From assembly GCA_027490255.1 (NCBI GenBank), contig JAIXYM010000010.1:1-64000 (forward strand): a stretch of DNA of 64,000 bases. The letters are read 5' to 3'. Below, one piece after another: positions 1 to 64,000 of the stretch. The position numbers and the translations under genes are program-made. The stretch's first letter is position 1, and each line of letters starts with the position of its first letter. This DNA is from Oxalobacteraceae bacterium. Lineage in GTDB: Bacteria; Pseudomonadota; Gammaproteobacteria; Burkholderiales; Burkholderiaceae_D. The notes beneath the pieces were generated by a model, which made no database searches, had not been told where the DNA came from, and saw only the letters and a list, made by a program, of their open reading frames with translations.

Positions 1-581
1 GCGAACATCGCCGCTGTACAAATGAATAACCAGAAAGCAATCAGGTAATACACCTGTATCTGGGGTCCATAACTGATGCCAAACAGCGGTTTGCCGAAAA
101 CACGATCACCCGCAATACCACCTTCGCCACCGAAAAATCCCGGAAACATCAGCGAGCAGGCAAACACCAGCTCGACGATACCCAAGGAAATCATTGAAAA
201 AGTCGTACCAGAACGTTTGGTGGTCACATAGCCGAAGAGTATTCCGAACAACAAGCCTGCCAAGCCACCAATAATGGGTATCAAGGTCAGTGGCACAGGC
301 AGCGCGCCGCTGCCAGCAAGGTTAATCGCATGAATTGCAAAAAATGCACCCAGCCCGGAATAGACTGCATGACCAAACGACAGCATGCCACTCTGACCCA
401 ACAACATGTTGTAGGACAAGGCAAAAATCATGGTCGTACCCATTAGCGAGAGCAAGGATATGACCGAGCCAGAAGTCATCAGGCGCGGCGCAATGACGAG
501 CAATAGCGCAAAGCCGCCCCAGACGAGCCAGCGCCCTGGATTCCAGGGTGTGTAACGAAAAGGACGAGCATTCATACTCAT
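1..581 (-). CDS. livM: Branched-chain amino-acid ABC transporter permease LivM (partial)
   Basis: Inner-membrane permease subunit of a branched-chain amino-acid (or related amide/urea) ABC importer. About 193 residues are present and the gene continues past the left edge of the window. The frame is open throughout, begins with an ATG at 581 (MSMNARPF) and shows long hydrophobic segments plus the glycine-rich stretch LGQSGMLSFGHA typical of LivM N-terminal halves. The start overlaps the livH stop codon by four bases (ATGA), so the two permeases are translationally coupled. The ATPases and binding protein expected for this family (LivG, LivF, LivK) would lie to the left. The substrate cannot be read from the sequence. 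Confidence 0.9.
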   Translation of the reverse strand, partial: MSMNARPFRYTPWNPGRWLVWGGFALLLVIAPRLMTSGSVISLLSLMGTTMIFALSYNMLLGQSGMLSFGHAVYSGLGAFFAIHAINLAGSGALPVPLTLIPIIGGLAGLLFGILFGYVTTKRSGTTFSMISLGIVELVFACSLMFPGFFGGEGGIAGDRVFGKPLFGISYGPQIQVYYLIAFWLFICTAAMF

Positions 582-1525
582 GTTTCTCTCGTACCGAGCA
601 GGCCTTTGGGCCGGAAAATCAAGACCAGTACCAGCAGCAAATAAGGCAAAATCGGCGCGACCTCCGCCAAAGTCAGGGAAAGTAATCGATAGACAGGCGC
701 ATCCGGCGCAATCTGAAATCCTGCGAGTGCAAGAGGTCCGAGCAGTGACCAGTCCAGGGCAACGGCAAAGGTCTGAATCATGCCGATCAAGATTGAGGCC
801 AACAGAGCGCCTGCGAGTGAGCCCATACCGCCAACCACAACCACGACAAAAATAATACTGCCCACCGTGGCCGCCATCGCGGGTTCAGTGACAAACGCAT
901 TGCCACCAATGACACCCGCCAGCGCAGCAAGTGCACATCCGCCACCAAACACCAACATGAAGACACGCGGCACATTGTGACCGAGTGCCTCGACCGCTTC
1001 CGGATGTGTCAGCGCGGCCTGTATGACCAGACCAATGCGTGTGCGCTTGAGCACAAGAAAAATCGCTACCAACATCAACAGCGCGACCAGCATCATGAAG
1101 CCTCGATACATCGGGAATGCCGTTCGGTACAAAACAAACAGCGGGCCATCGAGCTCTGCAGGAATACGATAAGGCACGGCAGCCCTGCCCCAGATCAGTT
1201 GGACCAACTCGACGATCACATACGAGAGCCCAAAAGTGAAGAGCAACTCGGATACATGCCCGTATTTATGCACGGTGCGCAATCCATAGCGCTCAACACC
1301 AGCACCCAAAAATCCGACAGCCAAGGGCGCAATGAAGAGCGCGGGCCAGAAGCCCAGCGTCTGGCTGATAGCGTAACCAAAATACGCACCGAGCATGTAA
1401 AAACTCGCATGAGCAAAGTTAAGCACCCCCATCATGCTAAAGATCAGCGTGAGTCCGGACGAGAGCATAAATAGCAGAAGGCCATAGCTCAGTCCGTTCA
1501 ACAATGAAATCAGCGTGAATTCCAA
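578..1525 (-). CDS. livH: Branched-chain amino-acid ABC transporter permease LivH
   Basis: Second inner-membrane permease of the same importer; 315 residues, the usual length for LivH. It is strongly hydrophobic, with about eight predicted membrane segments. The N-terminal part contains the family stretch GLTLIFSMMGVLNFAHASFYMLGAY and the C-terminal half the glycine-rich VVGGMGSLAGA loop that contacts the ATPase. The start is a TTG at 1525, supported by an AGGAG eight bases upstream. It lies 54 bases downstream of the acyl-CoA ligase on the same strand and overlaps livM, so a single transcript is likely. Substrate specificity is not visible; liv-type permeases also carry short-chain amides or urea. 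Confidence 0.92.
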   Translation of the reverse strand: MEFTLISLLNGLSYGLLLFMLSSGLTLIFSMMGVLNFAHASFYMLGAYFGYAISQTLGFWPALFIAPLAVGFLGAGVERYGLRTVHKYGHVSELLFTFGLSYVIVELVQLIWGRAAVPYRIPAELDGPLFVLYRTAFPMYRGFMMLVALLMLVAIFLVLKRTRIGLVIQAALTHPEAVEALGHNVPRVFMLVFGGGCALAALAGVIGGNAFVTEPAMAATVGSIIFVVVVVGGMGSLAGALLASILIGMIQTFAVALDWSLLGPLALAGFQIAPDAPVYRLLSLTLAEVAPILPYLLLVLVLIFRPKGLLGTRET

Positions 1526-1579
1526 GCTTGGGGCTCCTGCAAATAGTTAACAGCGCATACGCATCAGTTGCCCACCCAA

Positions 1580-3232
1580 TCAGGCGGTTGGCAACTTATG
1601 ATCTCGGTACATCTCGCGAATCTTGTTCTTCAAGATCTTGCCGGTCGCACCCAGCGGCAGCGCATCCGTGAAAACAACATCGTCGGGCGTCCACCATTTA
1701 GCGATTTTGCCTTCATAGAACTTCAGCAACTCATCTTTGGTGACTTCCATATCGGGCTTTTTCACGACGACCAGCAGGGGACGCTCATCCCATTTCGGAT
1801 GGTAGACACCGATACACGCAGCCTGCAGCACCGCAGGGTGAGCAACAGCAATGTTTTCGAGATCAATACTGCCGATCCATTCCCCGCCTGACTTGATCAC
1901 GTCTTTGCTTCTGTCAGTGATCTGCATATAGCCGTCTTCATCAATCACCGCGACATCACCCGTCGGGAACCAGCCGTCTTGCAAAACATCGCCACCTTCT
2001 TGCTTGAAATAGCCCTCGATAATCCAAGGCCCTTTGACCAGCAGGTTGCCGTAAGTCTTGCCATCCCAGGGCAATTCCACCCCGGCGTCGTCAACGATTT
2101 TCATGTCTACGCCATAAATCGCACGACCCTGCTTTTCGAGTACGGACTGCTTTGCTTCTTCCGACAATGACTCATGTTTGCTCAGCAGTGTGCAGCAGGT
2201 GCCAAGCGGTGACATTTCTGTCATACCCCACGCATGAACAACCTCAACGCCATACTCGTTGCGGAAGGTTTTCATCATCGCAGGCGGACAGGCCGAGCCG
2301 CCAATCACCGTCCGCTTGAAGGTAGAGAACTTCAGATTATTTTGGGCGACATAAGTCAACAGGCCCAGCCACACGGTGGGCACACCGGCGGAGAAAGTAA
2401 CTTTCTCCTGCTCAAATAATTCGTAAATGGATTTGCCGTCCAATGCAGCGCCAGGCAAGACCAACTTCGCGCCGGTCAACATAACCGAATACGGCAAACC
2501 CCATGCGTTCACATGGAACATGGGCACCACCGGCAGGACCACATCGCGTGCAGACACGTTCAATGCATCAGGCAGCGCTGACGCAAAGGAGTGCAATATC
2601 GTCGAACGATGCGAGTACAGCGCACCTTTGGGATTGCCAGTCGTACCCGAGGTATAACAGAGACTTGATGCCGAGTTTTCGTCAAACACAGGCCATTCGT
2701 AATGATCGGAATTTGAAGCTATCAAATCCTCGTAACACAAAAGATTGGCGATCTTGGTATCGGTCGGCATGCGGTCGCGATCGCACATCATCACGTAGCC
2801 CTTGATTGTCTTCACCAATGGGGCGATGGCTTCAATCACAGGCAAAAAATTCATGTCGAAGAAAAGATACTGATCTTCAGCATGGTCAGCGATGTAAGCG
2901 ATTTGCTCCGGATGCAGGCGGGGGTTAATGGTGTGAAGTACGGCACCAGATCCCGATACAGCATAGTAGGTCTCGATATGGCGATACCCATTCCACGCAA
3001 GCGTCGCTACCCGATCACCTATTTTTACCCCAAGTTTTTCCAGCGCATTCGCAAGTTGCTTAGCCCGGCGATGGCAGTCGCTGTAAGTGTAGCGATGGAT
3101 ATCGCCTTCCACTCTGCGCGAGACGATTTCTGAAGCGCTGTAGTAACGATCAGCATGCTGAATCAGACTGGAAATGAGCAAAGGTTGGCTCATCATTCGG
3201 CCCATCAATGGGCTCTGTGGGTACTGCGCCAT
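1580..3232 (-). CDS. Fatty-acyl-CoA ligase (AMP-forming, medium/long-chain)
   Basis: An ANL-superfamily adenylating enzyme of 550 residues that activates a carboxylic acid with ATP and CoA. The AMP-binding P-loop YTSGTTGNPKG lies at residues 193-203. A GWFPTGDVAVIDEDGY motif is present in the C-terminal half, and the catalytic lysine is K532 in GATGKIL. The sequence resembles the AlkK-type medium-chain group common in Burkholderiales, such as those with the MMQxxPLL-like N-terminus. The ATG at 3232 has a GGAGA upstream. It sits between an HD-domain oxygenase-like gene and livHM, which might suggest a catabolic unit, but the acid substrate is not determined by the sequence. Confidence 0.88.
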   Translation of the reverse strand: MAQYPQSPLMGRMMSQPLLISSLIQHADRYYSASEIVSRRVEGDIHRYTYSDCHRRAKQLANALEKLGVKIGDRVATLAWNGYRHIETYYAVSGSGAVLHTINPRLHPEQIAYIADHAEDQYLFFDMNFLPVIEAIAPLVKTIKGYVMMCDRDRMPTDTKIANLLCYEDLIASNSDHYEWPVFDENSASSLCYTSGTTGNPKGALYSHRSTILHSFASALPDALNVSARDVVLPVVPMFHVNAWGLPYSVMLTGAKLVLPGAALDGKSIYELFEQEKVTFSAGVPTVWLGLLTYVAQNNLKFSTFKRTVIGGSACPPAMMKTFRNEYGVEVVHAWGMTEMSPLGTCCTLLSKHESLSEEAKQSVLEKQGRAIYGVDMKIVDDAGVELPWDGKTYGNLLVKGPWIIEGYFKQEGGDVLQDGWFPTGDVAVIDEDGYMQITDRSKDVIKSGGEWIGSIDLENIAVAHPAVLQAACIGVYHPKWDERPLLVVVKKPDMEVTKDELLKFYEGKIAKWWTPDDVVFTDALPLGATGKILKNKIREMYRDHKLPTA

Positions 3233-3355
3233 ATTGTCTCCGATGGTATTTTTTGTGATGCTGCTTTTTTGCCTTGCGATTGTAGCTGAATTACCTTTCC
3301 GCTAACAGCATGCGATGCTGCGCCGCACCAATCGTGGGCGCTCCACAAATAAAGG

Positions 3356-3928
3356 TCAGCAACTGGTGTAAATCGTATTCTTGGGGCTGCTCATGAGGCG
3401 GCGGACCATAGGCTCAAAAAACGAGAGGGGCAGAGTGTCATAGTCCGGATCAAATGCAGGTGCGTCATATTTTTCACAAAATTCCAGCGTACGCTCATAG
3501 ATCGGTTGGCCTTGAAAACGGTCGCGCAGATTGCGATCCATACCGAGATGATGGAAAAAATAATAGGCCTGAAACAAGCCGTGCTTTTCCACCATTTCCA
3601 GGTTTTCTGCGGACACGAATGGTTTCAGTATGGCCGCAGCGATGTCGGGATGGTTGAAGCTGCCCAGCGTGTCGCCAATGTCGTGCAGCAGTGCACAGAC
3701 GACATATTCTTCATCCTTGCCATCCCTATGGGCGCGGGTTGCTGTTTGCAGACTGTGCGTCAGCCGATCCACGGAAAACCCACCAAAATCACCGTGCAAT
3801 AGCTTGAGGTGATTGAGTACACGGTCTGCCAGTTGCGATGAATATGTTCGAAAATCCTCGAGGATCACTTTCCAATCTTCTTCAGTGCTCTCGCGCATGT
3901 CGGTAAAGCTGCTTTGTGCCAGCATCAT
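3356..3928 (-). CDS. HD-domain protein, PhnZ/MIOX-like (probable diiron oxygenase or phosphohydrolase)
   Basis: A 190-residue HD-superfamily protein. Candidate metal ligands are visible: H58 in THSLQTA, H82-D83 in LLHDIGD, H93 and H116, plus aspartates near the C-terminus (DPDYD). The spacing and the HSLQTAT / LLHDIGD pair resemble PhnZ-type HD proteins, which are mixed-valent diiron oxygenases that break C-P bonds, and phosphonate-operon HD proteins. No other phosphonate genes are present here. The neighbour downstream is an acyl-CoA ligase and upstream is an aldolase remnant, so a substrate other than a phosphonate is possible. The start ATG at 3928 has a GGGAG at good spacing. Function is inferred by resemblance only. 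Confidence 0.72.
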   Translation of the reverse strand: MMLAQSSFTDMRESTEEDWKVILEDFRTYSSQLADRVLNHLKLLHGDFGGFSVDRLTHSLQTATRAHRDGKDEEYVVCALLHDIGDTLGSFNHPDIAAAILKPFVSAENLEMVEKHGLFQAYYFFHHLGMDRNLRDRFQGQPIYERTLEFCEKYDAPAFDPDYDTLPLSFFEPMVRRLMSSPKNTIYTSC

Positions 3929-3971
3929 TGACTCCCTGTCAGTTCAATTTTTGTGGTCCGGATCGGATCGA

Positions 3972-4103
3972 TCAAATCAGATCTCCCCAACCAAACTGTG
4001 CAGCAAGGCGATAACAAGCTGCCAGATCAAGCCGCATCTGCCACTCCTCAGGGCTGACACGGTGCTGCAATGATGGAATTTCAAGTCGCTCCGGGGCGTT
4101 CAT
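3972..4103 (-). pseudogene. Remnant of a class II aldolase/adducin-family gene (N-terminal fragment)
   Basis: A 43-codon frame starting at ATG 4103 and ending at TGA 3972-3974. Its product contains VSPEEWQMRLDLAACYRLAA followed by QFGWGDLI, which is the characteristic N-terminus of class II aldolase/adducin proteins of betaproteobacteria, where the family normally continues with FTHISAR. Here a stop follows GDLI immediately and nothing of the remaining roughly 200 residues is found before the HD gene start at 3928. This looks like a deletion that removed most of the gene. A real 43-residue peptide cannot be excluded, but no known family supports that. Confidence 0.68.
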
Positions 4104-4173
4104 ATGCGCTCACCTCTTCTCTGTCAAAATACACGCCTTTCTTGCTTGCCGAACAATCGTAACAGAAGCCCGG

Positions 4174-5679
4174 ATGAATTCTCCTGAAACCCTGCCGACA
4201 CAGCGGCTACGACTTGCTGACCTGCGCATAACCAATCGTTTTGCGACGCTGCCCGGGGATTTTTATACCTCGCTCGCTTCAACACCTCTGCCCTCGCCCT
4301 ACCTGGTTTGTGCCAGTGAGGGCGCGGCCGGGTTGATCGGACTGGATTCGGAAGAATTCGCACATCCGGAATTCATCGCTGCGTTCAGTGGCAATTTGAC
4401 ATTGCCGGGTTCTTGCCCGCTTGCCGCCGTCTACTCGGGTCATCAGTTCGGTGTCTGGGCCGGACAACTTGGAGACGGCCGAGCCATCCTGCTAGGCGAG
4501 ACCGCAGCCCCTGCCGATCCCATGGGCACACTGGAGTTGCAGCTCAAAGGCTCGGGCAAAACACCTTATTCGCGCATGGGTGACGGCCGCGCGGTTCTTC
4601 GATCATCTATCCGTGAATTCCTGTGCTCCGAAGCGATGGCAGCGCTTGGCATACCGACCTCGCGTGCTTTGTGCGTGATCGGTTCCGACATGCGAGTCCT
4701 GCGCGAGATGCCGGAAACTGCGGCCGTTGTCACGCGCATGGCCCAGAGTTTCGTGCGCTTCGGATCCTTTGAACACTGGTTCTACAAAGACCGCAAGACC
4801 GAGCTGCAGTTATTGGCCGATTACGTCATCGCCAACAGCTTTCCCGAGTTGCAAGACGAAGCACGGCCTTATCATGCGCTGTTAGCTGAAGTAAGCCGCC
4901 GTACGGCCAACCTGGTCGCGCAGTGGCAGGCTGCTGGATTCATGCATGGCGTTCTGAACACAGACAATATGTCGATCCTCGGCCTCACGCTGGACTACGG
5001 CCCCTACGGATTCATGGAAGGCTATGACCCTGCCCATATCTGCAACCACACCGATAGCCACGGGCGCTATTCTTACCGCATGCAGCCCCGTATCGCCGAA
5101 TGGAATTGCTATGCGCTTGGACAGGCGCTGCTGCCACTGATAGGCGAGACCGACGATGTCTACGATGCCTTGTCTGTATTCAAACCCACCTTCGAATCCA
5201 GCATGCAGCGTTTGTGGCAGGCGAAGTTCGGATTCAGCAGCACACTAGAGGGCGATGCAAAACTAATCGATCGCTTGTTCGAACTCATGGCGGTTAGTCG
5301 TGTGGATTTTCCCTATTTTTTCAGGCAGCTCTCGTCGGTAACTCTGAGCCAAACGCACAAGGATGACGCTTTGCGGGATCTTTTCATCGACCTATCTGGC
5401 TTTGACGCATGGCTGTCAGAATACCGTCAAAGACTGACGCTGGAGAACAGCGACGATACCCTGCGCAAGCAGGCAATGGACAAAGTGAATCCCAAATACG
5501 TTCTGCGGAATTATCTCGCTCAGATTGCGATCGACAAGGCGCAGAACAAGGATTTTTCGGAAGTAAAAAATTTACTGAATATTTTGCAGAGACCCTTTGA
5601 TGAACAGCCCGAGCATGCGCAGTATGCTGCACTACCTCCGGACTGGGCGTCAGGGATTGAAGTCAGCTGCTCATCATGA
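4174..5679 (+). CDS. selO: Protein adenylyltransferase SelO (YdiU/UPF0061)
   Basis: A pseudokinase-fold enzyme that transfers AMP from ATP to Ser, Thr or Tyr of proteins and is linked to redox stress. At 501 residues it is close to the bacterial family size. Visible family segments are VYSGHQFGVWAGQLGDGRA near the N-terminus, LKGSGKTPYSRMGDGRAVLRSS, and the metal-binding part HGVLNTDNMSILGLTLDYGP around residue 256-275. The C-terminus ends Cys-Ser-Ser, where animal SelO has selenocysteine-Ser-Ser; this is the bacterial cysteine form. Divergent from the aldolase remnant and followed by msrB after 19 bases, with an AGGAGG between, so the two are probably cotranscribed. Confidence 0.95.
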   Translation: MNSPETLPTQRLRLADLRITNRFATLPGDFYTSLASTPLPSPYLVCASEGAAGLIGLDSEEFAHPEFIAAFSGNLTLPGSCPLAAVYSGHQFGVWAGQLGDGRAILLGETAAPADPMGTLELQLKGSGKTPYSRMGDGRAVLRSSIREFLCSEAMAALGIPTSRALCVIGSDMRVLREMPETAAVVTRMAQSFVRFGSFEHWFYKDRKTELQLLADYVIANSFPELQDEARPYHALLAEVSRRTANLVAQWQAAGFMHGVLNTDNMSILGLTLDYGPYGFMEGYDPAHICNHTDSHGRYSYRMQPRIAEWNCYALGQALLPLIGETDDVYDALSVFKPTFESSMQRLWQAKFGFSSTLEGDAKLIDRLFELMAVSRVDFPYFFRQLSSVTLSQTHKDDALRDLFIDLSGFDAWLSEYRQRLTLENSDDTLRKQAMDKVNPKYVLRNYLAQIAIDKAQNKDFSEVKNLLNILQRPFDEQPEHAQYAALPPDWASGIEVSCSS

Positions 5680-5698
5680 CTAGGCTAGGAGGCAAGTA

Positions 5699-6100
5699 AT
5701 GAGTGTTAAAAAAATTGTGCGTACCGATGCCGAATGGCGCACCCTGCTCGAACCAATGTCTTACGAGGTGACTCGGCAGGCAAGCACCGAGCGCGCATTC
5801 ACCGGTAAATACTGGGATCATCACGAACATGGTGTCTATCAATGCGTATGCTGTGAAACGCCACTATTCGAATCCGACACCAAATTTGATTCCGGCTGTG
5901 GATGGCCCAGTTATTTCAAAGCCATTAATCCTTCGCATGTCGCTGAACGAGCGGATCACAGCTATGGCATGATCAGGACCGAAATTCTCTGCAATGTCTG
6001 CGATGCCCATCTCGGCCATGTATTTCCTGACGGGCCACCGCCCACCGGTCTGCGGTATTGCATCAATTCGGCTTCATTGACTTTTATTCCATCGCCTTAG
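5699..6100 (+). CDS. msrB: Peptide-methionine (R)-S-oxide reductase MsrB
   Basis: Repairs methionine-R-sulfoxide in proteins using thioredoxin. The 133-residue protein is a single complete MsrB domain. Two zinc-binding pairs are present, C49/C52 and C98/C101. The catalytic cysteine is C121 in RYCINSASL, and the family stretch [10 protein letters not shown] is intact. An AGGAGG lies seven bases before the ATG. The close placement after selO, another redox-linked enzyme, and before yciB suggests one plus-strand operon running through bolA. Confidence 0.96.
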
Positions 6101-6112
6101 GCTTACCCCGTC

Positions 6113-6733
6113 ATGAAACTTTTATTCGACCTATTTCCGGTCATTCTATTTTTTCTGGTTTTCAAAGGTGCGGGCGCCAACCCGGAGGCCGCGCAGGCAT
6201 TCGCCGACCAGTACCTTTCGGCGCTCGTCTCTGGCGGCGAGGTCACCTTGGCGCAGGCACCGATACTGCTTGCCACGGCAGTGACCATTCTGGCGACGAT
6301 CGCGCAGATTGGCTGGTTGCTCGCCAGACGCAAGCCTGTCGACAATATGCTCTGGGTATCACTGGGTATCATCGTCTTGTTTGGTGGCGCGACGATTTAT
6401 TTTCATGATGAACAATTCATCAAACTCAAACCGACTGTGCTGTATTGGTGTTTCTCACTCGCTTTGCTTGTGAGCCCTGTTTTGTTCGGTAAAAATCTCA
6501 TGCGTTCGATGATGGGAAAACAACTCACGCTGCCAGATCCCGTCTGGAGCCGTCTGAACCTGGCTTGGGGATTGTTTTTTGCAGCGATGGGTGCGGTCAA
6601 TCTTTATGTGGCGTTCAGCTTTCCCCTCGCCTTTTGGGTAAATTTCAAATTGTTTGGCTTTCTCGGTCTGATGATCGTCTTTATCATTGCGCAAAGCATC
6701 TATCTGGGTCGTTATCTGAAGGAGGCGGAATGA
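6113..6733 (+). CDS. yciB: Septation protein A / inner-membrane protein YciB
   Basis: A 206-residue polytopic inner-membrane protein of the YciB/IspZ (septation protein A) family, required for normal cell envelope integrity and septation in studied bacteria. The N-terminus [18 protein letters not shown] is the family hallmark, and about five further hydrophobic segments follow, including a [19 protein letters not shown] segment that is well conserved. It starts 12 bases after msrB and its stop codon overlaps the bolA start (ATGA), so coupling to bolA is expected. Confidence 0.95.
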
Positions 6734-7005
6734 ATCGCGTCGAGACCATCAACACCTTGCTGAGCGAGGGCTTCGAACCCCTGGAGTGCCAAATTGATGA
6801 CGAGTCGGCGCTGCATGCAGGCCATGCCGGAGCCGCATCGGGCGGGGGGCATTACCGTCTACGCTTGGTATCAGCACGCTTCGAAGGCTTGGGCAAAGTC
6901 GGCCGCCACCGCCTAGTGTATGATTGCCTGCGCGAGTTGATGCAAAAAGAGATACATGCTCTCGCAATGACGCTGCTGACCCCGGCAGAAGCGGCTAAAA
7001 ACTAA
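6730..7005 (+). CDS. BolA family protein
   Basis: A 91-residue BolA-like protein. Members bind monothiol glutaredoxins and act in iron-sulfur cluster handling or stress regulation. Visible family features are the N-terminal INTLLSEGF helix, the H-rich [16 protein letters not shown] strand region and the C-terminal [12 protein letters not shown] helix that ends the fold. The ATG overlaps the yciB stop codon and is the only start that gives a proper BolA N-terminus; longer forms would run inside yciB. The order YciB-BolA-PpiC is common in betaproteobacteria. Confidence 0.93.
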
Positions 7006-7062
7006 GCTGCCACTTCTGGAACCGATACGGTATTTTTTCCAACATTTTCACCATTACCCCAC

Positions 7063-7842
7063 ATGAAGAACTTGAAATCCGCTCGTTTGCTGCTCGCACT
7101 GGCCGCATTCGCTTCACTTTCCGCGATGGCGCAAAACGTGGCCGTCGTCAACGGCAAAGCCGTTCCCTCGAACCGTGTTGATGCCATGGTCAAGCAAATG
7201 GTCCAGCAGGGGCAGCAGGACACGCCCGAAATGCGCGCCATGATCAAAGATGAGCTGATCAACCGGGAAATCCTGACACAAGAAGCAGATCGTCAAGGCA
7301 TCGGCGCACGCGCCGACATCAAAAACCAGGTTGAACTCGCCCGCCAATCCATCGTCATTCGCGCACTAGCCGCAGAATACCTGACCAAGAATCCGGTCAA
7401 AGAAGACGAAATGAAGGCCGAATACGACAAATTCAAAGCCCAGTCGGGTGGCAAGGAATACCACGCACGCCACATTCTGGTTGAGAAAGAAGAGGATGCG
7501 AAAGGCATCATCAGCAAACTGAAATCCGGCACCAAGTTCGAAGAGTTGACCAAAGGATCGAAGGATACAGTGTCGGCACAGCACGGCGGTGACTTGGGTT
7601 GGGCGCCTGCAAGCGCGTTTGTGAAGCCATTCTCGGACGCGATGGTCGCTCTGAAAGCCGGTGAGTTTTCACAAACACCAGTGCAAACCGAATTCGGTTT
7701 TCACGTGATCAAGCTTGAGGAAACACGCGATGCACAGGTGCCCAAGTTTGAAGAAGTCAAAGCTCAGATCTCTGAATCGCTGCAACAGAAAAAGCTACAG
7801 GCATTCCAGCAGGACCTGAAAAAGAAAGCGAAGATTCAGTAA
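7063..7842 (+). CDS. Periplasmic peptidyl-prolyl isomerase, parvulin type
   Basis: A 259-residue foldase expected in the periplasm. Residues 1-23 form a classical signal peptide ending in SAMAQ. Residues about 25-125 are a SurA-like N-terminal helical region. A parvulin domain follows (about 134-225) with YHARHILVEKEEDA, GGDLGWAP and FGFHVIKLEE, which are the family landmarks. It catalyses cis-trans isomerisation of proline bonds and probably assists outer-membrane protein folding. It closes the msrB-yciB-bolA run and is followed by a strong terminator. PpiD at 20.2-22.1 kb carries a related parvulin domain. Confidence 0.94.
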   Translation: MKNLKSARLLLALAAFASLSAMAQNVAVVNGKAVPSNRVDAMVKQMVQQGQQDTPEMRAMIKDELINREILTQEADRQGIGARADIKNQVELARQSIVIRALAAEYLTKNPVKEDEMKAEYDKFKAQSGGKEYHARHILVEKEEDAKGIISKLKSGTKFEELTKGSKDTVSAQHGGDLGWAPASAFVKPFSDAMVALKAGEFSQTPVQTEFGFHVIKLEETRDAQVPKFEEVKAQISESLQQKKLQAFQQDLKKKAKIQ

Positions 7843-7884
7843 TCGATAGTCTTCGCCAATGAGCCCAACTTGGGTCTCATGCAC

Positions 7885-7915
7885 AAAGGGCTCCTTTCGG
7901 AGCCCTTTGTTTTTT
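7885..7915 (+). terminator. Rho-independent terminator after the parvulin gene
   Basis: A perfect 10-bp stem (7885-7894 pairing with 7899-7908) with a four-base TTTC loop, followed by GTTTTTT. It lies 43 bases after the parvulin stop on the plus strand and faces the end of purL. Confidence 0.92.
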
Positions 7916-7983
7916 CAGTGAAGGGGAATAGCAAAGCCATCAGCCCAAGATGTTCGGATCGTGCTGTACTGTGCTGTGCTCCG

Positions 7984-10900
7984 CTAGCCCACCCACTTAC
8001 GCGCATTGCGGAACATACGCATCCAGGGTGCATCTTCACCCCATTCCGGTGGATGCCATGAATTGAGCGCGGCACGGAATACGCGTTCCGGGTGAGGCAT
8101 CATGACCGTGAAACGACCATCACTGGTCGTCACTGAGGTAATGCCTGCCGGTGAGCCATTGGGATTGTAAGGATAGCGCTCAGTGACAGCGCCAGCATTG
8201 TCGACAAAGCGCGCTGACACCAAGACATCGCTCTGCGCACCGGTCGCTGAAAAATTGGCAAAGCCCTCGCCGTGAGCCACCGCAATCGGCGCCTGCGTGC
8301 CAGCCATGCCGGCAAAGAAGATCGAGGGTGATTCCATCACTTCAATCATCGCAAACCGTGCCTCGAACTGCTCCGACTGGTTGCGCGTGAATTTTGGCCA
8401 GTGACCGGCACCGGGAATGATGGATTTCAAGCTACTCATCATCTGACAGCCGTTGCAGATACCCAGCGCGAAAGTATCGGTACGCTGGAAGAAAGCCTGA
8501 AATTGCGATGAGAGATTCGCATTGAATAAGATCGTTTTCGACCAGCCCTCGCCTGCACCGAGCACATCACCATATGAAAAACCCCCCACGGCGATCAGCC
8601 CTTTGACATCAGTCAGGCTGGCGCGACCAGCAATCAAATCGCTCATGTGAACATCAATCGCATCGAAGCCCGCCTTGTGCATGACCCAAGCAGTCTCCAC
8701 ATGCGAATTCACGCCCTGCTCGCGCAAAATAGCCACGCGTGGACGCGCTCCGGTGTTGATGAAGGGTGCAGCGATATCCTCTGCGGGATCAAAGCTCAGC
8801 TTTGGATGGATGCCGGGATCGGTTTCATCAAGCAGACGGTCATATTCTGCATCGGCACAAGCCGGATTGTCGCGTAGCCGTGCAATCCGCCAGCTAGTTT
8901 CGCTCCAGGTACGATGCAGTTCTACTCGCTTCACGCTGTAAATGATTTTGGCATCTCGCGTGAACTCGATCACGCCCCGATCATTGAGCTTGCCAACAAT
9001 ATGGCTGCAAGCACCCAAACCATGCTCGCGCAAGACATTCATGACGGCGGATTTCTGATCGGCACGGACCTGAATCACCGCGCCAAGCTCTTCGTTAAAC
9101 AGCGCACGCAGGGTAAGGTCATTGCGTCGCTCACCTACCTGACTCGCCCAGTTCTTGGAATCGCCCCAGTCACTGGCGTGCTCGCCTTCGGTGACCAGAA
9201 TATCGACATTGACCGACAGTCCTGTCCGACCCGCAAAGGCCATTTCGCATAACGTTGTATACAAACCGCCGTCCGAGCGATCATGGTAGGCCAGCAGCAG
9301 CTGTTCTCGGTTGAGCGATTGAATCGCATTGAAAAAAGCTTTAAGGTCCTCTGCACTGTCGACGTCCGGCACCGTGTCACCAATTTGCTGCATCACTTGC
9401 GCCAGTGCAGAAGCACCTATGCGGTTTTTACCGCGCCCGAGATCAATCAAAATCAATGCCGTCTCACCGGCATCGGTTCTGAGCTGTGGCGTCATGGTCA
9501 GCCGAACATCTGCCACCGGACTGAACGCGGACACAATCAGCGACACCGGGGAAATCACCGCTTTAGTTCCAGAGTCATCCTGCCAAGTGGTGCGCATGGA
9601 CAGCGAATCCTTGCCGACCGGGATGCTGATACCTAATGCCGGACACAATTCCATCCCCACAGCCTTCACCGTATCAAACAGCGCGGCATCCTGACCCGGC
9701 TGTCCGCACGCGGCCATCCAGTTAGCCGACAACTTAACATCAGAAAGTTGACGTATCGATGCCGCCGCGATGTTCGTGATGGCCTCACCTACTGCCATGC
9801 GGCCAGAGGCCGGCGCATTGACAACGGCCAATGGCGTGCGCTCGCCGATCGCCATCGCTTCACCAAGATAACCCTCGTAGCTCATGGTTGTGACCGCGCA
9901 ATCTGCTACCGGCACTTGCCAGGGACCGACCATCTGATCACGCGCTGTGTGCCCACCAACGAAGCGATCGCCAATGGTGATCAGGAAGGATTTGTCAGCC
10001 ACTGTCGGCAAACGCAACACACGTAATGCGGCATCTTCCAGGCTGATATCGGTGAGGTCTACCGGCGTGCGTTCAAGCGCCTGACGCTGTACATCACGAT
10101 GCATTTTTGGTGGCTTGCCCAGCAAAACATCCATGGGCATATCGACCGGATAATTGTCATGCTCGGGGTCGAGCACGCGCAGCTGCCGCTCCTCGGTGGC
10201 AATACCAACGACCGCAAAGGGACTGCGCTCACGCTCGCACAACTCGCGGAACAAGCCCAGGCTGGATGGCGCGATACCCATCACGTAGCGCTCCTGCGAT
10301 TCATTACTCCAGATTTCTTTGGGCGCGAGTCCACTTTCTTCGAGAGGTACTTTGCGCAAATCAAAGACCGCGCCACGACCCGCATCATTGGTCAGCTCGG
10401 GGAAGGCATTCGACAAACCACCGGCACCCACATCGTGTATCGAGAGAATAGGATTATCTTCACCCAGCGCCCAGCAGGCGTTGATGACTTCTTGTGCGCG
10501 TCGCTCCATTTCGGGATTGCCGCGCTGGACTGAATCAAAATCCAAGTCCGCGGTATTGGTACCCGTGGCCATGGATGACGCAGCACTGCCGCCCATACCG
10601 ATGCGCATGCCTGGGCCACCGAGCTGTATCAGCAAACTACCGGGCGGCAGGCCTTCTTTCTTTGTGTGCTGCGCGGCGATATTGCCCATACCGCCGGCGA
10701 TCATGATCGGCTTGTGATAACCGTACACGGTGCCAGCGACATTTTGTTCATAGGTACGGAAATAACCCGCCAGATTCGGCCGACCAAATTCATTGTTGAA
10801 TGCAGCGCCACCCAGCGGGCCATCGATCATGATCTGCAAAGGTGACGCAATGCGCTCGGGCTTGCCGGTGATATCAGACATGCCCATATCTTTGCGTGTT

Positions 10901-12000
10901 GCCACTGGCTGATTGACATCACGCGCGTTTTCCCAAGGCTGCACGGCATGGGTGAGCATGAGATTGGATACGGTAAAACCCGTCAGGCCCGCCTTGGGTT
11001 TGCCGCCTCGACCAGTGGCACCTTCATCACGAATTTCTCCACCTGCCCCCGTGGAGGCACCGGGAAAAGGCGAAATCGCTGTCGGGTGATTGTGGGTTTC
11101 AACCTTCATCAGAATATGCGTGGCTTCATCTGATGGAAGATACTGCTGGCCCTGCGCAGCGCGCGGATAAAACCGCGATACCACCGCGCCTTCGATCACG
11201 GAAGAATTATCCGAGTAAGCCACTACCGTACCCTGCGGATGCAACTGATGCGTATTGCGGATCATGGCAAACAGGGAGCGATCTTGGGTTTCGCCGTCGA
11301 TGGTCCAGTCGGCATTGAAGATTTTGTGACGGCAATGTTCACTGTTGGCTTGCGCGAACATCATCAGTTCGACATCGGTGGGATTGCGACCCGCGCTGCT
11401 AAAGGCAGCATCGAGATAGTCGATCTCGTCATCCGAGAGCGCAAGACCGAGCTCAAGATTCGCTTTCAACAGCGCCTGACGACCACCGGTTTTTACATCG
11501 ATGTAGGCCAGCGGCTGTGCAGGTAATTCTTCGAAGAGCGCCGCTGCTGCCTCGGGTTCGCGAATGACGGTCTCGGTCATGCGGTCATGCAGCAGCCCCA
11601 TTACCAGCGCCGTTTGCTGTGCATCCATCGCGGCTGACTTGCCCAGCAGTCCGGATTTGAGCGCTACCGTGTAGATGACGCCGCGCTCAATGCGATGAAT
11701 GTGGGACATGCCGCAGTTGTGCGCGATATCCGTCGCTTTACTGGCCCATGGGGAGATCGTCCCGAAACGCGGTATGACGACGAATTGCTCGCCGCTGAGA
11801 TGGGACGCTAGAGATTCTCCGTAGGACAACATTGCCTCAAGTTTCTGACGATCGCCGTCGTTCACCGGTGTCTTGCTATCAATGAAGTGACAATAGCGGC
11901 CCGTGATCCCCGTGACAGCAGGGTGGATCGCTTTCAGTTGTGACAATAAACGCTGGATACGGGAAGCAGACAGGGCATTGGAGCCCGGCAAAATGAGCAT
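7984..12000 (-). CDS. purL: Phosphoribosylformylglycinamidine synthase PurL
   Basis: Large single-chain enzyme of purine synthesis that converts FGAR to FGAM with ATP and glutamine. The ATG at 12000 gives 1338 residues. The start was chosen because [11 protein letters not shown] matches family N-termini and because a TATAAT at 12062-12067 would place the transcript start near 12055, leaving no leader for the alternative TTG at 12054. Order of domains: PurS-like N-terminus, two AIRS-type synthase halves ([32 protein letters not shown]), and a C-terminal class I glutaminase with the cysteine in GICNGCQMM and the PHPERVFR segment. Divergent from the amidase gene. Confidence 0.97.
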
Positions 12001-12061
12001 GGCGAAGGCAGCTTGAAGTGGGTTACGCGCAAGGGCTGGCGCGATAGAAATCAAGGTTGCG

Positions 12062-12067
12062 ATTATA
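12062..12067 (-). promoter_or_regulatory. purL: Candidate -10 element of the purL promoter
   Basis: A perfect TATAAT on the minus strand 62 bases upstream of the purL ATG. No good -35 hexamer is seen at 16-18 bases; TTGAAC occurs at a shorter spacing of 13. The call rests on the -10 match and the position only. Confidence 0.5.
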
Positions 12068-12160
12068 ACCCGTCACCCTCGTTCAACTCTGTCAGTAAGA
12101 GCAACCCTCCTCGGCCATGTGCTATGGTCTGACGCATCTTTCCTCGCAAATATTTGCAAG

Positions 12161-13495
12161 ATGATGAAGCAAAGCTACTCCCGCATACGTTCACTGGGCA
12201 GCGAACGTCGCAGCGATCTGCTGGCATCAAGCCTGTCGCTCGCCAATACCCAACAGGCTGTGTTCACCACAATCTATGCATCGGAAGCCCTGGCAGCAGC
12301 CAGCGCCGCCGATGCAGCACGCGAGAACGGCATGCCGATATCCGCGCTTGCTGGCTTGCCGATATCCATCAAGGATTTGTTCGACACCCAAGGCGAGGTG
12401 ACGCTGGCTGGCTCCGTCGTATTGCGCGATCGTCCACCTGCTCAGCAAGACGCCCCGGTGGTGGCTAGACTGCGCGCCGCAGGTGCCTCGCTGCTGGGCA
12501 AGACCAACATGACCGAATTTGCCTTCTCGGGGGTGGGTATCAATCCCCATTACGGCACGCCCGGCAATCCTGCCGATACCTCACGCATACCTGGAGGATC
12601 GTCCTCAGGCGCGGCAGTCTCAGTAGCCGGTGGCAGCTGCGTTGCCGCCATAGGCTCTGACACTGGCGGCTCGATTCGCATTCCTGCCGCGCTGTGTGGA
12701 CTGGTCGGATTCAAACCCACCATGCGTCGGGTGCCCGTGGCGGGTATTGTGCCGCTTTCGTCTTCGCTGGATACATTGGGCCCTATTGCGCACTCGGTTG
12801 AAGATTGTTTGCTTATCGACAGCGTGATCGCCGATACGCCCCTGCAGCCAGAGCGGATCACGCTCGCCGGGTTGAGGCTGGCGATACCGCTTGATGTGGT
12901 GTTGGACGACATGGACTCGCACGTCGCGCATGCCTTTTCCCGCGCCGTGTCGCGTCTTTCCGCTGCCGGTGTCGAGGTGATCGACGTGTCCATGCCCATG
13001 CTGCGCGAAGCACCGCAGATCAACCGCTTTTCACCGATAGAAGCCTATGCTTGGCATCAAACCCTCTTGGAGACGCGCGAGGACGCCTACGATCATCGGG
13101 TCGTTCAGAGAATTCGGCAGGGCGAACATCAGTCACCTGACGCATTGAATGAACTCCGTGCTGCGCGCGTTGAATGGATACGTCGCGTGGGCGCTGCATT
13201 GGCAGACTTCGATGCACTTCTAATGCCCACTGTGCCTATCGTCGCGCCGCACATCGCGCCATTGCTCGCTTCAGATGCCGCATTTTTTGAAGCAAATCGT
13301 CTTCTGCTACGTAACCCTTCGCTCATCAATATTCTGGATGGCTGCGCCATCTCAGTCCCCTGCCAACAGTCAGGCGAATTGCCGGTGGGCCTGTCGGTAG
13401 CAGGGCTGGCTATGACGGATGCAAAATTAATCGCCATCGCTCAGATGATTGAAGATTTACTAGGTAAGCCGAATGAATTCACAGTGACTCCCTGA
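12161..13495 (+). CDS. Amidase (amidase signature family)
   Basis: Hydrolase of the Ser-cisSer-Lys amidase family, 444 residues from the ATG at 12161. The catalytic lysine is K71 in ISIKDLFD, the cis-serine lies in GGSSSG (147-149) and the nucleophile is S171 in DTGGSIRIPA. The frame could also start at a GTG at 12119, but the family N-terminus fits the MKQSY region better. The protein lacks the usual longer N-terminal helix of GatA, and there is no gatB or gatC nearby, so a tRNA amidotransferase role is unlikely. The substrate is unknown. It is divergent from purL, and its end overlaps the next minus-strand gene by 17 bases. Confidence 0.85.
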   Translation: MMKQSYSRIRSLGSERRSDLLASSLSLANTQQAVFTTIYASEALAAASAADAARENGMPISALAGLPISIKDLFDTQGEVTLAGSVVLRDRPPAQQDAPVVARLRAAGASLLGKTNMTEFAFSGVGINPHYGTPGNPADTSRIPGGSSSGAAVSVAGGSCVAAIGSDTGGSIRIPAALCGLVGFKPTMRRVPVAGIVPLSSSLDTLGPIAHSVEDCLLIDSVIADTPLQPERITLAGLRLAIPLDVVLDDMDSHVAHAFSRAVSRLSAAGVEVIDVSMPMLREAPQINRFSPIEAYAWHQTLLETREDAYDHRVVQRIRQGEHQSPDALNELRAARVEWIRRVGAALADFDALLMPTVPIVAPHIAPLLASDAAFFEANRLLLRNPSLINILDGCAISVPCQQSGELPVGLSVAGLAMTDAKLIAIAQMIEDLLGKPNEFTVTP

Positions 13496-14312
13496 TATAC
13501 ACCGCGTTGGCAAGATCTTCACCATATCTATCTTTCATGCCATAGGGTGCTTTTGAAAAATCCCGTTCTTGATAGACGGCCACAATCTTGTCATACCCCA
13601 GAGAGAGTATGAATTTAGCAACGTTTTCTGCTTCCACGGAATCCTGAAAAGTGAAACGGGCCGATCCGAGATTGATATAAGCCACGCCGGGATTCTGATC
13701 ATCAAAGAAGATTTCACCACCAACCACGCCACGAAGCTTAATCATGCTGTGCAGGGGAACGCCTCGCGAACTTTCTTCACAGGGTGTCATTTCGCGAATG
13801 ATGTGCATACCGGCGAAATCAATCAAATAAAGGTATTTGAATTCCCTCTGTCCATACGGCCCCGTCGCGACATTGGCGAATATGCCCTCACCCGGTTTTC
13901 TGCTCTGTAATTGGTCTTCCAGCGGTAAAGTATCCGCATCATAGGGATTGGTGTTGCTGGGTGGTCTTTGCAAGGCGATGTTATAGAGTGCCTGACCAAA
14001 CTCAAAACCATGGTAGTGCGTGGCTTTCAGCGCCGCCAACTCGCTTTCAGGAACGGTCACCACTTTCCACGGTTCCGCGAAGGTTGAACTGATCACCTTG
14101 GGTGTAGCGGCGATCACCTTCGGGTCGACCGCCATCGCTTTCTTTTTCATTTCTTGATATTCCACGAAAGCCTTCGCGAGTGGATCCGTGTAATGGGCCG
14201 TGCGAGGAACCATTCGAGGCGCTTGTCGGCCGTGGTCGACCGAGCCTTTTAAGGTATTACGATGAAAGTTCGTTGAGGATCTGGGCACTCTGCCTCTAAG
14301 AAGTAAATTCAT
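13479..14312 (-). CDS. Unrecognised 277-residue protein
   Basis: I do not recognise this protein. The ATG at 14312 was chosen because AAAAAGGA lies about seven bases upstream; an upstream extension to 14378 lacks such a site. The N-terminal 35 residues are basic (RGRVPRSS, FHRNTLKG) without a clear signal peptide. The rest is a soluble mixed alpha/beta sequence with a glycine-rich patch GVVGGEIFFDDQNPGVAYIN and a proline/asparagine-rich loop. No membrane segment is seen. It converges on the amidase gene with a 17-base overlap and has more than 400 bases of apparently non-coding DNA upstream, so it is probably transcribed alone. An effector or toxin-like protein is conceivable but unsupported. 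Confidence 0.7.
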   Translation of the reverse strand: MNLLLRGRVPRSSTNFHRNTLKGSVDHGRQAPRMVPRTAHYTDPLAKAFVEYQEMKKKAMAVDPKVIAATPKVISSTFAEPWKVVTVPESELAALKATHYHGFEFGQALYNIALQRPPSNTNPYDADTLPLEDQLQSRKPGEGIFANVATGPYGQREFKYLYLIDFAGMHIIREMTPCEESSRGVPLHSMIKLRGVVGGEIFFDDQNPGVAYINLGSARFTFQDSVEAENVAKFILSLGYDKIVAVYQERDFSKAPYGMKDRYGEDLANAVYIRESL

Positions 14313-14731
14313 GATTTGTCCTTTTTGTAAACTGTCTCTAACAAAAGTTGTCTGACAACCGCTGACAACCGCCAACACCGAAAGACGTGGGTTATCGGTA
14401 TCATTTCCTTTTTTGCAATTGCCGTGCCATACACGCCGGGTGGGGTAAGTGTTTTCTGATGGCGATTTTCAGCAGGAAGCGTGGCGTGCGATCAACAGAA
14501 CGTAAGCCGCTCGCACCAATAAGCAGTTCTGTTATCGGGCAAATAAGTGCATGCACTGATTTGGGTAAATTGATTGGTGCGGATCGCCGATTAACGGTTC
14601 AGATTGTTTTGAAATGAGTTTGAGGCTACCCTATAGCGGCTTTTTTTATTAAGTGTTTCCCTGAAGAACGTAGGCATCGACCTGCCCGGCAGTGAACTGC
14701 GGGCTCAAGGTTTGCCTGGAACTGGAGTCCA
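14313..14731. other. Intergenic stretch with no recognised gene
   Basis: About 420 bases between the unrecognised minus-strand gene and the plus-strand D-amino-acid dehydrogenase. A 52-codon plus-strand frame (14459-14617, beginning MAIFSRKRG) is present but has a weak ribosome site and resembles nothing I know. It is followed by a weak stem (GCTA/TAGC) and a run of seven T at about 14641-14647. Both flanking promoters must lie here. Confidence 0.5.
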
Positions 14732-15988
14732 ATGCGTGTCGCTGTGATTGGTGGTGGTGTCATCGGTGTCTGCACCGCCTACTACCTGGCCGAGGCCGGG
14801 CATGAAGTTTCTGTCATAGAACGCTATGGCAATGTTGCCCAAGAAGCCAGTTTCGGGAATTTGGATCTCATGGGCCCGTCCGCCGTCCGTCCTTGGGCGA
14901 CGCCTGGGACAGTCGGTCGCGTCTTTTCCATGCTCTTTCGGCCTGAATCTCCAGCGGCATTCAGTGCCCGTTTCGAGCCAGCCATGTGGCGGTGGCTGCG
15001 CCGCTCAATGTCGGAGTGCTCATTACCCCGTTACAAACAAAATCAGCAACGCCTGCTTCGCCTTGCAAGTTACAGTCAGGAACTGATGCAGCACTTGGCA
15101 CAGACGTGCGAGCTGGATTTCCAGCAACGCAGTGGCGCTTTGATGATGTTCCGTACATCGCGCGAGCTTGAGTTGGCTCAGCCCATGATGGAATTGCTGG
15201 GTGAGATAGGCGGTCGCCATGAACTGCTTGATATCGAAGCGGCCCGACAGCTGGAACCGGCTCTGTCGACCGAAACGGCATTTCATTCAGCCTTATACAT
15301 TCCCGATGATTGGTCGGGCAATTGCCCACTGTTCGTGCGGCAGATGAAATCTCTCGCGCAAGACAAGGGTGTGGAGTTTCACTTTAATACCGAGGTACAA
15401 GCCATACGGCCAGAAATAGGCGGCATCAGCTTTCAGGTCGAGGGGCGCAGCATCGATACCGATGCGGTGGTCGTTGCAGCGGGTAGCGACAGTGTTCGCC
15501 TGCTCAAAGCGATCGGCATCAGCCTGCCGCTCTACCCGGTCAAAGTTTATTCAGCGTCAACGCCGATTCAAGAGTACGAACTCGCACCCCAACTCTCTGT
15601 TTTTGATGATACCTATCGGGTCGGTCTTACGCGGCTGGGCAAACGAATTCGCATCGCCGGTTGCGCTGAACTGGGATCGTCGAGTTTCGATCTGCATCAG
15701 AAAGCCGTCAACACCTTGGTCAAAGTTGGTGATGACTGGTTTCCGAATGCCGCAAATTACCGAACCGCGAGTTTTTGGTGTGGCCCGGCAGCCATGTTGC
15801 CGGAGGGCGTACCCTTGCTCGGCGCGACCCGCTACTCGAATGTCTTCATCAACACGGGACATGGCGCGGGTGCTTGGGCATTGGCGGCGGGTAGCGGCAA
15901 ACTCATGGCTGACCTCATCTCGCAAAAGCGCACCGAAATTGATATGGATGGCCTCACGCTGACACGATATGGCGATCGGATGCGCTGA
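14732..15988 (+). CDS. D-amino-acid dehydrogenase, DadA-like FAD oxidoreductase
   Basis: A 418-residue FAD-dependent deaminating dehydrogenase of the DadA/DAO family that oxidises D-amino acids to keto acids and passes electrons to the respiratory chain. The dinucleotide-binding motif VIGGGVIG is at residues 5-12, followed by the ERYGNVAQEASFGN segment, and the C-terminal NTGHGAGAWALAAGSG matches the family FAD-closing motif. The ATG has a GGAG upstream. The last 20 bases overlap the nnr gene, suggesting cotranscription. The alanine racemase gene alr is 23 kb away, so it is not a dad operon. Substrate range is not evident. Confidence 0.85.
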   Translation: MRVAVIGGGVIGVCTAYYLAEAGHEVSVIERYGNVAQEASFGNLDLMGPSAVRPWATPGTVGRVFSMLFRPESPAAFSARFEPAMWRWLRRSMSECSLPRYKQNQQRLLRLASYSQELMQHLAQTCELDFQQRSGALMMFRTSRELELAQPMMELLGEIGGRHELLDIEAARQLEPALSTETAFHSALYIPDDWSGNCPLFVRQMKSLAQDKGVEFHFNTEVQAIRPEIGGISFQVEGRSIDTDAVVVAAGSDSVRLLKAIGISLPLYPVKVYSASTPIQEYELAPQLSVFDDTYRVGLTRLGKRIRIAGCAELGSSSFDLHQKAVNTLVKVGDDWFPNAANYRTASFWCGPAAMLPEGVPLLGATRYSNVFINTGHGAGAWALAAGSGKLMADLISQKRTEIDMDGLTLTRYGDRMR

Positions 15989-17501
15989 TCAGCGCAACTC
16001 CTTGGATCTTCACAGCGTCGCGCAAGTTCGCGCGATCGAAGCATCTGCGCTTTCTTCGGTTGGACCCGGCATCCTGATGCAACGCGCAGGCGCCGCCGTT
16101 GCCCGCCATGCCCTGACACTTCTGCCTGAAATCACCAAAGACCTACATGTGCTGGTCGCCGCAGGACCTGGCAACAATGGCGGTGATGCGCTCGAAGCTG
16201 CAGCCATCCTCGCTCAACAGGGAGTCGCAGTCACCATTATTCATCTCGCTGATGACATCAGGCTACCCGCGGATGCCCGTATGGCACTCACTCGCGCGCG
16301 GCAAAGCGGTGCCGTATTCGTCGCCTCGCTACCGGGCAAGTCGTGGTCACTGGCGATCGATGGCCTTTTCGGGGTTGGTCTGACGCGTCCGCTTGAAGGC
16401 CACTACCGCGAGCTAGCCACACAGCTCAATCAGTTGCGTTGCCCCGTGTTGGCCATTGATGTGCCGAGCGGACTCGATGCAGATACCGGCGGCATCGTCG
16501 GCTCCGATGGTCTGGCCGTGCGCGCCGATGCGACGCTCACCTTCATTGCCAACAAACCTGGACTGCACACCTTGCATGGTCGCGATAGCGCAGGTGATGT
16601 CGTCGTGGATTATCTTGGCATTGAACCAATACTGTTTCCGAAGCCAATAGCCCGCCTGAATACGCCGCTGGCGTTTGCCGATGAAGTCCGCCCGCGACTG
16701 CATGCATCGCACAAAGGAAGTTACGGGGATCTACAGGTGATAGGCGGTGCTGAGGGCATGAGTGGCGCGGTGATACTCGCGGCACGCATGGCATTGATGG
16801 CGGGCGCGGGACGCGTATTCGCAGGATTCGCAGGACCGGCGCCGGCCTATGACAGCCTGCATCCCGAGCTGATGTGTCGACACGCGGATGACTTGCGCGT
16901 GGATCATGGCGCTGTCGTCATCGGTCCGGGTCTTGGCATGTCGCGGCACGCACATGATCTGCTGGGCCGCGCTCTGTCCTTTGCGCCTACTCTGGTGATT
17001 GATGCCGATGGTCTCAACCTGATCGCTGCCGAACCACGATTGCAATCCCGTCTTGCGCAACGCAGAGCACACACCCTGCTCACGCCCCATCCGCTGGAGG
17101 CAGCGCGACTGCTGGGCACCGATGTCCATGCCGTGCAATCAGATCGATTGAGTTCAGCGAACGCACTGGCGCAGCGCTATCACGCCACCGTCATACTCAA
17201 AGGCAGTGGCAGCATCATTGCTCACCCCGACAACATCCCTTTCATCAATACGACTGGTAATCCAGCATTGGCAACCGCCGGCAGCGGCGATGTGCTGGCC
17301 GGACTCTGCGGCGCGCTGCTCGCGCAGGGTTGGTCTGTGCGGGGGTGTGCGCTGGCTGCGACCTGGTTACATGGCCGCGCGGCGGATCAGATGGTCGCCG
17401 ACGGCATAGGACCGACCGGCGCAACGGCGAGTGAACTGACGCCCTGGATAAGAAAAGCTTTGAATAAATTCGTTAGCGAGACCAGTGCAATGCCGCGCTG
17501 A
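15969..17501 (+). CDS. nnr: Bifunctional NAD(P)HX epimerase / ADP-dependent NAD(P)HX dehydratase Nnr
   Basis: Repairs hydrated NADH and NADPH. The N-terminal half (about 15-215) is the YjeF epimerase domain, with AGPGNNGGDALE, AIDGLFGVGLTR and AIDVPSGLDADTG. The C-terminal half (about 235-500) is the ribokinase-like dehydratase domain, with HKGSYGDLQVIGG, IGPGLG and the catalytic TGNPALATAGSGDVLAGL. At 510 residues it has the expected fused length. The ATG lies inside the last 20 bases of the dehydrogenase gene; a shorter start inside LDLHSVAQ cannot be excluded. The minus-strand ATPase gene ends 36 bases beyond it. Confidence 0.94.
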   Translation: MAIGCADQRNSLDLHSVAQVRAIEASALSSVGPGILMQRAGAAVARHALTLLPEITKDLHVLVAAGPGNNGGDALEAAAILAQQGVAVTIIHLADDIRLPADARMALTRARQSGAVFVASLPGKSWSLAIDGLFGVGLTRPLEGHYRELATQLNQLRCPVLAIDVPSGLDADTGGIVGSDGLAVRADATLTFIANKPGLHTLHGRDSAGDVVVDYLGIEPILFPKPIARLNTPLAFADEVRPRLHASHKGSYGDLQVIGGAEGMSGAVILAARMALMAGAGRVFAGFAGPAPAYDSLHPELMCRHADDLRVDHGAVVIGPGLGMSRHAHDLLGRALSFAPTLVIDADGLNLIAAEPRLQSRLAQRRAHTLLTPHPLEAARLLGTDVHAVQSDRLSSANALAQRYHATVILKGSGSIIAHPDNIPFINTTGNPALATAGSGDVLAGLCGALLAQGWSVRGCALAATWLHGRAADQMVADGIGPTGATASELTPWIRKALNKFVSETSAMPR

Positions 17502-17536
17502 TGTGTCTGAGGTGTCTGAGTCACTGAATTACTGAG

Positions 17537-18235
17537 TTACTGGCGACGATCGTCAACCAGCCGTCCGGCAGCGATCGTCAGCTGACGCGCACAACGCGCC
17601 GCCATCGCAAGATCATGGGTCACCAGTACCAGGGTCGAATGCTGCTCGCGGTTGAGTTCAAACATCAACTCAATGATGGCTTCACCGGTCCCCGCATCAA
17701 GACTACCCGTCGGCTCATCGGCAAGTAGCAAGGGCGGACGCGTCACAAAAGCACGCGCAAGGGCCACGCGCTGCTGCTCACCACCGGACAGATACTTCGG
17801 ATAATGCTGCAAGCGCTGCTGCAGACCGACCCGACCGAGCATTGCCTCTGCCTTGGCGGTCGCATCAGCATCACCCCGCAATTCCAGCGGCAGCATGACG
17901 TTCTCGATCGCAGTCAGGTGCGAGAGCAACTGAAATGATTGAAATACGAAACCTAAATGGGCGCGTCGCATCGCAGCCCTGCCGTCTTCATCCAACGAGA
18001 AAATATCAATGCCCTCAATGCGGACGCTGCCCGACGTCGGGGTATCCAGACCGGCCAGCAATCCCAGCAGGGTTGACTTGCCGGAACCGGATGCACCCAC
18101 CAGCGCTAACGTGTCACTGGCCTGGACGGTAAAATGTATGTCGTCAAGAATCGTCAGCTCGCCACTGGCGTCAGACACTTTTTTGGTCAGTGCGGTTACT
18201 TCGATGGCGGGAATTTTCTGGGGGTTTTCAGGCAT
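17537..18235 (-). CDS. ABC transporter ATP-binding protein, YbbA/LolD-like
   Basis: A 232-residue cytoplasmic ATPase of the MacB/LolD/YbbA group. Walker A is GASGSGKST at residues 47-55, the signature is LSGGEQQR near 150, and Walker B is LLLADEPTG near 170, followed by the THD switch. The gene is divergent from tesA, the same neighbourhood as E. coli ybbA. In E. coli ybbA is followed by the permease ybbP, but here the downstream gene is nnr on the opposite strand, so no permease partner is adjacent. The start codon ATG occupies 18233-18235 and shares bases with the tesA ATG at 18234-18236. Confidence 0.88.
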   Translation of the reverse strand: MPENPQKIPAIEVTALTKKVSDASGELTILDDIHFTVQASDTLALVGASGSGKSTLLGLLAGLDTPTSGSVRIEGIDIFSLDEDGRAAMRRAHLGFVFQSFQLLSHLTAIENVMLPLELRGDADATAKAEAMLGRVGLQQRLQHYPKYLSGGEQQRVALARAFVTRPPLLLADEPTGSLDAGTGEAIIELMFELNREQHSTLVLVTHDLAMAARCARQLTIAAGRLVDDRRQ

Positions 18236-18908
18236 GCAAGGTCGATTGAATCTCTATCTGAAATCATTGGGGTCGCATAGAACGGCGCGGCTTCTGCAAT
18301 CGCTGATCGTGACCGTGGTGCTGTTCATCAGCAGCCATGCAGCGCCGGCGTATTCTGCATCAAAAACCCTGCTCGTGCTCGGCGACAGCCTCTCCGCCGA
18401 GTACGGCTTGCCGCGCGATAGTGGATGGGTTTACCTTTTGCAGCAACAGCTGCGCAAGGAAAAATACGACCTGACGCTTGTCAACGCCAGTATCAGCGGC
18501 GAGACCACCTCGGGTGGAAAATCTCGATTGCCTTCGCTGCTGCAGCAACATAAGCCTGCCTTGGTGCTGATCGAACTGGGTGGTAACGATGGTTTACGTG
18601 GACTGTCATTGGCCGCTACCCAAGCCAATCTGCGAGAGATGATGGCGATGAGTACGGCCAGCGGTGCAAAAATCATTCTTGTCGGTATGCGTGTGCCGCC
18701 GAATTATGGTGTCGATTACAGCAAACGCTTTGCCGCGATGTACCAGGGTCTAGGACGTGAAAAGAATGTCAGGCTGGTCCCGTTTCTTCTACAGGGTCTG
18801 GATAACACTGAACTATTTTTCCAGCCCGACCGTATTCATCCCAACCAGCGTGCCCAAGCGATCATGATGGAGAACGTCTGGCAAATCCTGAAACCCATGC
18901 TGCGATAA
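18234..18908 (+). CDS. tesA: Periplasmic arylesterase / thioesterase I, TesA-like GDSL hydrolase
   Basis: An SGNH hydrolase of 224 residues. Residues 1-41 form a long signal sequence with hydrophobic core LIVTVVLFISS and a likely cleavage after PAYSA. The nucleophile is S52 in GDSLSAEYG; the oxyanion residues are in ELGGNDGLRG, and the catalytic Asp/His pair is in PDRIHPN. It hydrolyses acyl-CoA, ester or lysophospholipid bonds in the periplasm. The ATG was chosen because the signal peptide begins shortly after; a TTG at 18246 would also work. It is divergent from the YbbA-like gene with overlapping start codons and is followed by mnmH after 9 bases. Confidence 0.92.
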   Translation: MQGRLNLYLKSLGSHRTARLLQSLIVTVVLFISSHAAPAYSASKTLLVLGDSLSAEYGLPRDSGWVYLLQQQLRKEKYDLTLVNASISGETTSGGKSRLPSLLQQHKPALVLIELGGNDGLRGLSLAATQANLREMMAMSTASGAKIILVGMRVPPNYGVDYSKRFAAMYQGLGREKNVRLVPFLLQGLDNTELFFQPDRIHPNQRAQAIMMENVWQILKPMLR

Positions 18909-18917
18909 AATTCGTTA

Positions 18918-19988
18918 ATGAAATATCCCGCATTGCTGGCCGCCGGCGACGTACTCGCGCATCTGGACGACTACGACAGCATCATTGACGTTCGCTCCGA
19001 GTCAGAATTCGCTCTCGATCATGTACCGGGAGCGATCAATTGTCCCGTTCTGAATGACGCTGAGCGCGCGCAGGTGGGCACTATCTACAAACAGAACAGC
19101 GCGTTCGAAGCGAAAAAAATCGGTGCTGCGCTGGTCGCTAAAAACATTGCGCTGCACTTGCAGCAAACACTTGCAGACAAACCCCGCGACTGGAAACCGC
19201 TGATCTATTGCTGGCGCGGTGGTAATCGCAGTGGTGCCATGGCCCATATCCTGGCGAAAATCGGCTGGCCAGCAGTGCAGCTGGATGGGGGCTATCGCGA
19301 ATATCGTCGCGGCGTGCTGAGCTTGCTGGATTCCGAGCCAGACACACTCTCTTTTCGCGTTATCTGTGGCACCACCGGTAGCGGTAAAAGCAGGTTACTG
19401 ACGTCGCTGGCCAATGAAGGCGCTCAGGTCCTCGATCTCGAGCAGTTAGCGGCGCATCGCGGTTCCGTACTGGGCGGCATTCCGGGTGAGCCACAACCCT
19501 CACAGAAAATGTTTGAAAGCCTTATCTGGCAAAAGCTTCGAAGCTTCACCGCAGTGCGCCCTGTCTACGTGGAATCGGAAAGCAGAAAAATCGGCAATCT
19601 GCGCGTGCCTGAAAAACTGATGGACAAAGTGCGCGCGTCTGACTGTGTGCATTTACAGACGAGCATCGCCGACAGAGTGGCCTTGCTTATCGAAGATTAT
19701 CCGCATCTTGTCGCGGACAGCACATTGCTCGGGGGGCAGCTGGACCATCTGGTGGCACTACACGGTCATGCAAAAATCCGCACGTGGCGAGATATGGCGC
19801 AGACCGGCGAGATTTCCAGATTGGTTGAAGAGCTACTGGCCCAGCATTACGATCCGGCGTATCTGCGGTCAATAGAAAGAAATTTCAGTGGGTATGCGCA
19901 GGCGCGATTGCTGGCACTCGAGGATATTTCTGGTGGGGCTTTTGTCAAAGCGACGAAAGAACTGCTGGCCGACGAAATGGCGAATTAA
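18918..19988 (+). CDS. mnmH: tRNA 2-selenouridine/geranyl-2-thiouridine synthase MnmH
   Basis: Replaces sulfur by selenium at the wobble uridine of Lys, Glu and Gln tRNAs, passing through a geranylated intermediate. The 356 residues comprise an N-terminal rhodanese domain, with the catalytic C98 in YCWRGGNRSG, and a C-terminal P-loop domain with GTTGSGKS at 151-158. Both active-site elements are intact and the length is normal. It follows tesA by 9 bases and is probably cotranscribed. Function requires selenophosphate from SelD, which is not in this window; without SelD the enzyme could still make the geranylated form. Confidence 0.94.
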   Translation: MKYPALLAAGDVLAHLDDYDSIIDVRSESEFALDHVPGAINCPVLNDAERAQVGTIYKQNSAFEAKKIGAALVAKNIALHLQQTLADKPRDWKPLIYCWRGGNRSGAMAHILAKIGWPAVQLDGGYREYRRGVLSLLDSEPDTLSFRVICGTTGSGKSRLLTSLANEGAQVLDLEQLAAHRGSVLGGIPGEPQPSQKMFESLIWQKLRSFTAVRPVYVESESRKIGNLRVPEKLMDKVRASDCVHLQTSIADRVALLIEDYPHLVADSTLLGGQLDHLVALHGHAKIRTWRDMAQTGEISRLVEELLAQHYDPAYLRSIERNFSGYAQARLLALEDISGGAFVKATKELLADEMAN

Positions 19989-20057
19989 TGAGAGGCAGAG
20001 ACGACTTGTTGAAGTAGCTTCGCCTTAAAAATTACCGAAGGGGTTGGAGGCTAAACG

Positions 20058-20141
20058 AAAGACGCTGGATCCCGGCCCGCGCCGGGATGACTATGGAAGG
20101 TCTGTTGGCCTCAAATTAATCATCAGCTGTCCAGCGTCTTT
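20058..20141. repeat. Palindromic repeat element (REP or MITE-like)
   Basis: An 84-base structure between mnmH and ppiD. The outer arms are a perfect 12-bp inverted repeat (20058-20069 with 20130-20141). Just inside the left arm is a perfect 8-bp hairpin, ATCCCGGC pairing with GCCGGGAT at 20069-20088 with a four-base loop. The GCTGGATCCCGG..CCGGGATGAC core is the type of extragenic palindrome that occurs in many copies in proteobacterial genomes. No coding frame is present. Copy number cannot be seen from one window. Confidence 0.75.
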
Positions 20142-20182
20142 GCTTTATGCAGCACACCTTCTTACGCCAAACCTAGGTCGAC

Positions 20183-20215
20183 AAAAAGCGGGGCTCTCGA
20201 CTAGCAAAGCCCCGC
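20183..20215 (-). terminator. Rho-independent terminator after ppiD
   Basis: An 8-bp GC-rich stem (20188-20195 with 20208-20215) with a 12-base loop, followed on the minus strand by five T. It lies 11 bases past the ppiD stop. Confidence 0.85.
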
Positions 20216-20225
20216 CTTGTACAAC

Positions 20226-22142
20226 TTATTGTGCGGGTGGCGCCGATTTGGCCGCAACAGGCTTGAGAATTTCTGCCTTAGCGCGCTTCTTGATAATGTC
20301 GAGATAAGCCGCCATTTCCTGAGACGCCAAAAATTCATCCACCTGCTGCTGCTCGGCCTTGCGTGCCTCTTCGTCGATGACATCATCGTTGATCTTGTTC
20401 ACCCGATAGATGGCGTAACCGCGACCAGCAACAGGCACACCAACGTAAGCCGGCAGTTTACTTGCATCTACCTTCATGATGGCAGTGACCGCGGCGGGCG
20501 ATAAGCCTGCCGTGTTGTTCCTTGAGACAGATTTTCCAGCGCCAAAGTCGGCACTACTACCTCCACGCAACTCGACCAAACGCGCTTCGCCGGCTTTCAC
20601 TGCAAGCTTCTCGGATTCCACACCAATCAGGCGCTCCTCGATCACTGGACGAACTTCAGAGACCGGGATTTTCGCCACCGGTTTATGCTCAACAACCCGG
20701 CCTGCAATCAGCACACTCGAGCCTACCTCGATGGCTTCTGTGTTGCGCTTTGCGCGAATGGCATCGTCAGAAAAAATCGCGGTGAGGAACTTCGGCTGGT
20801 TATACGCCGCCGTTTTCGGCAATGAAGGATTCGTCTTGCGGGTAAGGTTTTGTGCCGACTCAATTTTCAGTCCGAGCTTGTCTGCGACGGGCTTCAGACT
20901 ATCGGATTGTTCATAGACCATGTTGGAGAAAATCTCTGCCATTTCGCTATATTTTTTACCCGCCTGCTGACGCTTGATATCTGCCGCAATAGTCGCTTTG
21001 ACCTCAGCGAGCTCGCGGGTGGCAGGGGCTTTGATGCCCGTCACGCGAATGATGTGAAAACCAAAATCCGATTGAACCAGTCCACTGATCTCACCTTCTT
21101 TCAGCGCAAACACCGAGTCCTCGAACGGCTTGACCATGTCACCTTTACCAAAGAAGTTCAAGTCACCACCCCGCTCGGCCGAAACGCTATCCTGGGAATT
21201 TTCTTTTGCAAGCTTCGCAAAGTCAGCTGGATTCTTACGTATTTGCTCAAGTATTTTTTCTGCTTTCGCCTTGGCTGAAGCCTTGTCTGCAGCGGAAGCG
21301 TCCTTGGATGCATTAATCAAAATATGACTAGCACGACGCTGCTCTGATGTTTTGTAGCGTGCGATATTCTGATCGTAGAAGGTTTTGATGTCCGCATCAG
21401 ACACCTCAATTCGTGACTCGACAACTTGCGGAGACAACACCAGATATTCGATTTTGACAGTTTCCGGCACTTCGAATTGCGCGCTATTCTTGTTATAGAA
21501 CTCATTGACCATCGCGTCCGTCGGCTTGACCTGGCCTTTGAAATCCTGCCAGCCAATTGACAGTTCCTGCACCTCGCGCACTTGCTGGTTGAGTGAGGTG
21601 ATGCGAGCCGCTACTGTTTTCGATGCAAACGCGCTGTTTTGAATGGAGAGATTCACCTGCTGCATCGCCAATTCATGGCGCAGATTGGCTTCAAACCGTT
21701 CTGGTGTCATACCTTGAGCAGACAGCAGTGCCTGATACCGCTGCTTGTTGAAACTGCCATCAGGATTGGTCAGTCCCTGAATCTCAAGAATGGTGCTGCG
21801 CAACTGATCGTCGGATACTGTAAAGTTATTTTTGTTGACGTGAGATGACAATGCCTTCTGCGCCAGCAATCCTTCCAGCGTGCCTTGGCGCGCTTCGGGC
21901 GTATCGAACATAGATGGATTGAACTGATCGCCGAACATTTGACGGAAACGTTCAAGCTGACGTGCCTGTGCAGCGTCCCACTCGCGCTGCGAGACATCCT
22001 GCCCGTCCACCTTGGCAACGGCAGGCTCACGGTCAGACATGCTGATATAGCTTTCCAGCCCGACAAACGCAAAAGAAGGAACAATAATCAGCAGCAGCAA
22101 AAACTGCATCAGTCGGCGGTGGGTGCGAATGAATTCAAACAT
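20226..22142 (-). CDS. ppiD: Periplasmic folding chaperone / peptidyl-prolyl isomerase PpiD
   Basis: A 638-residue membrane-anchored chaperone that meets proteins leaving the Sec translocon. The N-terminus has one membrane anchor (residues about 13-30, MQFLLLLIIVPSFAFVGLES), followed by a SurA-type helical chaperone region and a parvulin domain around 265-365 (RRASHILINAS, GGDLNFFGKG, DFGFHIIRV). A long C-terminal region completes the family length. The gene follows hupB and two tRNA genes, the standard betaproteobacterial order, but the tRNA terminator upstream implies a separate ppiD promoter. Confidence 0.95.
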   Translation of the reverse strand: MFEFIRTHRRLMQFLLLLIIVPSFAFVGLESYISMSDREPAVAKVDGQDVSQREWDAAQARQLERFRQMFGDQFNPSMFDTPEARQGTLEGLLAQKALSSHVNKNNFTVSDDQLRSTILEIQGLTNPDGSFNKQRYQALLSAQGMTPERFEANLRHELAMQQVNLSIQNSAFASKTVAARITSLNQQVREVQELSIGWQDFKGQVKPTDAMVNEFYNKNSAQFEVPETVKIEYLVLSPQVVESRIEVSDADIKTFYDQNIARYKTSEQRRASHILINASKDASAADKASAKAKAEKILEQIRKNPADFAKLAKENSQDSVSAERGGDLNFFGKGDMVKPFEDSVFALKEGEISGLVQSDFGFHIIRVTGIKAPATRELAEVKATIAADIKRQQAGKKYSEMAEIFSNMVYEQSDSLKPVADKLGLKIESAQNLTRKTNPSLPKTAAYNQPKFLTAIFSDDAIRAKRNTEAIEVGSSVLIAGRVVEHKPVAKIPVSEVRPVIEERLIGVESEKLAVKAGEARLVELRGGSSADFGAGKSVSRNNTAGLSPAAVTAIMKVDASKLPAYVGVPVAGRGYAIYRVNKINDDVIDEEARKAEQQQVDEFLASQEMAAYLDIIKKRAKAEILKPVAAKSAPPAQ

Positions 22143-22250
22143 GGTCGGTCTGATGTCTCCCGCCCTGTGTGGGCGTTTGTCTTTGTCGGGTTGTTACTGA
22201 GTACCTTGCGACTCGGGCTACATGCCTGAAGAGCGACAGGGCACCATATG

Positions 22251-22280
22251 AAAAAAGGCGAACACAGGGTTCGCCTTTTT
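22251..22280 (-). terminator. Terminator after the tRNA-Val/tRNA-Asp pair
   Basis: A perfect 12-bp stem (22252-22263 with 22269-22280) with a five-base loop. Both arms end in A or T runs, so it can work in both directions. It lies just downstream of tRNA-Asp on the minus strand. Confidence 0.9.
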
Positions 22281-22286
22281 GGTTTT

Positions 22287-22363
22287 TGGCGGAGTGGACG
22301 GGACTCGAACCCGCGACCCCCGGCGTGACAGGCCGGTATTCTAACCGACTGAACTACCACTCC
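22287..22363 (-). tRNA. tRNA-Asp (anticodon GTC)
   Basis: A 77-base tRNA including an encoded 3' CCA. The acceptor arms GGAGTGG and CCACTCC pair perfectly, the T arm carries GGTTCGAGTCC, and the anticodon GTC is at 22329-22327. It is the second gene of a tRNA-Val/tRNA-Asp pair between hupB and ppiD. Confidence 0.97.
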
Positions 22364-22385
22364 TGAACTGCTATTGCTGACTGGT

Positions 22386-22461
22386 TGGTGGGTGCTGAGA
22401 GGCTCGAACTCCCGACCTACGCCTTGTAAGGGCGCCGCTCTACCAACTGAGCTAAGCACCC
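22386..22461 (-). tRNA. tRNA-Val (anticodon TAC)
   Basis: A 76-base tRNA with encoded CCA. The acceptor stem GGGTGCT/AGCACCC is perfect, the D arm TAGCTCAGTTGGTAGA and T loop GTTCGAG are standard, and the anticodon TAC is at 22428-22426. It is 22 bases upstream of tRNA-Asp and probably in the same transcript. Confidence 0.97.
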
Positions 22462-22533
22462 GCTGAAACTGATTACTATCTGTTTCGCCTTGGCCAGCCA
22501 AGCCCGACGTTTGTCACCACGTCGGAAAAACCA

Positions 22534-22815
22534 CTAGTTTAATGCATCTTTCAAAGCTTTGCCAGGCTTAAATTTTGGCACCTTCGATGCCTTGATCGTA
22601 ATCTCCTGATGCGGTGCGCGCGGATTGCGTCCGATACGCTCTGCACGAGCACTGACGGAGAATGTGCCAAATCCAGCCAGGGTGACAGTACCATCTTGTT
22701 TCAGTGTTGATGTCACAGCCTCGATCACTGCTTCAAGTGCACGGCTGGCGGAAGCTTTTGAAATGTCGGCCGCCTTGGCGATTTCATCAATCAGTTCAGT
22801 TTTGTTCACTGACAT
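22534..22815 (-). CDS. hupB: DNA-binding protein HU-beta
   Basis: A 93-residue nucleoid-associated protein. The ATG at 22815 gives [14 protein letters not shown], the typical HU N-terminus, with AGGGGA just upstream; the frame extends further upstream but that part has no homology to HU. The beta-arm signature [19 protein letters not shown] and the C-terminal helix [14 protein letters not shown] are complete. It lies downstream of lon, as in many proteobacteria, but the strong lon terminator at 23014-23041 means hupB needs its own promoter in the 200 bases between. Confidence 0.97.
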
Positions 22816-22866
22816 TCCCCTAGAATATGTTGTTGGATTTTGCGGCAGAAGATTTGTCTTGTAAGC

Positions 22867-22880
22867 CGGCCGTACGGCCG
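22867..22880. repeat. 14-bp perfect palindrome in the hupB leader
   Basis: CGGCCGTACGGCCG, about 50 bases upstream of the hupB ATG. It could be an operator or an mRNA hairpin; the sequence alone does not decide. Confidence 0.5.
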
Positions 22881-23013
22881 CAGGATTTCCTGCAGCGGCT
22901 ATTAGACAAGTGGCGATCATTGGTGTCAAGAAATTTACCGATAACGCTTTCCTTAATCGCACTTCAGACGGTGAACTTCTGTCAAACCGTTAACTCTGTA
23001 AAAATTTTGCATC

Positions 23014-23041
23014 AAAAAAGCGCCCCAAAGGGCGCTTTTTT
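23014..23041 (-). terminator. Rho-independent terminator after lon
   Basis: A perfect 12-bp stem (23014-23025 with 23030-23041) with a four-base loop; the arms end in six A and six T, so it is active on the minus strand after lon and possibly in both directions. Confidence 0.92.
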
Positions 23042-23069
23042 TCAAACAATGGATTGACTCAGTCCCGGT

Positions 23070-25484
23070 TCAGTGCTTGACAACCACGGGATCAGTCGGA
23101 CTTTCGGCAGCAGCCACTGCCGCTGCCGGCGCAACTTCTTCGTCCGTCAAAGGTACAGGCTGACGCTCGAGCGCTATGTCGAGCACCTTTTCAATCCAGC
23201 GAACCGGAATGATTTCAAGTCGACTTTTCACGTTATCAGGTATCTCGGCAAGATCCTTCACATTTTGTTCAGGAATAAGTACGACCTTGATACCACCACG
23301 CAGTGCAGCAAGAAGTTTTTCTTTAAGGCCGCCAATAGGAAGCACTTCACCACGAAGCGTGATTTCACCCGTCATAGCAACATCTGCACGCACCGGAATG
23401 CCCGAGAACGTTGACACCAATGCAGTGGTCATCGCAATACCTGCTGATGGACCATCCTTGGGTGTGGCGCCTTCAGGCACATGGATATGAATGTCGGTCT
23501 TGTCGAAGACATCGCTTTTGATACCAAGTATTTTTGCGCGACTGCGCACGACGGTACGAGCTGCCTCGATTGATTCTTTCATCACATCACCGAGCGTGCC
23601 GGTGCGAATGACATTACCTTTGCCGGGCATAGTCATCGACTCGATCGTCAGCAGATCTCCGCCGACCTCGGTCCAGGCAAGACCGACTACCTGACCAATC
23701 TGATTTTCCTTGTCAGCGACGCCAAAGTCATAGCGACGCACACCCAGGAATTTGCCCAGATTTTTGCCTGTCACCGTAATCTTCTTTTCCTGCTTGGTCA
23801 GCAACAGCATCTTGACAACTTTGCGGCAGATCTTGGAAATTTCGCGATCCAGCGATCGCACACCCGCCTCACGCGTGTAGTAACGAATGATGTCGCGCAC
23901 CGCTGATTCGGCAACTGAAATTTCGCTGTCCTTCAGACCATTGTTCTTGATCTGTTTTGGCAACAGATAGCGCTGAGCGATGTTGGTCTTCTCGTCTTCG
24001 GTATAGCCCGACAAGCGGATCACTTCCATACGATCCAAAAGCGCAGCGGGGATATTGTAGGAGTTAGCTGTCGCAACGAACATCACATCGGACAGATCGA
24101 AGTCGACCTCAACGTAATGATCGCCAAAGGTGTGGTTCTGCTCCGGATCCAGTACCTCCAGCAGGGCTGAGGCAGGATCGCCACGGAAATCTTGTCCCAG
24201 CTTGTCAATTTCATCGAGCAGGAACAATGGGTTGCGCACACCCGACTTGGTCAGACTCTGCAGAATCTTGCCTGGCATTGAGCCAATGTAGGTGCGGCGA
24301 TGACCACGAATCTCCGCCTCATCACGCACGCCACCAAGTGCCATACGAACAAATTTTCGATTTGTCGCACGCGCGATCGACTGCCCGAGCGATGTCTTGC
24401 CTACGCCAGGAGGGCCGACGAAGCAAAGAATCGGCGCCTTAACTTTTTCGACGCGCTGCTGCACGGCGAGGTATTCCAGAATACGTTCCTTGATTTTATC
24501 CAGTCCGTAGTGATCGTCCTCGAGCACTTTCTCTGCATGAGAGAGATCATTATTAACCTTGGATTTTTTCTTCCACGGCAAGCCAATAAGGACGTCAATG
24601 TAATTACGAACTACGGTCGCTTCAGCAGACATCGGCGACATTAGCTTAAGTTTTTTCAGTTCGGACTGCGCCTTTTCACGCGCCTCTTTTGGCATCTTGG
24701 CCGCGATGATTTTCTTGTCGAGCTCTTCAAGGTCCGCACCCTCTTCGCCCTCACCGAGTTCTTTCTGAATCGCTTTGACTTGCTCGTTCAGATAGTACTC
24801 ACGCTGTGATTTTTCCATCTGGCGCTTGACGCGACCACGGATACGCTTCTCCACCTGCAGAATGTCGAGTTCAGCTTCTAGCTGACCCAGCAAATGTTCG
24901 TGACGCTTGGCTACGTTAAAAATTTCGAGGATGACTTGTTTCTGTTCCAGCTTCAGGGGCAGATGCGCTGCAATGGTGTCAGCGAGACGTCCGGCGTCAT
25001 CGATGCCAGCCAGCGAGGTCAGGATTTCAGGCGGGATTTTTTTGTTGAGTTTGACGTACTGGTCAAACTGCTGAACGATGGCACGACGCATCGCCTCGAC
25101 TTCGGATTCATCACCCGCCTCTGAGTCGACCGGCGAAAGGTCTGCCACGAAATGGGTATCAGCCTCGCTGATCGCATGAATACGCGCTCGCTGGGCGCCT
25201 TCGACGAGTACTTTGACGGTACCGTCTGGAAGTTTGAGCATCTGCAAGATATTCGCGATGCAGCCGATTTCGTAAATATCATCAGCCGAGGGCTCATCCT
25301 TGGCCGCTGCTTTTTGTGCGGCGAGCATGATGCTCTTGCCCTGCTCCATGGCTGCTTCGAGTGCTTTGATCGATTTCGGGCGTCCCACGAACAGCGGAAT
25401 CACCATATGCGGGAAAACGACGACATCGCGAAGTGGCAGCAAAGGAAGCTGAGTGGGTTCGGAAAATTGTGCAGTCATCGTCAT
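23070..25484 (-). CDS. lon: ATP-dependent protease Lon
   Basis: Cytoplasmic AAA+ serine protease that degrades misfolded and regulatory proteins. From the ATG at 25484 it has 804 residues. The start was chosen because AAAGG lies upstream and [20 protein letters not shown] matches family N-termini; a longer form from 25514 lacks a ribosome site. Order: LAN substrate domain, coiled coil ([21 protein letters not shown]), AAA+ module with Walker A GPPGVGKT near residue 356, and protease domain with the catalytic serine in [12 protein letters not shown] near 678 and lysine in GLKEKLLAA. It lies in the tig-clpP-clpX-lon-hupB block and ends at a terminator. Confidence 0.97.
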
Positions 25485-25663
25485 GGCGAGCCTTTTGAAA
25501 AACCTGTGATTCATATTGGCACGTTACTGCCGATCACAAGGCCTGTGTTCAACAATAGTTACATTACCGCGCTTGGTTGCCTTTTCTAGCGTGATTTCAG
25601 GTCACTTTTGTTAAAAATCGACCATCAAGCACAAATACCTAAGCGCTCCAGGAAAAAACTAAC

Positions 25664-25699
25664 AAAAAAAGCCACACGAGAGCCTTCCCGGTGGCTTTT
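25664..25699 (-). terminator. Rho-independent terminator between clpX and lon
   Basis: A 9-bp stem AAAAGCCAC/GTGGCTTTT (25667-25675 with 25691-25699), a 15-base loop, and seven T downstream on the minus strand. It separates the clpX transcript from lon. Confidence 0.85.
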
Positions 25700-25800
25700 C
25701 AATCGAAGCCCGTGTGCATTGTTGTTGACAGGGATTGTACTGCGTTTGTTCAGACAACTGATGAGAAGCCCTGATTTTTACAAGTTTCTTGTGAGTTTTG

Positions 25801-25824
25801 CCCGGTTTTTAGCTAAAAACCGGG
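25801..25824. repeat. 24-bp perfect palindrome downstream of clpX
   Basis: CCCGGTTTTTAG and its exact complement CTAAAAACCGGG meet without a spacer, 19 bases after the clpX stop. Six T follow on the plus strand but not on the minus strand, so as a terminator it is oriented against clpX. Confidence 0.8.
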
Positions 25825-25842
25825 TATTTTTTACAAGATCGC

Positions 25843-27111
25843 CTATTTCGCACCCGAGACTTTTTGAGGCTCGTGGTAAATCAGCAAGGGCTTGGCGCCG
25901 TTGGTGATGGTATTTTCATCAATGACCACTTTGGCAACGTTTTGCTGATTCGGCAATTCGAACATCACGTCGAGCAGAGAGTGCTCCACGATCGAGCGAA
26001 GACCGCGCGCGCCAGTTTTGCGGGCCAGCGCCTTCTTTGCGATCGCGTGCAGTGCACCGGGTCGCACCTCGAGTTCTGCGCCTTCCATTTCCAAGAGCTT
26101 CGCGTACTGCTTGATAAGCGCATTTTTCGGCTCAAGCAGAATCTGGATCAGCGCATCTTCGGTCAGCTCCGAGAGCGTAGCAACAACAGGCAATCGGCCG
26201 ACGAGTTCTGGAATCAGACCAAATTTAATCAGATCCTCAGGCTCGGCATCCATCATCACTTCGCTGGCACTGCGCTGGCTCTGGCTCTTTACATTGGCCG
26301 AGAAACCGATACCACCTTTTTCAGAGCGATCTGAAATGATTTTCGCCAAGCCGTCGAAAGCGCCGCCGCAAATGAACAGAATATTCGTCGTGTCGATCTG
26401 TACGAAGTCCTGATTCGGGTGCTTGCGTCCACCCTGAGGCGGTACCGAGGCCATGGTGCCCTCAATCAGCTTCAGCAGCGCTTGCTGCACGCCTTCGCCT
26501 GAGACATCGCGGGTAATTGACGGGTTGTCCGACTTGCGAGAGATCTTGTCGATTTCGTCTATATAGACGATGCCTTTTTGGGCTTTCTCGACTTCGTAAT
26601 TGCAGTTCTGCAGCAGTTTTTGAATGATGTTTTCAACATCCTCACCTACATAACCCGCTTCAGTCAGCGTCGTCGCATCGGCGATCACAAAGGGAACGTT
26701 CAGCATGCGGGCCAGCGTTTGCGCCAGCAGCGTCTTACCCGAACCTGTGGGACCCACCAGGAGAATATTGCTCTTGGCTAGCTCGACATCATCTTTTTTA
26801 CCCAGATGGCGCAGGCGTTTGTAGTGGTTGTAAACAGCCACTGACAGCGTGCGCTTCGCCGTATCCTGACCAATGACGTACTGGCCAAGCAAATCAAAGA
26901 TTTCTTGGGGTGTAGGCAGATCGGAGCGAGGGCCGGCAACCGACTCCACCGTGGATGCCTCATCACGGATGATGTCGTTGCACAGGTCGATGCATTCATC
27001 ACAAATGAATACAGATGGGCCGGCGATGAGTTTCTTCACCTCGTGCTGGCTCTTGCCGCAAAATGAGCAGTACAGCAACTTTTCCCCGCTGGAGGACTTT
27101 TTCTCTGACAT
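25843..27111 (-). CDS. clpX: ATP-dependent Clp protease ATP-binding subunit ClpX
   Basis: AAA+ unfoldase that recognises tagged substrates and feeds them to ClpP. At 422 residues it has the normal length. The N-terminal zinc-binding domain has C15, C18, C37 and C40; Walker A GPTGSGKT is near residue 119, Walker B is YIDEIDK, and a pore-loop GYVG and ClpP-binding IGF loop (GGIGFSA) are present. The ATG has CAGGATA upstream. It lies 127 bases downstream of clpP and may be transcribed with it or alone. Confidence 0.97.
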
Positions 27112-27238
27112 ATCCTGAAGGTTAAGGTGATTTTTTCGTGGATGTTACCTGTGAATCAGGAATCCGTCACGCTTGAGAGTAACAATCTTGCCATGCTGAA
27201 TAGTTGCATAAATACCACTATTCAGCAGCCAGATGCTG

Positions 27239-27868
27239 TCAAGCACGATGTGTAAGCACTTTGTCGATCATTCCGTAGTCAACCGCCTGCTCCGCCGACA
27301 TGAAGTTATCGCGGTCCGTATCTTTGCTGATCTGGTCGATGGTGCGTCCAGTCTTGTCTGCCAGAATCTGGTTCAGACGTTCCCGCAGATAAAGAATCTC
27401 GCGTGCCTGGATCTCGATATCCGCCGCCTGACCCTGTGCGCCACCGAGTGGCTGGTGAATCATGATGCGGGAATTCGGCAGCGAGAAACGTTTGTCTTTT
27501 GCACCTGCTGCGAGCAGGAACGCGCCCATCGAGGCAGCAAGTCCTGTGCAAAGCGTCGAGACATCCGGCTTAATAAATTGCATGGTGTCGTAAATTGCCA
27601 ATCCCGCCGAGACGGATCCGCCGGGTGAATTGATATACAGAGAAATATCCTTGTCGGGATTTTCGCTCTCGAGAAAAAGCAATTGCGCTACGACTAGATT
27701 CGCTGTGTGATCGTTAACTGGGCCAACAAGAAAAATCACTCGCTCTTTAAGCAAGCGAGAATAAATGTCATACGCGCGCTCGCCACGACCACTCTGCTCG
27801 ATCACCATGGGCACCATGCCGAGCATGTCGGTGTCGAGTGCGGATTTACGGTAGGTGCTATCAGTCAT
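27239..27868 (-). CDS. clpP: ATP-dependent Clp protease proteolytic subunit ClpP
   Basis: Barrel-forming serine peptidase that works with ClpX or ClpA. The 209 residues include a short propeptide ahead of [17 protein letters not shown]. The catalytic serine is S113 in [11 protein letters not shown] and the histidine H138 in MIHQPLGG, with the third residue (Asp) following near 187. The gene is between tig and clpX on the same strand; an imperfectly terminating hairpin lies in front of it. Confidence 0.97.
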
Positions 27869-27916
27869 TGACTTTCTTCCCCGGTAAGAATTTTGATCGG
27901 TCTTCGCTCAAATAAG

Positions 27917-27956
27917 CAAGGCCGCAAGCGGTAGTGTAACCAATCTTGCGGCCTTG
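27917..27956 (-). terminator. Hairpin between tig and clpP (weak terminator or attenuator)
   Basis: A perfect 12-bp stem (27917-27928 with 27945-27956) with a 16-base loop. On the minus strand only CTTATTTG follows, a poor T tract, so partial read-through from tig into clpP is likely. It could also be an RNA-processing site. Confidence 0.6.
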
Positions 27957-27974
27957 GTTCTTGAGGCTGGCGTA

Positions 27975-29321
27975 TCAGGACTGCTGCGTATTGCCCATCA
28001 GCTCATCAAAGGACACAACGCTTTCGGTGACCTTGGCTTTGGACAGCACAAAATTGACCACGTTCTCTTCAATGACCAGCGCCTCCACTTCAGCCAGACG
28101 CTGGCGATCTCCAAAGTAGTACTTGACCACTTGTTGAGGATCTTCGTAGGCCTTGGCAAAGTCCTCTACGTGAGACTTGATCTGATCGCCCGTCGCACGC
28201 AGTTCATGCATCTTGACCAGCTCGCTCAGAATCAATCCCAGGCGCACACGGCGATCCGCCTGCTCATTGAACAACTCTGCCGGAAACGGCATGTCATTCA
28301 CGTTCATGCCCCTCTGGCGCATGTCTTCCCTGGTCATTTCAGCGAGACGCTCTGCGTCCTGCTGCAAGAGCACTTTGGGAACGTCCAGTTCGGCGACCTT
28401 GAGCAAGGCATCCATCACATTGGTTTTCGTTTTCGCCTTCACACGGCTGCCAACTTCACGCTCAAGATTGCCGCGTATGTCATCGCGCATCTTTTGAATA
28501 TCACCATCGGCAATCCCCAAACTCTTCGCCAAATTCGCGTCGATGTCCGGCAGATGCGCCCACTCCACATTCTTGACCGTGATGGTGAATTCAGCAGTCT
28601 TTCCCGCCACGTCCTTACCGTGGTAGTCGTCGGGAAATTTCATATTGAAGGTCTTTGCTTCGCCCGCCTTGAGGCCCAGTACGGCCTGCTCGAATTCAGC
28701 CAGCATCCGTCCTTCACCCAGCACGAAGGGGTAATCATCGGCCTTGCCGCCAGAGAACTCAACGCCATCGATCTTGCCAACGAAATCTACCGTGACGCGA
28801 TCACCGTTTTGTGCTGAGGTATCCGGACCACCATCGCCGTGGGCATCGTGCACACCCTTGGTATGAAAATGGACGCGCTGCTTACGGAGGATATCAATAG
28901 TCTTGTCGATTTCAGCATCGGTCACTTCGGACTTGCTTTGCGCGATCTCGACACCGGCCAGATCACCGATCTTCACTTCGGGATAGACCTCGAAGGTTGC
29001 CTGAAACACGATCGCGCCGTCGACATTTTCGTCACCCTTGGGCTCGATCCTGGGATAGCCCGCCACGCGCAGGTTGTGCTCGGTACTGACTGCACGAAAA
29101 GCACGGTCCAGCAACTCATTGAGCACTTCACCCTGAACAACTGCGCCATACTGAGCCGTCACCATCTTCATCGGCACTTTGCCCGGACGAAAACCCGGCG
29201 CTTTTGCGGTGCGCGCGCGCACTTTCAGGCGTTTTTCGATTTCCGTGTCCATGTCAGACATCAGAACGTTGAGCTTGACGCGGCGTTCAAGTTTTTCCAG
29301 TGTTTCGACTGCAGTTGCCAT
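27975..29321 (-). CDS. tig: Trigger factor, ribosome-bound chaperone and prolyl isomerase
   Basis: Ribosome-associated chaperone for nascent chains. The 448 residues have the three family parts: the N-terminal ribosome-binding domain containing the signature GFRPGKVP, an FKBP-like isomerase domain ([21 protein letters not shown] around 155-240) and the C-terminal helical arms. It follows tRNA-Leu by 31 bases on the same strand. Gene order tig-clpP-clpX-lon is the standard proteobacterial arrangement. Confidence 0.97.
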
Positions 29322-29352
29322 GTGAATCGTCCAAAAATGTTAATCAAGTCGG

Positions 29353-29439
29353 TGGTGCGAGGAGGGGGACTCGAACCCCCACACCATTGCTGGCGTCAGG
29401 ACCTAAACCTGGTGCGTCTACCAATTTCGCCATCCTCGC
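29353..29439 (-). tRNA. tRNA-Leu (anticodon TAG)
   Basis: An 87-base class II tRNA with encoded CCA. The acceptor stem GCGAGGA/TCCTCGC is perfect, a long variable arm is present, the T arm has GGTTCGAGTCC, and the anticodon TAG lies at 29405-29403. It is immediately upstream of tig. Confidence 0.96.
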
Positions 29440-29463
29440 CGCACAGTGCTCATCGCTCGTTAC

Positions 29464-29503
29464 AAAAAAGCAAAGGGCGACCAAGTGTCAAAAGCGGTCG
29501 CCC
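29464..29503 (-). terminator. Rho-independent terminator after the RND pump gene
   Basis: An 8-bp GC-rich stem GGGCGACC/GGTCGCCC (29475-29482 with 29496-29503), followed on the minus strand by TTTGCTTTTTT. Confidence 0.85.
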
Positions 29504-29591
29504 TGCATGGCCATTGTGTTGGCTGTTTGACTTCAACCGCGCATTTTACTGGAAAACGACCTCAATTGCCCCTGTTTTTGGCCATGCCCCG

Positions 29592-32500
29592 TCAGACAGG
29601 TCGCCGCACCCTGAACCATGCCGCGTACAGTGCAGGCAGGAACAGCAGCGTCAGAACGGTGGCGACGATCAATCCCCCCATGATAGCCACGGCCATTGGC
29701 CCCCAAAACACCGAGCGCGAGAGCGGTATCATCGCTAGCACAGCCGTGGCTGCCGTCAGGATAATCGGCCTGAAACGCCGCACGGCAGAGCCTACGATCG
29801 CGTCCCAGACCGGAATACCGGCTGAAATATCCTGCTCGATCTGATCGACCAGGATCACCGAATTTCGAATGATCATCCCGAACAGCGCAATCACGCCGAG
29901 CTGAGCGACGAAGCCGAATGGCCGTTGCAGAATCAGCAGCGCCATAGCAGCGCCAGCGACACCCAGCGGCCCCGTCAGGAAGACCAGTGCCGAACGCGAA
30001 AAGCTGTGTAGCTGCAGCATCAACAAGGTAAACACAATGAAAATCACCAGTGGCACATTGGCGGCAATCGATGCCTGCGCCTTGCCACTGTCAGCAATAG
30101 CGCCCGCCAGTTTGATTTGATAGCCCGGTGGCAGCGTGGCACGCAACTCGCCTAGCAACGGGTCGATCTGGCTAGACACGGTTGGCCCCTGAATGCCGTC
30201 GACCACGTCTGACTGAACCGTAATCGCCCATTCGCGACCCTCACGCCAGACAACACCCGGCTCCCAGACAAAACGAGGCGTCGCCAGCTGCGACAACGGC
30301 ACGGCACGACCGCTGCCCGTCGGGATACTCGCGCTCGATAAGGCCGTGACGGTGGCCCGCTCATCCACGGGTTGCCGAATCACGATATCAATCAGTTTGT
30401 CACCATCACGGAACTGACCCACGTTGCTTCCTGAAAGGATGGTATTTGCAGCACGCATCACCACCTGCGAGTTGATGCCCAACGCGCGCAATTTATCCTG
30501 ATCCAATTCGATGCGCAGCACCTTCACGGCTTCATTCCAGTTGTCATTTACGCCGATCGCATTTGGATTGCGGCGCATGATCTCCTTGACCTGATCTGCG
30601 ATGACCCGCACCTTGGCAACTTCAGTACCCGTCACCCGAAACTGAACCGGATACGGTACGGGTGGCCCATTCGGAAGCAATTTCACGCGTCCGCGGACTT
30701 CCGGAAAATCTGTTTTGAAGAGCGAGATGATTTTGTCCCGAAGCACGGTTCGGGCTTGGGCATCCTTGGGCAAGACGACAATCTGAGACACATTCGTTTG
30801 CGGGAAAATCTGATCCAGCGGCAAATAGAAGCGGGGGCTGCCTGTACCCACATAACTCGTCACCGATTCGACACCGGGTTGCTGCATCATCAAGCGCTCG
30901 AATTTTTTCGCCTGAGCTTCGGTGGCCTGATACGAAGATCCTTCGGGTAGCCAGAGCTCCACCATGAGTTCAAGGCGACTCGAATCGGGGAAGAATTGCT
31001 GCTCGATAAAACGGAAACCAAATACACCGAGAAAAAATCCTGCCAGCGTCAACACAATCGTGGTCTTGCGCCAATCAACACACCAATCCACGACGTTTCT
31101 CAAACGTTTGTAAAAAGGCGTGTCAAAGAGTTCGTGATGGCCATCCGCACTCGCGGCTGGCTTAACTTTCAGCAGGAGATAACCGAGGTACGGAGTAAAA
31201 AGCACTGCGACAAACCACGAGATCAACAGCGCCAGAGCATTCACCGAAAACATCGAGAAGGTGTACTCGCCCGCCGCTGACTTTGCAAAACCAATCGGCA
31301 AGAACCCGGCCGCTGTAATCAATGTACCGGTCAGCATAGGCATCGCTGTGGAAGTATAGGCAAATGTCGCCGCATCAAATCGCGAAAAACCCTCCTCCAT
31401 TTTTCGCACCATCATTTCAACGGCGATGATCGCATCATCAACCAGCAATCCCAGAGCGATAATGAGCGCGCCTAGCGAAATCTTGTGAAGATCAATGCCA
31501 AAGATTCGCATCGCGAGAAAGGTCGCTGCAAGTACCAGTGGAATCGTCAACGCCACCACCAGTCCGGGCCGGACATCAATGCGCCAAGGCTTGGTGTGCA
31601 AACCAAGCGAGATCAGACTGACGGCCAGCACAATCAGCACCGCTTCAGCCAAGACTTTAAGAAACTCATTAACCGATGAGCTGACAGCCTTGGGCTGATT
31701 GGCCACGCGCTGGAGTTCAATACCCACCGGAAGCTTGGCCTGAATCCTAGCGGCCGTTTCGTCGAGGCTGCGACCCAAGGCAATGATGTCGCCACCCTTT
31801 TCCATCGACACACCCAGCCCGATCACCTCTTTGCCATTGAAGCGCATCTTGTCCCGGGGTGGGTCCGCGTAGCCACGGGTTACCGTCGCAAAATCACCCA
31901 GACGGAAATTATTACCGTTGGCACGCAAGGGCATGTTTTCAAGCTCTTTGGCCGTGGCCAGTGCACCGGAGACTCGTACCTGGAGGTTGTCAGTCGCCGT
32001 CACCAGAACGCCGCTGCCCTCCACCGCGTTTTGCGCATTGATTTGGGCCACAATACTTTCGAAAGGTATGCCCAGCTGCGCGAATTTTTTTGTCGAAAAT
32101 TCGATGAATATCTTTTCATCCTGAACGCCATACAACTCCACTTTGGCGACCGAAGGCACTCCCAACAGCTGTTGCCGAACAAAATCAGCATAGTCTTTGA
32201 CCTCAGCGTAGGTGAAGCCATCTGCCGCGAGTGCGAAGATCGATCCGTAGGTATCACCAAACTCATCATTAAAGAACGGACCTTGCACGCCCGACGGTAG
32301 CGTCGGGCGGATATCACCGATTTTTTTCCTGACCTGATACCAGGTTTGCGGCACTTCTTTTGGAGGCGTTGATTCACGCAATTCGATGATGATCAGCGTT
32401 TCGCCTGGCTTGGAGTAGCTGCGAATTTTGTCAATGAAGGGAGTCTCCTGAAGCTTTTTTTCAAGCTTGTCGGTGACTTGCTCGGCCACTTGCAATGCGC

Positions 32501-32675
32501 TCGCCCCGGGCCAGTACGCGCGAATAACCATCGCCCGGAACGTGAATGGCGGATCTTCATCCTGTCCCAGATTGGCGTAGCTGAAAATACCACCCAACAT
32601 TAACACCACCATCAGGTAGCGAATGAAGGGAATATGCTCCAGCGCCCAACGCGACAGATTCAGTCGCTCTCTCAT
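29592..32675 (-). CDS. RND efflux pump inner-membrane transporter
   Basis: Proton-driven efflux transporter of the AcrB/MexB superfamily, 1027 residues. It has the two-fold repeat of twelve membrane segments with large periplasmic loops after TM1 and TM7. The proton-relay aspartates are visible in LGLLVDDAI near residue 410, the site characteristic of the hydrophobic-and-amphiphilic group. The ATG overlaps the adaptor stop by four bases. No TolC-type outer-membrane gene is adjacent, so the pump presumably uses a channel encoded elsewhere. The transported compounds are unknown. Confidence 0.93.
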   Translation of the reverse strand: MRERLNLSRWALEHIPFIRYLMVVLMLGGIFSYANLGQDEDPPFTFRAMVIRAYWPGASALQVAEQVTDKLEKKLQETPFIDKIRSYSKPGETLIIIELRESTPPKEVPQTWYQVRKKIGDIRPTLPSGVQGPFFNDEFGDTYGSIFALAADGFTYAEVKDYADFVRQQLLGVPSVAKVELYGVQDEKIFIEFSTKKFAQLGIPFESIVAQINAQNAVEGSGVLVTATDNLQVRVSGALATAKELENMPLRANGNNFRLGDFATVTRGYADPPRDKMRFNGKEVIGLGVSMEKGGDIIALGRSLDETAARIQAKLPVGIELQRVANQPKAVSSSVNEFLKVLAEAVLIVLAVSLISLGLHTKPWRIDVRPGLVVALTIPLVLAATFLAMRIFGIDLHKISLGALIIALGLLVDDAIIAVEMMVRKMEEGFSRFDAATFAYTSTAMPMLTGTLITAAGFLPIGFAKSAAGEYTFSMFSVNALALLISWFVAVLFTPYLGYLLLKVKPAASADGHHELFDTPFYKRLRNVVDWCVDWRKTTIVLTLAGFFLGVFGFRFIEQQFFPDSSRLELMVELWLPEGSSYQATEAQAKKFERLMMQQPGVESVTSYVGTGSPRFYLPLDQIFPQTNVSQIVVLPKDAQARTVLRDKIISLFKTDFPEVRGRVKLLPNGPPVPYPVQFRVTGTEVAKVRVIADQVKEIMRRNPNAIGVNDNWNEAVKVLRIELDQDKLRALGINSQVVMRAANTILSGSNVGQFRDGDKLIDIVIRQPVDERATVTALSSASIPTGSGRAVPLSQLATPRFVWEPGVVWREGREWAITVQSDVVDGIQGPTVSSQIDPLLGELRATLPPGYQIKLAGAIADSGKAQASIAANVPLVIFIVFTLLMLQLHSFSRSALVFLTGPLGVAGAAMALLILQRPFGFVAQLGVIALFGMIIRNSVILVDQIEQDISAGIPVWDAIVGSAVRRFRPIILTAATAVLAMIPLSRSVFWGPMAVAIMGGLIVATVLTLLFLPALYAAWFRVRRPV

Positions 32676-33808
32676 TGCGCTTTTCCTTCCTGAGGTGCCG
32701 CAGCGGTATCACCCAGCACAGTCACTTTCTGTCCCTCACGCAGCAAATTCACGCCCGCTGTGACCACTGTCTGACCTGATGCGAGGCCCGACGCAATCAC
32801 AATCTCGTTACCAACCGCACCTGCCACATCCACCGTAATCAGCTTCACTACACCCTGCTCCACCACCCACACTGCTGTCTTTTCCTTGTGGTTAAAGAGC
32901 GCAGTCATCGGCAATCGGATGCCCGGCGCAGCTTCGTTTGCAAATGACACGGTTGCGGTCATGCCCAACTGAATTTCGCTGCCGGCTTTGGGCAGGGCAA
33001 TCTTGGCGGTAAAAGTGCGCGAGGCGGGATCGGCCACGGGCGATAACTCGCGCAGCCGTCCCTCCAGAGCCAGCTCGGGATTCGCCCAAGTGCGAACCGT
33101 CACATCGCTGATGCGCTTCAATTTGGCGACCTGATCCTCGGGAATGCTGACCCGAACTTCTTTCTCACCCGTGCGGGCGATTCTGACCACGGGCATGCCA
33201 GGAGAGACGACTTGACCGACCTCCGCATCAATCCCCGTCACCACGCCATCCGCATCAGCGATCAGGCTGGTATAGCTGCTTTGATTTGCTTGAACCCTGA
33301 GTCCGACTGTGGCTTGTTCGTGGTTGGCGAGTGCCGCCTTGTAGGCTGCTTCCTTCGATTCCAGCAAAGCCTGGCTGACAAAATTTTTCTGGCGTAGCTC
33401 GCGATAGCGATTGAGTTCTGCTTGCGCTAGCGACAGCGTGCTATCTGCTGCGCTGACGCTAGCCTTGGCTTGCGCCTGGGCGAGCTGGAAGTCGCTGGCG
33501 TCCAACTGCATCAGCAGCTGCCCACGTCGGACCACGGTGCCAACATCCACCCGACGGGCAATGACCTTGCCCCCAACCCTGAACCCAAGCCGCGATTCAT
33601 AACGCGGCTGCACCTCGCCCGCCAGCTCGACTTGATTTTTAGCGCCTGAAGGCGCCACAACCATAACCCTCACAGGCCGAATGTCCTCGGTTTTTGCCGG
33701 CTTATCCGTGCATGCCACCAGCAATAAGATTCCGCCAAACAGCGATATCGAAATGAGGGATTTGAACCCTGACATGAGATCTTGGCGGTTTTTTGATAAC
33801 GGGAGCAT
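32672..33808 (-). CDS. RND efflux periplasmic adaptor, lipoprotein
   Basis: Membrane-fusion protein that links the RND pump to an outer-membrane channel. From the ATG at 33808 it has 378 residues. A lipobox LLVAC lies at about 30-33, so the mature protein is expected to be lipid-anchored. Then come a lipoyl/beta-barrel region (RYESRLGFRVGGKVIARRVDVGTVV), an alpha-helical hairpin (about 95-165) and a C-terminal barrel. AAAGGA upstream supports 33808 or the GTG just before it; a shorter form at MSGFKSL (33775) would give a more typical lipoprotein signal. Confidence 0.9.
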   Translation of the reverse strand: MLPLSKNRQDLMSGFKSLISISLFGGILLLVACTDKPAKTEDIRPVRVMVVAPSGAKNQVELAGEVQPRYESRLGFRVGGKVIARRVDVGTVVRRGQLLMQLDASDFQLAQAQAKASVSAADSTLSLAQAELNRYRELRQKNFVSQALLESKEAAYKAALANHEQATVGLRVQANQSSYTSLIADADGVVTGIDAEVGQVVSPGMPVVRIARTGEKEVRVSIPEDQVAKLKRISDVTVRTWANPELALEGRLRELSPVADPASRTFTAKIALPKAGSEIQLGMTATVSFANEAAPGIRLPMTALFNHKEKTAVWVVEQGVVKLITVDVAGAVGNEIVIASGLASGQTVVTAGVNLLREGQKVTVLGDTAAAPQEGKAQ

Positions 33809-33968
33809 CACGGATTTTCCTTTACTATTCGGGCAGACATTGCACCAGCGCTTACTTTAAGAGCCATTCAGTACGGCTTTTTCAATTACTGACTCAAAGG
33901 TAAGTAATTATAGCGAATCAACTTTCGGTAATGTCGCTTATTCAATGTCTCATCTTTGTACCGCCTCG

Positions 33969-34784
33969 ATGTCCAACGCACACTACGAAAACTTTCCGGT
34001 CGCCTCCCCGCTCCTTCCGAAGTCGATGCGCGCCCCAGTCAGGGTGATCTACGCCTTCGCCCGCAGCGCTGATGATCTGGCGGACGAGGGCGATGCGCCA
34101 CCGGAGGAGCGTATCCGTGCCCTGTTGGCCTACGAAGCAGAGCTTGATCGGATCGAGCAGGGTCAGAAGCCCGAATCTCGGCTCTTTCAAGACGTCGCAG
34201 CAACGCTAGCTACGTACCAACTGGATACGCATTATTTGCGCGAGCTTCTGTCGGCCTTTCGCCAGGATGTCGGCCAAACTCGTTATCCGACCTTTGATGC
34301 CTTACTGGATTACTGCCGACGCTCTGCGAACCCCGTGGGTCGTATCATGCTCAGCCTGTTTGGCAACACCTCGGCCAGTGCATTTCAACAAAGCGATGCC
34401 ATTTGCAGTGCGCTTCAAATCATTAATTTTCTTCAGGACGTGGCCATAGACTGGGATAAATCACGCATCTACTTGCCACAGGAAGACTTGCATCGATTTG
34501 GCGTTAGCGAAGACCAGATTGCTGCACAGCGCGTCGATGAACAATGGCGAGCTTTGATGGCCTTTGAAGTTCAGCGGGCACGCGCCATGATGCTTAGCGG
34601 TGCGCCACTGGCCATGCGCATTCGCGGCCGGCTCGGTTGGGAACTGCGACTCATTGTGCAGGGTGGGCTGCGTATCCTCGAGAAAATTGAAGCCGTCGGT
34701 TACGATGTCTTCCGCGCGCGACCGACCCTGAAAAAACGCGACTGGCTGCTGATCTTCTGGCGAGCCCTGCGCTTTCCCAACTAG
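33969..34784 (+). CDS. hpnC: Squalene synthase HpnC (hydroxysqualene synthase-type)
   Basis: Prenyl-transfer enzyme of the three-protein HpnCDE squalene route; HpnC converts presqualene diphosphate to hydroxysqualene. The ATG at 33969 gives 271 residues beginning MSNAHYENFPVAS, the family N-terminus; an ATG at 33945 adds eight unrelated residues. The two aspartate-rich sites are DDLAD at 35-39 and LQDVAIDWDKSRIYLP in the second half. Divergent from the RND operon, with hpnD starting 42 bases downstream. Confidence 0.93.
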   Translation: MSNAHYENFPVASPLLPKSMRAPVRVIYAFARSADDLADEGDAPPEERIRALLAYEAELDRIEQGQKPESRLFQDVAATLATYQLDTHYLRELLSAFRQDVGQTRYPTFDALLDYCRRSANPVGRIMLSLFGNTSASAFQQSDAICSALQIINFLQDVAIDWDKSRIYLPQEDLHRFGVSEDQIAAQRVDEQWRALMAFEVQRARAMMLSGAPLAMRIRGRLGWELRLIVQGGLRILEKIEAVGYDVFRARPTLKKRDWLLIFWRALRFPN

Positions 34785-34826
34785 CATACGGTTCCCCATA
34801 AAAAAACGACGCATTCAGCTCAGAGA

Positions 34827-35660
34827 ATGACTCCCGAAGACTACTGCCAACAAAAAGCTGCTCAGAGCGGCTCGAGTTTTTACTACAGCTTTCTTTTCTT
34901 GCCACCACCACGTCGGCAGGCCATCACGGCTTTGTACGCGTTCTGTCGCGAGGTAGATGATGTGGTCGACGAGACCAGTGACCCTGCTCTGGCGCAGACC
35001 ACGCTGGCCTGGTGGCGCAAAGAGGTAGCGCAGATGCTGGCCGGACAGCCTAATCATCCGGTGACCCAGGCGCTGATGCCGCACCTGAAGACATTCAACA
35101 TTCAGGGAGAGCACCTGCTGGCCGTCATTGACGGTATGGAGATGGATCTTACCCAAACACGCTATCTCGATTTTATTGCGCTCGAGCGCTATTGCTGGCA
35201 TGTCGCCAGTGTCGTGGGCATTATGTCCGCCAGCATCTTCGGCTATAGCGACCCACGCACGCTGCAATATGCAGAAAAGCTTGGCCTGGCGTTCCAACTC
35301 ACGAACATCATTCGTGATGTCGGTGAAGATGCACGCCGTGGCCGTATTTATTTGCCGATATCAGAGTTGCAGGCGCATCAGGTACCTGCCTCGGAACTGC
35401 TGAATGCCACTCACAGCGATCGCTTTGCCGAACTCATGCGCTTTCAGGCGCAGCGCGCGCAGACGCTGTATGACGAAGCAATGGCTCTATTACCGGCAGC
35501 TGATCGCCGCGCGCAGCGAGCGGGGCTGATCATGGCAGCGATTTATCGCGCCGTACTCGACGAAATCGAGCGGGATAATTTTCGGGTCCTGCATCACAAG
35601 ATCTCGCTCACGCCGCTACGCAAACTGTGGCTGGCCTGGAAAACTTGGGTCAAAGGCTGA
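34827..35660 (+). CDS. hpnD: Presqualene diphosphate synthase HpnD
   Basis: Condenses two farnesyl diphosphates to presqualene diphosphate. The 277 residues carry both aspartate-rich sites, DDVVDE at 44-49 and IRDVGEDARRGRIYLP around 164-179, and the family N-terminus MTPEDYCQQKAAQSGSSFYYSFLFLP. It follows hpnC and its stop codon overlaps the hpnE start (TGATG), so HpnD and HpnE are translationally coupled. Confidence 0.94.
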   Translation: MTPEDYCQQKAAQSGSSFYYSFLFLPPPRRQAITALYAFCREVDDVVDETSDPALAQTTLAWWRKEVAQMLAGQPNHPVTQALMPHLKTFNIQGEHLLAVIDGMEMDLTQTRYLDFIALERYCWHVASVVGIMSASIFGYSDPRTLQYAEKLGLAFQLTNIIRDVGEDARRGRIYLPISELQAHQVPASELLNATHSDRFAELMRFQAQRAQTLYDEAMALLPAADRRAQRAGLIMAAIYRAVLDEIERDNFRVLHHKISLTPLRKLWLAWKTWVKG

Positions 35661-36988
35661 TGCGCAAGCCCACAGTCGCTGTCATCGGCGCCGGCTGGGC
35701 AGGCTGCGCTGCGGCGGTCGAACTGACACGGCGCGGCGCCAAAGTCATATTGCTCGAAGCCTCGCGCACCATGGGCGGAAGAGCACGACGCGTCGAGCAT
35801 CAGGGCGCCCTGCTCGACAATGGTCAACACATACTGCTCGGTGCCTATAGCGACACGCTTCATATGATGCAAACCGTCGGTCTTCGTCCTTCAGAGGCAC
35901 TGCTGCGCCTGCCACTGCAAATGCGTTATCCGGCCAATACTGGCGGCATGGATCTGCGCGCGCCTCGCCTTCCCGCCCCGCTTCATATGGCCTGGGCCGT
36001 GCTGCGCGCCAAAGGTTTGACGATCGCTGACAAACTCGCACTCGCCCGATTTTCCTCTGCCGCACGTTGGATGCAATGGCAACTCCATACAGATTGCACC
36101 GTCACCGAGTTGCTTGAGCGCTTTGATCAAACCGAACGACTGATTCGACTGATGTGGCGGCCGCTGTGCATTGCTGCGCTCAACACGCCACCGGATCGTG
36201 CCTCTGCTGTGGTGTTTTTGAATGTGCTGCGCGATAGTCTTGGCGCTCACCGTAGCGCCTCCGAGTTGCTCATTCCAAAGCGGGATTTATCTTCACTTTT
36301 CCCGGACGCCGCCGTTTCTTATGTCGAACATCACGGCGGTCAAGTGCACGCCGGAACACAAGCGCGCTCCGTATCACGTACCGAGAACGGCTGGCGCGTG
36401 CAAGCAGACAGTCTTGATCAGGAAGTCGATGCCGTAGTCATAGCGACGCCGCCTGCGCAGGCGCGCACGTTGCTAGTGGACCTAATACCGGCGTTGGCAG
36501 AGTCACTGGCGTTCACCTATGAACCGATCACTACCTGTTATCTGCAATACGAATCGGCATTGAAACTGCCCGCAGTTTTTTATGCGCTGCAGGACGATCC
36601 GGAAAAACATCGTTGGGCACAATTCATTTTTGATCGTGGACAGCTTGATGCCTCGCAATCAGGACTGATAGCTGTCGTCATCAGCGCTGCAACTGAGGCG
36701 ATCGCGCAGGGAAATGAAACGCTACTGGCGGAAGTATTACTGCAAATCGGTGCCGATCTGGATATGCCGGCGCTGCTCAATCCCCAATGGCATCGCATCA
36801 TTAGCGAAAAGCGCGCTACTTTTTCCTGCACGCCGAATCTGCAAAGACCAGCAAATGACACGGGATTAAAAGGCTTGTTTCTTGCCGGAGACTATACGGC
36901 GGGCGATTATCCCGCAACGCTGGAAGGTGCGGTGCGCAGTGGACGCGAGGCAGCACGCCAGCTGTTGCTGCAATCGACCAAACACTAG
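35660..36988 (+). CDS. hpnE: Hydroxysqualene dehydroxylase HpnE
   Basis: FAD-dependent amine-oxidase-fold enzyme that removes the hydroxyl group of hydroxysqualene to give squalene. The ATG at 35660 gives 442 residues with the dinucleotide motif VIGAGWAGCAAAVEL at 8-22 and the C-terminal FLAGDYTAGDYPATLEGAVRSG. The start was chosen for the TGATG overlap with hpnD and because an upstream extension lies inside hpnD. The squalene cyclase gene (hpnF/shc) is not in the window. It converges on radA with 17 bases between. Confidence 0.92.
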   Translation: MRKPTVAVIGAGWAGCAAAVELTRRGAKVILLEASRTMGGRARRVEHQGALLDNGQHILLGAYSDTLHMMQTVGLRPSEALLRLPLQMRYPANTGGMDLRAPRLPAPLHMAWAVLRAKGLTIADKLALARFSSAARWMQWQLHTDCTVTELLERFDQTERLIRLMWRPLCIAALNTPPDRASAVVFLNVLRDSLGAHRSASELLIPKRDLSSLFPDAAVSYVEHHGGQVHAGTQARSVSRTENGWRVQADSLDQEVDAVVIATPPAQARTLLVDLIPALAESLAFTYEPITTCYLQYESALKLPAVFYALQDDPEKHRWAQFIFDRGQLDASQSGLIAVVISAATEAIAQGNETLLAEVLLQIGADLDMPALLNPQWHRIISEKRATFSCTPNLQRPANDTGLKGLFLAGDYTAGDYPATLEGAVRSGREAARQLLLQSTKH

Positions 36989-37005
36989 GTTGAGTTTAGG
37001 CGGTG

Positions 37006-38376
37006 TTAGGACAGCTCCCTAACCTTCGTCATTGCCTCATCAATCCGCTCGACCCCAATCACCTGCAGGCCTTCAATTTTCTGCTTGGGCAGATTAGATT
37101 TTGGCACCAAGGCTATCGAAAATCCCAGTTTGGCAGCTTCACGCAAACGCTCTTGTCCGCGCGGCGCAGGTCGAATTTCTCCCGCCAATCCGACTTCACC
37201 AAAGGTGACCAGCCCCCGCGGCAACGGCTTGCTGCGCATGGATGACTGAATCGCCAGCAGTACCGCAAGATCGGCCGCCGGCTCCGTGATTTTCACGCCA
37301 CCCACGGCATTGATGAACACATCCTGATCAAAAGCAGCCACGCCAGCATGACGATGCAACACCGCCAGCAACATCGCCAGACGATTTTGTTCCAAACCAA
37401 CCGACAAGCGGCGCGCGTTGGGTACATGCGATGCATCCACCAGCGCCTGTATCTCCACCAGGAGCGGTCGCGTACCTTCCTGCGTAACCATCACACAAGA
37501 ACCAGGTACTTGTGCATCATGCTGCGAAAGGAAAAGTGCTGAGGGATTCGAGACGCCCTTGAGTCCCTTGTCTGTCATCGCGAACACACCCAGCTCATTA
37601 ACAGCACCGAAACGGTTCTTGAAAGCGCGCACCAGTCGAAAACTCGAATGCGTATCACCTTCAAAATACAAGACAGTATCGACAATATGCTCGAGCACAC
37701 GCGGACCAGCGAGCGCACCCTCTTTGGTGACATGACCCACCAAAATGATGGTCACACCGGATTGCTTCGCAAATCGGGTCAGTTGCGCCGCGCATTCGCG
37801 CACCTGTGCGACTGAGCCAGGCGCAGAGGTCAGCGCATCCGAAAACAGGGTTTGTATTGAATCAACGACAGCCACCTGCGGCTTCTGCTCGGTGAGCGTA
37901 GCGATGATTTTTTCCAGCTGAATCTCGGCCTGCAATTGCAAATCGCCGGCATCGATACCAAGACGCCGGGCACGCAAGGCGATCTGGGCGCCAGACTCCT
38001 CGCCACTCACGTACAGCGCTGATTTGATCCGCGATAGATTGGCCAATGCCTGCAGTAGCAGCGTTGATTTGCCAATCCCGGGATCGCCACCAATCAAGAC
38101 CACGCCGCCAGGAACCAGTCCACCACCAAGGACGCGATCGAATTCTTCAATACCGGTGCCAAAGCGGGGAACGTCCTGCGCTTCGATATCGCTCAAACGC
38201 ATGACAGGCGCACCCTGTACCAGCCCCTTAGCTTGTCCACCAAAGCGATTGGCTGCGGTTTCCACGACACTTTCCACCATGGTATTCCACTGCCCACATG
38301 CCGGACACTGCCCTGCCCATTTGCTGCTGGTGCCGCCACATTCGGTGCAGGCGTACTGAGTTTTTGCCTTGGCCAT
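37006..38376 (-). CDS. radA: DNA repair protein RadA (Sms)
   Basis: RecA-related ATPase that acts in recombination and branch migration. From the ATG at 38376 it has 456 residues and starts MAKAKTQYACTECG; upstream codons belong to alr. Order: N-terminal four-cysteine zinc finger (about 8-28), P-loop GDPGIGKSTLL near 99, the RadA KNRFG motif, and the C-terminal Lon-like domain without protease residues. It begins two bases after the alr stop codon and is presumably translated from the same mRNA. Confidence 0.95.
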   Translation of the reverse strand: MAKAKTQYACTECGGTSSKWAGQCPACGQWNTMVESVVETAANRFGGQAKGLVQGAPVMRLSDIEAQDVPRFGTGIEEFDRVLGGGLVPGGVVLIGGDPGIGKSTLLLQALANLSRIKSALYVSGEESGAQIALRARRLGIDAGDLQLQAEIQLEKIIATLTEQKPQVAVVDSIQTLFSDALTSAPGSVAQVRECAAQLTRFAKQSGVTIILVGHVTKEGALAGPRVLEHIVDTVLYFEGDTHSSFRLVRAFKNRFGAVNELGVFAMTDKGLKGVSNPSALFLSQHDAQVPGSCVMVTQEGTRPLLVEIQALVDASHVPNARRLSVGLEQNRLAMLLAVLHRHAGVAAFDQDVFINAVGGVKITEPAADLAVLLAIQSSMRSKPLPRGLVTFGEVGLAGEIRPAPRGQERLREAAKLGFSIALVPKSNLPKQKIEGLQVIGVERIDEAMTKVRELS

Positions 38377-38378
38377 GA

Positions 38379-39455
38379 TCAGTCGCGCACTTCCCGCCGC
38401 ACGCGCGGTGCTACGCCACACATCAGTTCATAACCTATCGTGCCTGCATGCGCCGCCACTTCATCAATAGGCAAGCCTTGACCCCAGAGCGTGACTTCGC
38501 TGCCAACATCGGCAGTGGGCAAAGGAGAAAGATCAATATTGAGCATGTCCATCGATACGCGACCGAGTATCCGCGTTCGAACACCATCGATCAGAATGGG
38601 CGTACCCGTTGATGCAAGTCGCGGATAACCGTCCGCGTAGCCGCAGGCCACAATACCGATACGCATGGACCGATCAGCAATGAACAGGCTGCCATACCCA
38701 ACAGAATCTCCGGCGCGCAGCGACTGAGTGCCTATCACACGACTTTTCAGTGTCATCGCTGGCTGCAATCCTAGCGATAGCGCACTCTGAACGCCTGGCG
38801 CACCGCCATACAGCATCACACCAGGTCTTATCCAGTCGCTTCTTATCTGAGGCTGCAACAAGGTGGCTGCTGAATTGGACAGACTGATCTCTGCATCCAG
38901 ACCTGCAGTGGCGGATTTAAAGGCAGCGATCTGGGCTGCCACATCCGGCATGATGCCGTTCGAATCGGCATTCGCAAAATGGGTCATCAGCGACACTGAG
39001 CGCACCGAACTCAGTGATTTAAGACGCTGATAGATTTCACTCACCTGAGATGGCATGAAACCAAGACGGTTCATACCCGTGTTGATTTTCAGATGTACCG
39101 CCAACGGCCGGCTCACAGGGGTGGCTTCCAGCATGCGGCACTGATCGACATGGTGAATAACGGGTTGCAAGTCATCACGAACTAATGATTCGATGTCGGT
39201 AACGTCGTACATGCCCTGCATCATCATGATCGGCTTTTGCCAACCCAGCTCGCGCAGCCGCGCCGCGCGGTCGAATTCAATGAGAGAAAGACCATCTGCG
39301 GCCGCAAATGCCCGAGTCACATGCTCAATGCCGTGGCCATAGGCATCCGCTTTGACCACGGCCCAGGTCTTGGCGGCAGGGACGGCGCTCTTGGCGACAG
39401 CGAGATTGCCCTGCATCGCAGCAATATGGGTGATGGCGACGAGTGGTCTGGACAT
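38379..39455 (-). CDS. alr: Alanine racemase
   Basis: PLP enzyme that interconverts L- and D-alanine for the cell wall. From the ATG at 39455 it has 358 residues, the normal length. The PLP lysine is K35 in AVVKADAYGHG and the catalytic tyrosine is in DSVGYGSLF near the C-terminal barrel. The frame continues upstream to 39530, but MSRPLVAITH matches family N-termini. It is followed directly by radA and is divergent from lplT. The D-amino-acid dehydrogenase at 14.7 kb is far away. Confidence 0.93.
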   Translation of the reverse strand: MSRPLVAITHIAAMQGNLAVAKSAVPAAKTWAVVKADAYGHGIEHVTRAFAAADGLSLIEFDRAARLRELGWQKPIMMMQGMYDVTDIESLVRDDLQPVIHHVDQCRMLEATPVSRPLAVHLKINTGMNRLGFMPSQVSEIYQRLKSLSSVRSVSLMTHFANADSNGIMPDVAAQIAAFKSATAGLDAEISLSNSAATLLQPQIRSDWIRPGVMLYGGAPGVQSALSLGLQPAMTLKSRVIGTQSLRAGDSVGYGSLFIADRSMRIGIVACGYADGYPRLASTGTPILIDGVRTRILGRVSMDMLNIDLSPLPTADVGSEVTLWGQGLPIDEVAAHAGTIGYELMCGVAPRVRREVRD

Positions 39456-39638
39456 CTGCGGGGGAGCTCGAAGAAAAGAAATTGGATCAAATGAAATTCC
39501 AGCCATTTTACCGGACGCGCGTTCCATCACAACGAGTGATTAGCGCCGAGCCGCCGAGCGCGGCGAAATTGGCTTTCATGGTATAAAGCAAGCCGCCGAC
39601 ATACTCGTCACTAGCCCACAAATCAACGTTCCCCACGA

Positions 39639-40907
39639 ATGAACCGCGGCTTCTACACCATCATGGCAGCGCAGTTTTTTTCTTCGCTTGCCGACAATGC
39701 GTTGCTCATCGTCGCTATCTCGATGCTGGTTTCGCTTCAAGCGCCGGCATGGATGACGCCGATGCTGAAGCTTTTCTTTGTTCTGTCTTACGTGATTCTT
39801 GCGCCGTTCGTGGGAGCATTCGCCGATGCCTTTCCCAAAGGCCGCGTCATGTTCATTACCAATCTGGTGAAGATCACTGGCTGCCTGATGATGTTTTTCA
39901 GCGTACACCCTCTGCTGGCCTATGCCGTCGTCGGTTTTGGCGCTGCCGCTTATTCGCCCGCAAAATACGGCATCCTGACCGAACTGCTTCCGCCGGAGAA
40001 GCTGGTGGCAGCCAATGGCTGGATCGAAGGTCTTACGGTTCTATCGATTATCTTTGGCACCGTGTTGGGTGGCGTATTGGTCAGCGAGCGATTTGCCCAG
40101 GCACTCGCTTTGCTGCTGCCTTTCAATCATCTGCAAATCAGCCTGTCGCTTGAATTCGCTCTAGGTGTGGTCATGATCGCTTACTTCTTGGCGGCGGTCT
40201 TCAATCTGAAAATACTGGATACCGGCGCGCGCTATGAAGCGCAAAAGCGCAATCCGATCAAGCTGGTTGTGGAATTTTCTCACTGCGTCAAAGCACTCTG
40301 GGGCGACCGACTCGGACAGATTTCGCTGGCAGTAACCTCCTTGTTCTGGGGAGCGGGCGCGACCTTGCAATTCATCGTGCTGAAATGGGCCGAGCAGGCG
40401 CTGAACCTGCCGCTGGCAAAAGCAGCAGTGCTGCAGGGCGTGGTGGCCTTTGGCGTTGCCTTTGGTGCCATGGCCGCTGCCAAACGTGTACCGCTGAAAA
40501 AATCGCTCACTGTCATGCCCTTGGGTTTCCTGATGGGCCTGATTGTCACGATCATGGTGTTCGTTCATTCAACAACGCTGGCCTACCCGCTGCTGGTACT
40601 GATCGGCGCCATGTCCGGCTATTTTGTGGTTCCAATGAATGCCCTGCTGCAGCATCGCGGACACGTTCTCATGAGCGCAGGTCACTCGATCGCCGTGCAA
40701 AACTTCAGCGAAAACGCATCCATTCTCCTGATGCTCGGGCTCTACGCCTTGCTGGTCAAACTTGATCTGAGCGTGAATATCGTGATCGTGCTGTTTGGAC
40801 TGTTTGTTGCCGGTGTCATGTGGCTGGTCATGAAAAAACATGCCGCCAATCAGCGCGAATATGATTCACTGCATCTGATCGGCGAGCAAAAACACATCGG
40901 CACCTAG
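39639..40907 (+). CDS. lplT: Lysophospholipid transporter LplT
   Basis: Inner-membrane major-facilitator protein that flips lysophospholipids inward. The 422 residues contain about twelve hydrophobic segments; the N-terminus MNRGFYTIMAAQFFSSLADNALLI and the RVMFITNLVKITGCL loop are family landmarks. It usually works with the acyltransferase Aas, which is not adjacent here. The stop TAG overlaps the stop of the converging DUF1853 gene within the tetranucleotide CTAG. Confidence 0.93.
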   Translation: MNRGFYTIMAAQFFSSLADNALLIVAISMLVSLQAPAWMTPMLKLFFVLSYVILAPFVGAFADAFPKGRVMFITNLVKITGCLMMFFSVHPLLAYAVVGFGAAAYSPAKYGILTELLPPEKLVAANGWIEGLTVLSIIFGTVLGGVLVSERFAQALALLLPFNHLQISLSLEFALGVVMIAYFLAAVFNLKILDTGARYEAQKRNPIKLVVEFSHCVKALWGDRLGQISLAVTSLFWGAGATLQFIVLKWAEQALNLPLAKAAVLQGVVAFGVAFGAMAAAKRVPLKKSLTVMPLGFLMGLIVTIMVFVHSTTLAYPLLVLIGAMSGYFVVPMNALLQHRGHVLMSAGHSIAVQNFSENASILLMLGLYALLVKLDLSVNIVIVLFGLFVAGVMWLVMKKHAANQREYDSLHLIGEQKHIGT

Positions 40908-41884
40908 GTGGGCGGCGCGGTCAGGCCGCGCAGTTTTTTATCCGCCTTGCCTTGCCAGTCGTCCGGCACAATAAATCCCCGATCACTCTCCAGCCAGACA
41001 TCCTCATTGCGCATGAGGCTGGCTACCATCACAGGCATGGGATCTTCCTGAAACTGCACGCGCAATTGTTCTTGAAGCTGCGCCCGGCTCAGGACCTCTT
41101 CATCGGTCATGCGCGCAGGTGCCAGCCAGGCGAGTCGCGGCAAGATCGCACAGGTGGTATTCAGATGCGTATCGATTTCCGCCAGAGTGCACCACCAACC
41201 GCGGCAATGATTTTTTTCAATCCCGAGTCTCTGCGAAGGAATCTCTTCGCCACGACGATAAAACAACCAGCCACGCAACAAGGCCTGCGCCCGATCGATG
41301 GGTCTGGGCAGCAAAGCTTGTGCGGCCGGATGCTGACCCAGCGATAACTGCCGGTCGAGAATCTTGCGCATTTTTGCGCCCAGCGTATCCGCCAGATTCG
41401 GGCCAACAAAATAATCGGCCGTCTGCACACTGGCCCAGGCCGGGTCGCTGGAACACAACAAATAAAATTTCGTTGCAAACTCCCAGTGCAACAAGCTCAC
41501 ACCATCAGAAAGCAGGAAATCAAACTCGCCCACTGTCTCTTCCTTGCCTGCACGGACTTGCATGCCGTGCGCAACCAGTTGTTGTTGGTGCGAGAAATAG
41601 CATGCAAGCAGCTTCTCGGCATAACGCCCAAGGCGGGTAAATGGATTCAGCTCCAAAGAGGCGGTGAGCAATTCGGGTTCATCATCCAAGGCCATCAGCC
41701 AATCTCGGGCGAGATCAGCCGCGTGCGGAGGTAGTCGGGCGATTTTTCCCTCCCATCGCGGCGATTCCGCATCAAGCAGATTGGGAGCATCTAGCAACCA
41801 GGCCAGCGCGCGCACATGCGGATCACGCAAGCCGTGCCAGCGCGCATGAAAACGCTGTTGGAACGAGGACGCGTCAGCGTCCAT
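40904..41884 (-). CDS. DUF1853 family protein
   Basis: A 326-residue conserved protein of unknown function, widespread in beta- and gammaproteobacteria. It is soluble, with many tryptophans and a family stretch AGKEETVGEFDFLLSDG followed by HWEFATKFYLL that resembles a nuclease-like E-D/E-x-K arrangement (GEFDFLL and HWEFATKF). No signal peptide is seen. Its start overlaps the uracil-DNA glycosylase gene by 11 bases, making it the last gene of the tsaB-rimI-udg run. A DNA-linked role is suggested by position and the motif, but not shown. Confidence 0.85.
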   Translation of the reverse strand: MDADASSFQQRFHARWHGLRDPHVRALAWLLDAPNLLDAESPRWEGKIARLPPHAADLARDWLMALDDEPELLTASLELNPFTRLGRYAEKLLACYFSHQQQLVAHGMQVRAGKEETVGEFDFLLSDGVSLLHWEFATKFYLLCSSDPAWASVQTADYFVGPNLADTLGAKMRKILDRQLSLGQHPAAQALLPRPIDRAQALLRGWLFYRRGEEIPSQRLGIEKNHCRGWWCTLAEIDTHLNTTCAILPRLAWLAPARMTDEEVLSRAQLQEQLRVQFQEDPMPVMVASLMRNEDVWLESDRGFIVPDDWQGKADKKLRGLTAPPT

Positions 41885-42611
41885 TCACAAGGCTCATCGC
41901 GAGACAGAGGTCTTGCCAGCTCTTGGCCTTCTCGGTCGGCTCACGCAGAAGATAGGCTGGGTGATAGGTCGCGATCAAAGGTATGTCTGCACGATCATGC
42001 ACTTCTTCGCGCAGACTGGCCAATGATGTTTTAGTCGGCAATCCAAGCAGCGCAACTGCCGCGGTTTGACCGAGCGCAACGATGACGCCCGGTTGAATCA
42101 AATCAATTTGTCGTTCTAGATAAGGCATGCAGGCGGCGACTTCGTCTGCTGTCGGCGGACGATCGCGTCCATCAGCACCGACCGGACGACATTTGACGAT
42201 ATTGGCAATGTAGGCGTTGGCACCCCGAGCGAGCCCCAGAGCGTGCAGCATATTCTCCAGCAGCTTGCCCGCTGGGCCGATAAAGGGCTCACCCTGCATA
42301 TCTTCCTGATGGCCCGGCCCCTCACCCACAAACAGCCAACGTGCTTTGCGGTCGCCCACACCCGGCACCGCATGCGTTCTACCCTGACACAAGTCACAAC
42401 GATTGCATGTGCGGATAGTCTCTTCGAGCGTCGCCCAATCCATGCTCGTCACGCTCGCAGCATGCGCGGCTCCCTCTGCTGATGCGCTACCTGTCAGGGC
42501 GGTTGCAGCGGAACCGCTACCCGACTCGTCTACGCTCAGTCCACGTCGCTGCCATACAGGTCCGAGACCCATCTGCTGCAATTTGCGAACTTTATCGGGA
42601 TCCATCTGCAT
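41874..42611 (-). CDS. Uracil-DNA glycosylase, family 4 (iron-sulfur type)
   Basis: Removes uracil from DNA. At 245 residues it has an unusual N-terminal extension of about 60 residues rich in Ala, Gly and Ser before the conserved core. The core begins with C69-x2-C72-x2-C75, and two further cysteines (KCRP and ACMPYL) complete the 4Fe-4S site. The catalytic motif GEGPGHQEDMQGEPFIGPAG and the C-terminal YHPAYLLRE are intact. It lies between rimI and DUF1853 with short spacing. Confidence 0.93.
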   Translation of the reverse strand: MQMDPDKVRKLQQMGLGPVWQRRGLSVDESGSGSAATALTGSASAEGAAHAASVTSMDWATLEETIRTCNRCDLCQGRTHAVPGVGDRKARWLFVGEGPGHQEDMQGEPFIGPAGKLLENMLHALGLARGANAYIANIVKCRPVGADGRDRPPTADEVAACMPYLERQIDLIQPGVIVALGQTAAVALLGLPTKTSLASLREEVHDRADIPLIATYHPAYLLREPTEKAKSWQDLCLAMSLVNGR

Positions 42612-42614
42612 GAC

Positions 42615-43097
42615 TCAAAGCATCTTTCGCATCACGATGGCATCTTCGCGAGACGCGCCGGCTGCCGGATAATAATTTTTACGCTGACCAATTTGTACAA
42701 AATCTAGATGGTGATACACCAACAAAGCATGATTATTCGACGGGCGTACTTCCAGCAGCACGGCATGCATGTTGGCATCGCGCGCCAAGCCAATCAATTT
42801 GTCGAGCAGCTTGCGACCGAGACCCTGACCCTGCCTATCCGGACGTACCGTAATGTTGAGCAGATGGACTTCTTCTACCGCATACATCATTAAAAAATAG
42901 CCAAGTAAATCGCCATCCTCATCTCGCAAAACCCACGCCTCATAACCACTATCCAGAGAATCGAGGAAGTTACCGCGCGTCCAGGGAAACGGGTAGGCGT
43001 TCTGTTCAACGGCGATTACATCTTCAACGTCCGTCACGTTCATCTTGGCAAAACAGACTTGCTGCCCATCCTTGTCACATTTCAGCACGGAACTCAT
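42615..43097 (-). CDS. rimI: Ribosomal-protein-alanine N-acetyltransferase RimI
   Basis: GNAT acetyltransferase that acetylates the N-terminal alanine of ribosomal protein S18. At 160 residues it has the acetyl-CoA-binding signature RPDRQGQGLGRKLLD and the family NAYPFPWTRGNFLDSL. The ATG overlaps the tsaB stop codon (ATGA), a very common pair in bacteria. A shorter start at MNVTDVEDV, 18 residues in, would fit the GNAT fold as well. Confidence 0.92.
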   Translation of the reverse strand: MSSVLKCDKDGQQVCFAKMNVTDVEDVIAVEQNAYPFPWTRGNFLDSLDSGYEAWVLRDEDGDLLGYFLMMYAVEEVHLLNITVRPDRQGQGLGRKLLDKLIGLARDANMHAVLLEVRPSNNHALLVYHHLDFVQIGQRKNYYPAAGASREDAIVMRKML

Positions 43098-43819
43098 GCG
43101 CCTGCTCCTGCGCCTGCTTCTTGGATACGCTCCGTACGCTCTGCCGTCGTCAACGCGACCTTGTTCCTCAGATAAAGGGGTTGCGCTTCGCGTGCATGAA
43201 CACCTTGACCCTGTAGCGCAAACTGGCGCCCCAGCTGGGCGATTTGCGATGCATGCGGCATCAGCTCAGGCCAACGGCGCACAGGCGCTAGCCCAGTGAA
43301 ACGATCTGCGTAAGCCGCTAGCCCATTTCCCGTCGCACAGCCCGCATCCTCTGTGATGACTTGCTCAGGCGCTGAAAGACAGGGCTCTTTAACGATCTGC
43401 CATTGTTCATCGAAGCGATACTGTGCCCAGTACACCTCGCCCATACGCGCGTCCAGCACCGCAATGATGTTGTCGCCGGCACCTTGAGTGCGCGCCGCAT
43501 CGGCCATTGCGAGCAAAGTGACGACAGGAACCACCGGCAGATTTGCACCAAAGGCAAGACCCTGGGCAAGACCGCAAGCCGTTCGAACGCCAGTGAATGA
43601 TCCGGGACCCGCGCCAAACGCCAGTGCATCACATTGCCCCAGCGTGAGGTTCTGCTCGCGCAGCAATTCCTGCAACAGTGCGAGCACCGTCATGGAATGT
43701 GTTTGTGCCCCCGAAGATTCACGCGACGTGACCCGATCGCCGGACAACAATGCGACAGACGCGAGTTCAGTGGAAGTTTCTATTGCTGCGATGGTGGGCA
43801 AGATTAACGACATGGGCAT
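43094..43819 (-). CDS. tsaB: tRNA threonylcarbamoyladenosine biosynthesis protein TsaB
   Basis: Scaffold partner of TsaD in making t6A37 in tRNAs that read ANN codons. The 241 residues begin MPMSLILPTIAAIETSTELAS, the ASKHA-fold phosphate loop, followed by SGAQTHSMTVL and the FGAGPGSFTGVRTACG motif that is diagnostic for the family. It heads the run tsaB-rimI-udg-DUF1853. Divergent from the thioredoxin-like gene. Confidence 0.94.
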   Translation of the reverse strand: MPMSLILPTIAAIETSTELASVALLSGDRVTSRESSGAQTHSMTVLALLQELLREQNLTLGQCDALAFGAGPGSFTGVRTACGLAQGLAFGANLPVVPVVTLLAMADAARTQGAGDNIIAVLDARMGEVYWAQYRFDEQWQIVKEPCLSAPEQVITEDAGCATGNGLAAYADRFTGLAPVRRWPELMPHASQIAQLGRQFALQGQGVHAREAQPLYLRNKVALTTAERTERIQEAGAGAGA

Positions 43820-43896
43820 ATTTTACCGTGCGCGCCCTCATTAGCCCTGCCAGATGAACTCTGGAGCGCATTTCTGCCCTACGGTAAAATCTTGGC

Positions 43897-44325
43897 ATGT
43901 CCAGTCTGTTTTTAGTCCGCGAAAATTTTTCTGTCCTGTCCGAAGCCTTGGCGTCAGGCAAATGGGTGGTCGCTTGCCTGTGTGCCGGCTGGTGCGATGT
44001 GTGCAAGCAGTACCGCGCCGGTTTCGATGCGCTGGCGCCTCAGTATCCCGAGCACCAATTCGTCTGGATCGATATTGAAGATCAATCCGATCTCATCGGG
44101 GATCTCGATGTGGAAAATTTTCCGACCATCCTCATGCAACGCGGCGACACAGTGGCTTTCTACGGCACCATGATGCCCGAGCCAAGACAAGTCGCACGCT
44201 TGCTTGAAGCTCAACTTGAGCGCAGTGACGAAGAGCTCAGCCGTGAAGCAGACAGCAATTCGCAGCGCCAGCAGTGGCAAACCGAATGCAATCTGCGACT
44301 GCGTCTGGATGAATTCAATTCATGA
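43897..44325 (+). CDS. Thioredoxin-like protein
   Basis: A 142-residue thioredoxin-fold protein. The redox pair is C33-x-x-C36 in AGWCDVCKQY, with a further cysteine at 29. The N-terminal beta strand WVVACLCA and the cis-proline region ENFPTILMQ fit the fold. There is no signal peptide, so it is cytoplasmic. The C-terminal 30 residues form a charged helix not needed for the fold. A 24-bp palindrome includes the stop codon. The target is unknown. Confidence 0.85.
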   Translation: MSSLFLVRENFSVLSEALASGKWVVACLCAGWCDVCKQYRAGFDALAPQYPEHQFVWIDIEDQSDLIGDLDVENFPTILMQRGDTVAFYGTMMPEPRQVARLLEAQLERSDEELSREADSNSQRQQWQTECNLRLRLDEFNS

Positions 44326-44334
44326 ATTGAATTC
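44311..44334. repeat. 24-bp perfect palindrome spanning the stop of the thioredoxin-like gene
   Basis: GAATTCAATTCA followed without spacer by its exact complement TGAATTGAATTC. The centre is at 44322/44323 and the TGA stop lies in the right arm. It is AT-rich and sits between two converging genes. Confidence 0.85.
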
Positions 44335-44344
44335 TTGAATACAC

Positions 44345-46609
44345 TCAGCCCAGCTTAAGCGGCAGGCTACGCAGGCGCTGACCTGTGATTTTGAATATGG
44401 CATTGGCCACCGCCGGCGCCACCGGCGGCGTACCAGGTTCACCTGCACCCTCAGGCGCTTCTTCACTTTGCATGATCTCGACATCAATCTGCGGCATTTC
44501 GCGCAGACGCAACATCGGATAATCATGAAAATTTCGCTGCACAACACGTCCATCACGTATCTGAATTTCACCGTGCAGCGCAGCCGATAAACCGTACGCT
44601 ATCGCCGATTCAATTTGCTGCGTCACACCCAGCGGATTGACCACACGACCGCAATCAATCGCGCAACTGATGCGATGCACCTGTATACGTCCATCCGTGA
44701 CCGATACCTCGGCGACTTGCGCGACGATGCTGCCAAAGGATTGATGCAAGGCGATACCCTGCTCGCGCCCCTCAGCAGGCTTGCCGGCCTTGGCTACTGC
44801 CGCCTCCAGAACCGCGCGATGACGTGGATGCTCGTGCAGCATCTGTCGCCGGAAACTCAGCGGATCCTGTCCCGCTGCCAGCGCCAGCTCGTCAATAAAA
44901 CTCTCTTTGAAAAACGCGTTATGCGAATGACCGACTGAACGCCAGCTTCCCAGCGCAACCGGCGCATCCACCTTGACGTGCGATGCGCGCTGACTGGGGA
45001 TTTCATAACAGTGATCGTGCAGACCTTCGACCGTGGTCTTGTCAGGCCCCAGCTGCGCCAAACCAAAGGCCCGCGCCAGCATTTGCTGCACAGGCGCACC
45101 CGACGCAGAATGACTTTCCCAATGCACCACGCGACCTGAAGCATCCAGCGCTGCGCTCAGCCTTGTGATTGCCGCCGGACGATAAAAATCATGGGCCATG
45201 TCATCTTCACGTGACCAGACCAGACGCACCGGCGCCCCCTTTGCGGCCCGGGCCAGCAGGGCGGCTTGCACCACCATATCCGTTTCAAGCCGCCGACCAA
45301 AACCGCCGCCTAGATACGTCATATGTAAAGTCACCTGATCTTCGCTCAAGCCAAGCGCACGTGCAGCGGCACTGACCGCAATCGAAGGCACTTGCGTCGG
45401 CACCCAGAGCGACAGCTGATCTTTGATCAGCTGCGCCGTGCAGTTGATCGGCTCCATGGCCGCATGCGCGAGCAACGGCGCGCGATACTCTGCAGTGATC
45501 TTTTTTGCCGACGATGGTGCTTCACCACTGCCCTGACTGAAATAGGTAAATCCCGATTCCTGATCCAGACCATCCTTGAGCTGGGCAAACAACTTGGCAT
45601 CAGAGAACTGTGCATTCGCACCTTCATCCCAGACCATCAACAAACGGCTTAGCGCCTTATGGGCCAGCCACCAGCTTTTGGCCAGCACCGCAACGGCCTC
45701 AGGTGCACCGGAACGGTCAGCTGGCAGCGCAACGACATCAATCACACCGGGCATCTTGCTCAGCTTCACGGAATCAAACGATGTCAGTGATCCGCCAGAC
45801 ACCGGGCACATTGCGATAGCCGCATGTATCAGGCCTGGGAGTCGGATATCCATGCCGAACTGGGCGCGACCATTAATCTTGTCCGCCAAGTCCAGCCGCG
45901 GTGTGGATTTGCCAATGAGTTTGAACTCTGTCGGCGCTTTGAGTGTAAACGGCACATCATCCATCTGAGCCGCCTCGGCCGCCAACGCGCCGTATCCTAA
46001 TTTGCGACCATCTCGGTGAACCACAAAGCCTGCTTCTGTGGTGCACTCGTCTTGAGACACTTTCCACCGCAAGGCAGCAGTGGCCAGCAATCGCGCACGC
46101 GCGGCAGCACCTGCTTCTCGCATCGGTAACCAGCTGTCTTTGATACTTGACGATCCGCCCGTCGCCATGACACCCACCTCACGCTCGGCCTTGCGTGCCA
46201 GCCACTGCGCAACGCGCTTGATCGCCCCACGATCGTCAGGGTGAAACGGCAGGCCATCGGCCATCATGCTGGTGTCACCATAGATTTTGTCGATTGGCGC
46301 TTGCAGTAAACGGACTGCACTCATCGGTACATCAAGCTCCTCCGCCACCAGCATCGGCAAAGCAGTGGTCACGCCCTGACCCATCTCACTTTTGGCGACC
46401 ACCACACCAACGCTACCGTCCACGCCAATCGTGACCCAGCCATTGAGCGCACTACTACCTTCTCCAAAATTCAATACCGCACGGCCATGCAAGCGCTGTC
46501 TCGGCGGCATTAGACCCCAGCCGACCACCAACGCGCCGGTGATTCCCAGTCCGCCCAGAATGAAATGTCGGCGCGACAAGCCCGTTTTCGATGCCGATTG
46601 TTGTGACAA
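44345..46609 (-). CDS. Molybdopterin oxidoreductase large subunit (IorB/isoquinoline-1-oxidoreductase beta-like), Tat-exported
   Basis: A 754-residue xanthine-dehydrogenase-family molybdenum hydroxylase subunit of the IorB/CoxL type. The N-terminus has a twin-arginine signal (SRRHFILGG, residues 12-20, followed by a hydrophobic core), so it is exported folded. Family motifs include LGGGFGRRLETD and the active-site glutamate segment GEPGTPPVAPA near the C-terminus. Such enzymes need a small 2Fe-2S subunit (IorA), usually adjacent, which is not present here. They oxidise aldehydes or N-heteroaromatic compounds. Substrate unknown. The start at 46609 is divergent from marC. Confidence 0.88.
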   Translation of the reverse strand: MSQQSASKTGLSRRHFILGGLGITGALVVGWGLMPPRQRLHGRAVLNFGEGSSALNGWVTIGVDGSVGVVVAKSEMGQGVTTALPMLVAEELDVPMSAVRLLQAPIDKIYGDTSMMADGLPFHPDDRGAIKRVAQWLARKAEREVGVMATGGSSSIKDSWLPMREAGAAARARLLATAALRWKVSQDECTTEAGFVVHRDGRKLGYGALAAEAAQMDDVPFTLKAPTEFKLIGKSTPRLDLADKINGRAQFGMDIRLPGLIHAAIAMCPVSGGSLTSFDSVKLSKMPGVIDVVALPADRSGAPEAVAVLAKSWWLAHKALSRLLMVWDEGANAQFSDAKLFAQLKDGLDQESGFTYFSQGSGEAPSSAKKITAEYRAPLLAHAAMEPINCTAQLIKDQLSLWVPTQVPSIAVSAAARALGLSEDQVTLHMTYLGGGFGRRLETDMVVQAALLARAAKGAPVRLVWSREDDMAHDFYRPAAITRLSAALDASGRVVHWESHSASGAPVQQMLARAFGLAQLGPDKTTVEGLHDHCYEIPSQRASHVKVDAPVALGSWRSVGHSHNAFFKESFIDELALAAGQDPLSFRRQMLHEHPRHRAVLEAAVAKAGKPAEGREQGIALHQSFGSIVAQVAEVSVTDGRIQVHRISCAIDCGRVVNPLGVTQQIESAIAYGLSAALHGEIQIRDGRVVQRNFHDYPMLRLREMPQIDVEIMQSEEAPEGAGEPGTPPVAPAVANAIFKITGQRLRSLPLKLG

Positions 46610-46679
46610 GTTGAACCTCCTGTTTGCTCATCGGGCGTATGCTGATCTGCCGTGCCCGACCTAGAAAGCGACAGTGTAA

Positions 46680-47282
46680 ATGAGCGAGAGCTTTTTCCAA
46701 TCCTTCGTCCTGCTTTTGCTCGTGACCGATCCCATAGGCAATGTGCCCTTGTTTGTCGCCGCACTTCATCAAGTACCAAGAGAACGACGCGCGCGCGTCA
46801 TCGTGCGTGAATGCGCAATCGCTTTTGGACTGCTGCTCGCTTTCATGTTTGGTGGCCAGCATTTTCTTGACGCCTTGCAGTTGAGCGAGATCTCGCTGCG
46901 CATTGGTGGTGGCGTCATTCTTTTCCTGATCGCCTTGCGCATGGTGTTTCCGCAGCCGGGAGGAATCTTCGGCGACACAGAGGATGCTTCTGTTGAACCC
47001 TTCATTGTGCCGCTGGCCATACCGGCGCTGGCCGGGCCCTCTGCACTGGTGACGGTATTGCTGTTCTCTTCGCGCGGTCAGATGGCCATGCCAGTATATG
47101 TGGGCGCGCTCTCGCTGGTGGCTGCCGTGTGGCTGGTCGTTCTGCTATCAGCCGAGTACCTGCAGCGCGTGCTCGGCTCGGCGGTGATGGCGGCCTTCGA
47201 ACGTCTGATGGGCCTGATCCTGACGGCGATTGCCATCGAAATGCTGCTGGCCGGGATACGGGATTACATACAGTCGCTCTGA
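46680..47282 (+). CDS. MarC-family integral membrane protein
   Basis: A 200-residue inner-membrane protein with six hydrophobic segments. The N-terminus ESFFQSFVLLLLVTDPIGNVPLF contains the conserved DP(I)GN motif and the PLAIPALAGPSAL stretch is the second family landmark. Members were linked to antibiotic resistance but their transport function is not settled. It is divergent from the oxidoreductase gene with 70 bases between, and probably alone in its transcript. Confidence 0.88.
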   Translation: MSESFFQSFVLLLLVTDPIGNVPLFVAALHQVPRERRARVIVRECAIAFGLLLAFMFGGQHFLDALQLSEISLRIGGGVILFLIALRMVFPQPGGIFGDTEDASVEPFIVPLAIPALAGPSALVTVLLFSSRGQMAMPVYVGALSLVAAVWLVVLLSAEYLQRVLGSAVMAAFERLMGLILTAIAIEMLLAGIRDYIQSL

Positions 47283-47383
47283 GCTTGAAACCTACCCGGC
47301 AAGACGAAATCAATCAAATTGGGCACAAATAAAGGCTCAATACAGATTATTATTTCGCTTTTAATCACAAGTCGACGCATTTC

Positions 47384-48292
47384 ATGGATCAATTCAAGCA
47401 GATTTCGACCTTTGTCGATGTCGCAGCTCGCGGCAGCCTTTCTGCTGCTGCCCGTGCCGAGGGAATCGCACCGGCCGTCATTGGACGCCGCCTCGATGCA
47501 CTTGAGGCCAGACTCGGCGTGAAACTGCTGCAAAGAACCACCCGAAAAATTGCGCTCACCCATGAAGGCCTGGCATTTCTGGAAAACTGTCAGCGCATCC
47601 TGCTCGATCTGGAAAACGCTGAATCGCAAGTATCCGAGCGCAGTGCGCGACCGAGTGGGCATCTGCTGATCTCAGCTCCGGCAGGATTTGGTCGTCAGCA
47701 CGTTGCACCGCTGATCTCGTCATTTTTGGCAGAGCATCGCGACGTCACGCTCACCCTGAGTCTCAATGATCGCGTGGTTGACCTGATTGGCGAAGGCATT
47801 GACGTTGCGATACGGATTGCTGACCTGTCCGACTCTAGTCTGGTCGGGGTAAAGCTCGCTGACAATAAACGTGTTGTGGTTGGATCACCGGAGTACTTCA
47901 AGAAACACGGACGACCCTTGTCACCGGATGAGTTATCGCATCATAACTGTCTTGCCATGTCGAGTGACGGCAGCCAACGAGGATGGACTTTTCGCCAAAA
48001 CGGCAAAAACATGACGGCCAAAGTCGCCGGGACCATGGGCTGCAATGACGGCGCTGTGCTGCATGATTGGGCGCTTGCCGGGCGCGGACTTGCCTGGCGT
48101 TCGATGTGGGAAGTGGGTGTCGAGATTGAATCGGGCCTTCTTGAGACAGTGCTTGACGAGTTTGCTGCACCAGGTAATGACATCTACGCAGTGTTCGCGC
48201 AGCGGCAGCATTTACCCTTGCGCATACGGTCTTTCGTCGATTTCCTGCGCAGAGCATTCGCGCAACCCGATTACTGGCGGAAATCGCGATAA
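47384..48292 (+). CDS. LysR-family transcriptional regulator
   Basis: A 302-residue LysR regulator: N-terminal winged helix-turn-helix (residues about 1-60, with GSLSAAARAEGIAPAVIGRRLDALEARLG) and a substrate-binding domain (about 90-300). It resembles the group of LysR proteins, such as CrgA, that act on oxidoreductase genes. It is preceded by marC on the same strand and followed by a strong terminator, so no target operon adjoins it directly; the target is unknown. Confidence 0.92.
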   Translation: MDQFKQISTFVDVAARGSLSAAARAEGIAPAVIGRRLDALEARLGVKLLQRTTRKIALTHEGLAFLENCQRILLDLENAESQVSERSARPSGHLLISAPAGFGRQHVAPLISSFLAEHRDVTLTLSLNDRVVDLIGEGIDVAIRIADLSDSSLVGVKLADNKRVVVGSPEYFKKHGRPLSPDELSHHNCLAMSSDGSQRGWTFRQNGKNMTAKVAGTMGCNDGAVLHDWALAGRGLAWRSMWEVGVEIESGLLETVLDEFAAPGNDIYAVFAQRQHLPLRIRSFVDFLRRAFAQPDYWRKSR

Positions 48293-48330
48293 AAAAACCT
48301 CCTGAATTTTTCAAATCAGGAGGTTCTTTT
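48291..48330. terminator. Bidirectional terminator between the LysR gene and the cold-shock gene
   Basis: A 10-bp stem AACCTCCTGA/TCAGGAGGTT (48296-48305 with 48316-48325). The plus strand continues with CTTTT and the minus strand with seven T, so it serves both converging genes. Confidence 0.9.
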
Positions 48331-48379
48331 GCCAACTCGTCACGAGGACGGTCAGCGAGTCATGCAAGGTTCAAACGAA

Positions 48380-48583
48380 TCAGATAGGCTGAATGTTCGA
48401 TGCTTGTTTGCCTTTAGGGCCGCTCGTCACTTCGAACTGAACGCGCTGATTTTCCTGCAGGGACTTGAAGCCGTTGCTTTGAATCGCGGAAAAGTGTGCG
48501 AACAGATCTTCGCCACCTTCGTCCGGTGTGATGAAACCAAAACCTTTTGCATCATTGAACCACTTGACTGTACCAGTTGCCAT
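48380..48583 (-). CDS. Cold-shock protein (CspA family)
   Basis: A 67-residue cold-shock RNA/DNA-binding protein. The ATG at 48583 gives [18 protein letters not shown] with the RNP1 and RNP2 motifs (KGFGFI and DLFAHF), and AGGA lies upstream. The frame extends 18 codons further upstream but this part has no cold-shock homology. The likely promoter lies about 116 bases upstream, giving a long leader as in cspA genes whose translation is controlled by mRNA folding. Confidence 0.96.
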
Positions 48584-48720
48584 TGCATTTCCTATCTTAG
48601 TAAGTGAGGCAGAATATCCGCCAGAAGAGCGTCTCAACCAAGTAAGGAATTACAGACTGATACTGCACCACTGCTACTCGAATCTCAACGTGGCCACAAT
48701 TATACTTGAGAAGCTGTCCA
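48584..48720 (-). promoter_or_regulatory. Promoter and long 5' leader of the cold-shock gene
   Basis: A perfect TATAAT on the minus strand at 48699-48704 puts the transcript start near 48692, about 108 bases before the ATG. No clean -35 is seen at 16-18 bases. The leader has no frame of its own. Long leaders of this kind are known to be temperature-responsive in cspA; this is inferred here. Confidence 0.5.
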
Positions 48721-48882
48721 CAACCGCCTGATCCAAAAAGAATTTGACCCAGATCGAAAATTGTGAATTCTGGCGCCGCAATCCGGTAATTTTTGCCTGG
48801 GCAGACACGTTGTGCGGAGCGCGCCCAAATCGCCTATAGTCCCGGGAGTTGCCCTGAAACCCGCATTCTTACCCGATTCCCC

Positions 48883-50499
48883 ATGAAATTTGATGTAGCC
48901 ATTGTCGGCAGTGGCCTGGCCGGCCTGTCCGTTGCCCTCCATCTGGCCCATACCCGTCAGGTGGTGGTCATTTCCAAACGTGCGCTCAGAGACGGTGCCA
49001 GCGACTGGGCGCAAGGGGGGATTGCAGCGGTACTGGACTCCCACGACAGCCATGACCAGCACGTTTCCGACACCCTAGTGGCCGGCGCTGGCCTGTGCGA
49101 TGAAACCGCTACCCGTCACATCGTCGAGCAGGGCCGCGAAGCGATCGAATGGCTGATCGCACAAGGCGTGCCCTTCACCCGCGATGAGCAGACGGAACTC
49201 GGCTTTCACCTCACCCGCGAAGGTGGGCACAGTCAGCGACGCATCATCCACGCAGCGGATGCGACCGGCCATGCGGTGCAACTGACCCTCGAAGAACAGG
49301 TGCGCAAACATCCGAACATTACCCTGCTCGAACATCATTTCGCCATCGATCTGGTCACGACCGACAAACTCGGCCTGACCGAATCGCCGCCCCGCTGCCT
49401 CGGCTTGTACGCGCAGGATGTCGGTACCGGACAAGTGATGACCATTGACGCCGATCACACCGTGCTCGCCACCGGTGGCGCGGGCAAAGTGTATCTCTAC
49501 ACCACCAATCCTGACACCGCAACGGGTGACGGCATTGCGATGGCCTGGCGCGCCGGATGCCGGGTCGCGAACATGGAATTCATTCAGTTTCACCCGACTT
49601 GCCTTTATCACCCCTACGCAAAATCATTCCTGATTACCGAGGCGGTTCGGGGCGAAGGCGGTTTACTGAAACTGCCTGAGACGGCCGGTCAGGCCGCTGG
49701 TCAGCGCTTCATGCCCTCACATGACGATCGCGGCGAGCTTGCACCACGCGATGTGGTCGCGCGCGCGATTGACTTCGAAATGAAAAAACGCGGTCTGGAC
49801 TATGTCGATCTCGATATCAGCCACAAACCACCCGAATTCCTGCAATCGCATTTCCCAACCATTTATGCACGCTGCCTGGAATTGGGCATCGACATCACAA
49901 AGCAAGCCATACCCATCGTGCCTGCCACGCATTACACCTGCGGCGGCATCGTGACCGATCTTGCCGGTCGCACCGATTTGCAGGGCTTGTATGCAGTCGG
50001 TGAGACTGCCTACACAGGACTACACGGCGCCAATCGGCTGGCCAGTAACTCATTGCTGGAGTGTGTCGTACTTGGCCGTGCTGCCGCAATGCATATTGCC
50101 AACCAAGGCAAGGTCGCAACTTTATCGCTGCCAGCCTGGGATGAAAGCCGAGTCACCAATGCAGACGAAGAGGTCGTCATCACCCAGAACTGGGATGAGC
50201 TGCGGCGTTTCATGTGGAGCTTCGTGGGTATCGTACGCACCACCAAGCGACTCGAGCGTGCGCAACACCGCATAGGCTTGCTCAAAGAAGAGATTGACGA
50301 GTATTACGCAAACTTCCGGATCACGCGCGATTTGCTCGAGCTACGCAATCTGGTCGAAGTTGCATCGCTGATTGTCAGCAGCGCACTGTCTCGCCGTGAG
50401 AGCCGCGGATTGCACTACAGTCTGGATTATCCTGAGACGCTACCTAAAGCTTTGCCAACCGTGCTGACACCAGCGCGTCGCAGCGCAGTTCGAGCCTAA
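48883..50499 (+). CDS. nadB: L-aspartate oxidase NadB
   Basis: FAD enzyme that oxidises aspartate to iminoaspartate, the first step of NAD synthesis. From the ATG at 48883 it has 538 residues and starts [14 protein letters not shown]; the open frame extends upstream but that part has no homology. The flavin site GSGLAG (9-14), the [20 protein letters not shown] segment and the [15 protein letters not shown] stretch identify the family and separate it from succinate dehydrogenase. It converges on nadC. Confidence 0.96.
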
Positions 50500-50541
50500 G
50501 TCGCAAGCAAGTGGTGTTGGGTTCGTGATGTCACGCTTAGA

Positions 50542-51405
50542 TCAGATGACCCTGAGCGAATAATCGACTGCCCGGATGTCTTTGGTCAGGCTGCCGATGG
50601 AAATGCGATCGACACCCGTTTCTGCAATCGCTCTCACCGTATCGCGTTGTATGCCGCCAGACGCCTCCAGCAATGCTCTGCCTGCATTGAGCGTCACTGC
50701 AGCGCGCATGGCCTCAATCGAGAAATTATCCAGCATTATCGATACTGCACCGGCATCCAGTGCTTCTTTCAATTCAGCGGCGTTTTCCACTTCAATTTGA
50801 ATAGTCACACCGGCATGCAGTGCCTGCGCCGCCTTCAACGCTGGTGCAATGCCGCCGGCAGCAGCGATGTGATTTTCTTTGATCAAAATGCCATCGTACA
50901 AGGCCAATCGCTGATTCTGACCACCACCCACGCGAACCGCATATTTTTGCGCGAGGCGAAGTCCCGGTACCGTTTTTCGAGTATCGAGAATGACAGCGTG
51001 GGTTCCTGCTACGAGCGTCACATACTCGCGCGTCATGGTCGCCACGCCTGACAGCAATTGCAGAAAATTCATCGCAGCACGCTCGGCCGTCATCAGCGAA
51101 CGCGCTGGCCCAGTGATTTCGCAGACGACAGTATCTGCCTGCATCAGATTACCCTCGGCATAATGCCAATGAATAATCAGACGGGGATCAAGCGCAGCCA
51201 TCACCCCTTCAAACCATGGCGCACCACATAACACCGCCGCTTCTCGCACTGTCAGCCTAGCCTGCACAACACCCTGCTCCGGAAGCAGTTGCGCAGTCCA
51301 GTCACCCGCGCCTATGTCTTCTGCCAAAGCAGCGGCGATATTTTGTTCAAACGCAGTCGCCAACGCCGCATCGAAAGGTGCGAAGCGGTTGTGCAGCGTG
51401 CTCAT
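50542..51405 (-). CDS. nadC: Nicotinate-nucleotide diphosphorylase (carboxylating) NadC
   Basis: Converts quinolinate and PRPP to nicotinate mononucleotide. The 287 residues are full length, with the conserved [39 protein letters not shown] and DNFSIEAMR segments carrying the substrate-binding arginines and lysine. Its ATG overlaps the nadA stop codon, so the two are coupled. It faces the end of nadB 42 bases away. Confidence 0.96.
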
Positions 51406-52529
51406 GCCGGGCCGATACCCGAGAAAAGTTTCTGCTCGGCCGCCAAATCCGCCGAAGGCCGGGTGTTGGCTTTGCGTTCAGCCGCAAAATCTAGCATACG
51501 CTGTATGCACGTGACAGCCTGCTCGCGCACCGCTGCGTCGACGTGAATTTGATTACGGCCCGACTCCAGCACATCCGCAAGATTCTGCAGACCATTCATG
51601 GCCATCCACGGACAATGCGCGCAGCTCTTGCAGGTCGCACTATTGCCTGCAGTCGGTGCTTCGATGAAGCGCTTGCCGGGAGCTGCAGAGCGCATCTTGT
51701 GCAAAATACCGTTGTCGGTGGCAACGATAAATTCCGGCGCATCCAATGAGACCGCCGCTGCAATCAGCTGCGAGGTCGAGCCCACAACATCCGCCTGCGC
51801 GACGACAGCAGCTGGTGATTCCGGATGCACCAGCACTTTTGCTTGCGGATGCGCTTGGCGCAGCAGCTCAAGCTCGACACCCTTGAATTCATCATGCACC
51901 AGACAAGAACCCTGCCAGAGCAACATGTCGGCGCCGGTTTGCTTTTGGATGTACGCACCCAAATGACGGTCAGGTGCCCAGAGGATTTTTTTACCCTGCG
52001 CATGCAGATGCGCGACGATGTCCAGGCCGATGGACGACGTCACCATCCAGTCAGCACGCGCCTTAACTGCCGCGCTAGTGTTGGCATAAACCACTACGGT
52101 ACGATCAGGATGGGCATCGCAAAAGGCAGCGAATTCGTCTGCGGGGCAACCCAGATCCAGCGAACAAGTCGCATCCAGATCCGGCATCAGCACAGTCTTT
52201 TCGGGCGAGAGAATTTTTGCCGTCTCACCCATGAAACGTACACCGGCCACCACCAGCGTCTTTGCGGGATGGTCTCGACCGAAGCGCGCCATCTCAAGCG
52301 AATCCGAAACGCAACCGCCGGTTTCCTCAGCCAAATCCTGCAGATCTGCATCGACGTAGTAGTGCGCGACCAGTACCGCCTGTTTTTCTTTCAGAAGACG
52401 ACGTATCTTGTCTTTAAGCGCAGCCTTTTCGCTCGCCTGCAAGATTTCGGGTACCTTAGCCCAAGCGGAGGCCACGCAACTAGCGCCATCGCCTGAGGGG
52501 CGCTCAAATTCAACGGTTTTAATTTCCAT
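51402..52529 (-). CDS. nadA: Quinolinate synthase NadA
   Basis: 4Fe-4S enzyme that condenses iminoaspartate with dihydroxyacetone phosphate to quinolinate. From the ATG at 52529 it has 375 residues; a TTG at 52559 is three bases after the upstream ABC-F stop and is less likely. Three cluster cysteines are in [18 protein letters not shown] and [16 protein letters not shown], and the N-terminal [19 protein letters not shown] is typical. With nadB opposite and nadC coupled downstream, all three steps from aspartate to nicotinate mononucleotide are here. Confidence 0.95.
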
Positions 52530-52562
52530 GGCAGTCGCTTCTTCGTCAGTCTGCGTCAAAAA

Positions 52563-54161
52563 TCACTGTATGCCTTGGGTCGCCAGATACTCGTCATAAT
52601 TTCCCTTGAAATCGATGATCTCGCCCTGTCGAATCTCAAGAATACGATTGGCCAGCGAGGAAACAAATTCCCGGTCATGTGAAACAAATATCAGGGTGCC
52701 TTCGTATTTTTCCAGAGCGATGTTGAGCGATTCGATGGATTCCATATCCATGTGATTCGTTGGCTCATCCATCAGCATCACATTGTGCCGCCCCAGCATC
52801 AGCTTGCCGTACACCATGCGACCCTTCTCGCCGCCGGACAAGACCTTGACTGTTTTTTTCACATCATCACCAGAGAACAACAAGCGTCCCAGAATCGAGC
52901 GTACGGCCTGATCATCATCACCTTCGCGGGTCCATTCAGTCATCCAATCAGTGAGCGTCTTGTCGGCAGCAAATTCCTCGGTCGGATCCTGGGGCATATA
53001 ACCAATATCAGCATTCTCCGCCCACTTGACGGTACCCGCATCCGGCGTAAGTCCGCACAAATCCCCACCCAGGCAACGCAGCAAGGTCGTTTTGCCGGCA
53101 CCGTTTTCACCAATGATGGCGATCTTCTCACCCGCCTCGATTGAAATACTGAGATTCTTAAACAGAGCCCGGTCGTAGGACTTGGCAATCCCCTGAGATT
53201 CCACCGCAAGCCGATGTAACTTTTTACCCATTTCAAAACGCACAAACGGGTTTTGCCGCGACGAGGGCTTCACATCCTCTACTTTGATTTTTTCTATCTG
53301 TTTGGCACGTGACGTTGCCTGACGTGCCTTAGATTTGTTGGCCGAGAAGCGACGCACGAAATCCTGCAACTCGGTGATCTTTTCTTTCGCCTTGGCATTG
53401 ACGGCCATTTGCTGAGCGCGCGCCTGCGACGAAGCGAGCATGTAGTCATCATAGTTGCCGGGATAAACCTTCAGTGTGCCGTAATCCATGTCCGCCATAT
53501 GAGTGCAGACCTGATTGAGAAAGTGGCGATCGTGCGAGATGATGATCATCGTCGAATTGCGCTCATTGAGCACATCTTCGAGCCAGCGGATGGTGTTGAT
53601 ATCAAGGTTGTTGGTCGGCTCGTCCAGCAAAAGAATGTCGGGATTCGAGAACAGGGCTTGCGCCAGCAATACTCGCAGCTTCCAGCCCGGAGCAATGCTG
53701 CTCATCTGACCGCTGTGCTGCACCGTAGGTATGCCTACGCCCGAGAGTAATTCTCCGGCGCGCGCTTCAGCAGTGTAGCCGTCGTATTCGGCAAACTTCG
53801 CCTCGAGATCGGCCGCTTTCATGTAATCATCGTCGGTCGCATCCGGGTTCGCGTAAATTGCATCGCGCTCACTCATCGCAGCCCACATTTCGGTATGGCC
53901 CATCATCACCACATCCAGCACGCGCATCTCTTCAAAGGCGAACTGATCCTGACGCAGTTTACCCAGACGCTCATTTGCATCAAGCATCACGGTGCCGGAG
54001 GATGGCTCAAGATCACCGCCGAGAATTTTCATAAAGGTCGACTTGCCGCAGCCGTTAGCGCCGATCAGGCCGTAGCGATTGCCATCGCCGAATTTGACCG
54101 AAATATTTTCGAAAAGCGGCTTGGGGCCGAACTGCATGGTGATATTGGCGGTGGAAAGCAC
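52563..54161 (-). CDS. ybiT: ABC-F family ATPase YbiT
   Basis: Soluble ATPase with two ABC domains that acts on ribosomes. From a GTG at 54161 it has 532 residues starting [21 protein letters not shown], which matches E. coli YbiT closely, and GAGG lies eight bases before it. The longer frame to 54401 has a low-complexity unrelated N-terminus and is rejected. Both Walker A sites ([18 protein letters not shown]), the signatures and the linker rich in Lys and Arg are present. The tail end [10 protein letters not shown] is the family C-terminus. It is followed by nadA after 33 bases. Confidence 0.92.
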
Positions 54162-54336
54162 TGCGGAAACCTCAGAGATGCGGACAGGAAGAAAAAAACC
54201 AGGCGTTTCGTTGCCTACGACATAGTCGTCAGGGCGCCGATTCAAGAGCGAGATTTTAGCATTGAGGCTGCCCAACCGGCGAAGGCTCCCTCCGCTTGTT
54301 GCTACACCGCCCGAAGGGCTGTGCCGACAGCTGAAC

Positions 54337-55248
54337 CTATGGCCGCAGGCCGGAATAGCCGCTGAGGGCCAGCTGCAGCTTGGCCGAGTCTGACTGAACA
54401 CGGCACACAGCGCCGACTGGCAAGGTCAATTTGTCTCGCGTGTGGCCAAAAGGCAGTCCTTGCAGCACAGGTACAGGCAACAGATCTCTCAGGCCAGCCA
54501 GCATGGCTTCAAAGTCATAGCCATTGTCATACTCACTGAGGCGGTAGCCCGAAAAATCCCCCAGAATCACCGCCTGCTGGCGAGCCAAAACACCGGCATG
54601 CAGAAGCTGCAACAACATGCGTTCTATACGATAAGGATGCTCGTTCACATCTTCGATGAAGAGAATCCCGCCCTCCACGGCCGGCATCCAGGGTGTACCA
54701 ATGAGATGGTTGATCATGGACAGATTACCGCCCCATAATTTTCCCTCGACATCAACGCTGGGGTTATCAAGCGCTGAAATCTCAGCCGTCATCGGTCCGT
54801 TCAGACATTGCCAAAAACGCGACTCCGTGAATTCACTGATATCCGCTCGACTAAAATCATCGCAGATCATGGGTCCGGCAAAACTAACCGCACCAGTTTT
54901 TGCCAGTAAACCCAGATGCAAGGCGGTGAAATCGCTATGCCCAATAAAATGTTTTCCACTGTCTGCCAGCAATCCAAAATCAATCGTCGGCAGAAGTCGC
55001 GACAATCCATAACCACCCCGCAGAGCAATAACGATCTCCACCTCAGGATGCCTGGCCGCATCATGGAGTTGTTGCAATCGATCCGCATCACTGGCCGCAA
55101 AGCGCTGATACTTTTTGAAGGTGCTACAGAAATCATGCACCTGATGTCCCTGCGCACGCAGTCGTGTGGCCGCACGATTTAAAGCCTCAGGATCAGCTGC
55201 ATAGCCGCTGGGGGCCACAATAGCAATGTGTCGTGATGTTGGTGTCAT
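54337..55248 (-). CDS. ldcA: Murein tetrapeptide LD-carboxypeptidase LdcA (S66 family)
   Basis: Cytoplasmic serine peptidase that trims the terminal D-alanine from recycled murein tetrapeptide. The 303 residues have the nucleophile S105 in GHSDFTAL, the glutamate in [15 protein letters not shown] and the histidine in [14 protein letters not shown]. The ATG at 55248 lies in the last copy of an 8-bp tandem repeat and has no evident Shine-Dalgarno. It lies downstream of the queE-queD-tadA genes. Confidence 0.92.
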
Positions 55249-55276
55249 GGGCTTATGGGCTTATGGGCTTATGGGC
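55247..55276. repeat. 8-bp tandem repeat, about 3.75 copies, at the ldcA start
   Basis: The octamer ATGGGCTT is repeated three times in full plus six bases, immediately upstream of and including the ldcA start codon (on the minus strand AAGCCCAT units end in CCCATG). Confidence 0.9.
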
Positions 55277-55354
55277 GTACGCTACAAAATATCGTGAGGT
55301 GGGGCGTGATGTAAGGCGTCATGGTGGATAGCCTGATGATTTTTTTAATCTGTT

Positions 55355-56274
<920 letters not shown>

Positions 56275-56288
56275 GCGTTTTTCAATAT

Positions 56289-56924
56289 TCAGGGTATTTG
56301 CAGCAGTTTATGCGTTTGCAAGGACAATCGCCATTGCGGATCGGATTTGCAGAGATCAATCGCCAGCCGCGTATTGTCGGCCAGCTTGGGGCCATCCATC
56401 GGCTGCAGAAAAAAGTGGGTAAATGCAAGCGAGGTATAGGACGACAGATTCTGGGCTTGCTGCGGTATCACCACCTTGAGCTCGTCACCACGATCCACGA
56501 CCAGCGGCGCCTCGGCTTTGGGGCTCACGCAAATCCAGTCTACGCCCGCAGGCACCGGCAGGGTACCGTTCGTTTCAATGGCAATCTCGAACCCGAACGC
56601 ATGCAAAGCATCAATCAGTGGCGTATCGAGTTGCAGCAGCGGTTCGCCGCCTGTGAGCACCACGTATTTTTTTCCTGCACGAGCAGCGGGCCATTGCGCA
56701 TTAATCATAGCTGCCAGCTGGCCAGCATCGGGGTACTTGTCACCCAACACACCGTCTGTGCCAACAAAATCGGTATCGCAGAAACGGCACACCGCGGTGG
56801 CGCGATCCTGCTCTCGCCCCGACCACAAATTGCATCCGGAAAAACGGCAGAACACCGCCGGACGTCCGGCTTGTGCGCCCTCGCCCTGCAAAGTGTAGAA
56901 AATTTCTTTGACGCTGTAAGTCAA
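56289..56924 (-). CDS. queE: 7-carboxy-7-deazaguanine synthase QueE
   Basis: Radical-SAM enzyme that turns carboxytetrahydropterin into 7-carboxy-7-deazaguanine. At 211 residues, with the cluster cysteines at C31, C46 and C49: the classical CxxxCxxC is replaced by C-x14-C-x2-C, a known QueE variant in Burkholderia. The N-terminal TLQGEGAQAGRPAVFCRFSG and VLTGGEPLLQ segments are intact. It starts the run queE-queD-tadA. Confidence 0.94.
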   Translation of the reverse strand: MTYSVKEIFYTLQGEGAQAGRPAVFCRFSGCNLWSGREQDRATAVCRFCDTDFVGTDGVLGDKYPDAGQLAAMINAQWPAARAGKKYVVLTGGEPLLQLDTPLIDALHAFGFEIAIETNGTLPVPAGVDWICVSPKAEAPLVVDRGDELKVVIPQQAQNLSSYTSLAFTHFFLQPMDGPKLADNTRLAIDLCKSDPQWRLSLQTHKLLQIP

Positions 56925-56993
56925 ACCGCAGTCCGTAAAAAATCTGGTCAGACCGGATTATCGTACATATTGGGGGTGATGCCCCCGCCAGCC

Positions 56994-58340
56994 TCAGGGA
57001 AAGCGGACCACGAACACGGTTCCCTTGCCCTCGGGGCCGGGGCGCAGCTCAATCACGGCATCGTGATCGCGCGCAATATCGCGAACGATAGCCAGGCCTA
57101 AACCGGTCCCTGGCTGCGACTGGTCGAGCCGATAAAAGCGGTTGAACACGCGCTCTTTTTCCGATTCCGGTATCCCCGGGCCACTGTCCTCCACCATCAA
57201 GATACCGTGCCCATCGACTTGAAGACAACTGACCGTAACCAAGCTGCCATTAGGCGAATAACGAATAGCGTTATCCACCAGGTTATCGATCATGTCGCGC
57301 AACAGAAAACGGTCGCCGGCCACTCGCGTGGGCTGCAAATCGAAACCAATATCGATATTTTTTTTCAGCGCTTCCTCGACAAAGTGCTGCACCGATTCAG
57401 ACACCAATGCATCCAGGGATAACTGTTCAAGACGATGGCGCTCAAAATCTCCCGGCTCCGAGCGCGCCAGCGCCAGCAACTGATTTGCCTGCCGCGCCAT
57501 TCTTTCGGTCGAGGCCAGCATGAGTGAGGTTGATTCAGTGGTCTCTGTATCGCTGCGGTGATGGGCGCGCAACCATTCCAGTTGCGCCTTGAAACCGGCC
57601 AGAGGCGTACGCAACTGATGCGCGGCATTCGCCAGAAAATCCTGCCGGGCCCGTGCATTTCCCTGAACGCGGTTTAGTAACTCATTCATCGCACGGATGA
57701 ATGGCACGATTTCTTCCGGCGCATTCTGCAGCGGCAGCGGCGACAAATCATCGGAAGTGCGGCGCTCAAGGTTGCTCTCCATATCGCGCAGCGGTTGCAA
57801 GCCGCGTTTGAGAACCAGCCAGACAACCAAAGGAATCAAGAGCACCAGCAGCAACTCCAGTGCAAAGAGCGACAGCAGTATTCGAAACCGGATCTCCTGC
57901 CGTTTGACACGGGTCTCGGCAGCACCAATCAGCACCGTCTCGCCGCCGACTTGCGTACGCAAAGAGATAACACGCACATCCTCGCCACGCATACGAGAGC
58001 CATAGGCAATCCAGGGCTTGTTTTTCTCGGGCACCTGCATCACCGGGAAATCTCGGTCACCCGCGATCGTTTTACCCGACATGTCACGAACGACAAAAAA
58101 CACCTCGTCCAGATGATCAACGCGCAGAATCTGTTCTGCCTGTTGCGACAAGCGCAGCTCTACCGAAGAATCTTTTTCTTTCACGTGCGGCACCAAAGCC
58201 CAAGCGGCATCCGCAAGACTCTGATCGAGCGCCGACTGTGCAGGAATCCAAGCAAGCCAGTAAGCAGCAGCGGCAGCGGCCACATTGACGGCCATCAGCG
58301 TAATGACCAGCCATTGCAGCAGTTTAGCTCTGAGACTCAT
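56994..58340 (-). CDS. Sensor histidine kinase
   Basis: A 448-residue membrane kinase of the TctE/QseC-like group. Two membrane segments (about 8-30 and 160-185) enclose a periplasmic sensor region. The phosphorylated histidine is in AAHQLRTPLAGFK near residue 241, followed by the N box DNLVDNAIRYSPNG and the G boxes DSGPGIP and GTGLGLAIV. Its start overlaps the regulator stop by four bases. Signal unknown; tctABC transporter genes are not adjacent. Confidence 0.9.
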   Translation of the reverse strand: MSLRAKLLQWLVITLMAVNVAAAAAAYWLAWIPAQSALDQSLADAAWALVPHVKEKDSSVELRLSQQAEQILRVDHLDEVFFVVRDMSGKTIAGDRDFPVMQVPEKNKPWIAYGSRMRGEDVRVISLRTQVGGETVLIGAAETRVKRQEIRFRILLSLFALELLLVLLIPLVVWLVLKRGLQPLRDMESNLERRTSDDLSPLPLQNAPEEIVPFIRAMNELLNRVQGNARARQDFLANAAHQLRTPLAGFKAQLEWLRAHHRSDTETTESTSLMLASTERMARQANQLLALARSEPGDFERHRLEQLSLDALVSESVQHFVEEALKKNIDIGFDLQPTRVAGDRFLLRDMIDNLVDNAIRYSPNGSLVTVSCLQVDGHGILMVEDSGPGIPESEKERVFNRFYRLDQSQPGTGLGLAIVRDIARDHDAVIELRPGPEGKGTVFVVRFP

Positions 58341-59020
58341 CCGTTCGACTGCTCCAACAGATAGCCGAATCCACGGATGGTCTTGATGGAAATACCGGCA
58401 GAGTCGATTTTCGAGCGTATCCGAGACACATAAACTTCCACAGCGTTCAGCGTTACTTCTTCACCCCAAGGAAGAATGGCATCGATGATTTGCTGTTTGG
58501 AGACGACGCGCGACGAGTTCTGCATAAGGTGCTCAAGAACCGCCCACTCGCGTGCAGATAACTCAATCACCTGACCATCAACCATCGCGCGACGAGTGAA
58601 AGGATCGAGTTGCAAACCGCCCATCTGCAAATGAACCGGCCTGGGATTGCTTCGGCGTACCAGCGCTTTGAGACGCGCCACAAGTTCGGGCGCAGCAAAT
58701 GGCTTGACCAGATAATCATCCGCGCCCAGCTCCAATCCCCGTACGCGATCCTGCACATCATCACGCGCCGTCAGTAGCAACACCGGCAAAGCACTGCCAC
58801 GAGAACGCAGACGACGTACGACCTCAAACCCATCAATACCCGGCAAACCAATATCCAGCACCGAAACAGAAATTTCGCGCGACATCAGCGCATGATCGGC
58901 CTCTTCACCGTTATGGACGACGTCAACTACCATGCTATGGCCGCGAAGAATCCGCGCGATACCATCAGCCAGAACCAAATCATCTTCTACCAACAACACA
59001 TGCATAGTCGTATCCGCCAT
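58337..59020 (-). CDS. Response regulator, OmpR family
   Basis: A 227-residue two-domain regulator. Receiver domain with acidic pocket EDD (12-14), phosphorylated D56 in VLDIGLPG and K in YLVKPFA; C-terminal OmpR-type winged helix (about 128-225, ending in IKTIRGFGYLLEQSNG). It is translated just ahead of the sensor kinase, to which it is coupled. Targets are not evident. Confidence 0.94.
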   Translation of the reverse strand: MADTTMHVLLVEDDLVLADGIARILRGHSMVVDVVHNGEEADHALMSREISVSVLDIGLPGIDGFEVVRRLRSRGSALPVLLLTARDDVQDRVRGLELGADDYLVKPFAAPELVARLKALVRRSNPRPVHLQMGGLQLDPFTRRAMVDGQVIELSAREWAVLEHLMQNSSRVVSKQQIIDAILPWGEEVTLNAVEVYVSRIRSKIDSAGISIKTIRGFGYLLEQSNG

Positions 59021-59085
59021 GAGGCAATAACCCTCTCATTCTGCCAGAAGCATGCTTCAGGTCGTCTGATCAAGCGGTGAGAGAT

Positions 59086-59112
59086 AAAAAAACACCGGGC
59101 CGCAGCCCGGTG
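59086..59112 (-). terminator. Rho-independent terminator after the TrpB2 gene
   Basis: A perfect 8-bp stem CACCGGGC/GCCCGGTG (59093-59100 with 59105-59112) with a four-base loop and seven T on the minus strand. Confidence 0.9.
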
Positions 59113-59134
59113 CTTAATCTGAAAAAAACTTTTT

Positions 59135-60505
59135 TTACGCAGCTTCAGGAACACTCGGCAGACCCGAGAGCGCCATGGCGAGCTCTTTCTCATCATAGTT
59201 CTCGTCTTTGAGGCTGCCGGCAAAATAGGCAGAATAAGCCGCCATATCAAAGTGACCATGACCACACAGATTGAACAGAATCACCTCGCTCTTGCCCTCG
59301 CGCTTGCAACGCAGTGCTTCTTCAATCGCACCTTTAACGGCGTGATTGGCTTCAGGCGCGGGCACGATGCCTTCATGACGCGCGAACAACACACCGGCGG
59401 CAAAGCATTCGGTCTGATGATAGGCAGTCGCTTCGATCAGGCCCAGCTCTTTCAGGTGAGACACCAGTGGTGCCATACCGTGGTAGCGCAAACCACCTGC
59501 ATGGAAGCCAGGCGGAGTAAACGTCGAACCCAGCGTGTGCATCTTGGTCAGCGGCGCCATATGGCCTGTATCACCAAAGTCATAAGCGTACTTGCCGCGG
59601 GTGAGCGAAGGACATGCCGCGGGCTCTACCGCCACAATGCGTGGCTTCGGACCGCCACGCAGTCCGGCGCCGATGAACGGGAAAGCAATACCTGCAAAAT
59701 TCGAACCACCGCCAGTGCAGCCGACGATGACATCCGGATAGGCATCGGCCATCGCCATCTGCTCCATGGACTCGATACCCACGATGGTCTGATGCATCAA
59801 CACATGGTTGAGCACCGAGCCGAGCGCATATTTGGTGTCGTCATTGGTTGCAGCGATTTCCACCGCTTCAGAGATCGCAATGCCCAAACTGCCTGGATGG
59901 TCAGGCCTCTGCTCCAGCACCGAACGACCGTAGTTGGTATCCATGGAAGGCGATGCCACGCAACGAGCACCATAGGTTTCCATCACGGCGCGGCGATATG
60001 GCTTCTGGTCATAAGACACGCGCACCTGGAAGACGGTGACATCAATACCAAACAGCGAGCCAGCGAATGACAGCGAGGTGCCCCATTGTCCCGCACCGGT
60101 TTCGGTTGTCAGACGCTTGACGCCGGCCTGCTGATTGTAGAAAGCCTGCGGTATCGCGGTGTTGGGCTTGTGACTGCCTGCAGGACTGACACCTTCGTAT
60201 TTGTAAAAAATTTTGGCCGGTGTGCCGAGTGCTTTTTCTAGTGCATGTGCACGAAACAGCGGCGCAGGTCGCCAAAGACGATAGACATCACGCACGGGCT
60301 CAGGAATGTCGATTTCACGTTCAGTCGAGACCTCTTGCATGATGAGTTCCATCGGGAACAGCGGCGCCAGATCATCCGGGCCAATAGGCTGCAGTGTGCC
60401 GGGATGCAGCGGCGGCGGCAGCGGCTTGGGCAGGTCAGCCTGAATGTTGTACCAGCGACGGGGAATACGGTCTTCGGGAAGCAGGAATTTGAGTTGTTGC
60501 GACAT
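59135..60505 (-). CDS. TrpB2-type tryptophan synthase beta-like protein
   Basis: PLP enzyme of the TrpB2 branch, 456 residues from the ATG at 60505, which has GGAG at nine bases upstream; a further upstream ATG would add six residues. The PLP lysine is K113 in GSHKPNTA and the phosphate-binding GCTGGGSN lies near 240. The long N-terminus (LPEDRIPRRWYNIQADLP) and SVLNHVLMHQT segment set it apart from TrpB1. No trpA is adjacent. TrpB2 proteins make tryptophan from indole and serine without needing TrpA in some archaea; the role in this bacterium is not known. Confidence 0.88.
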   Translation of the reverse strand: MSQQLKFLLPEDRIPRRWYNIQADLPKPLPPPLHPGTLQPIGPDDLAPLFPMELIMQEVSTEREIDIPEPVRDVYRLWRPAPLFRAHALEKALGTPAKIFYKYEGVSPAGSHKPNTAIPQAFYNQQAGVKRLTTETGAGQWGTSLSFAGSLFGIDVTVFQVRVSYDQKPYRRAVMETYGARCVASPSMDTNYGRSVLEQRPDHPGSLGIAISEAVEIAATNDDTKYALGSVLNHVLMHQTIVGIESMEQMAMADAYPDVIVGCTGGGSNFAGIAFPFIGAGLRGGPKPRIVAVEPAACPSLTRGKYAYDFGDTGHMAPLTKMHTLGSTFTPPGFHAGGLRYHGMAPLVSHLKELGLIEATAYHQTECFAAGVLFARHEGIVPAPEANHAVKGAIEEALRCKREGKSEVILFNLCGHGHFDMAAYSAYFAGSLKDENYDEKELAMALSGLPSVPEAA

Positions 60506-60657
60506 CGCTCGGAGCTCCATCATTATTTTGGTTATCGATATGCTGCCTCGTTTGCCGGCAACATGCGCAGTCGTTAATTTTTTAGTAACGGTACTTGCGC
60601 TTGCTTTGTCCGGACTAACGCTAATTTACTTCGGCATCAGGGGTTTCGTCCATCCAG

Positions 60658-60687
60658 AAAACAAAACCCCCTGCCGAGGCAGGGGGT
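60658..60687 (-). terminator. Rho-independent terminator after the PsiF-like gene
   Basis: A GC-rich stem of about nine base pairs (60666-60674 with 60679-60687) with a four-base loop, followed on the minus strand by T runs interrupted by one G. Confidence 0.85.
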
Positions 60688-60719
60688 GTTCATCTCAAGA
60701 CCATCAGTCTAGGAGCGCA

Positions 60720-61073
60720 TTACTTGGCTTTCAGGCACTCGCTCATGAATTTCTTGCGCTCGTCACCTTTTTTGCCATCGGCTTCCTTGTTGCAGGTTGC
60801 CATTTTGTTCTGCTGCGCGCTGGCTGGCTTCTCTGTCGCTGCTGGTGCGGCTGGCTTGTCTGTCGCTGCTGGTGCGGCTGGCTTCTCCGGCGCTGCTGGT
60901 GCGGCTGGCTTCTTGCTCAGACACTCTTTCATGAAAGCCTTACGCTCGTCACCTTTCTTGCCAGTGGCTTCCTTGTTGCAAGTCACCATCTTGTTCTGCT
61001 GCTCCGTTGCCGCTTCAGCAACAGGTATAAATCCCCACGACAGCAACGCTATGGCCGTAATAATGAATTTCAC
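60720..61073 (-). CDS. Secreted PsiF-repeat protein, two repeats
   Basis: A 117-residue periplasmic or secreted protein. The start is a GTG at 61073, four bases after AGGAGG; longer frames have no ribosome site. Residues 1-21 form a signal peptide ending in VAEA. Two PsiF-type repeats (QQNKMVTCNKEATGKKGDER and QQNKMATCNKEADGKKGDER, each followed by a FM-x-ECL helix) flank a linker of three EKPAAPAAT-like units. PsiF in E. coli is a phosphate-starvation gene of unknown function. Confidence 0.82.
   Translation of the reverse strand: MKFIITAIALLSWGFIPVAEAATEQQNKMVTCNKEATGKKGDERKAFMKECLSKKPAAPAAPEKPAAPAATDKPAAPAATEKPASAQQNKMATCNKEADGKKGDERKKFMSECLKAK
60822..60911. repeat. 27-bp tandem repeat in the PsiF-like gene
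   Basis: Three full copies (60822, 60849, 60876) and a nine-base partial copy of a 27-bp unit encoding a nine-residue Ala/Pro linker. Copies differ at a few bases. Confidence 0.9.
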
Positions 61074-61186
61074 GCTTCCTCCTAAAAGATAGTGCGCTTC
61101 GGTGCGCTTTTGATTTGCAGCAACATTCTGCCTGAAAAAAGAGCACCCGAAAACAAAAACTGCACAGCTGACTTTCAAACAAACAA

Positions 61187-62473
61187 TCAAGCGGGTGCCA
61201 GTCGTTCCATCAGCCATTTCGCAACGCGCAGAACCACTTTATCTTCGCCGTGACGGCCCACCACCTGCAAACCCACTGGCATGCCGGTACGCCCTTTGAA
61301 AAAAGGCAGATGAACACACGGCAGACCTAACAGTGTCCATACACGCGAAAAAACCGGATCCCCCGTCTGCGTCAATGTATCGGGCGCCTCCCCGATCGAA
61401 CTAGGCGCCAACAGTACTTCGAAGGCACCAAATGCATTGGACACCATACCGCGCGCCGACTGAGCCAGTTGGAGATTGGCGTAATGACGCTCAACCGGAA
61501 TCTCCAATCCGGTATTTATTACCTGATTGAGTTGGTCACTCAACAGATGCGGCTGCCTGAGACGCTCATGCGCCAGCGAACGAACGACATCAAACGCCAT
61601 GATTTCCTTCTGCGCTTGCATCAACTGCGAAAACAAAAGTGGCAGTTGCAGTTCGCGTATCGGCATCCCGGCCAAAGCGAGTACCCGTGCTGCATGTTCA
61701 AAAGCCTTGTGCGTATCCTCCTCTGCGTGTGGCCACTCATGGGTATGGCACAAGGCAATGCGCGGTGTATGCGAAACATCCAACTGCAGCAGGCCGCGAT
61801 CACCGGTGGTCGCGGCAGCAAAAAGCGCGACATCATCGACCGAGCGCGCAATAAACCCGATGGTATCGAGCGTATCGGAAAGCGCTTTTACGCCCGTGCG
61901 ATTGACTAGGCCGAAACTGGGTTTGTAGCCAACCACACCGCAGAAAGCAGCAGGCCTGATTACCGAGGCAGCGGTTTGCGATGCGAAGGCCAGCGGGACC
62001 ATGCAATCGGCAACCGCAGCAGCGGATCCGCTGGAGGAACCGCCGGGCGTATGGGTGATGCCATGCGGATTACGGGTCTTGCCGGGCTTGAAGGTCGCAA
62101 ATTCGGTCGTGACGGTTTTACCCAACATAAGCGCCCCCTGCGCTCGACACAGAGCAACGGCCGCTGCATCAGCGATAGGCTTATGTGATGCGTAAATCGG
62201 CGATCCATACGTGGTAGGCATGTCCGCCGTGTCGAACAAATCTTTCACCGCGATAGGTATGCCATGCAGGAGCCCCTGCACCGGCCTGCGATCCAATTGG
62301 CGCGCCTGCTCGAGCGCGCTGTCGGCCGCCAGATACTCCCAAGCCTGCACGTCGCCTTCTCTCGCCTGTATGCGTTCGAGACAGGCGCGAACTAGTTGTT
62401 CAGCAGTGATTTCGCGACGCTCGAGCTGGGGGACCAGCGCGCTGGCGGATTGTTCATGAAGGGCTTGTGGCAT
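61187..62473 (-). CDS. Amidase (amidase signature family)
   Basis: A second amidase, 428 residues, not a close copy of the one at 12.2 kb. The catalytic lysine is K77 in IAVKDLFDTAD, the cis-serine lies in GGSSSGSA (146-148) and the nucleophile is S170 in TAASVIRPA. The usual GG before the nucleophile is AA here. It is upstream of the PsiF-like gene by about 110 bases. Substrate not known; no gatB or gatC nearby. Confidence 0.86.
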   Translation of the reverse strand: MPQALHEQSASALVPQLERREITAEQLVRACLERIQAREGDVQAWEYLAADSALEQARQLDRRPVQGLLHGIPIAVKDLFDTADMPTTYGSPIYASHKPIADAAAVALCRAQGALMLGKTVTTEFATFKPGKTRNPHGITHTPGGSSSGSAAAVADCMVPLAFASQTAASVIRPAAFCGVVGYKPSFGLVNRTGVKALSDTLDTIGFIARSVDDVALFAAATTGDRGLLQLDVSHTPRIALCHTHEWPHAEEDTHKAFEHAARVLALAGMPIRELQLPLLFSQLMQAQKEIMAFDVVRSLAHERLRQPHLLSDQLNQVINTGLEIPVERHYANLQLAQSARGMVSNAFGAFEVLLAPSSIGEAPDTLTQTGDPVFSRVWTLLGLPCVHLPFFKGRTGMPVGLQVVGRHGEDKVVLRVAKWLMERLAPA

Positions 62474-62829
62474 TGTTAATCCTTTTATTCTTCCTTAGCC
62501 AAGCGTCGCGCGGTTTTTCCAGCATCCCTATCACGCGCAGCTGGAGTTTAACCGCCGTCGTTGTCGGCGACAAAACACGGATGAATCTACCGGTGAATTT
62601 TCTACGGATTCAATATCCGAGCAAGCAGAAATTTAGTCGATGCTGGGCTACACAAAAAATGCTCGCGGATAGACAGTCCGTCCTATTGCACTGCATGCAT
62701 CTGCGCCCAATCCCTCATCGTCCCATCGTCTCATCAGCCCAGGGTCTGGAATTGGCAATAGAAATTTGTTATTTATTTGAGAATTCTTGTGTGCGCGTAC
62801 AACCTGCCAAATTTTTTTAAAATGAAGTC
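62474..62829. other. Intergenic stretch with no recognised gene
   Basis: About 356 bases between the divergent amidase and membrane-protein genes. I see no RNA gene or convincing promoter. A plus-strand frame that crosses it has no signal, motif or ribosome site. Confidence 0.5.
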
Positions 62830-63348
62830 ATGCCGCTGTTGCAGAGTCCATTGAGTATGTCTGATATCGCTTTGCATGCCATGATTATTCTGGTGCTGCT
62901 GATAGCAGTGCTCTGGCTGCGCCGCTGGCCTTTGGTATACGCATGTTCGATATTGCCCGGCACGATCGCGCACGAGTTACTGCATTTTTTGGCAGGCTGG
63001 GTGACGGGCGCCAAGCCGATATCATTGTCGATTATCCCGCGCCCCAAAGCAGGCGGCGGCTGGGTACTGGGTTCAGTCGTCTTTACCAATCTACGTTGGT
63101 GGAATAGCCCACTGGTCGGGCTCGCACCTTTGGCGCTATTGCCTTGCAGCGTTTACCTATTCTTCGCATCGATACCCTTGCCGCTATTATCGATTTCGGG
63201 GACCGGCGTCAAATTGATTGCCGTGCAATCGCTCATTGCAGGCTGGCCCAGTCCCACCGACTGGGCACATGCGATCATTGGCTTGGTCGTGACAATGCTG
63301 TTCGCTCTAGCGGGGTTTCTGCTGATGACGAAGATAGGCATACTCTAA
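62830..63348 (+). CDS. Small membrane protein with an HExxH motif
   Basis: A 172-residue inner-membrane protein of four or so hydrophobic segments. The motif HELLH (residues 48-52) lies at the end of a membrane segment, preceded by PGTIA and followed by a segment rich in Gly. This arrangement resembles zinc metalloproteases of the M50 and related membrane families. A second metal ligand (usually an Asp or Glu in a later helix) is not certain; TDW near 140 is a candidate. A start at MSDIALHA, nine codons later, is equally possible. Function not known. Confidence 0.72.
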   Translation: MPLLQSPLSMSDIALHAMIILVLLIAVLWLRRWPLVYACSILPGTIAHELLHFLAGWVTGAKPISLSIIPRPKAGGGWVLGSVVFTNLRWWNSPLVGLAPLALLPCSVYLFFASIPLPLLSISGTGVKLIAVQSLIAGWPSPTDWAHAIIGLVVTMLFALAGFLLMTKIGIL

Positions 63349-63475
63349 AAGCACGCAAACTAGTGGCATCTCACATAAAAAATGCGCAACCTTAAAGGGA
63401 CGGCACCGCCGCAAGCGCACCGAAAAGATAAGTTCCTTACAGCGCCTGGCGTTTCTATTGCTCAGTCAGCGCAGC

Positions 63476-63850
63476 TCATTGAGTACGGCAGATTTTGCCA
63501 ACCACCTCATCGGATAGCTCCAACGTTAACTTCTGCTTTTTGTTAGACGCAGGATGAGTCCAAACGATCTCATCATCATTCAGCAAAAATTTTTGCTGAA
63601 ACAATATCAATCCAAGCTGACACGATATTTTGTAATTTGTCACTGCCGCATTGTGCTGAAGGCCCATCATGTCGCGTTGAGAGCGAAAGACTTGTTTAGT
63701 CTGAAAATCAATTTGCTTTGAAGAAGAACGCTTAATCGAGGATGTATCAAGGAAAGTTTTGGATAACTCATCGCTCGACAGCAAAACCAAACCGTTGCCT
63801 TTAGCTGAAAACGATAGGCACAAAAAAACTACGAAGAGAATTTTTTTCAT
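63476..63850 (-). CDS. Small secreted protein, surface-adhesin-E-like
   Basis: A 124-residue protein with a clear signal peptide (MKKILFVVFLCLSFSAKGNG). The start at 63850 was chosen because the further upstream frame has no signal. The mature part has TFLDTSSIKRSSSKQIDFQTK, a long stretch of polar residues and two cysteines (KISCQLG and KICRTQ) that could form one disulfide. This pattern resembles the surface-adhesin E family of small secreted proteins. Similarity is weak and function unknown. The gene is more AT-rich than its neighbours. Confidence 0.6.
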   Translation of the reverse strand: MKKILFVVFLCLSFSAKGNGLVLLSSDELSKTFLDTSSIKRSSSKQIDFQTKQVFRSQRDMMGLQHNAAVTNYKISCQLGLILFQQKFLLNDDEIVWTHPASNKKQKLTLELSDEVVGKICRTQ

Positions 63851-64000
63851 ATGATTTTCTAAACTAAAATCCAATATCAAAAAGCGCGCCTTAAAACAGC
63901 GCGCTCGCCAATCAAGAAAAATACTCATCTTTACTTGACGAAAAAATTGAACCTCGTAGATCCCGAAGATAAATACTCTACCGTACTCGCCGATATGCCC

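Follow-up and report, generated by a model that had tools for sequence, protein, structure and literature searches.

Does the octamer tandem repeat that runs into the start codon of ldcA in this Oxalobacteraceae genome switch expression of the gene, or is it a young repeat in a spacer under little constraint? The stretch analysed, a 64,000 bp segment referred to here as the window, had been the subject of an original prediction, made from the sequence, which proposed that slippage in the repeat might make expression of ldcA phase variable.

The octamer array and its surroundings

On the minus strand of the window the gene order is queE, queD, tadA, ldcA. The genes, the spacer and the repeat are as follows.

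54337..55248, minus strand: ldcA, muramoyltetrapeptide (LD-) carboxypeptidase, 303 aa (equivalog NF008424)
55355..55825, minus strand: tadA, tRNA adenosine(34) deaminase, upstream of ldcA on the same strand
55249..55354, minus strand: tadA-ldcA spacer, 106 bp, of which 24 bp are added repeat relative to four sister species
55247..55276, minus strand: perfect tandem array of the octamer AAGCCCAT (minus-strand sense), 3.75 copies (TRF)

The product of ldcA scored 406.9 bits against a cut-off of 378 for the NCBIfam equivalog NF008424, which identifies it as LdcA (PRK11253). Across the five species compared below, 225, 251 and 112 of 290 columns are invariant at codon positions 1, 2 and 3 of ldcA, respectively, with the gene ends excluded.

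When applied to the window, TRF reported a repeat with a period of 8, 3.8 copies and 100 % matches at exactly 55247-55276. The array is made up of the last 28 bp of the 106 bp spacer plus the A and T of the ldcA start codon (ATG at 55248-55246), with which it ends. Nearly four 8 bp copies directly at the start of ldcA had been predicted, and this description is borne out. The matching run of the array, defined as the array length minus the period, is 22, the longest among the perfect arrays of the window (periods 4-30). First-order Markov resampling of the window, carried out 40 times, gave a longest matching run of 8-12 each time, and a chance origin was rejected, as no resampling exceeded 12. 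Pooled, the 40 resamplings contained 50 arrays with at least three copies (all periods 4-30). The array also fits the definition of a simple sequence repeat (SSR), namely units of 1-9 bp, an occurrence above chance and, for octamers, at least three units, the last being the threshold given in Table 2 of PMC2651432. The source genome consists of 166 contigs, and misassembly of the array is unlikely because 30 bp is short. By TRF score (60) the array is second in the window; the highest score, 163, belongs to an imperfect 27 bp tandem repeat at 60822-60913 (3.4 copies, 93 % matches).

Comparison with sister species

LdcA was present in 35 of the 56 related genomes searched. The four closest genus members, L057, L058, L059 and L060, share 92, 86, 85 and 83 % LdcA amino acid identity, respectively, with the window. 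They are metagenome-assembled genomes (three Oxalobacteraceae and one Burkholderiales), and the comparison, for which their spacers were aligned with that of the window, is between species, with one genome per species.

Each of the four sisters has one copy of the octamer at ldcA, and each is exactly 24 bp, or three units, shorter than the window. The single copy is TAAGCCCATG in L057 and L060, with one base changed in L058 and three in L059. Because all four have one copy and are shorter by exactly 24 bp, the array is most likely a recent expansion by slippage, and the sequences are most simply explained if the three units were added after the split from L057, the nearest species compared. 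Slippage, as one half of the original prediction, is therefore supported. The spacer has also acquired other small indels, and the distance from the ATG of the upstream mini-ORF described below to the ldcA ATG is 37, 50, 62 and 50 nt in L057, L058, L059 and L060, respectively, and 74 nt here.

Two adjacent exact units were found in only one of 21 genus genomes, namely the source genome, and there only at the ldcA site. A genome-wide family of the octamer was rejected, as only two further sites (two mismatches) were found in the source genome versus three for a reversed-pattern control, and two exact units are absent from every other of the 21 genomes. No second copy of the array junction was found in the viral contigs searched, as expected. 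The case for a duplication hotspot at ldcA starts is weak, with arrays in 2 of 75 related loci and in 18 of 2029 control windows drawn from the same loci (161 bp around the match start). One of these two loci is in another genus member (L067:1982-2009, G019) and has a perfect 14 bp tandem duplication at the ldcA start that includes the start codon; its first ATG opens a 5-codon frame that ends on the second ATG (ATGA).

Perfect arrays elsewhere in the genome

Perfect arrays with periods of 1-60 were collected from a sample of the source genome (G000) comprising 40 stretches and the window, 594,750 bp in total. The sample contained 10 with a matching run of at least 13 and five with a run of at least 20, the latter corresponding very roughly to 26 when scaled to 3.1 Mb. 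The ldcA array ranks second by matching run, after an intergenic perfect 14-mer array of 4.14 copies (L158:7082-7139), and fourth in total length, at 30 bp, among the five with a run of at least 20. Four of these five, including the ldcA array, lie between predicted ORFs and the fifth is inside a long ORF, where ORFs are those of at least 100 aa from a simple longest-ORF selection, not an annotation. Short perfect arrays are thus a recurrent feature of the genome, and what sets the ldcA array apart is its location and not its kind; on present evidence it is a young tandem repeat of an ordinary sort.

An intergenic perfect array of the heptamer GGGCTTG (3.86 copies) is located at L162:13486-13512, and comparison with three sisters yielded one shorter alignment and two that were broken. 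A dispersed repeat with CCGGGATGACG and CGTCATCCCGG arms was seen at L160:4437-4664, with a partial copy in the window at 20054-20124. A query that included it had at least 53 matches in its own genome and at least 55, 30, 41 and 43 in G005, G012, G018 and G017, respectively, a few of which represent the neighbouring gene. This repeat looks REP- or MITE-like.

Expression signals at the ldcA start

The original prediction also stated that ldcA has no recognisable ribosome site, and this was confirmed, as the best anti-Shine-Dalgarno duplex in the approximately 35 nt preceding the ATG has an energy of −0.7 kcal/mol. In none of the five species does the corresponding region of approximately 35 nt include a Shine-Dalgarno pairing stronger than −0.9 kcal/mol. 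As the missing ribosome site is common to all five species, the repeat is not its cause. A simple scan of 55100-56100, for promoters of the sigma-70-like type only, found none versus a mean of 0.7 in shuffled sequences. In the same kilobase there are three terminator-like sites, counting both strands, versus 1.1 expected, and one of them is on the minus strand inside the end of tadA (55428-55413).

Whatever the copy number, neither the ldcA ATG nor the sequence immediately preceding it differs. Because the array sits before the ATG, copy number never shifts the ldcA frame, and there is no on/off frame switch. Translation of ldcA from a start further upstream, through the array, was rejected, as the array introduces a TAA in frame ahead of the ATG. 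The in-frame TTG that the four sisters have 15 nt before the ldcA ATG has a TAG after it here.

These observations bear on the second half of the original prediction, namely that the array is hypermutable and that the level of LdcA switches in the population. Known repeat systems provide some encouragement for this, as do the young age and perfect copies of the 8-mer array and its position right at a start codon. In PMC2651432, the octanucleotide SSR ATTATTTG between cmkB and pdxS of Haemophilus influenzae is, like the ldcA array, an intergenic 8 bp repeat beside metabolic genes, and it varies from one to six units among strains. However, the variation at ldcA is between species, the H. influenzae repeat lies between divergent genes and not on a start codon, and its use is itself called uncertain in that source. 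The heptamers of hmw1A and hmw2A in H. influenzae are also upstream repeats, and their number is described in PMC2651432 as thought to modulate expression, but they are approximately 100 bp upstream and within the promoters, whereas at ldcA no promoter was recognised in the sigma-70-like scan. A likeness in function is seen in pgp2 of Campylobacter jejuni, a peptidoglycan LD-carboxypeptidase gene which, according to PMC5133587, varies at homopolymeric tracts. Those tracts are within the gene and lead to frameshifts, whereas the octamer precedes the ldcA ATG and causes none. By analogy, the H. influenzae octamer and pgp2 are precedents, not evidence for the ldcA locus. With only 3.75 copies, an unaffected reading frame, no sigma-70-like promoter recognised in 55100-56100 and an array in only one of 21 genus genomes, phase-variable expression is very improbable, and this half of the prediction is unsupported.

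In the open-licence PMC literature, no title among the matches listed concerned the array at this locus, which is no proof of absence. For LD-carboxypeptidase with phase variation, the matches were to Campylobacter by title or abstract. For ldcA with tandem repeats or slipped-strand mispairing, 'ldcA' appeared in none of the matches listed, and the family name was missing from the matches listed for phase variation or simple sequence repeats in Oxalobacteraceae. No match was found there for repeat copy number together with ribosome binding site spacing.

Predicted folding of the start region

The energy predicted to open the ldcA start region, calculated on 100 nt pieces, is 3.7 kcal/mol with the three extra units and 6.5 kcal/mol with none, versus 5.2-7.2 kcal/mol in the sisters. 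This suggests that the start region may be more open with the array, and with a lower opening energy an effect on expression is possible. One reading would be that the G-poor repeat provides a less structured landing leader and so raises translation of ldcA in the absence of a Shine-Dalgarno site. However, the first two units account for most of the predicted gain (6.5 to 4.0 kcal/mol), the energy rises again to 4.5 kcal/mol with four units, so that the series is not monotonic, and the energies are predictions for 100 nt pieces, with a single species concerned. We consider an effect of this kind unlikely, if slightly less so than a phase switch.

A candidate mini-ORF in the spacer

Three further features of the spacer are relevant to how ribosomes might reach ldcA.

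55269..55322, minus strand: candidate mini-ORF MTPYITPHLTIFCSVRP, with its TAA stop inside the repeat, at a distance of 20 nt upstream of the ldcA ATG
55316..55327, minus strand: 12 successive columns invariant in five species, CCACCATGACGC, around the mini-ORF start (alignment)
55332..55334, minus strand: AGG, weak Shine-Dalgarno-like, 9 nt before the mini-ORF ATG (anti-Shine-Dalgarno pairing)

The mini-ORF start, with AGG 9 nt before it, is present in all five species, and the pairing at AGG amounts to −5.6 kcal/mol in L057 and to −2.5 kcal/mol in the window and the other three sisters. All 12 columns at the mini-ORF start are invariant versus 67 of 157 third codon positions in tadA, and at the latter rate a given 12-column run would be expected about 4 times in 100,000, a figure that is arithmetic and not a formal test and is taken before counting several dozen possible placements. 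The conserved block suggests that the spacer may not be wholly free of function. In L058, L059 and L060 the mini-ORF stop overlaps the ldcA ATG (ATGA), and in L057 it is 4 nt before the ATG. In the window, the TAA arises where the first added unit abuts the ancestral copy. Sequences and coordinates of L063, L065 and L071, genus members that are more distant, show the tadA stop overlapped by the ldcA ATG, an arrangement consistent with translational coupling to tadA, versus the longer tadA-ldcA spacer in the five-species group.

The mini-ORF may feed ribosomes to ldcA, which has no site of its own, and the added octamers would then move the stop away and turn LdcA down. As derived from the sequence, the steps would be an overlap with no added unit, a stop made by the first unit at a gap of 4 nt, and a shift of 8 nt with each further unit, to 12 and 20 nt. 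The sisters L058, L059 and L060 resemble the ATGA-overlap termination-reinitiation pairs described in PMC10666635 in having an upstream stop on the ldcA start, but the upstream frame here is a candidate mini-ORF and a 20 nt gap replaces the overlap. In PMC10666635, the range used to predict coupling places the upstream stop at about −8 to +10 nt relative to the start of the second gene, and coupling by termination-reinitiation is reported to be weaker or gone at distances like 20 nt. The gap of +20 nt falls outside this range and marks the limit of a zone, 11-20 nt, set aside there as gene-specific. Gaps of 2, 14 and 38 nt were measured in Escherichia coli; at 38 nt the loss was 80-90 % for two pairs and complete for one, but at 14 nt one pair still had 60 %, and work with long-range coupling is also cited. 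Should the mini-ORF be translated, its coupling to ldcA would be expected to be weaker after the expansion, which is a testable idea and not a result.

Against this, a 17-codon frame could well be open by chance, the second codon of ldcA itself supplies the TGA of ATGA, the frame changes in L057, and folding predicts the opposite effect via a more open start region. Reinitiation that depends on the added units is accordingly rather unlikely, though it is the least unlikely of the alternatives considered; it allows a fixed or a variable copy number and is compatible with the explanation that we prefer.

Origin and consequences of the array

The array is probably a young, species-specific expansion by slippage in a weakly constrained spacer, which either leaves the LdcA level unaffected or changes it in a fixed way, and not a selected phase switch. 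On this explanation, an octamer present in a single ancestral copy would have expanded by replication slippage, with little change to the ldcA start codon or the sequence immediately preceding it. The gene would be read, without a Shine-Dalgarno site, from a transcript common with the upstream genes, which is assumed from gene order alone. Any effect of the expansion on the LdcA level would be fixed in the lineage, via leader structure or the distance to the mini-ORF stop, or there would be none.

A bolder and distinctly improbable proposal is that the slippage-prone octamer acts as a step dial for reinitiation, in which the first added copy would end the leader ORF with the TAA at a unit junction, and each further copy would move this stop 8 nt away from the ldcA start and lower the murein-recycling enzyme in a graded and reversible way. 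If copy number does set the distance from the stop of a leader ORF to the start, repeat-driven control of expression would be possible without a frameshift or a change in promoter spacing. The same control, if true, could be searched for wherever short arrays precede start codons that have no Shine-Dalgarno site.
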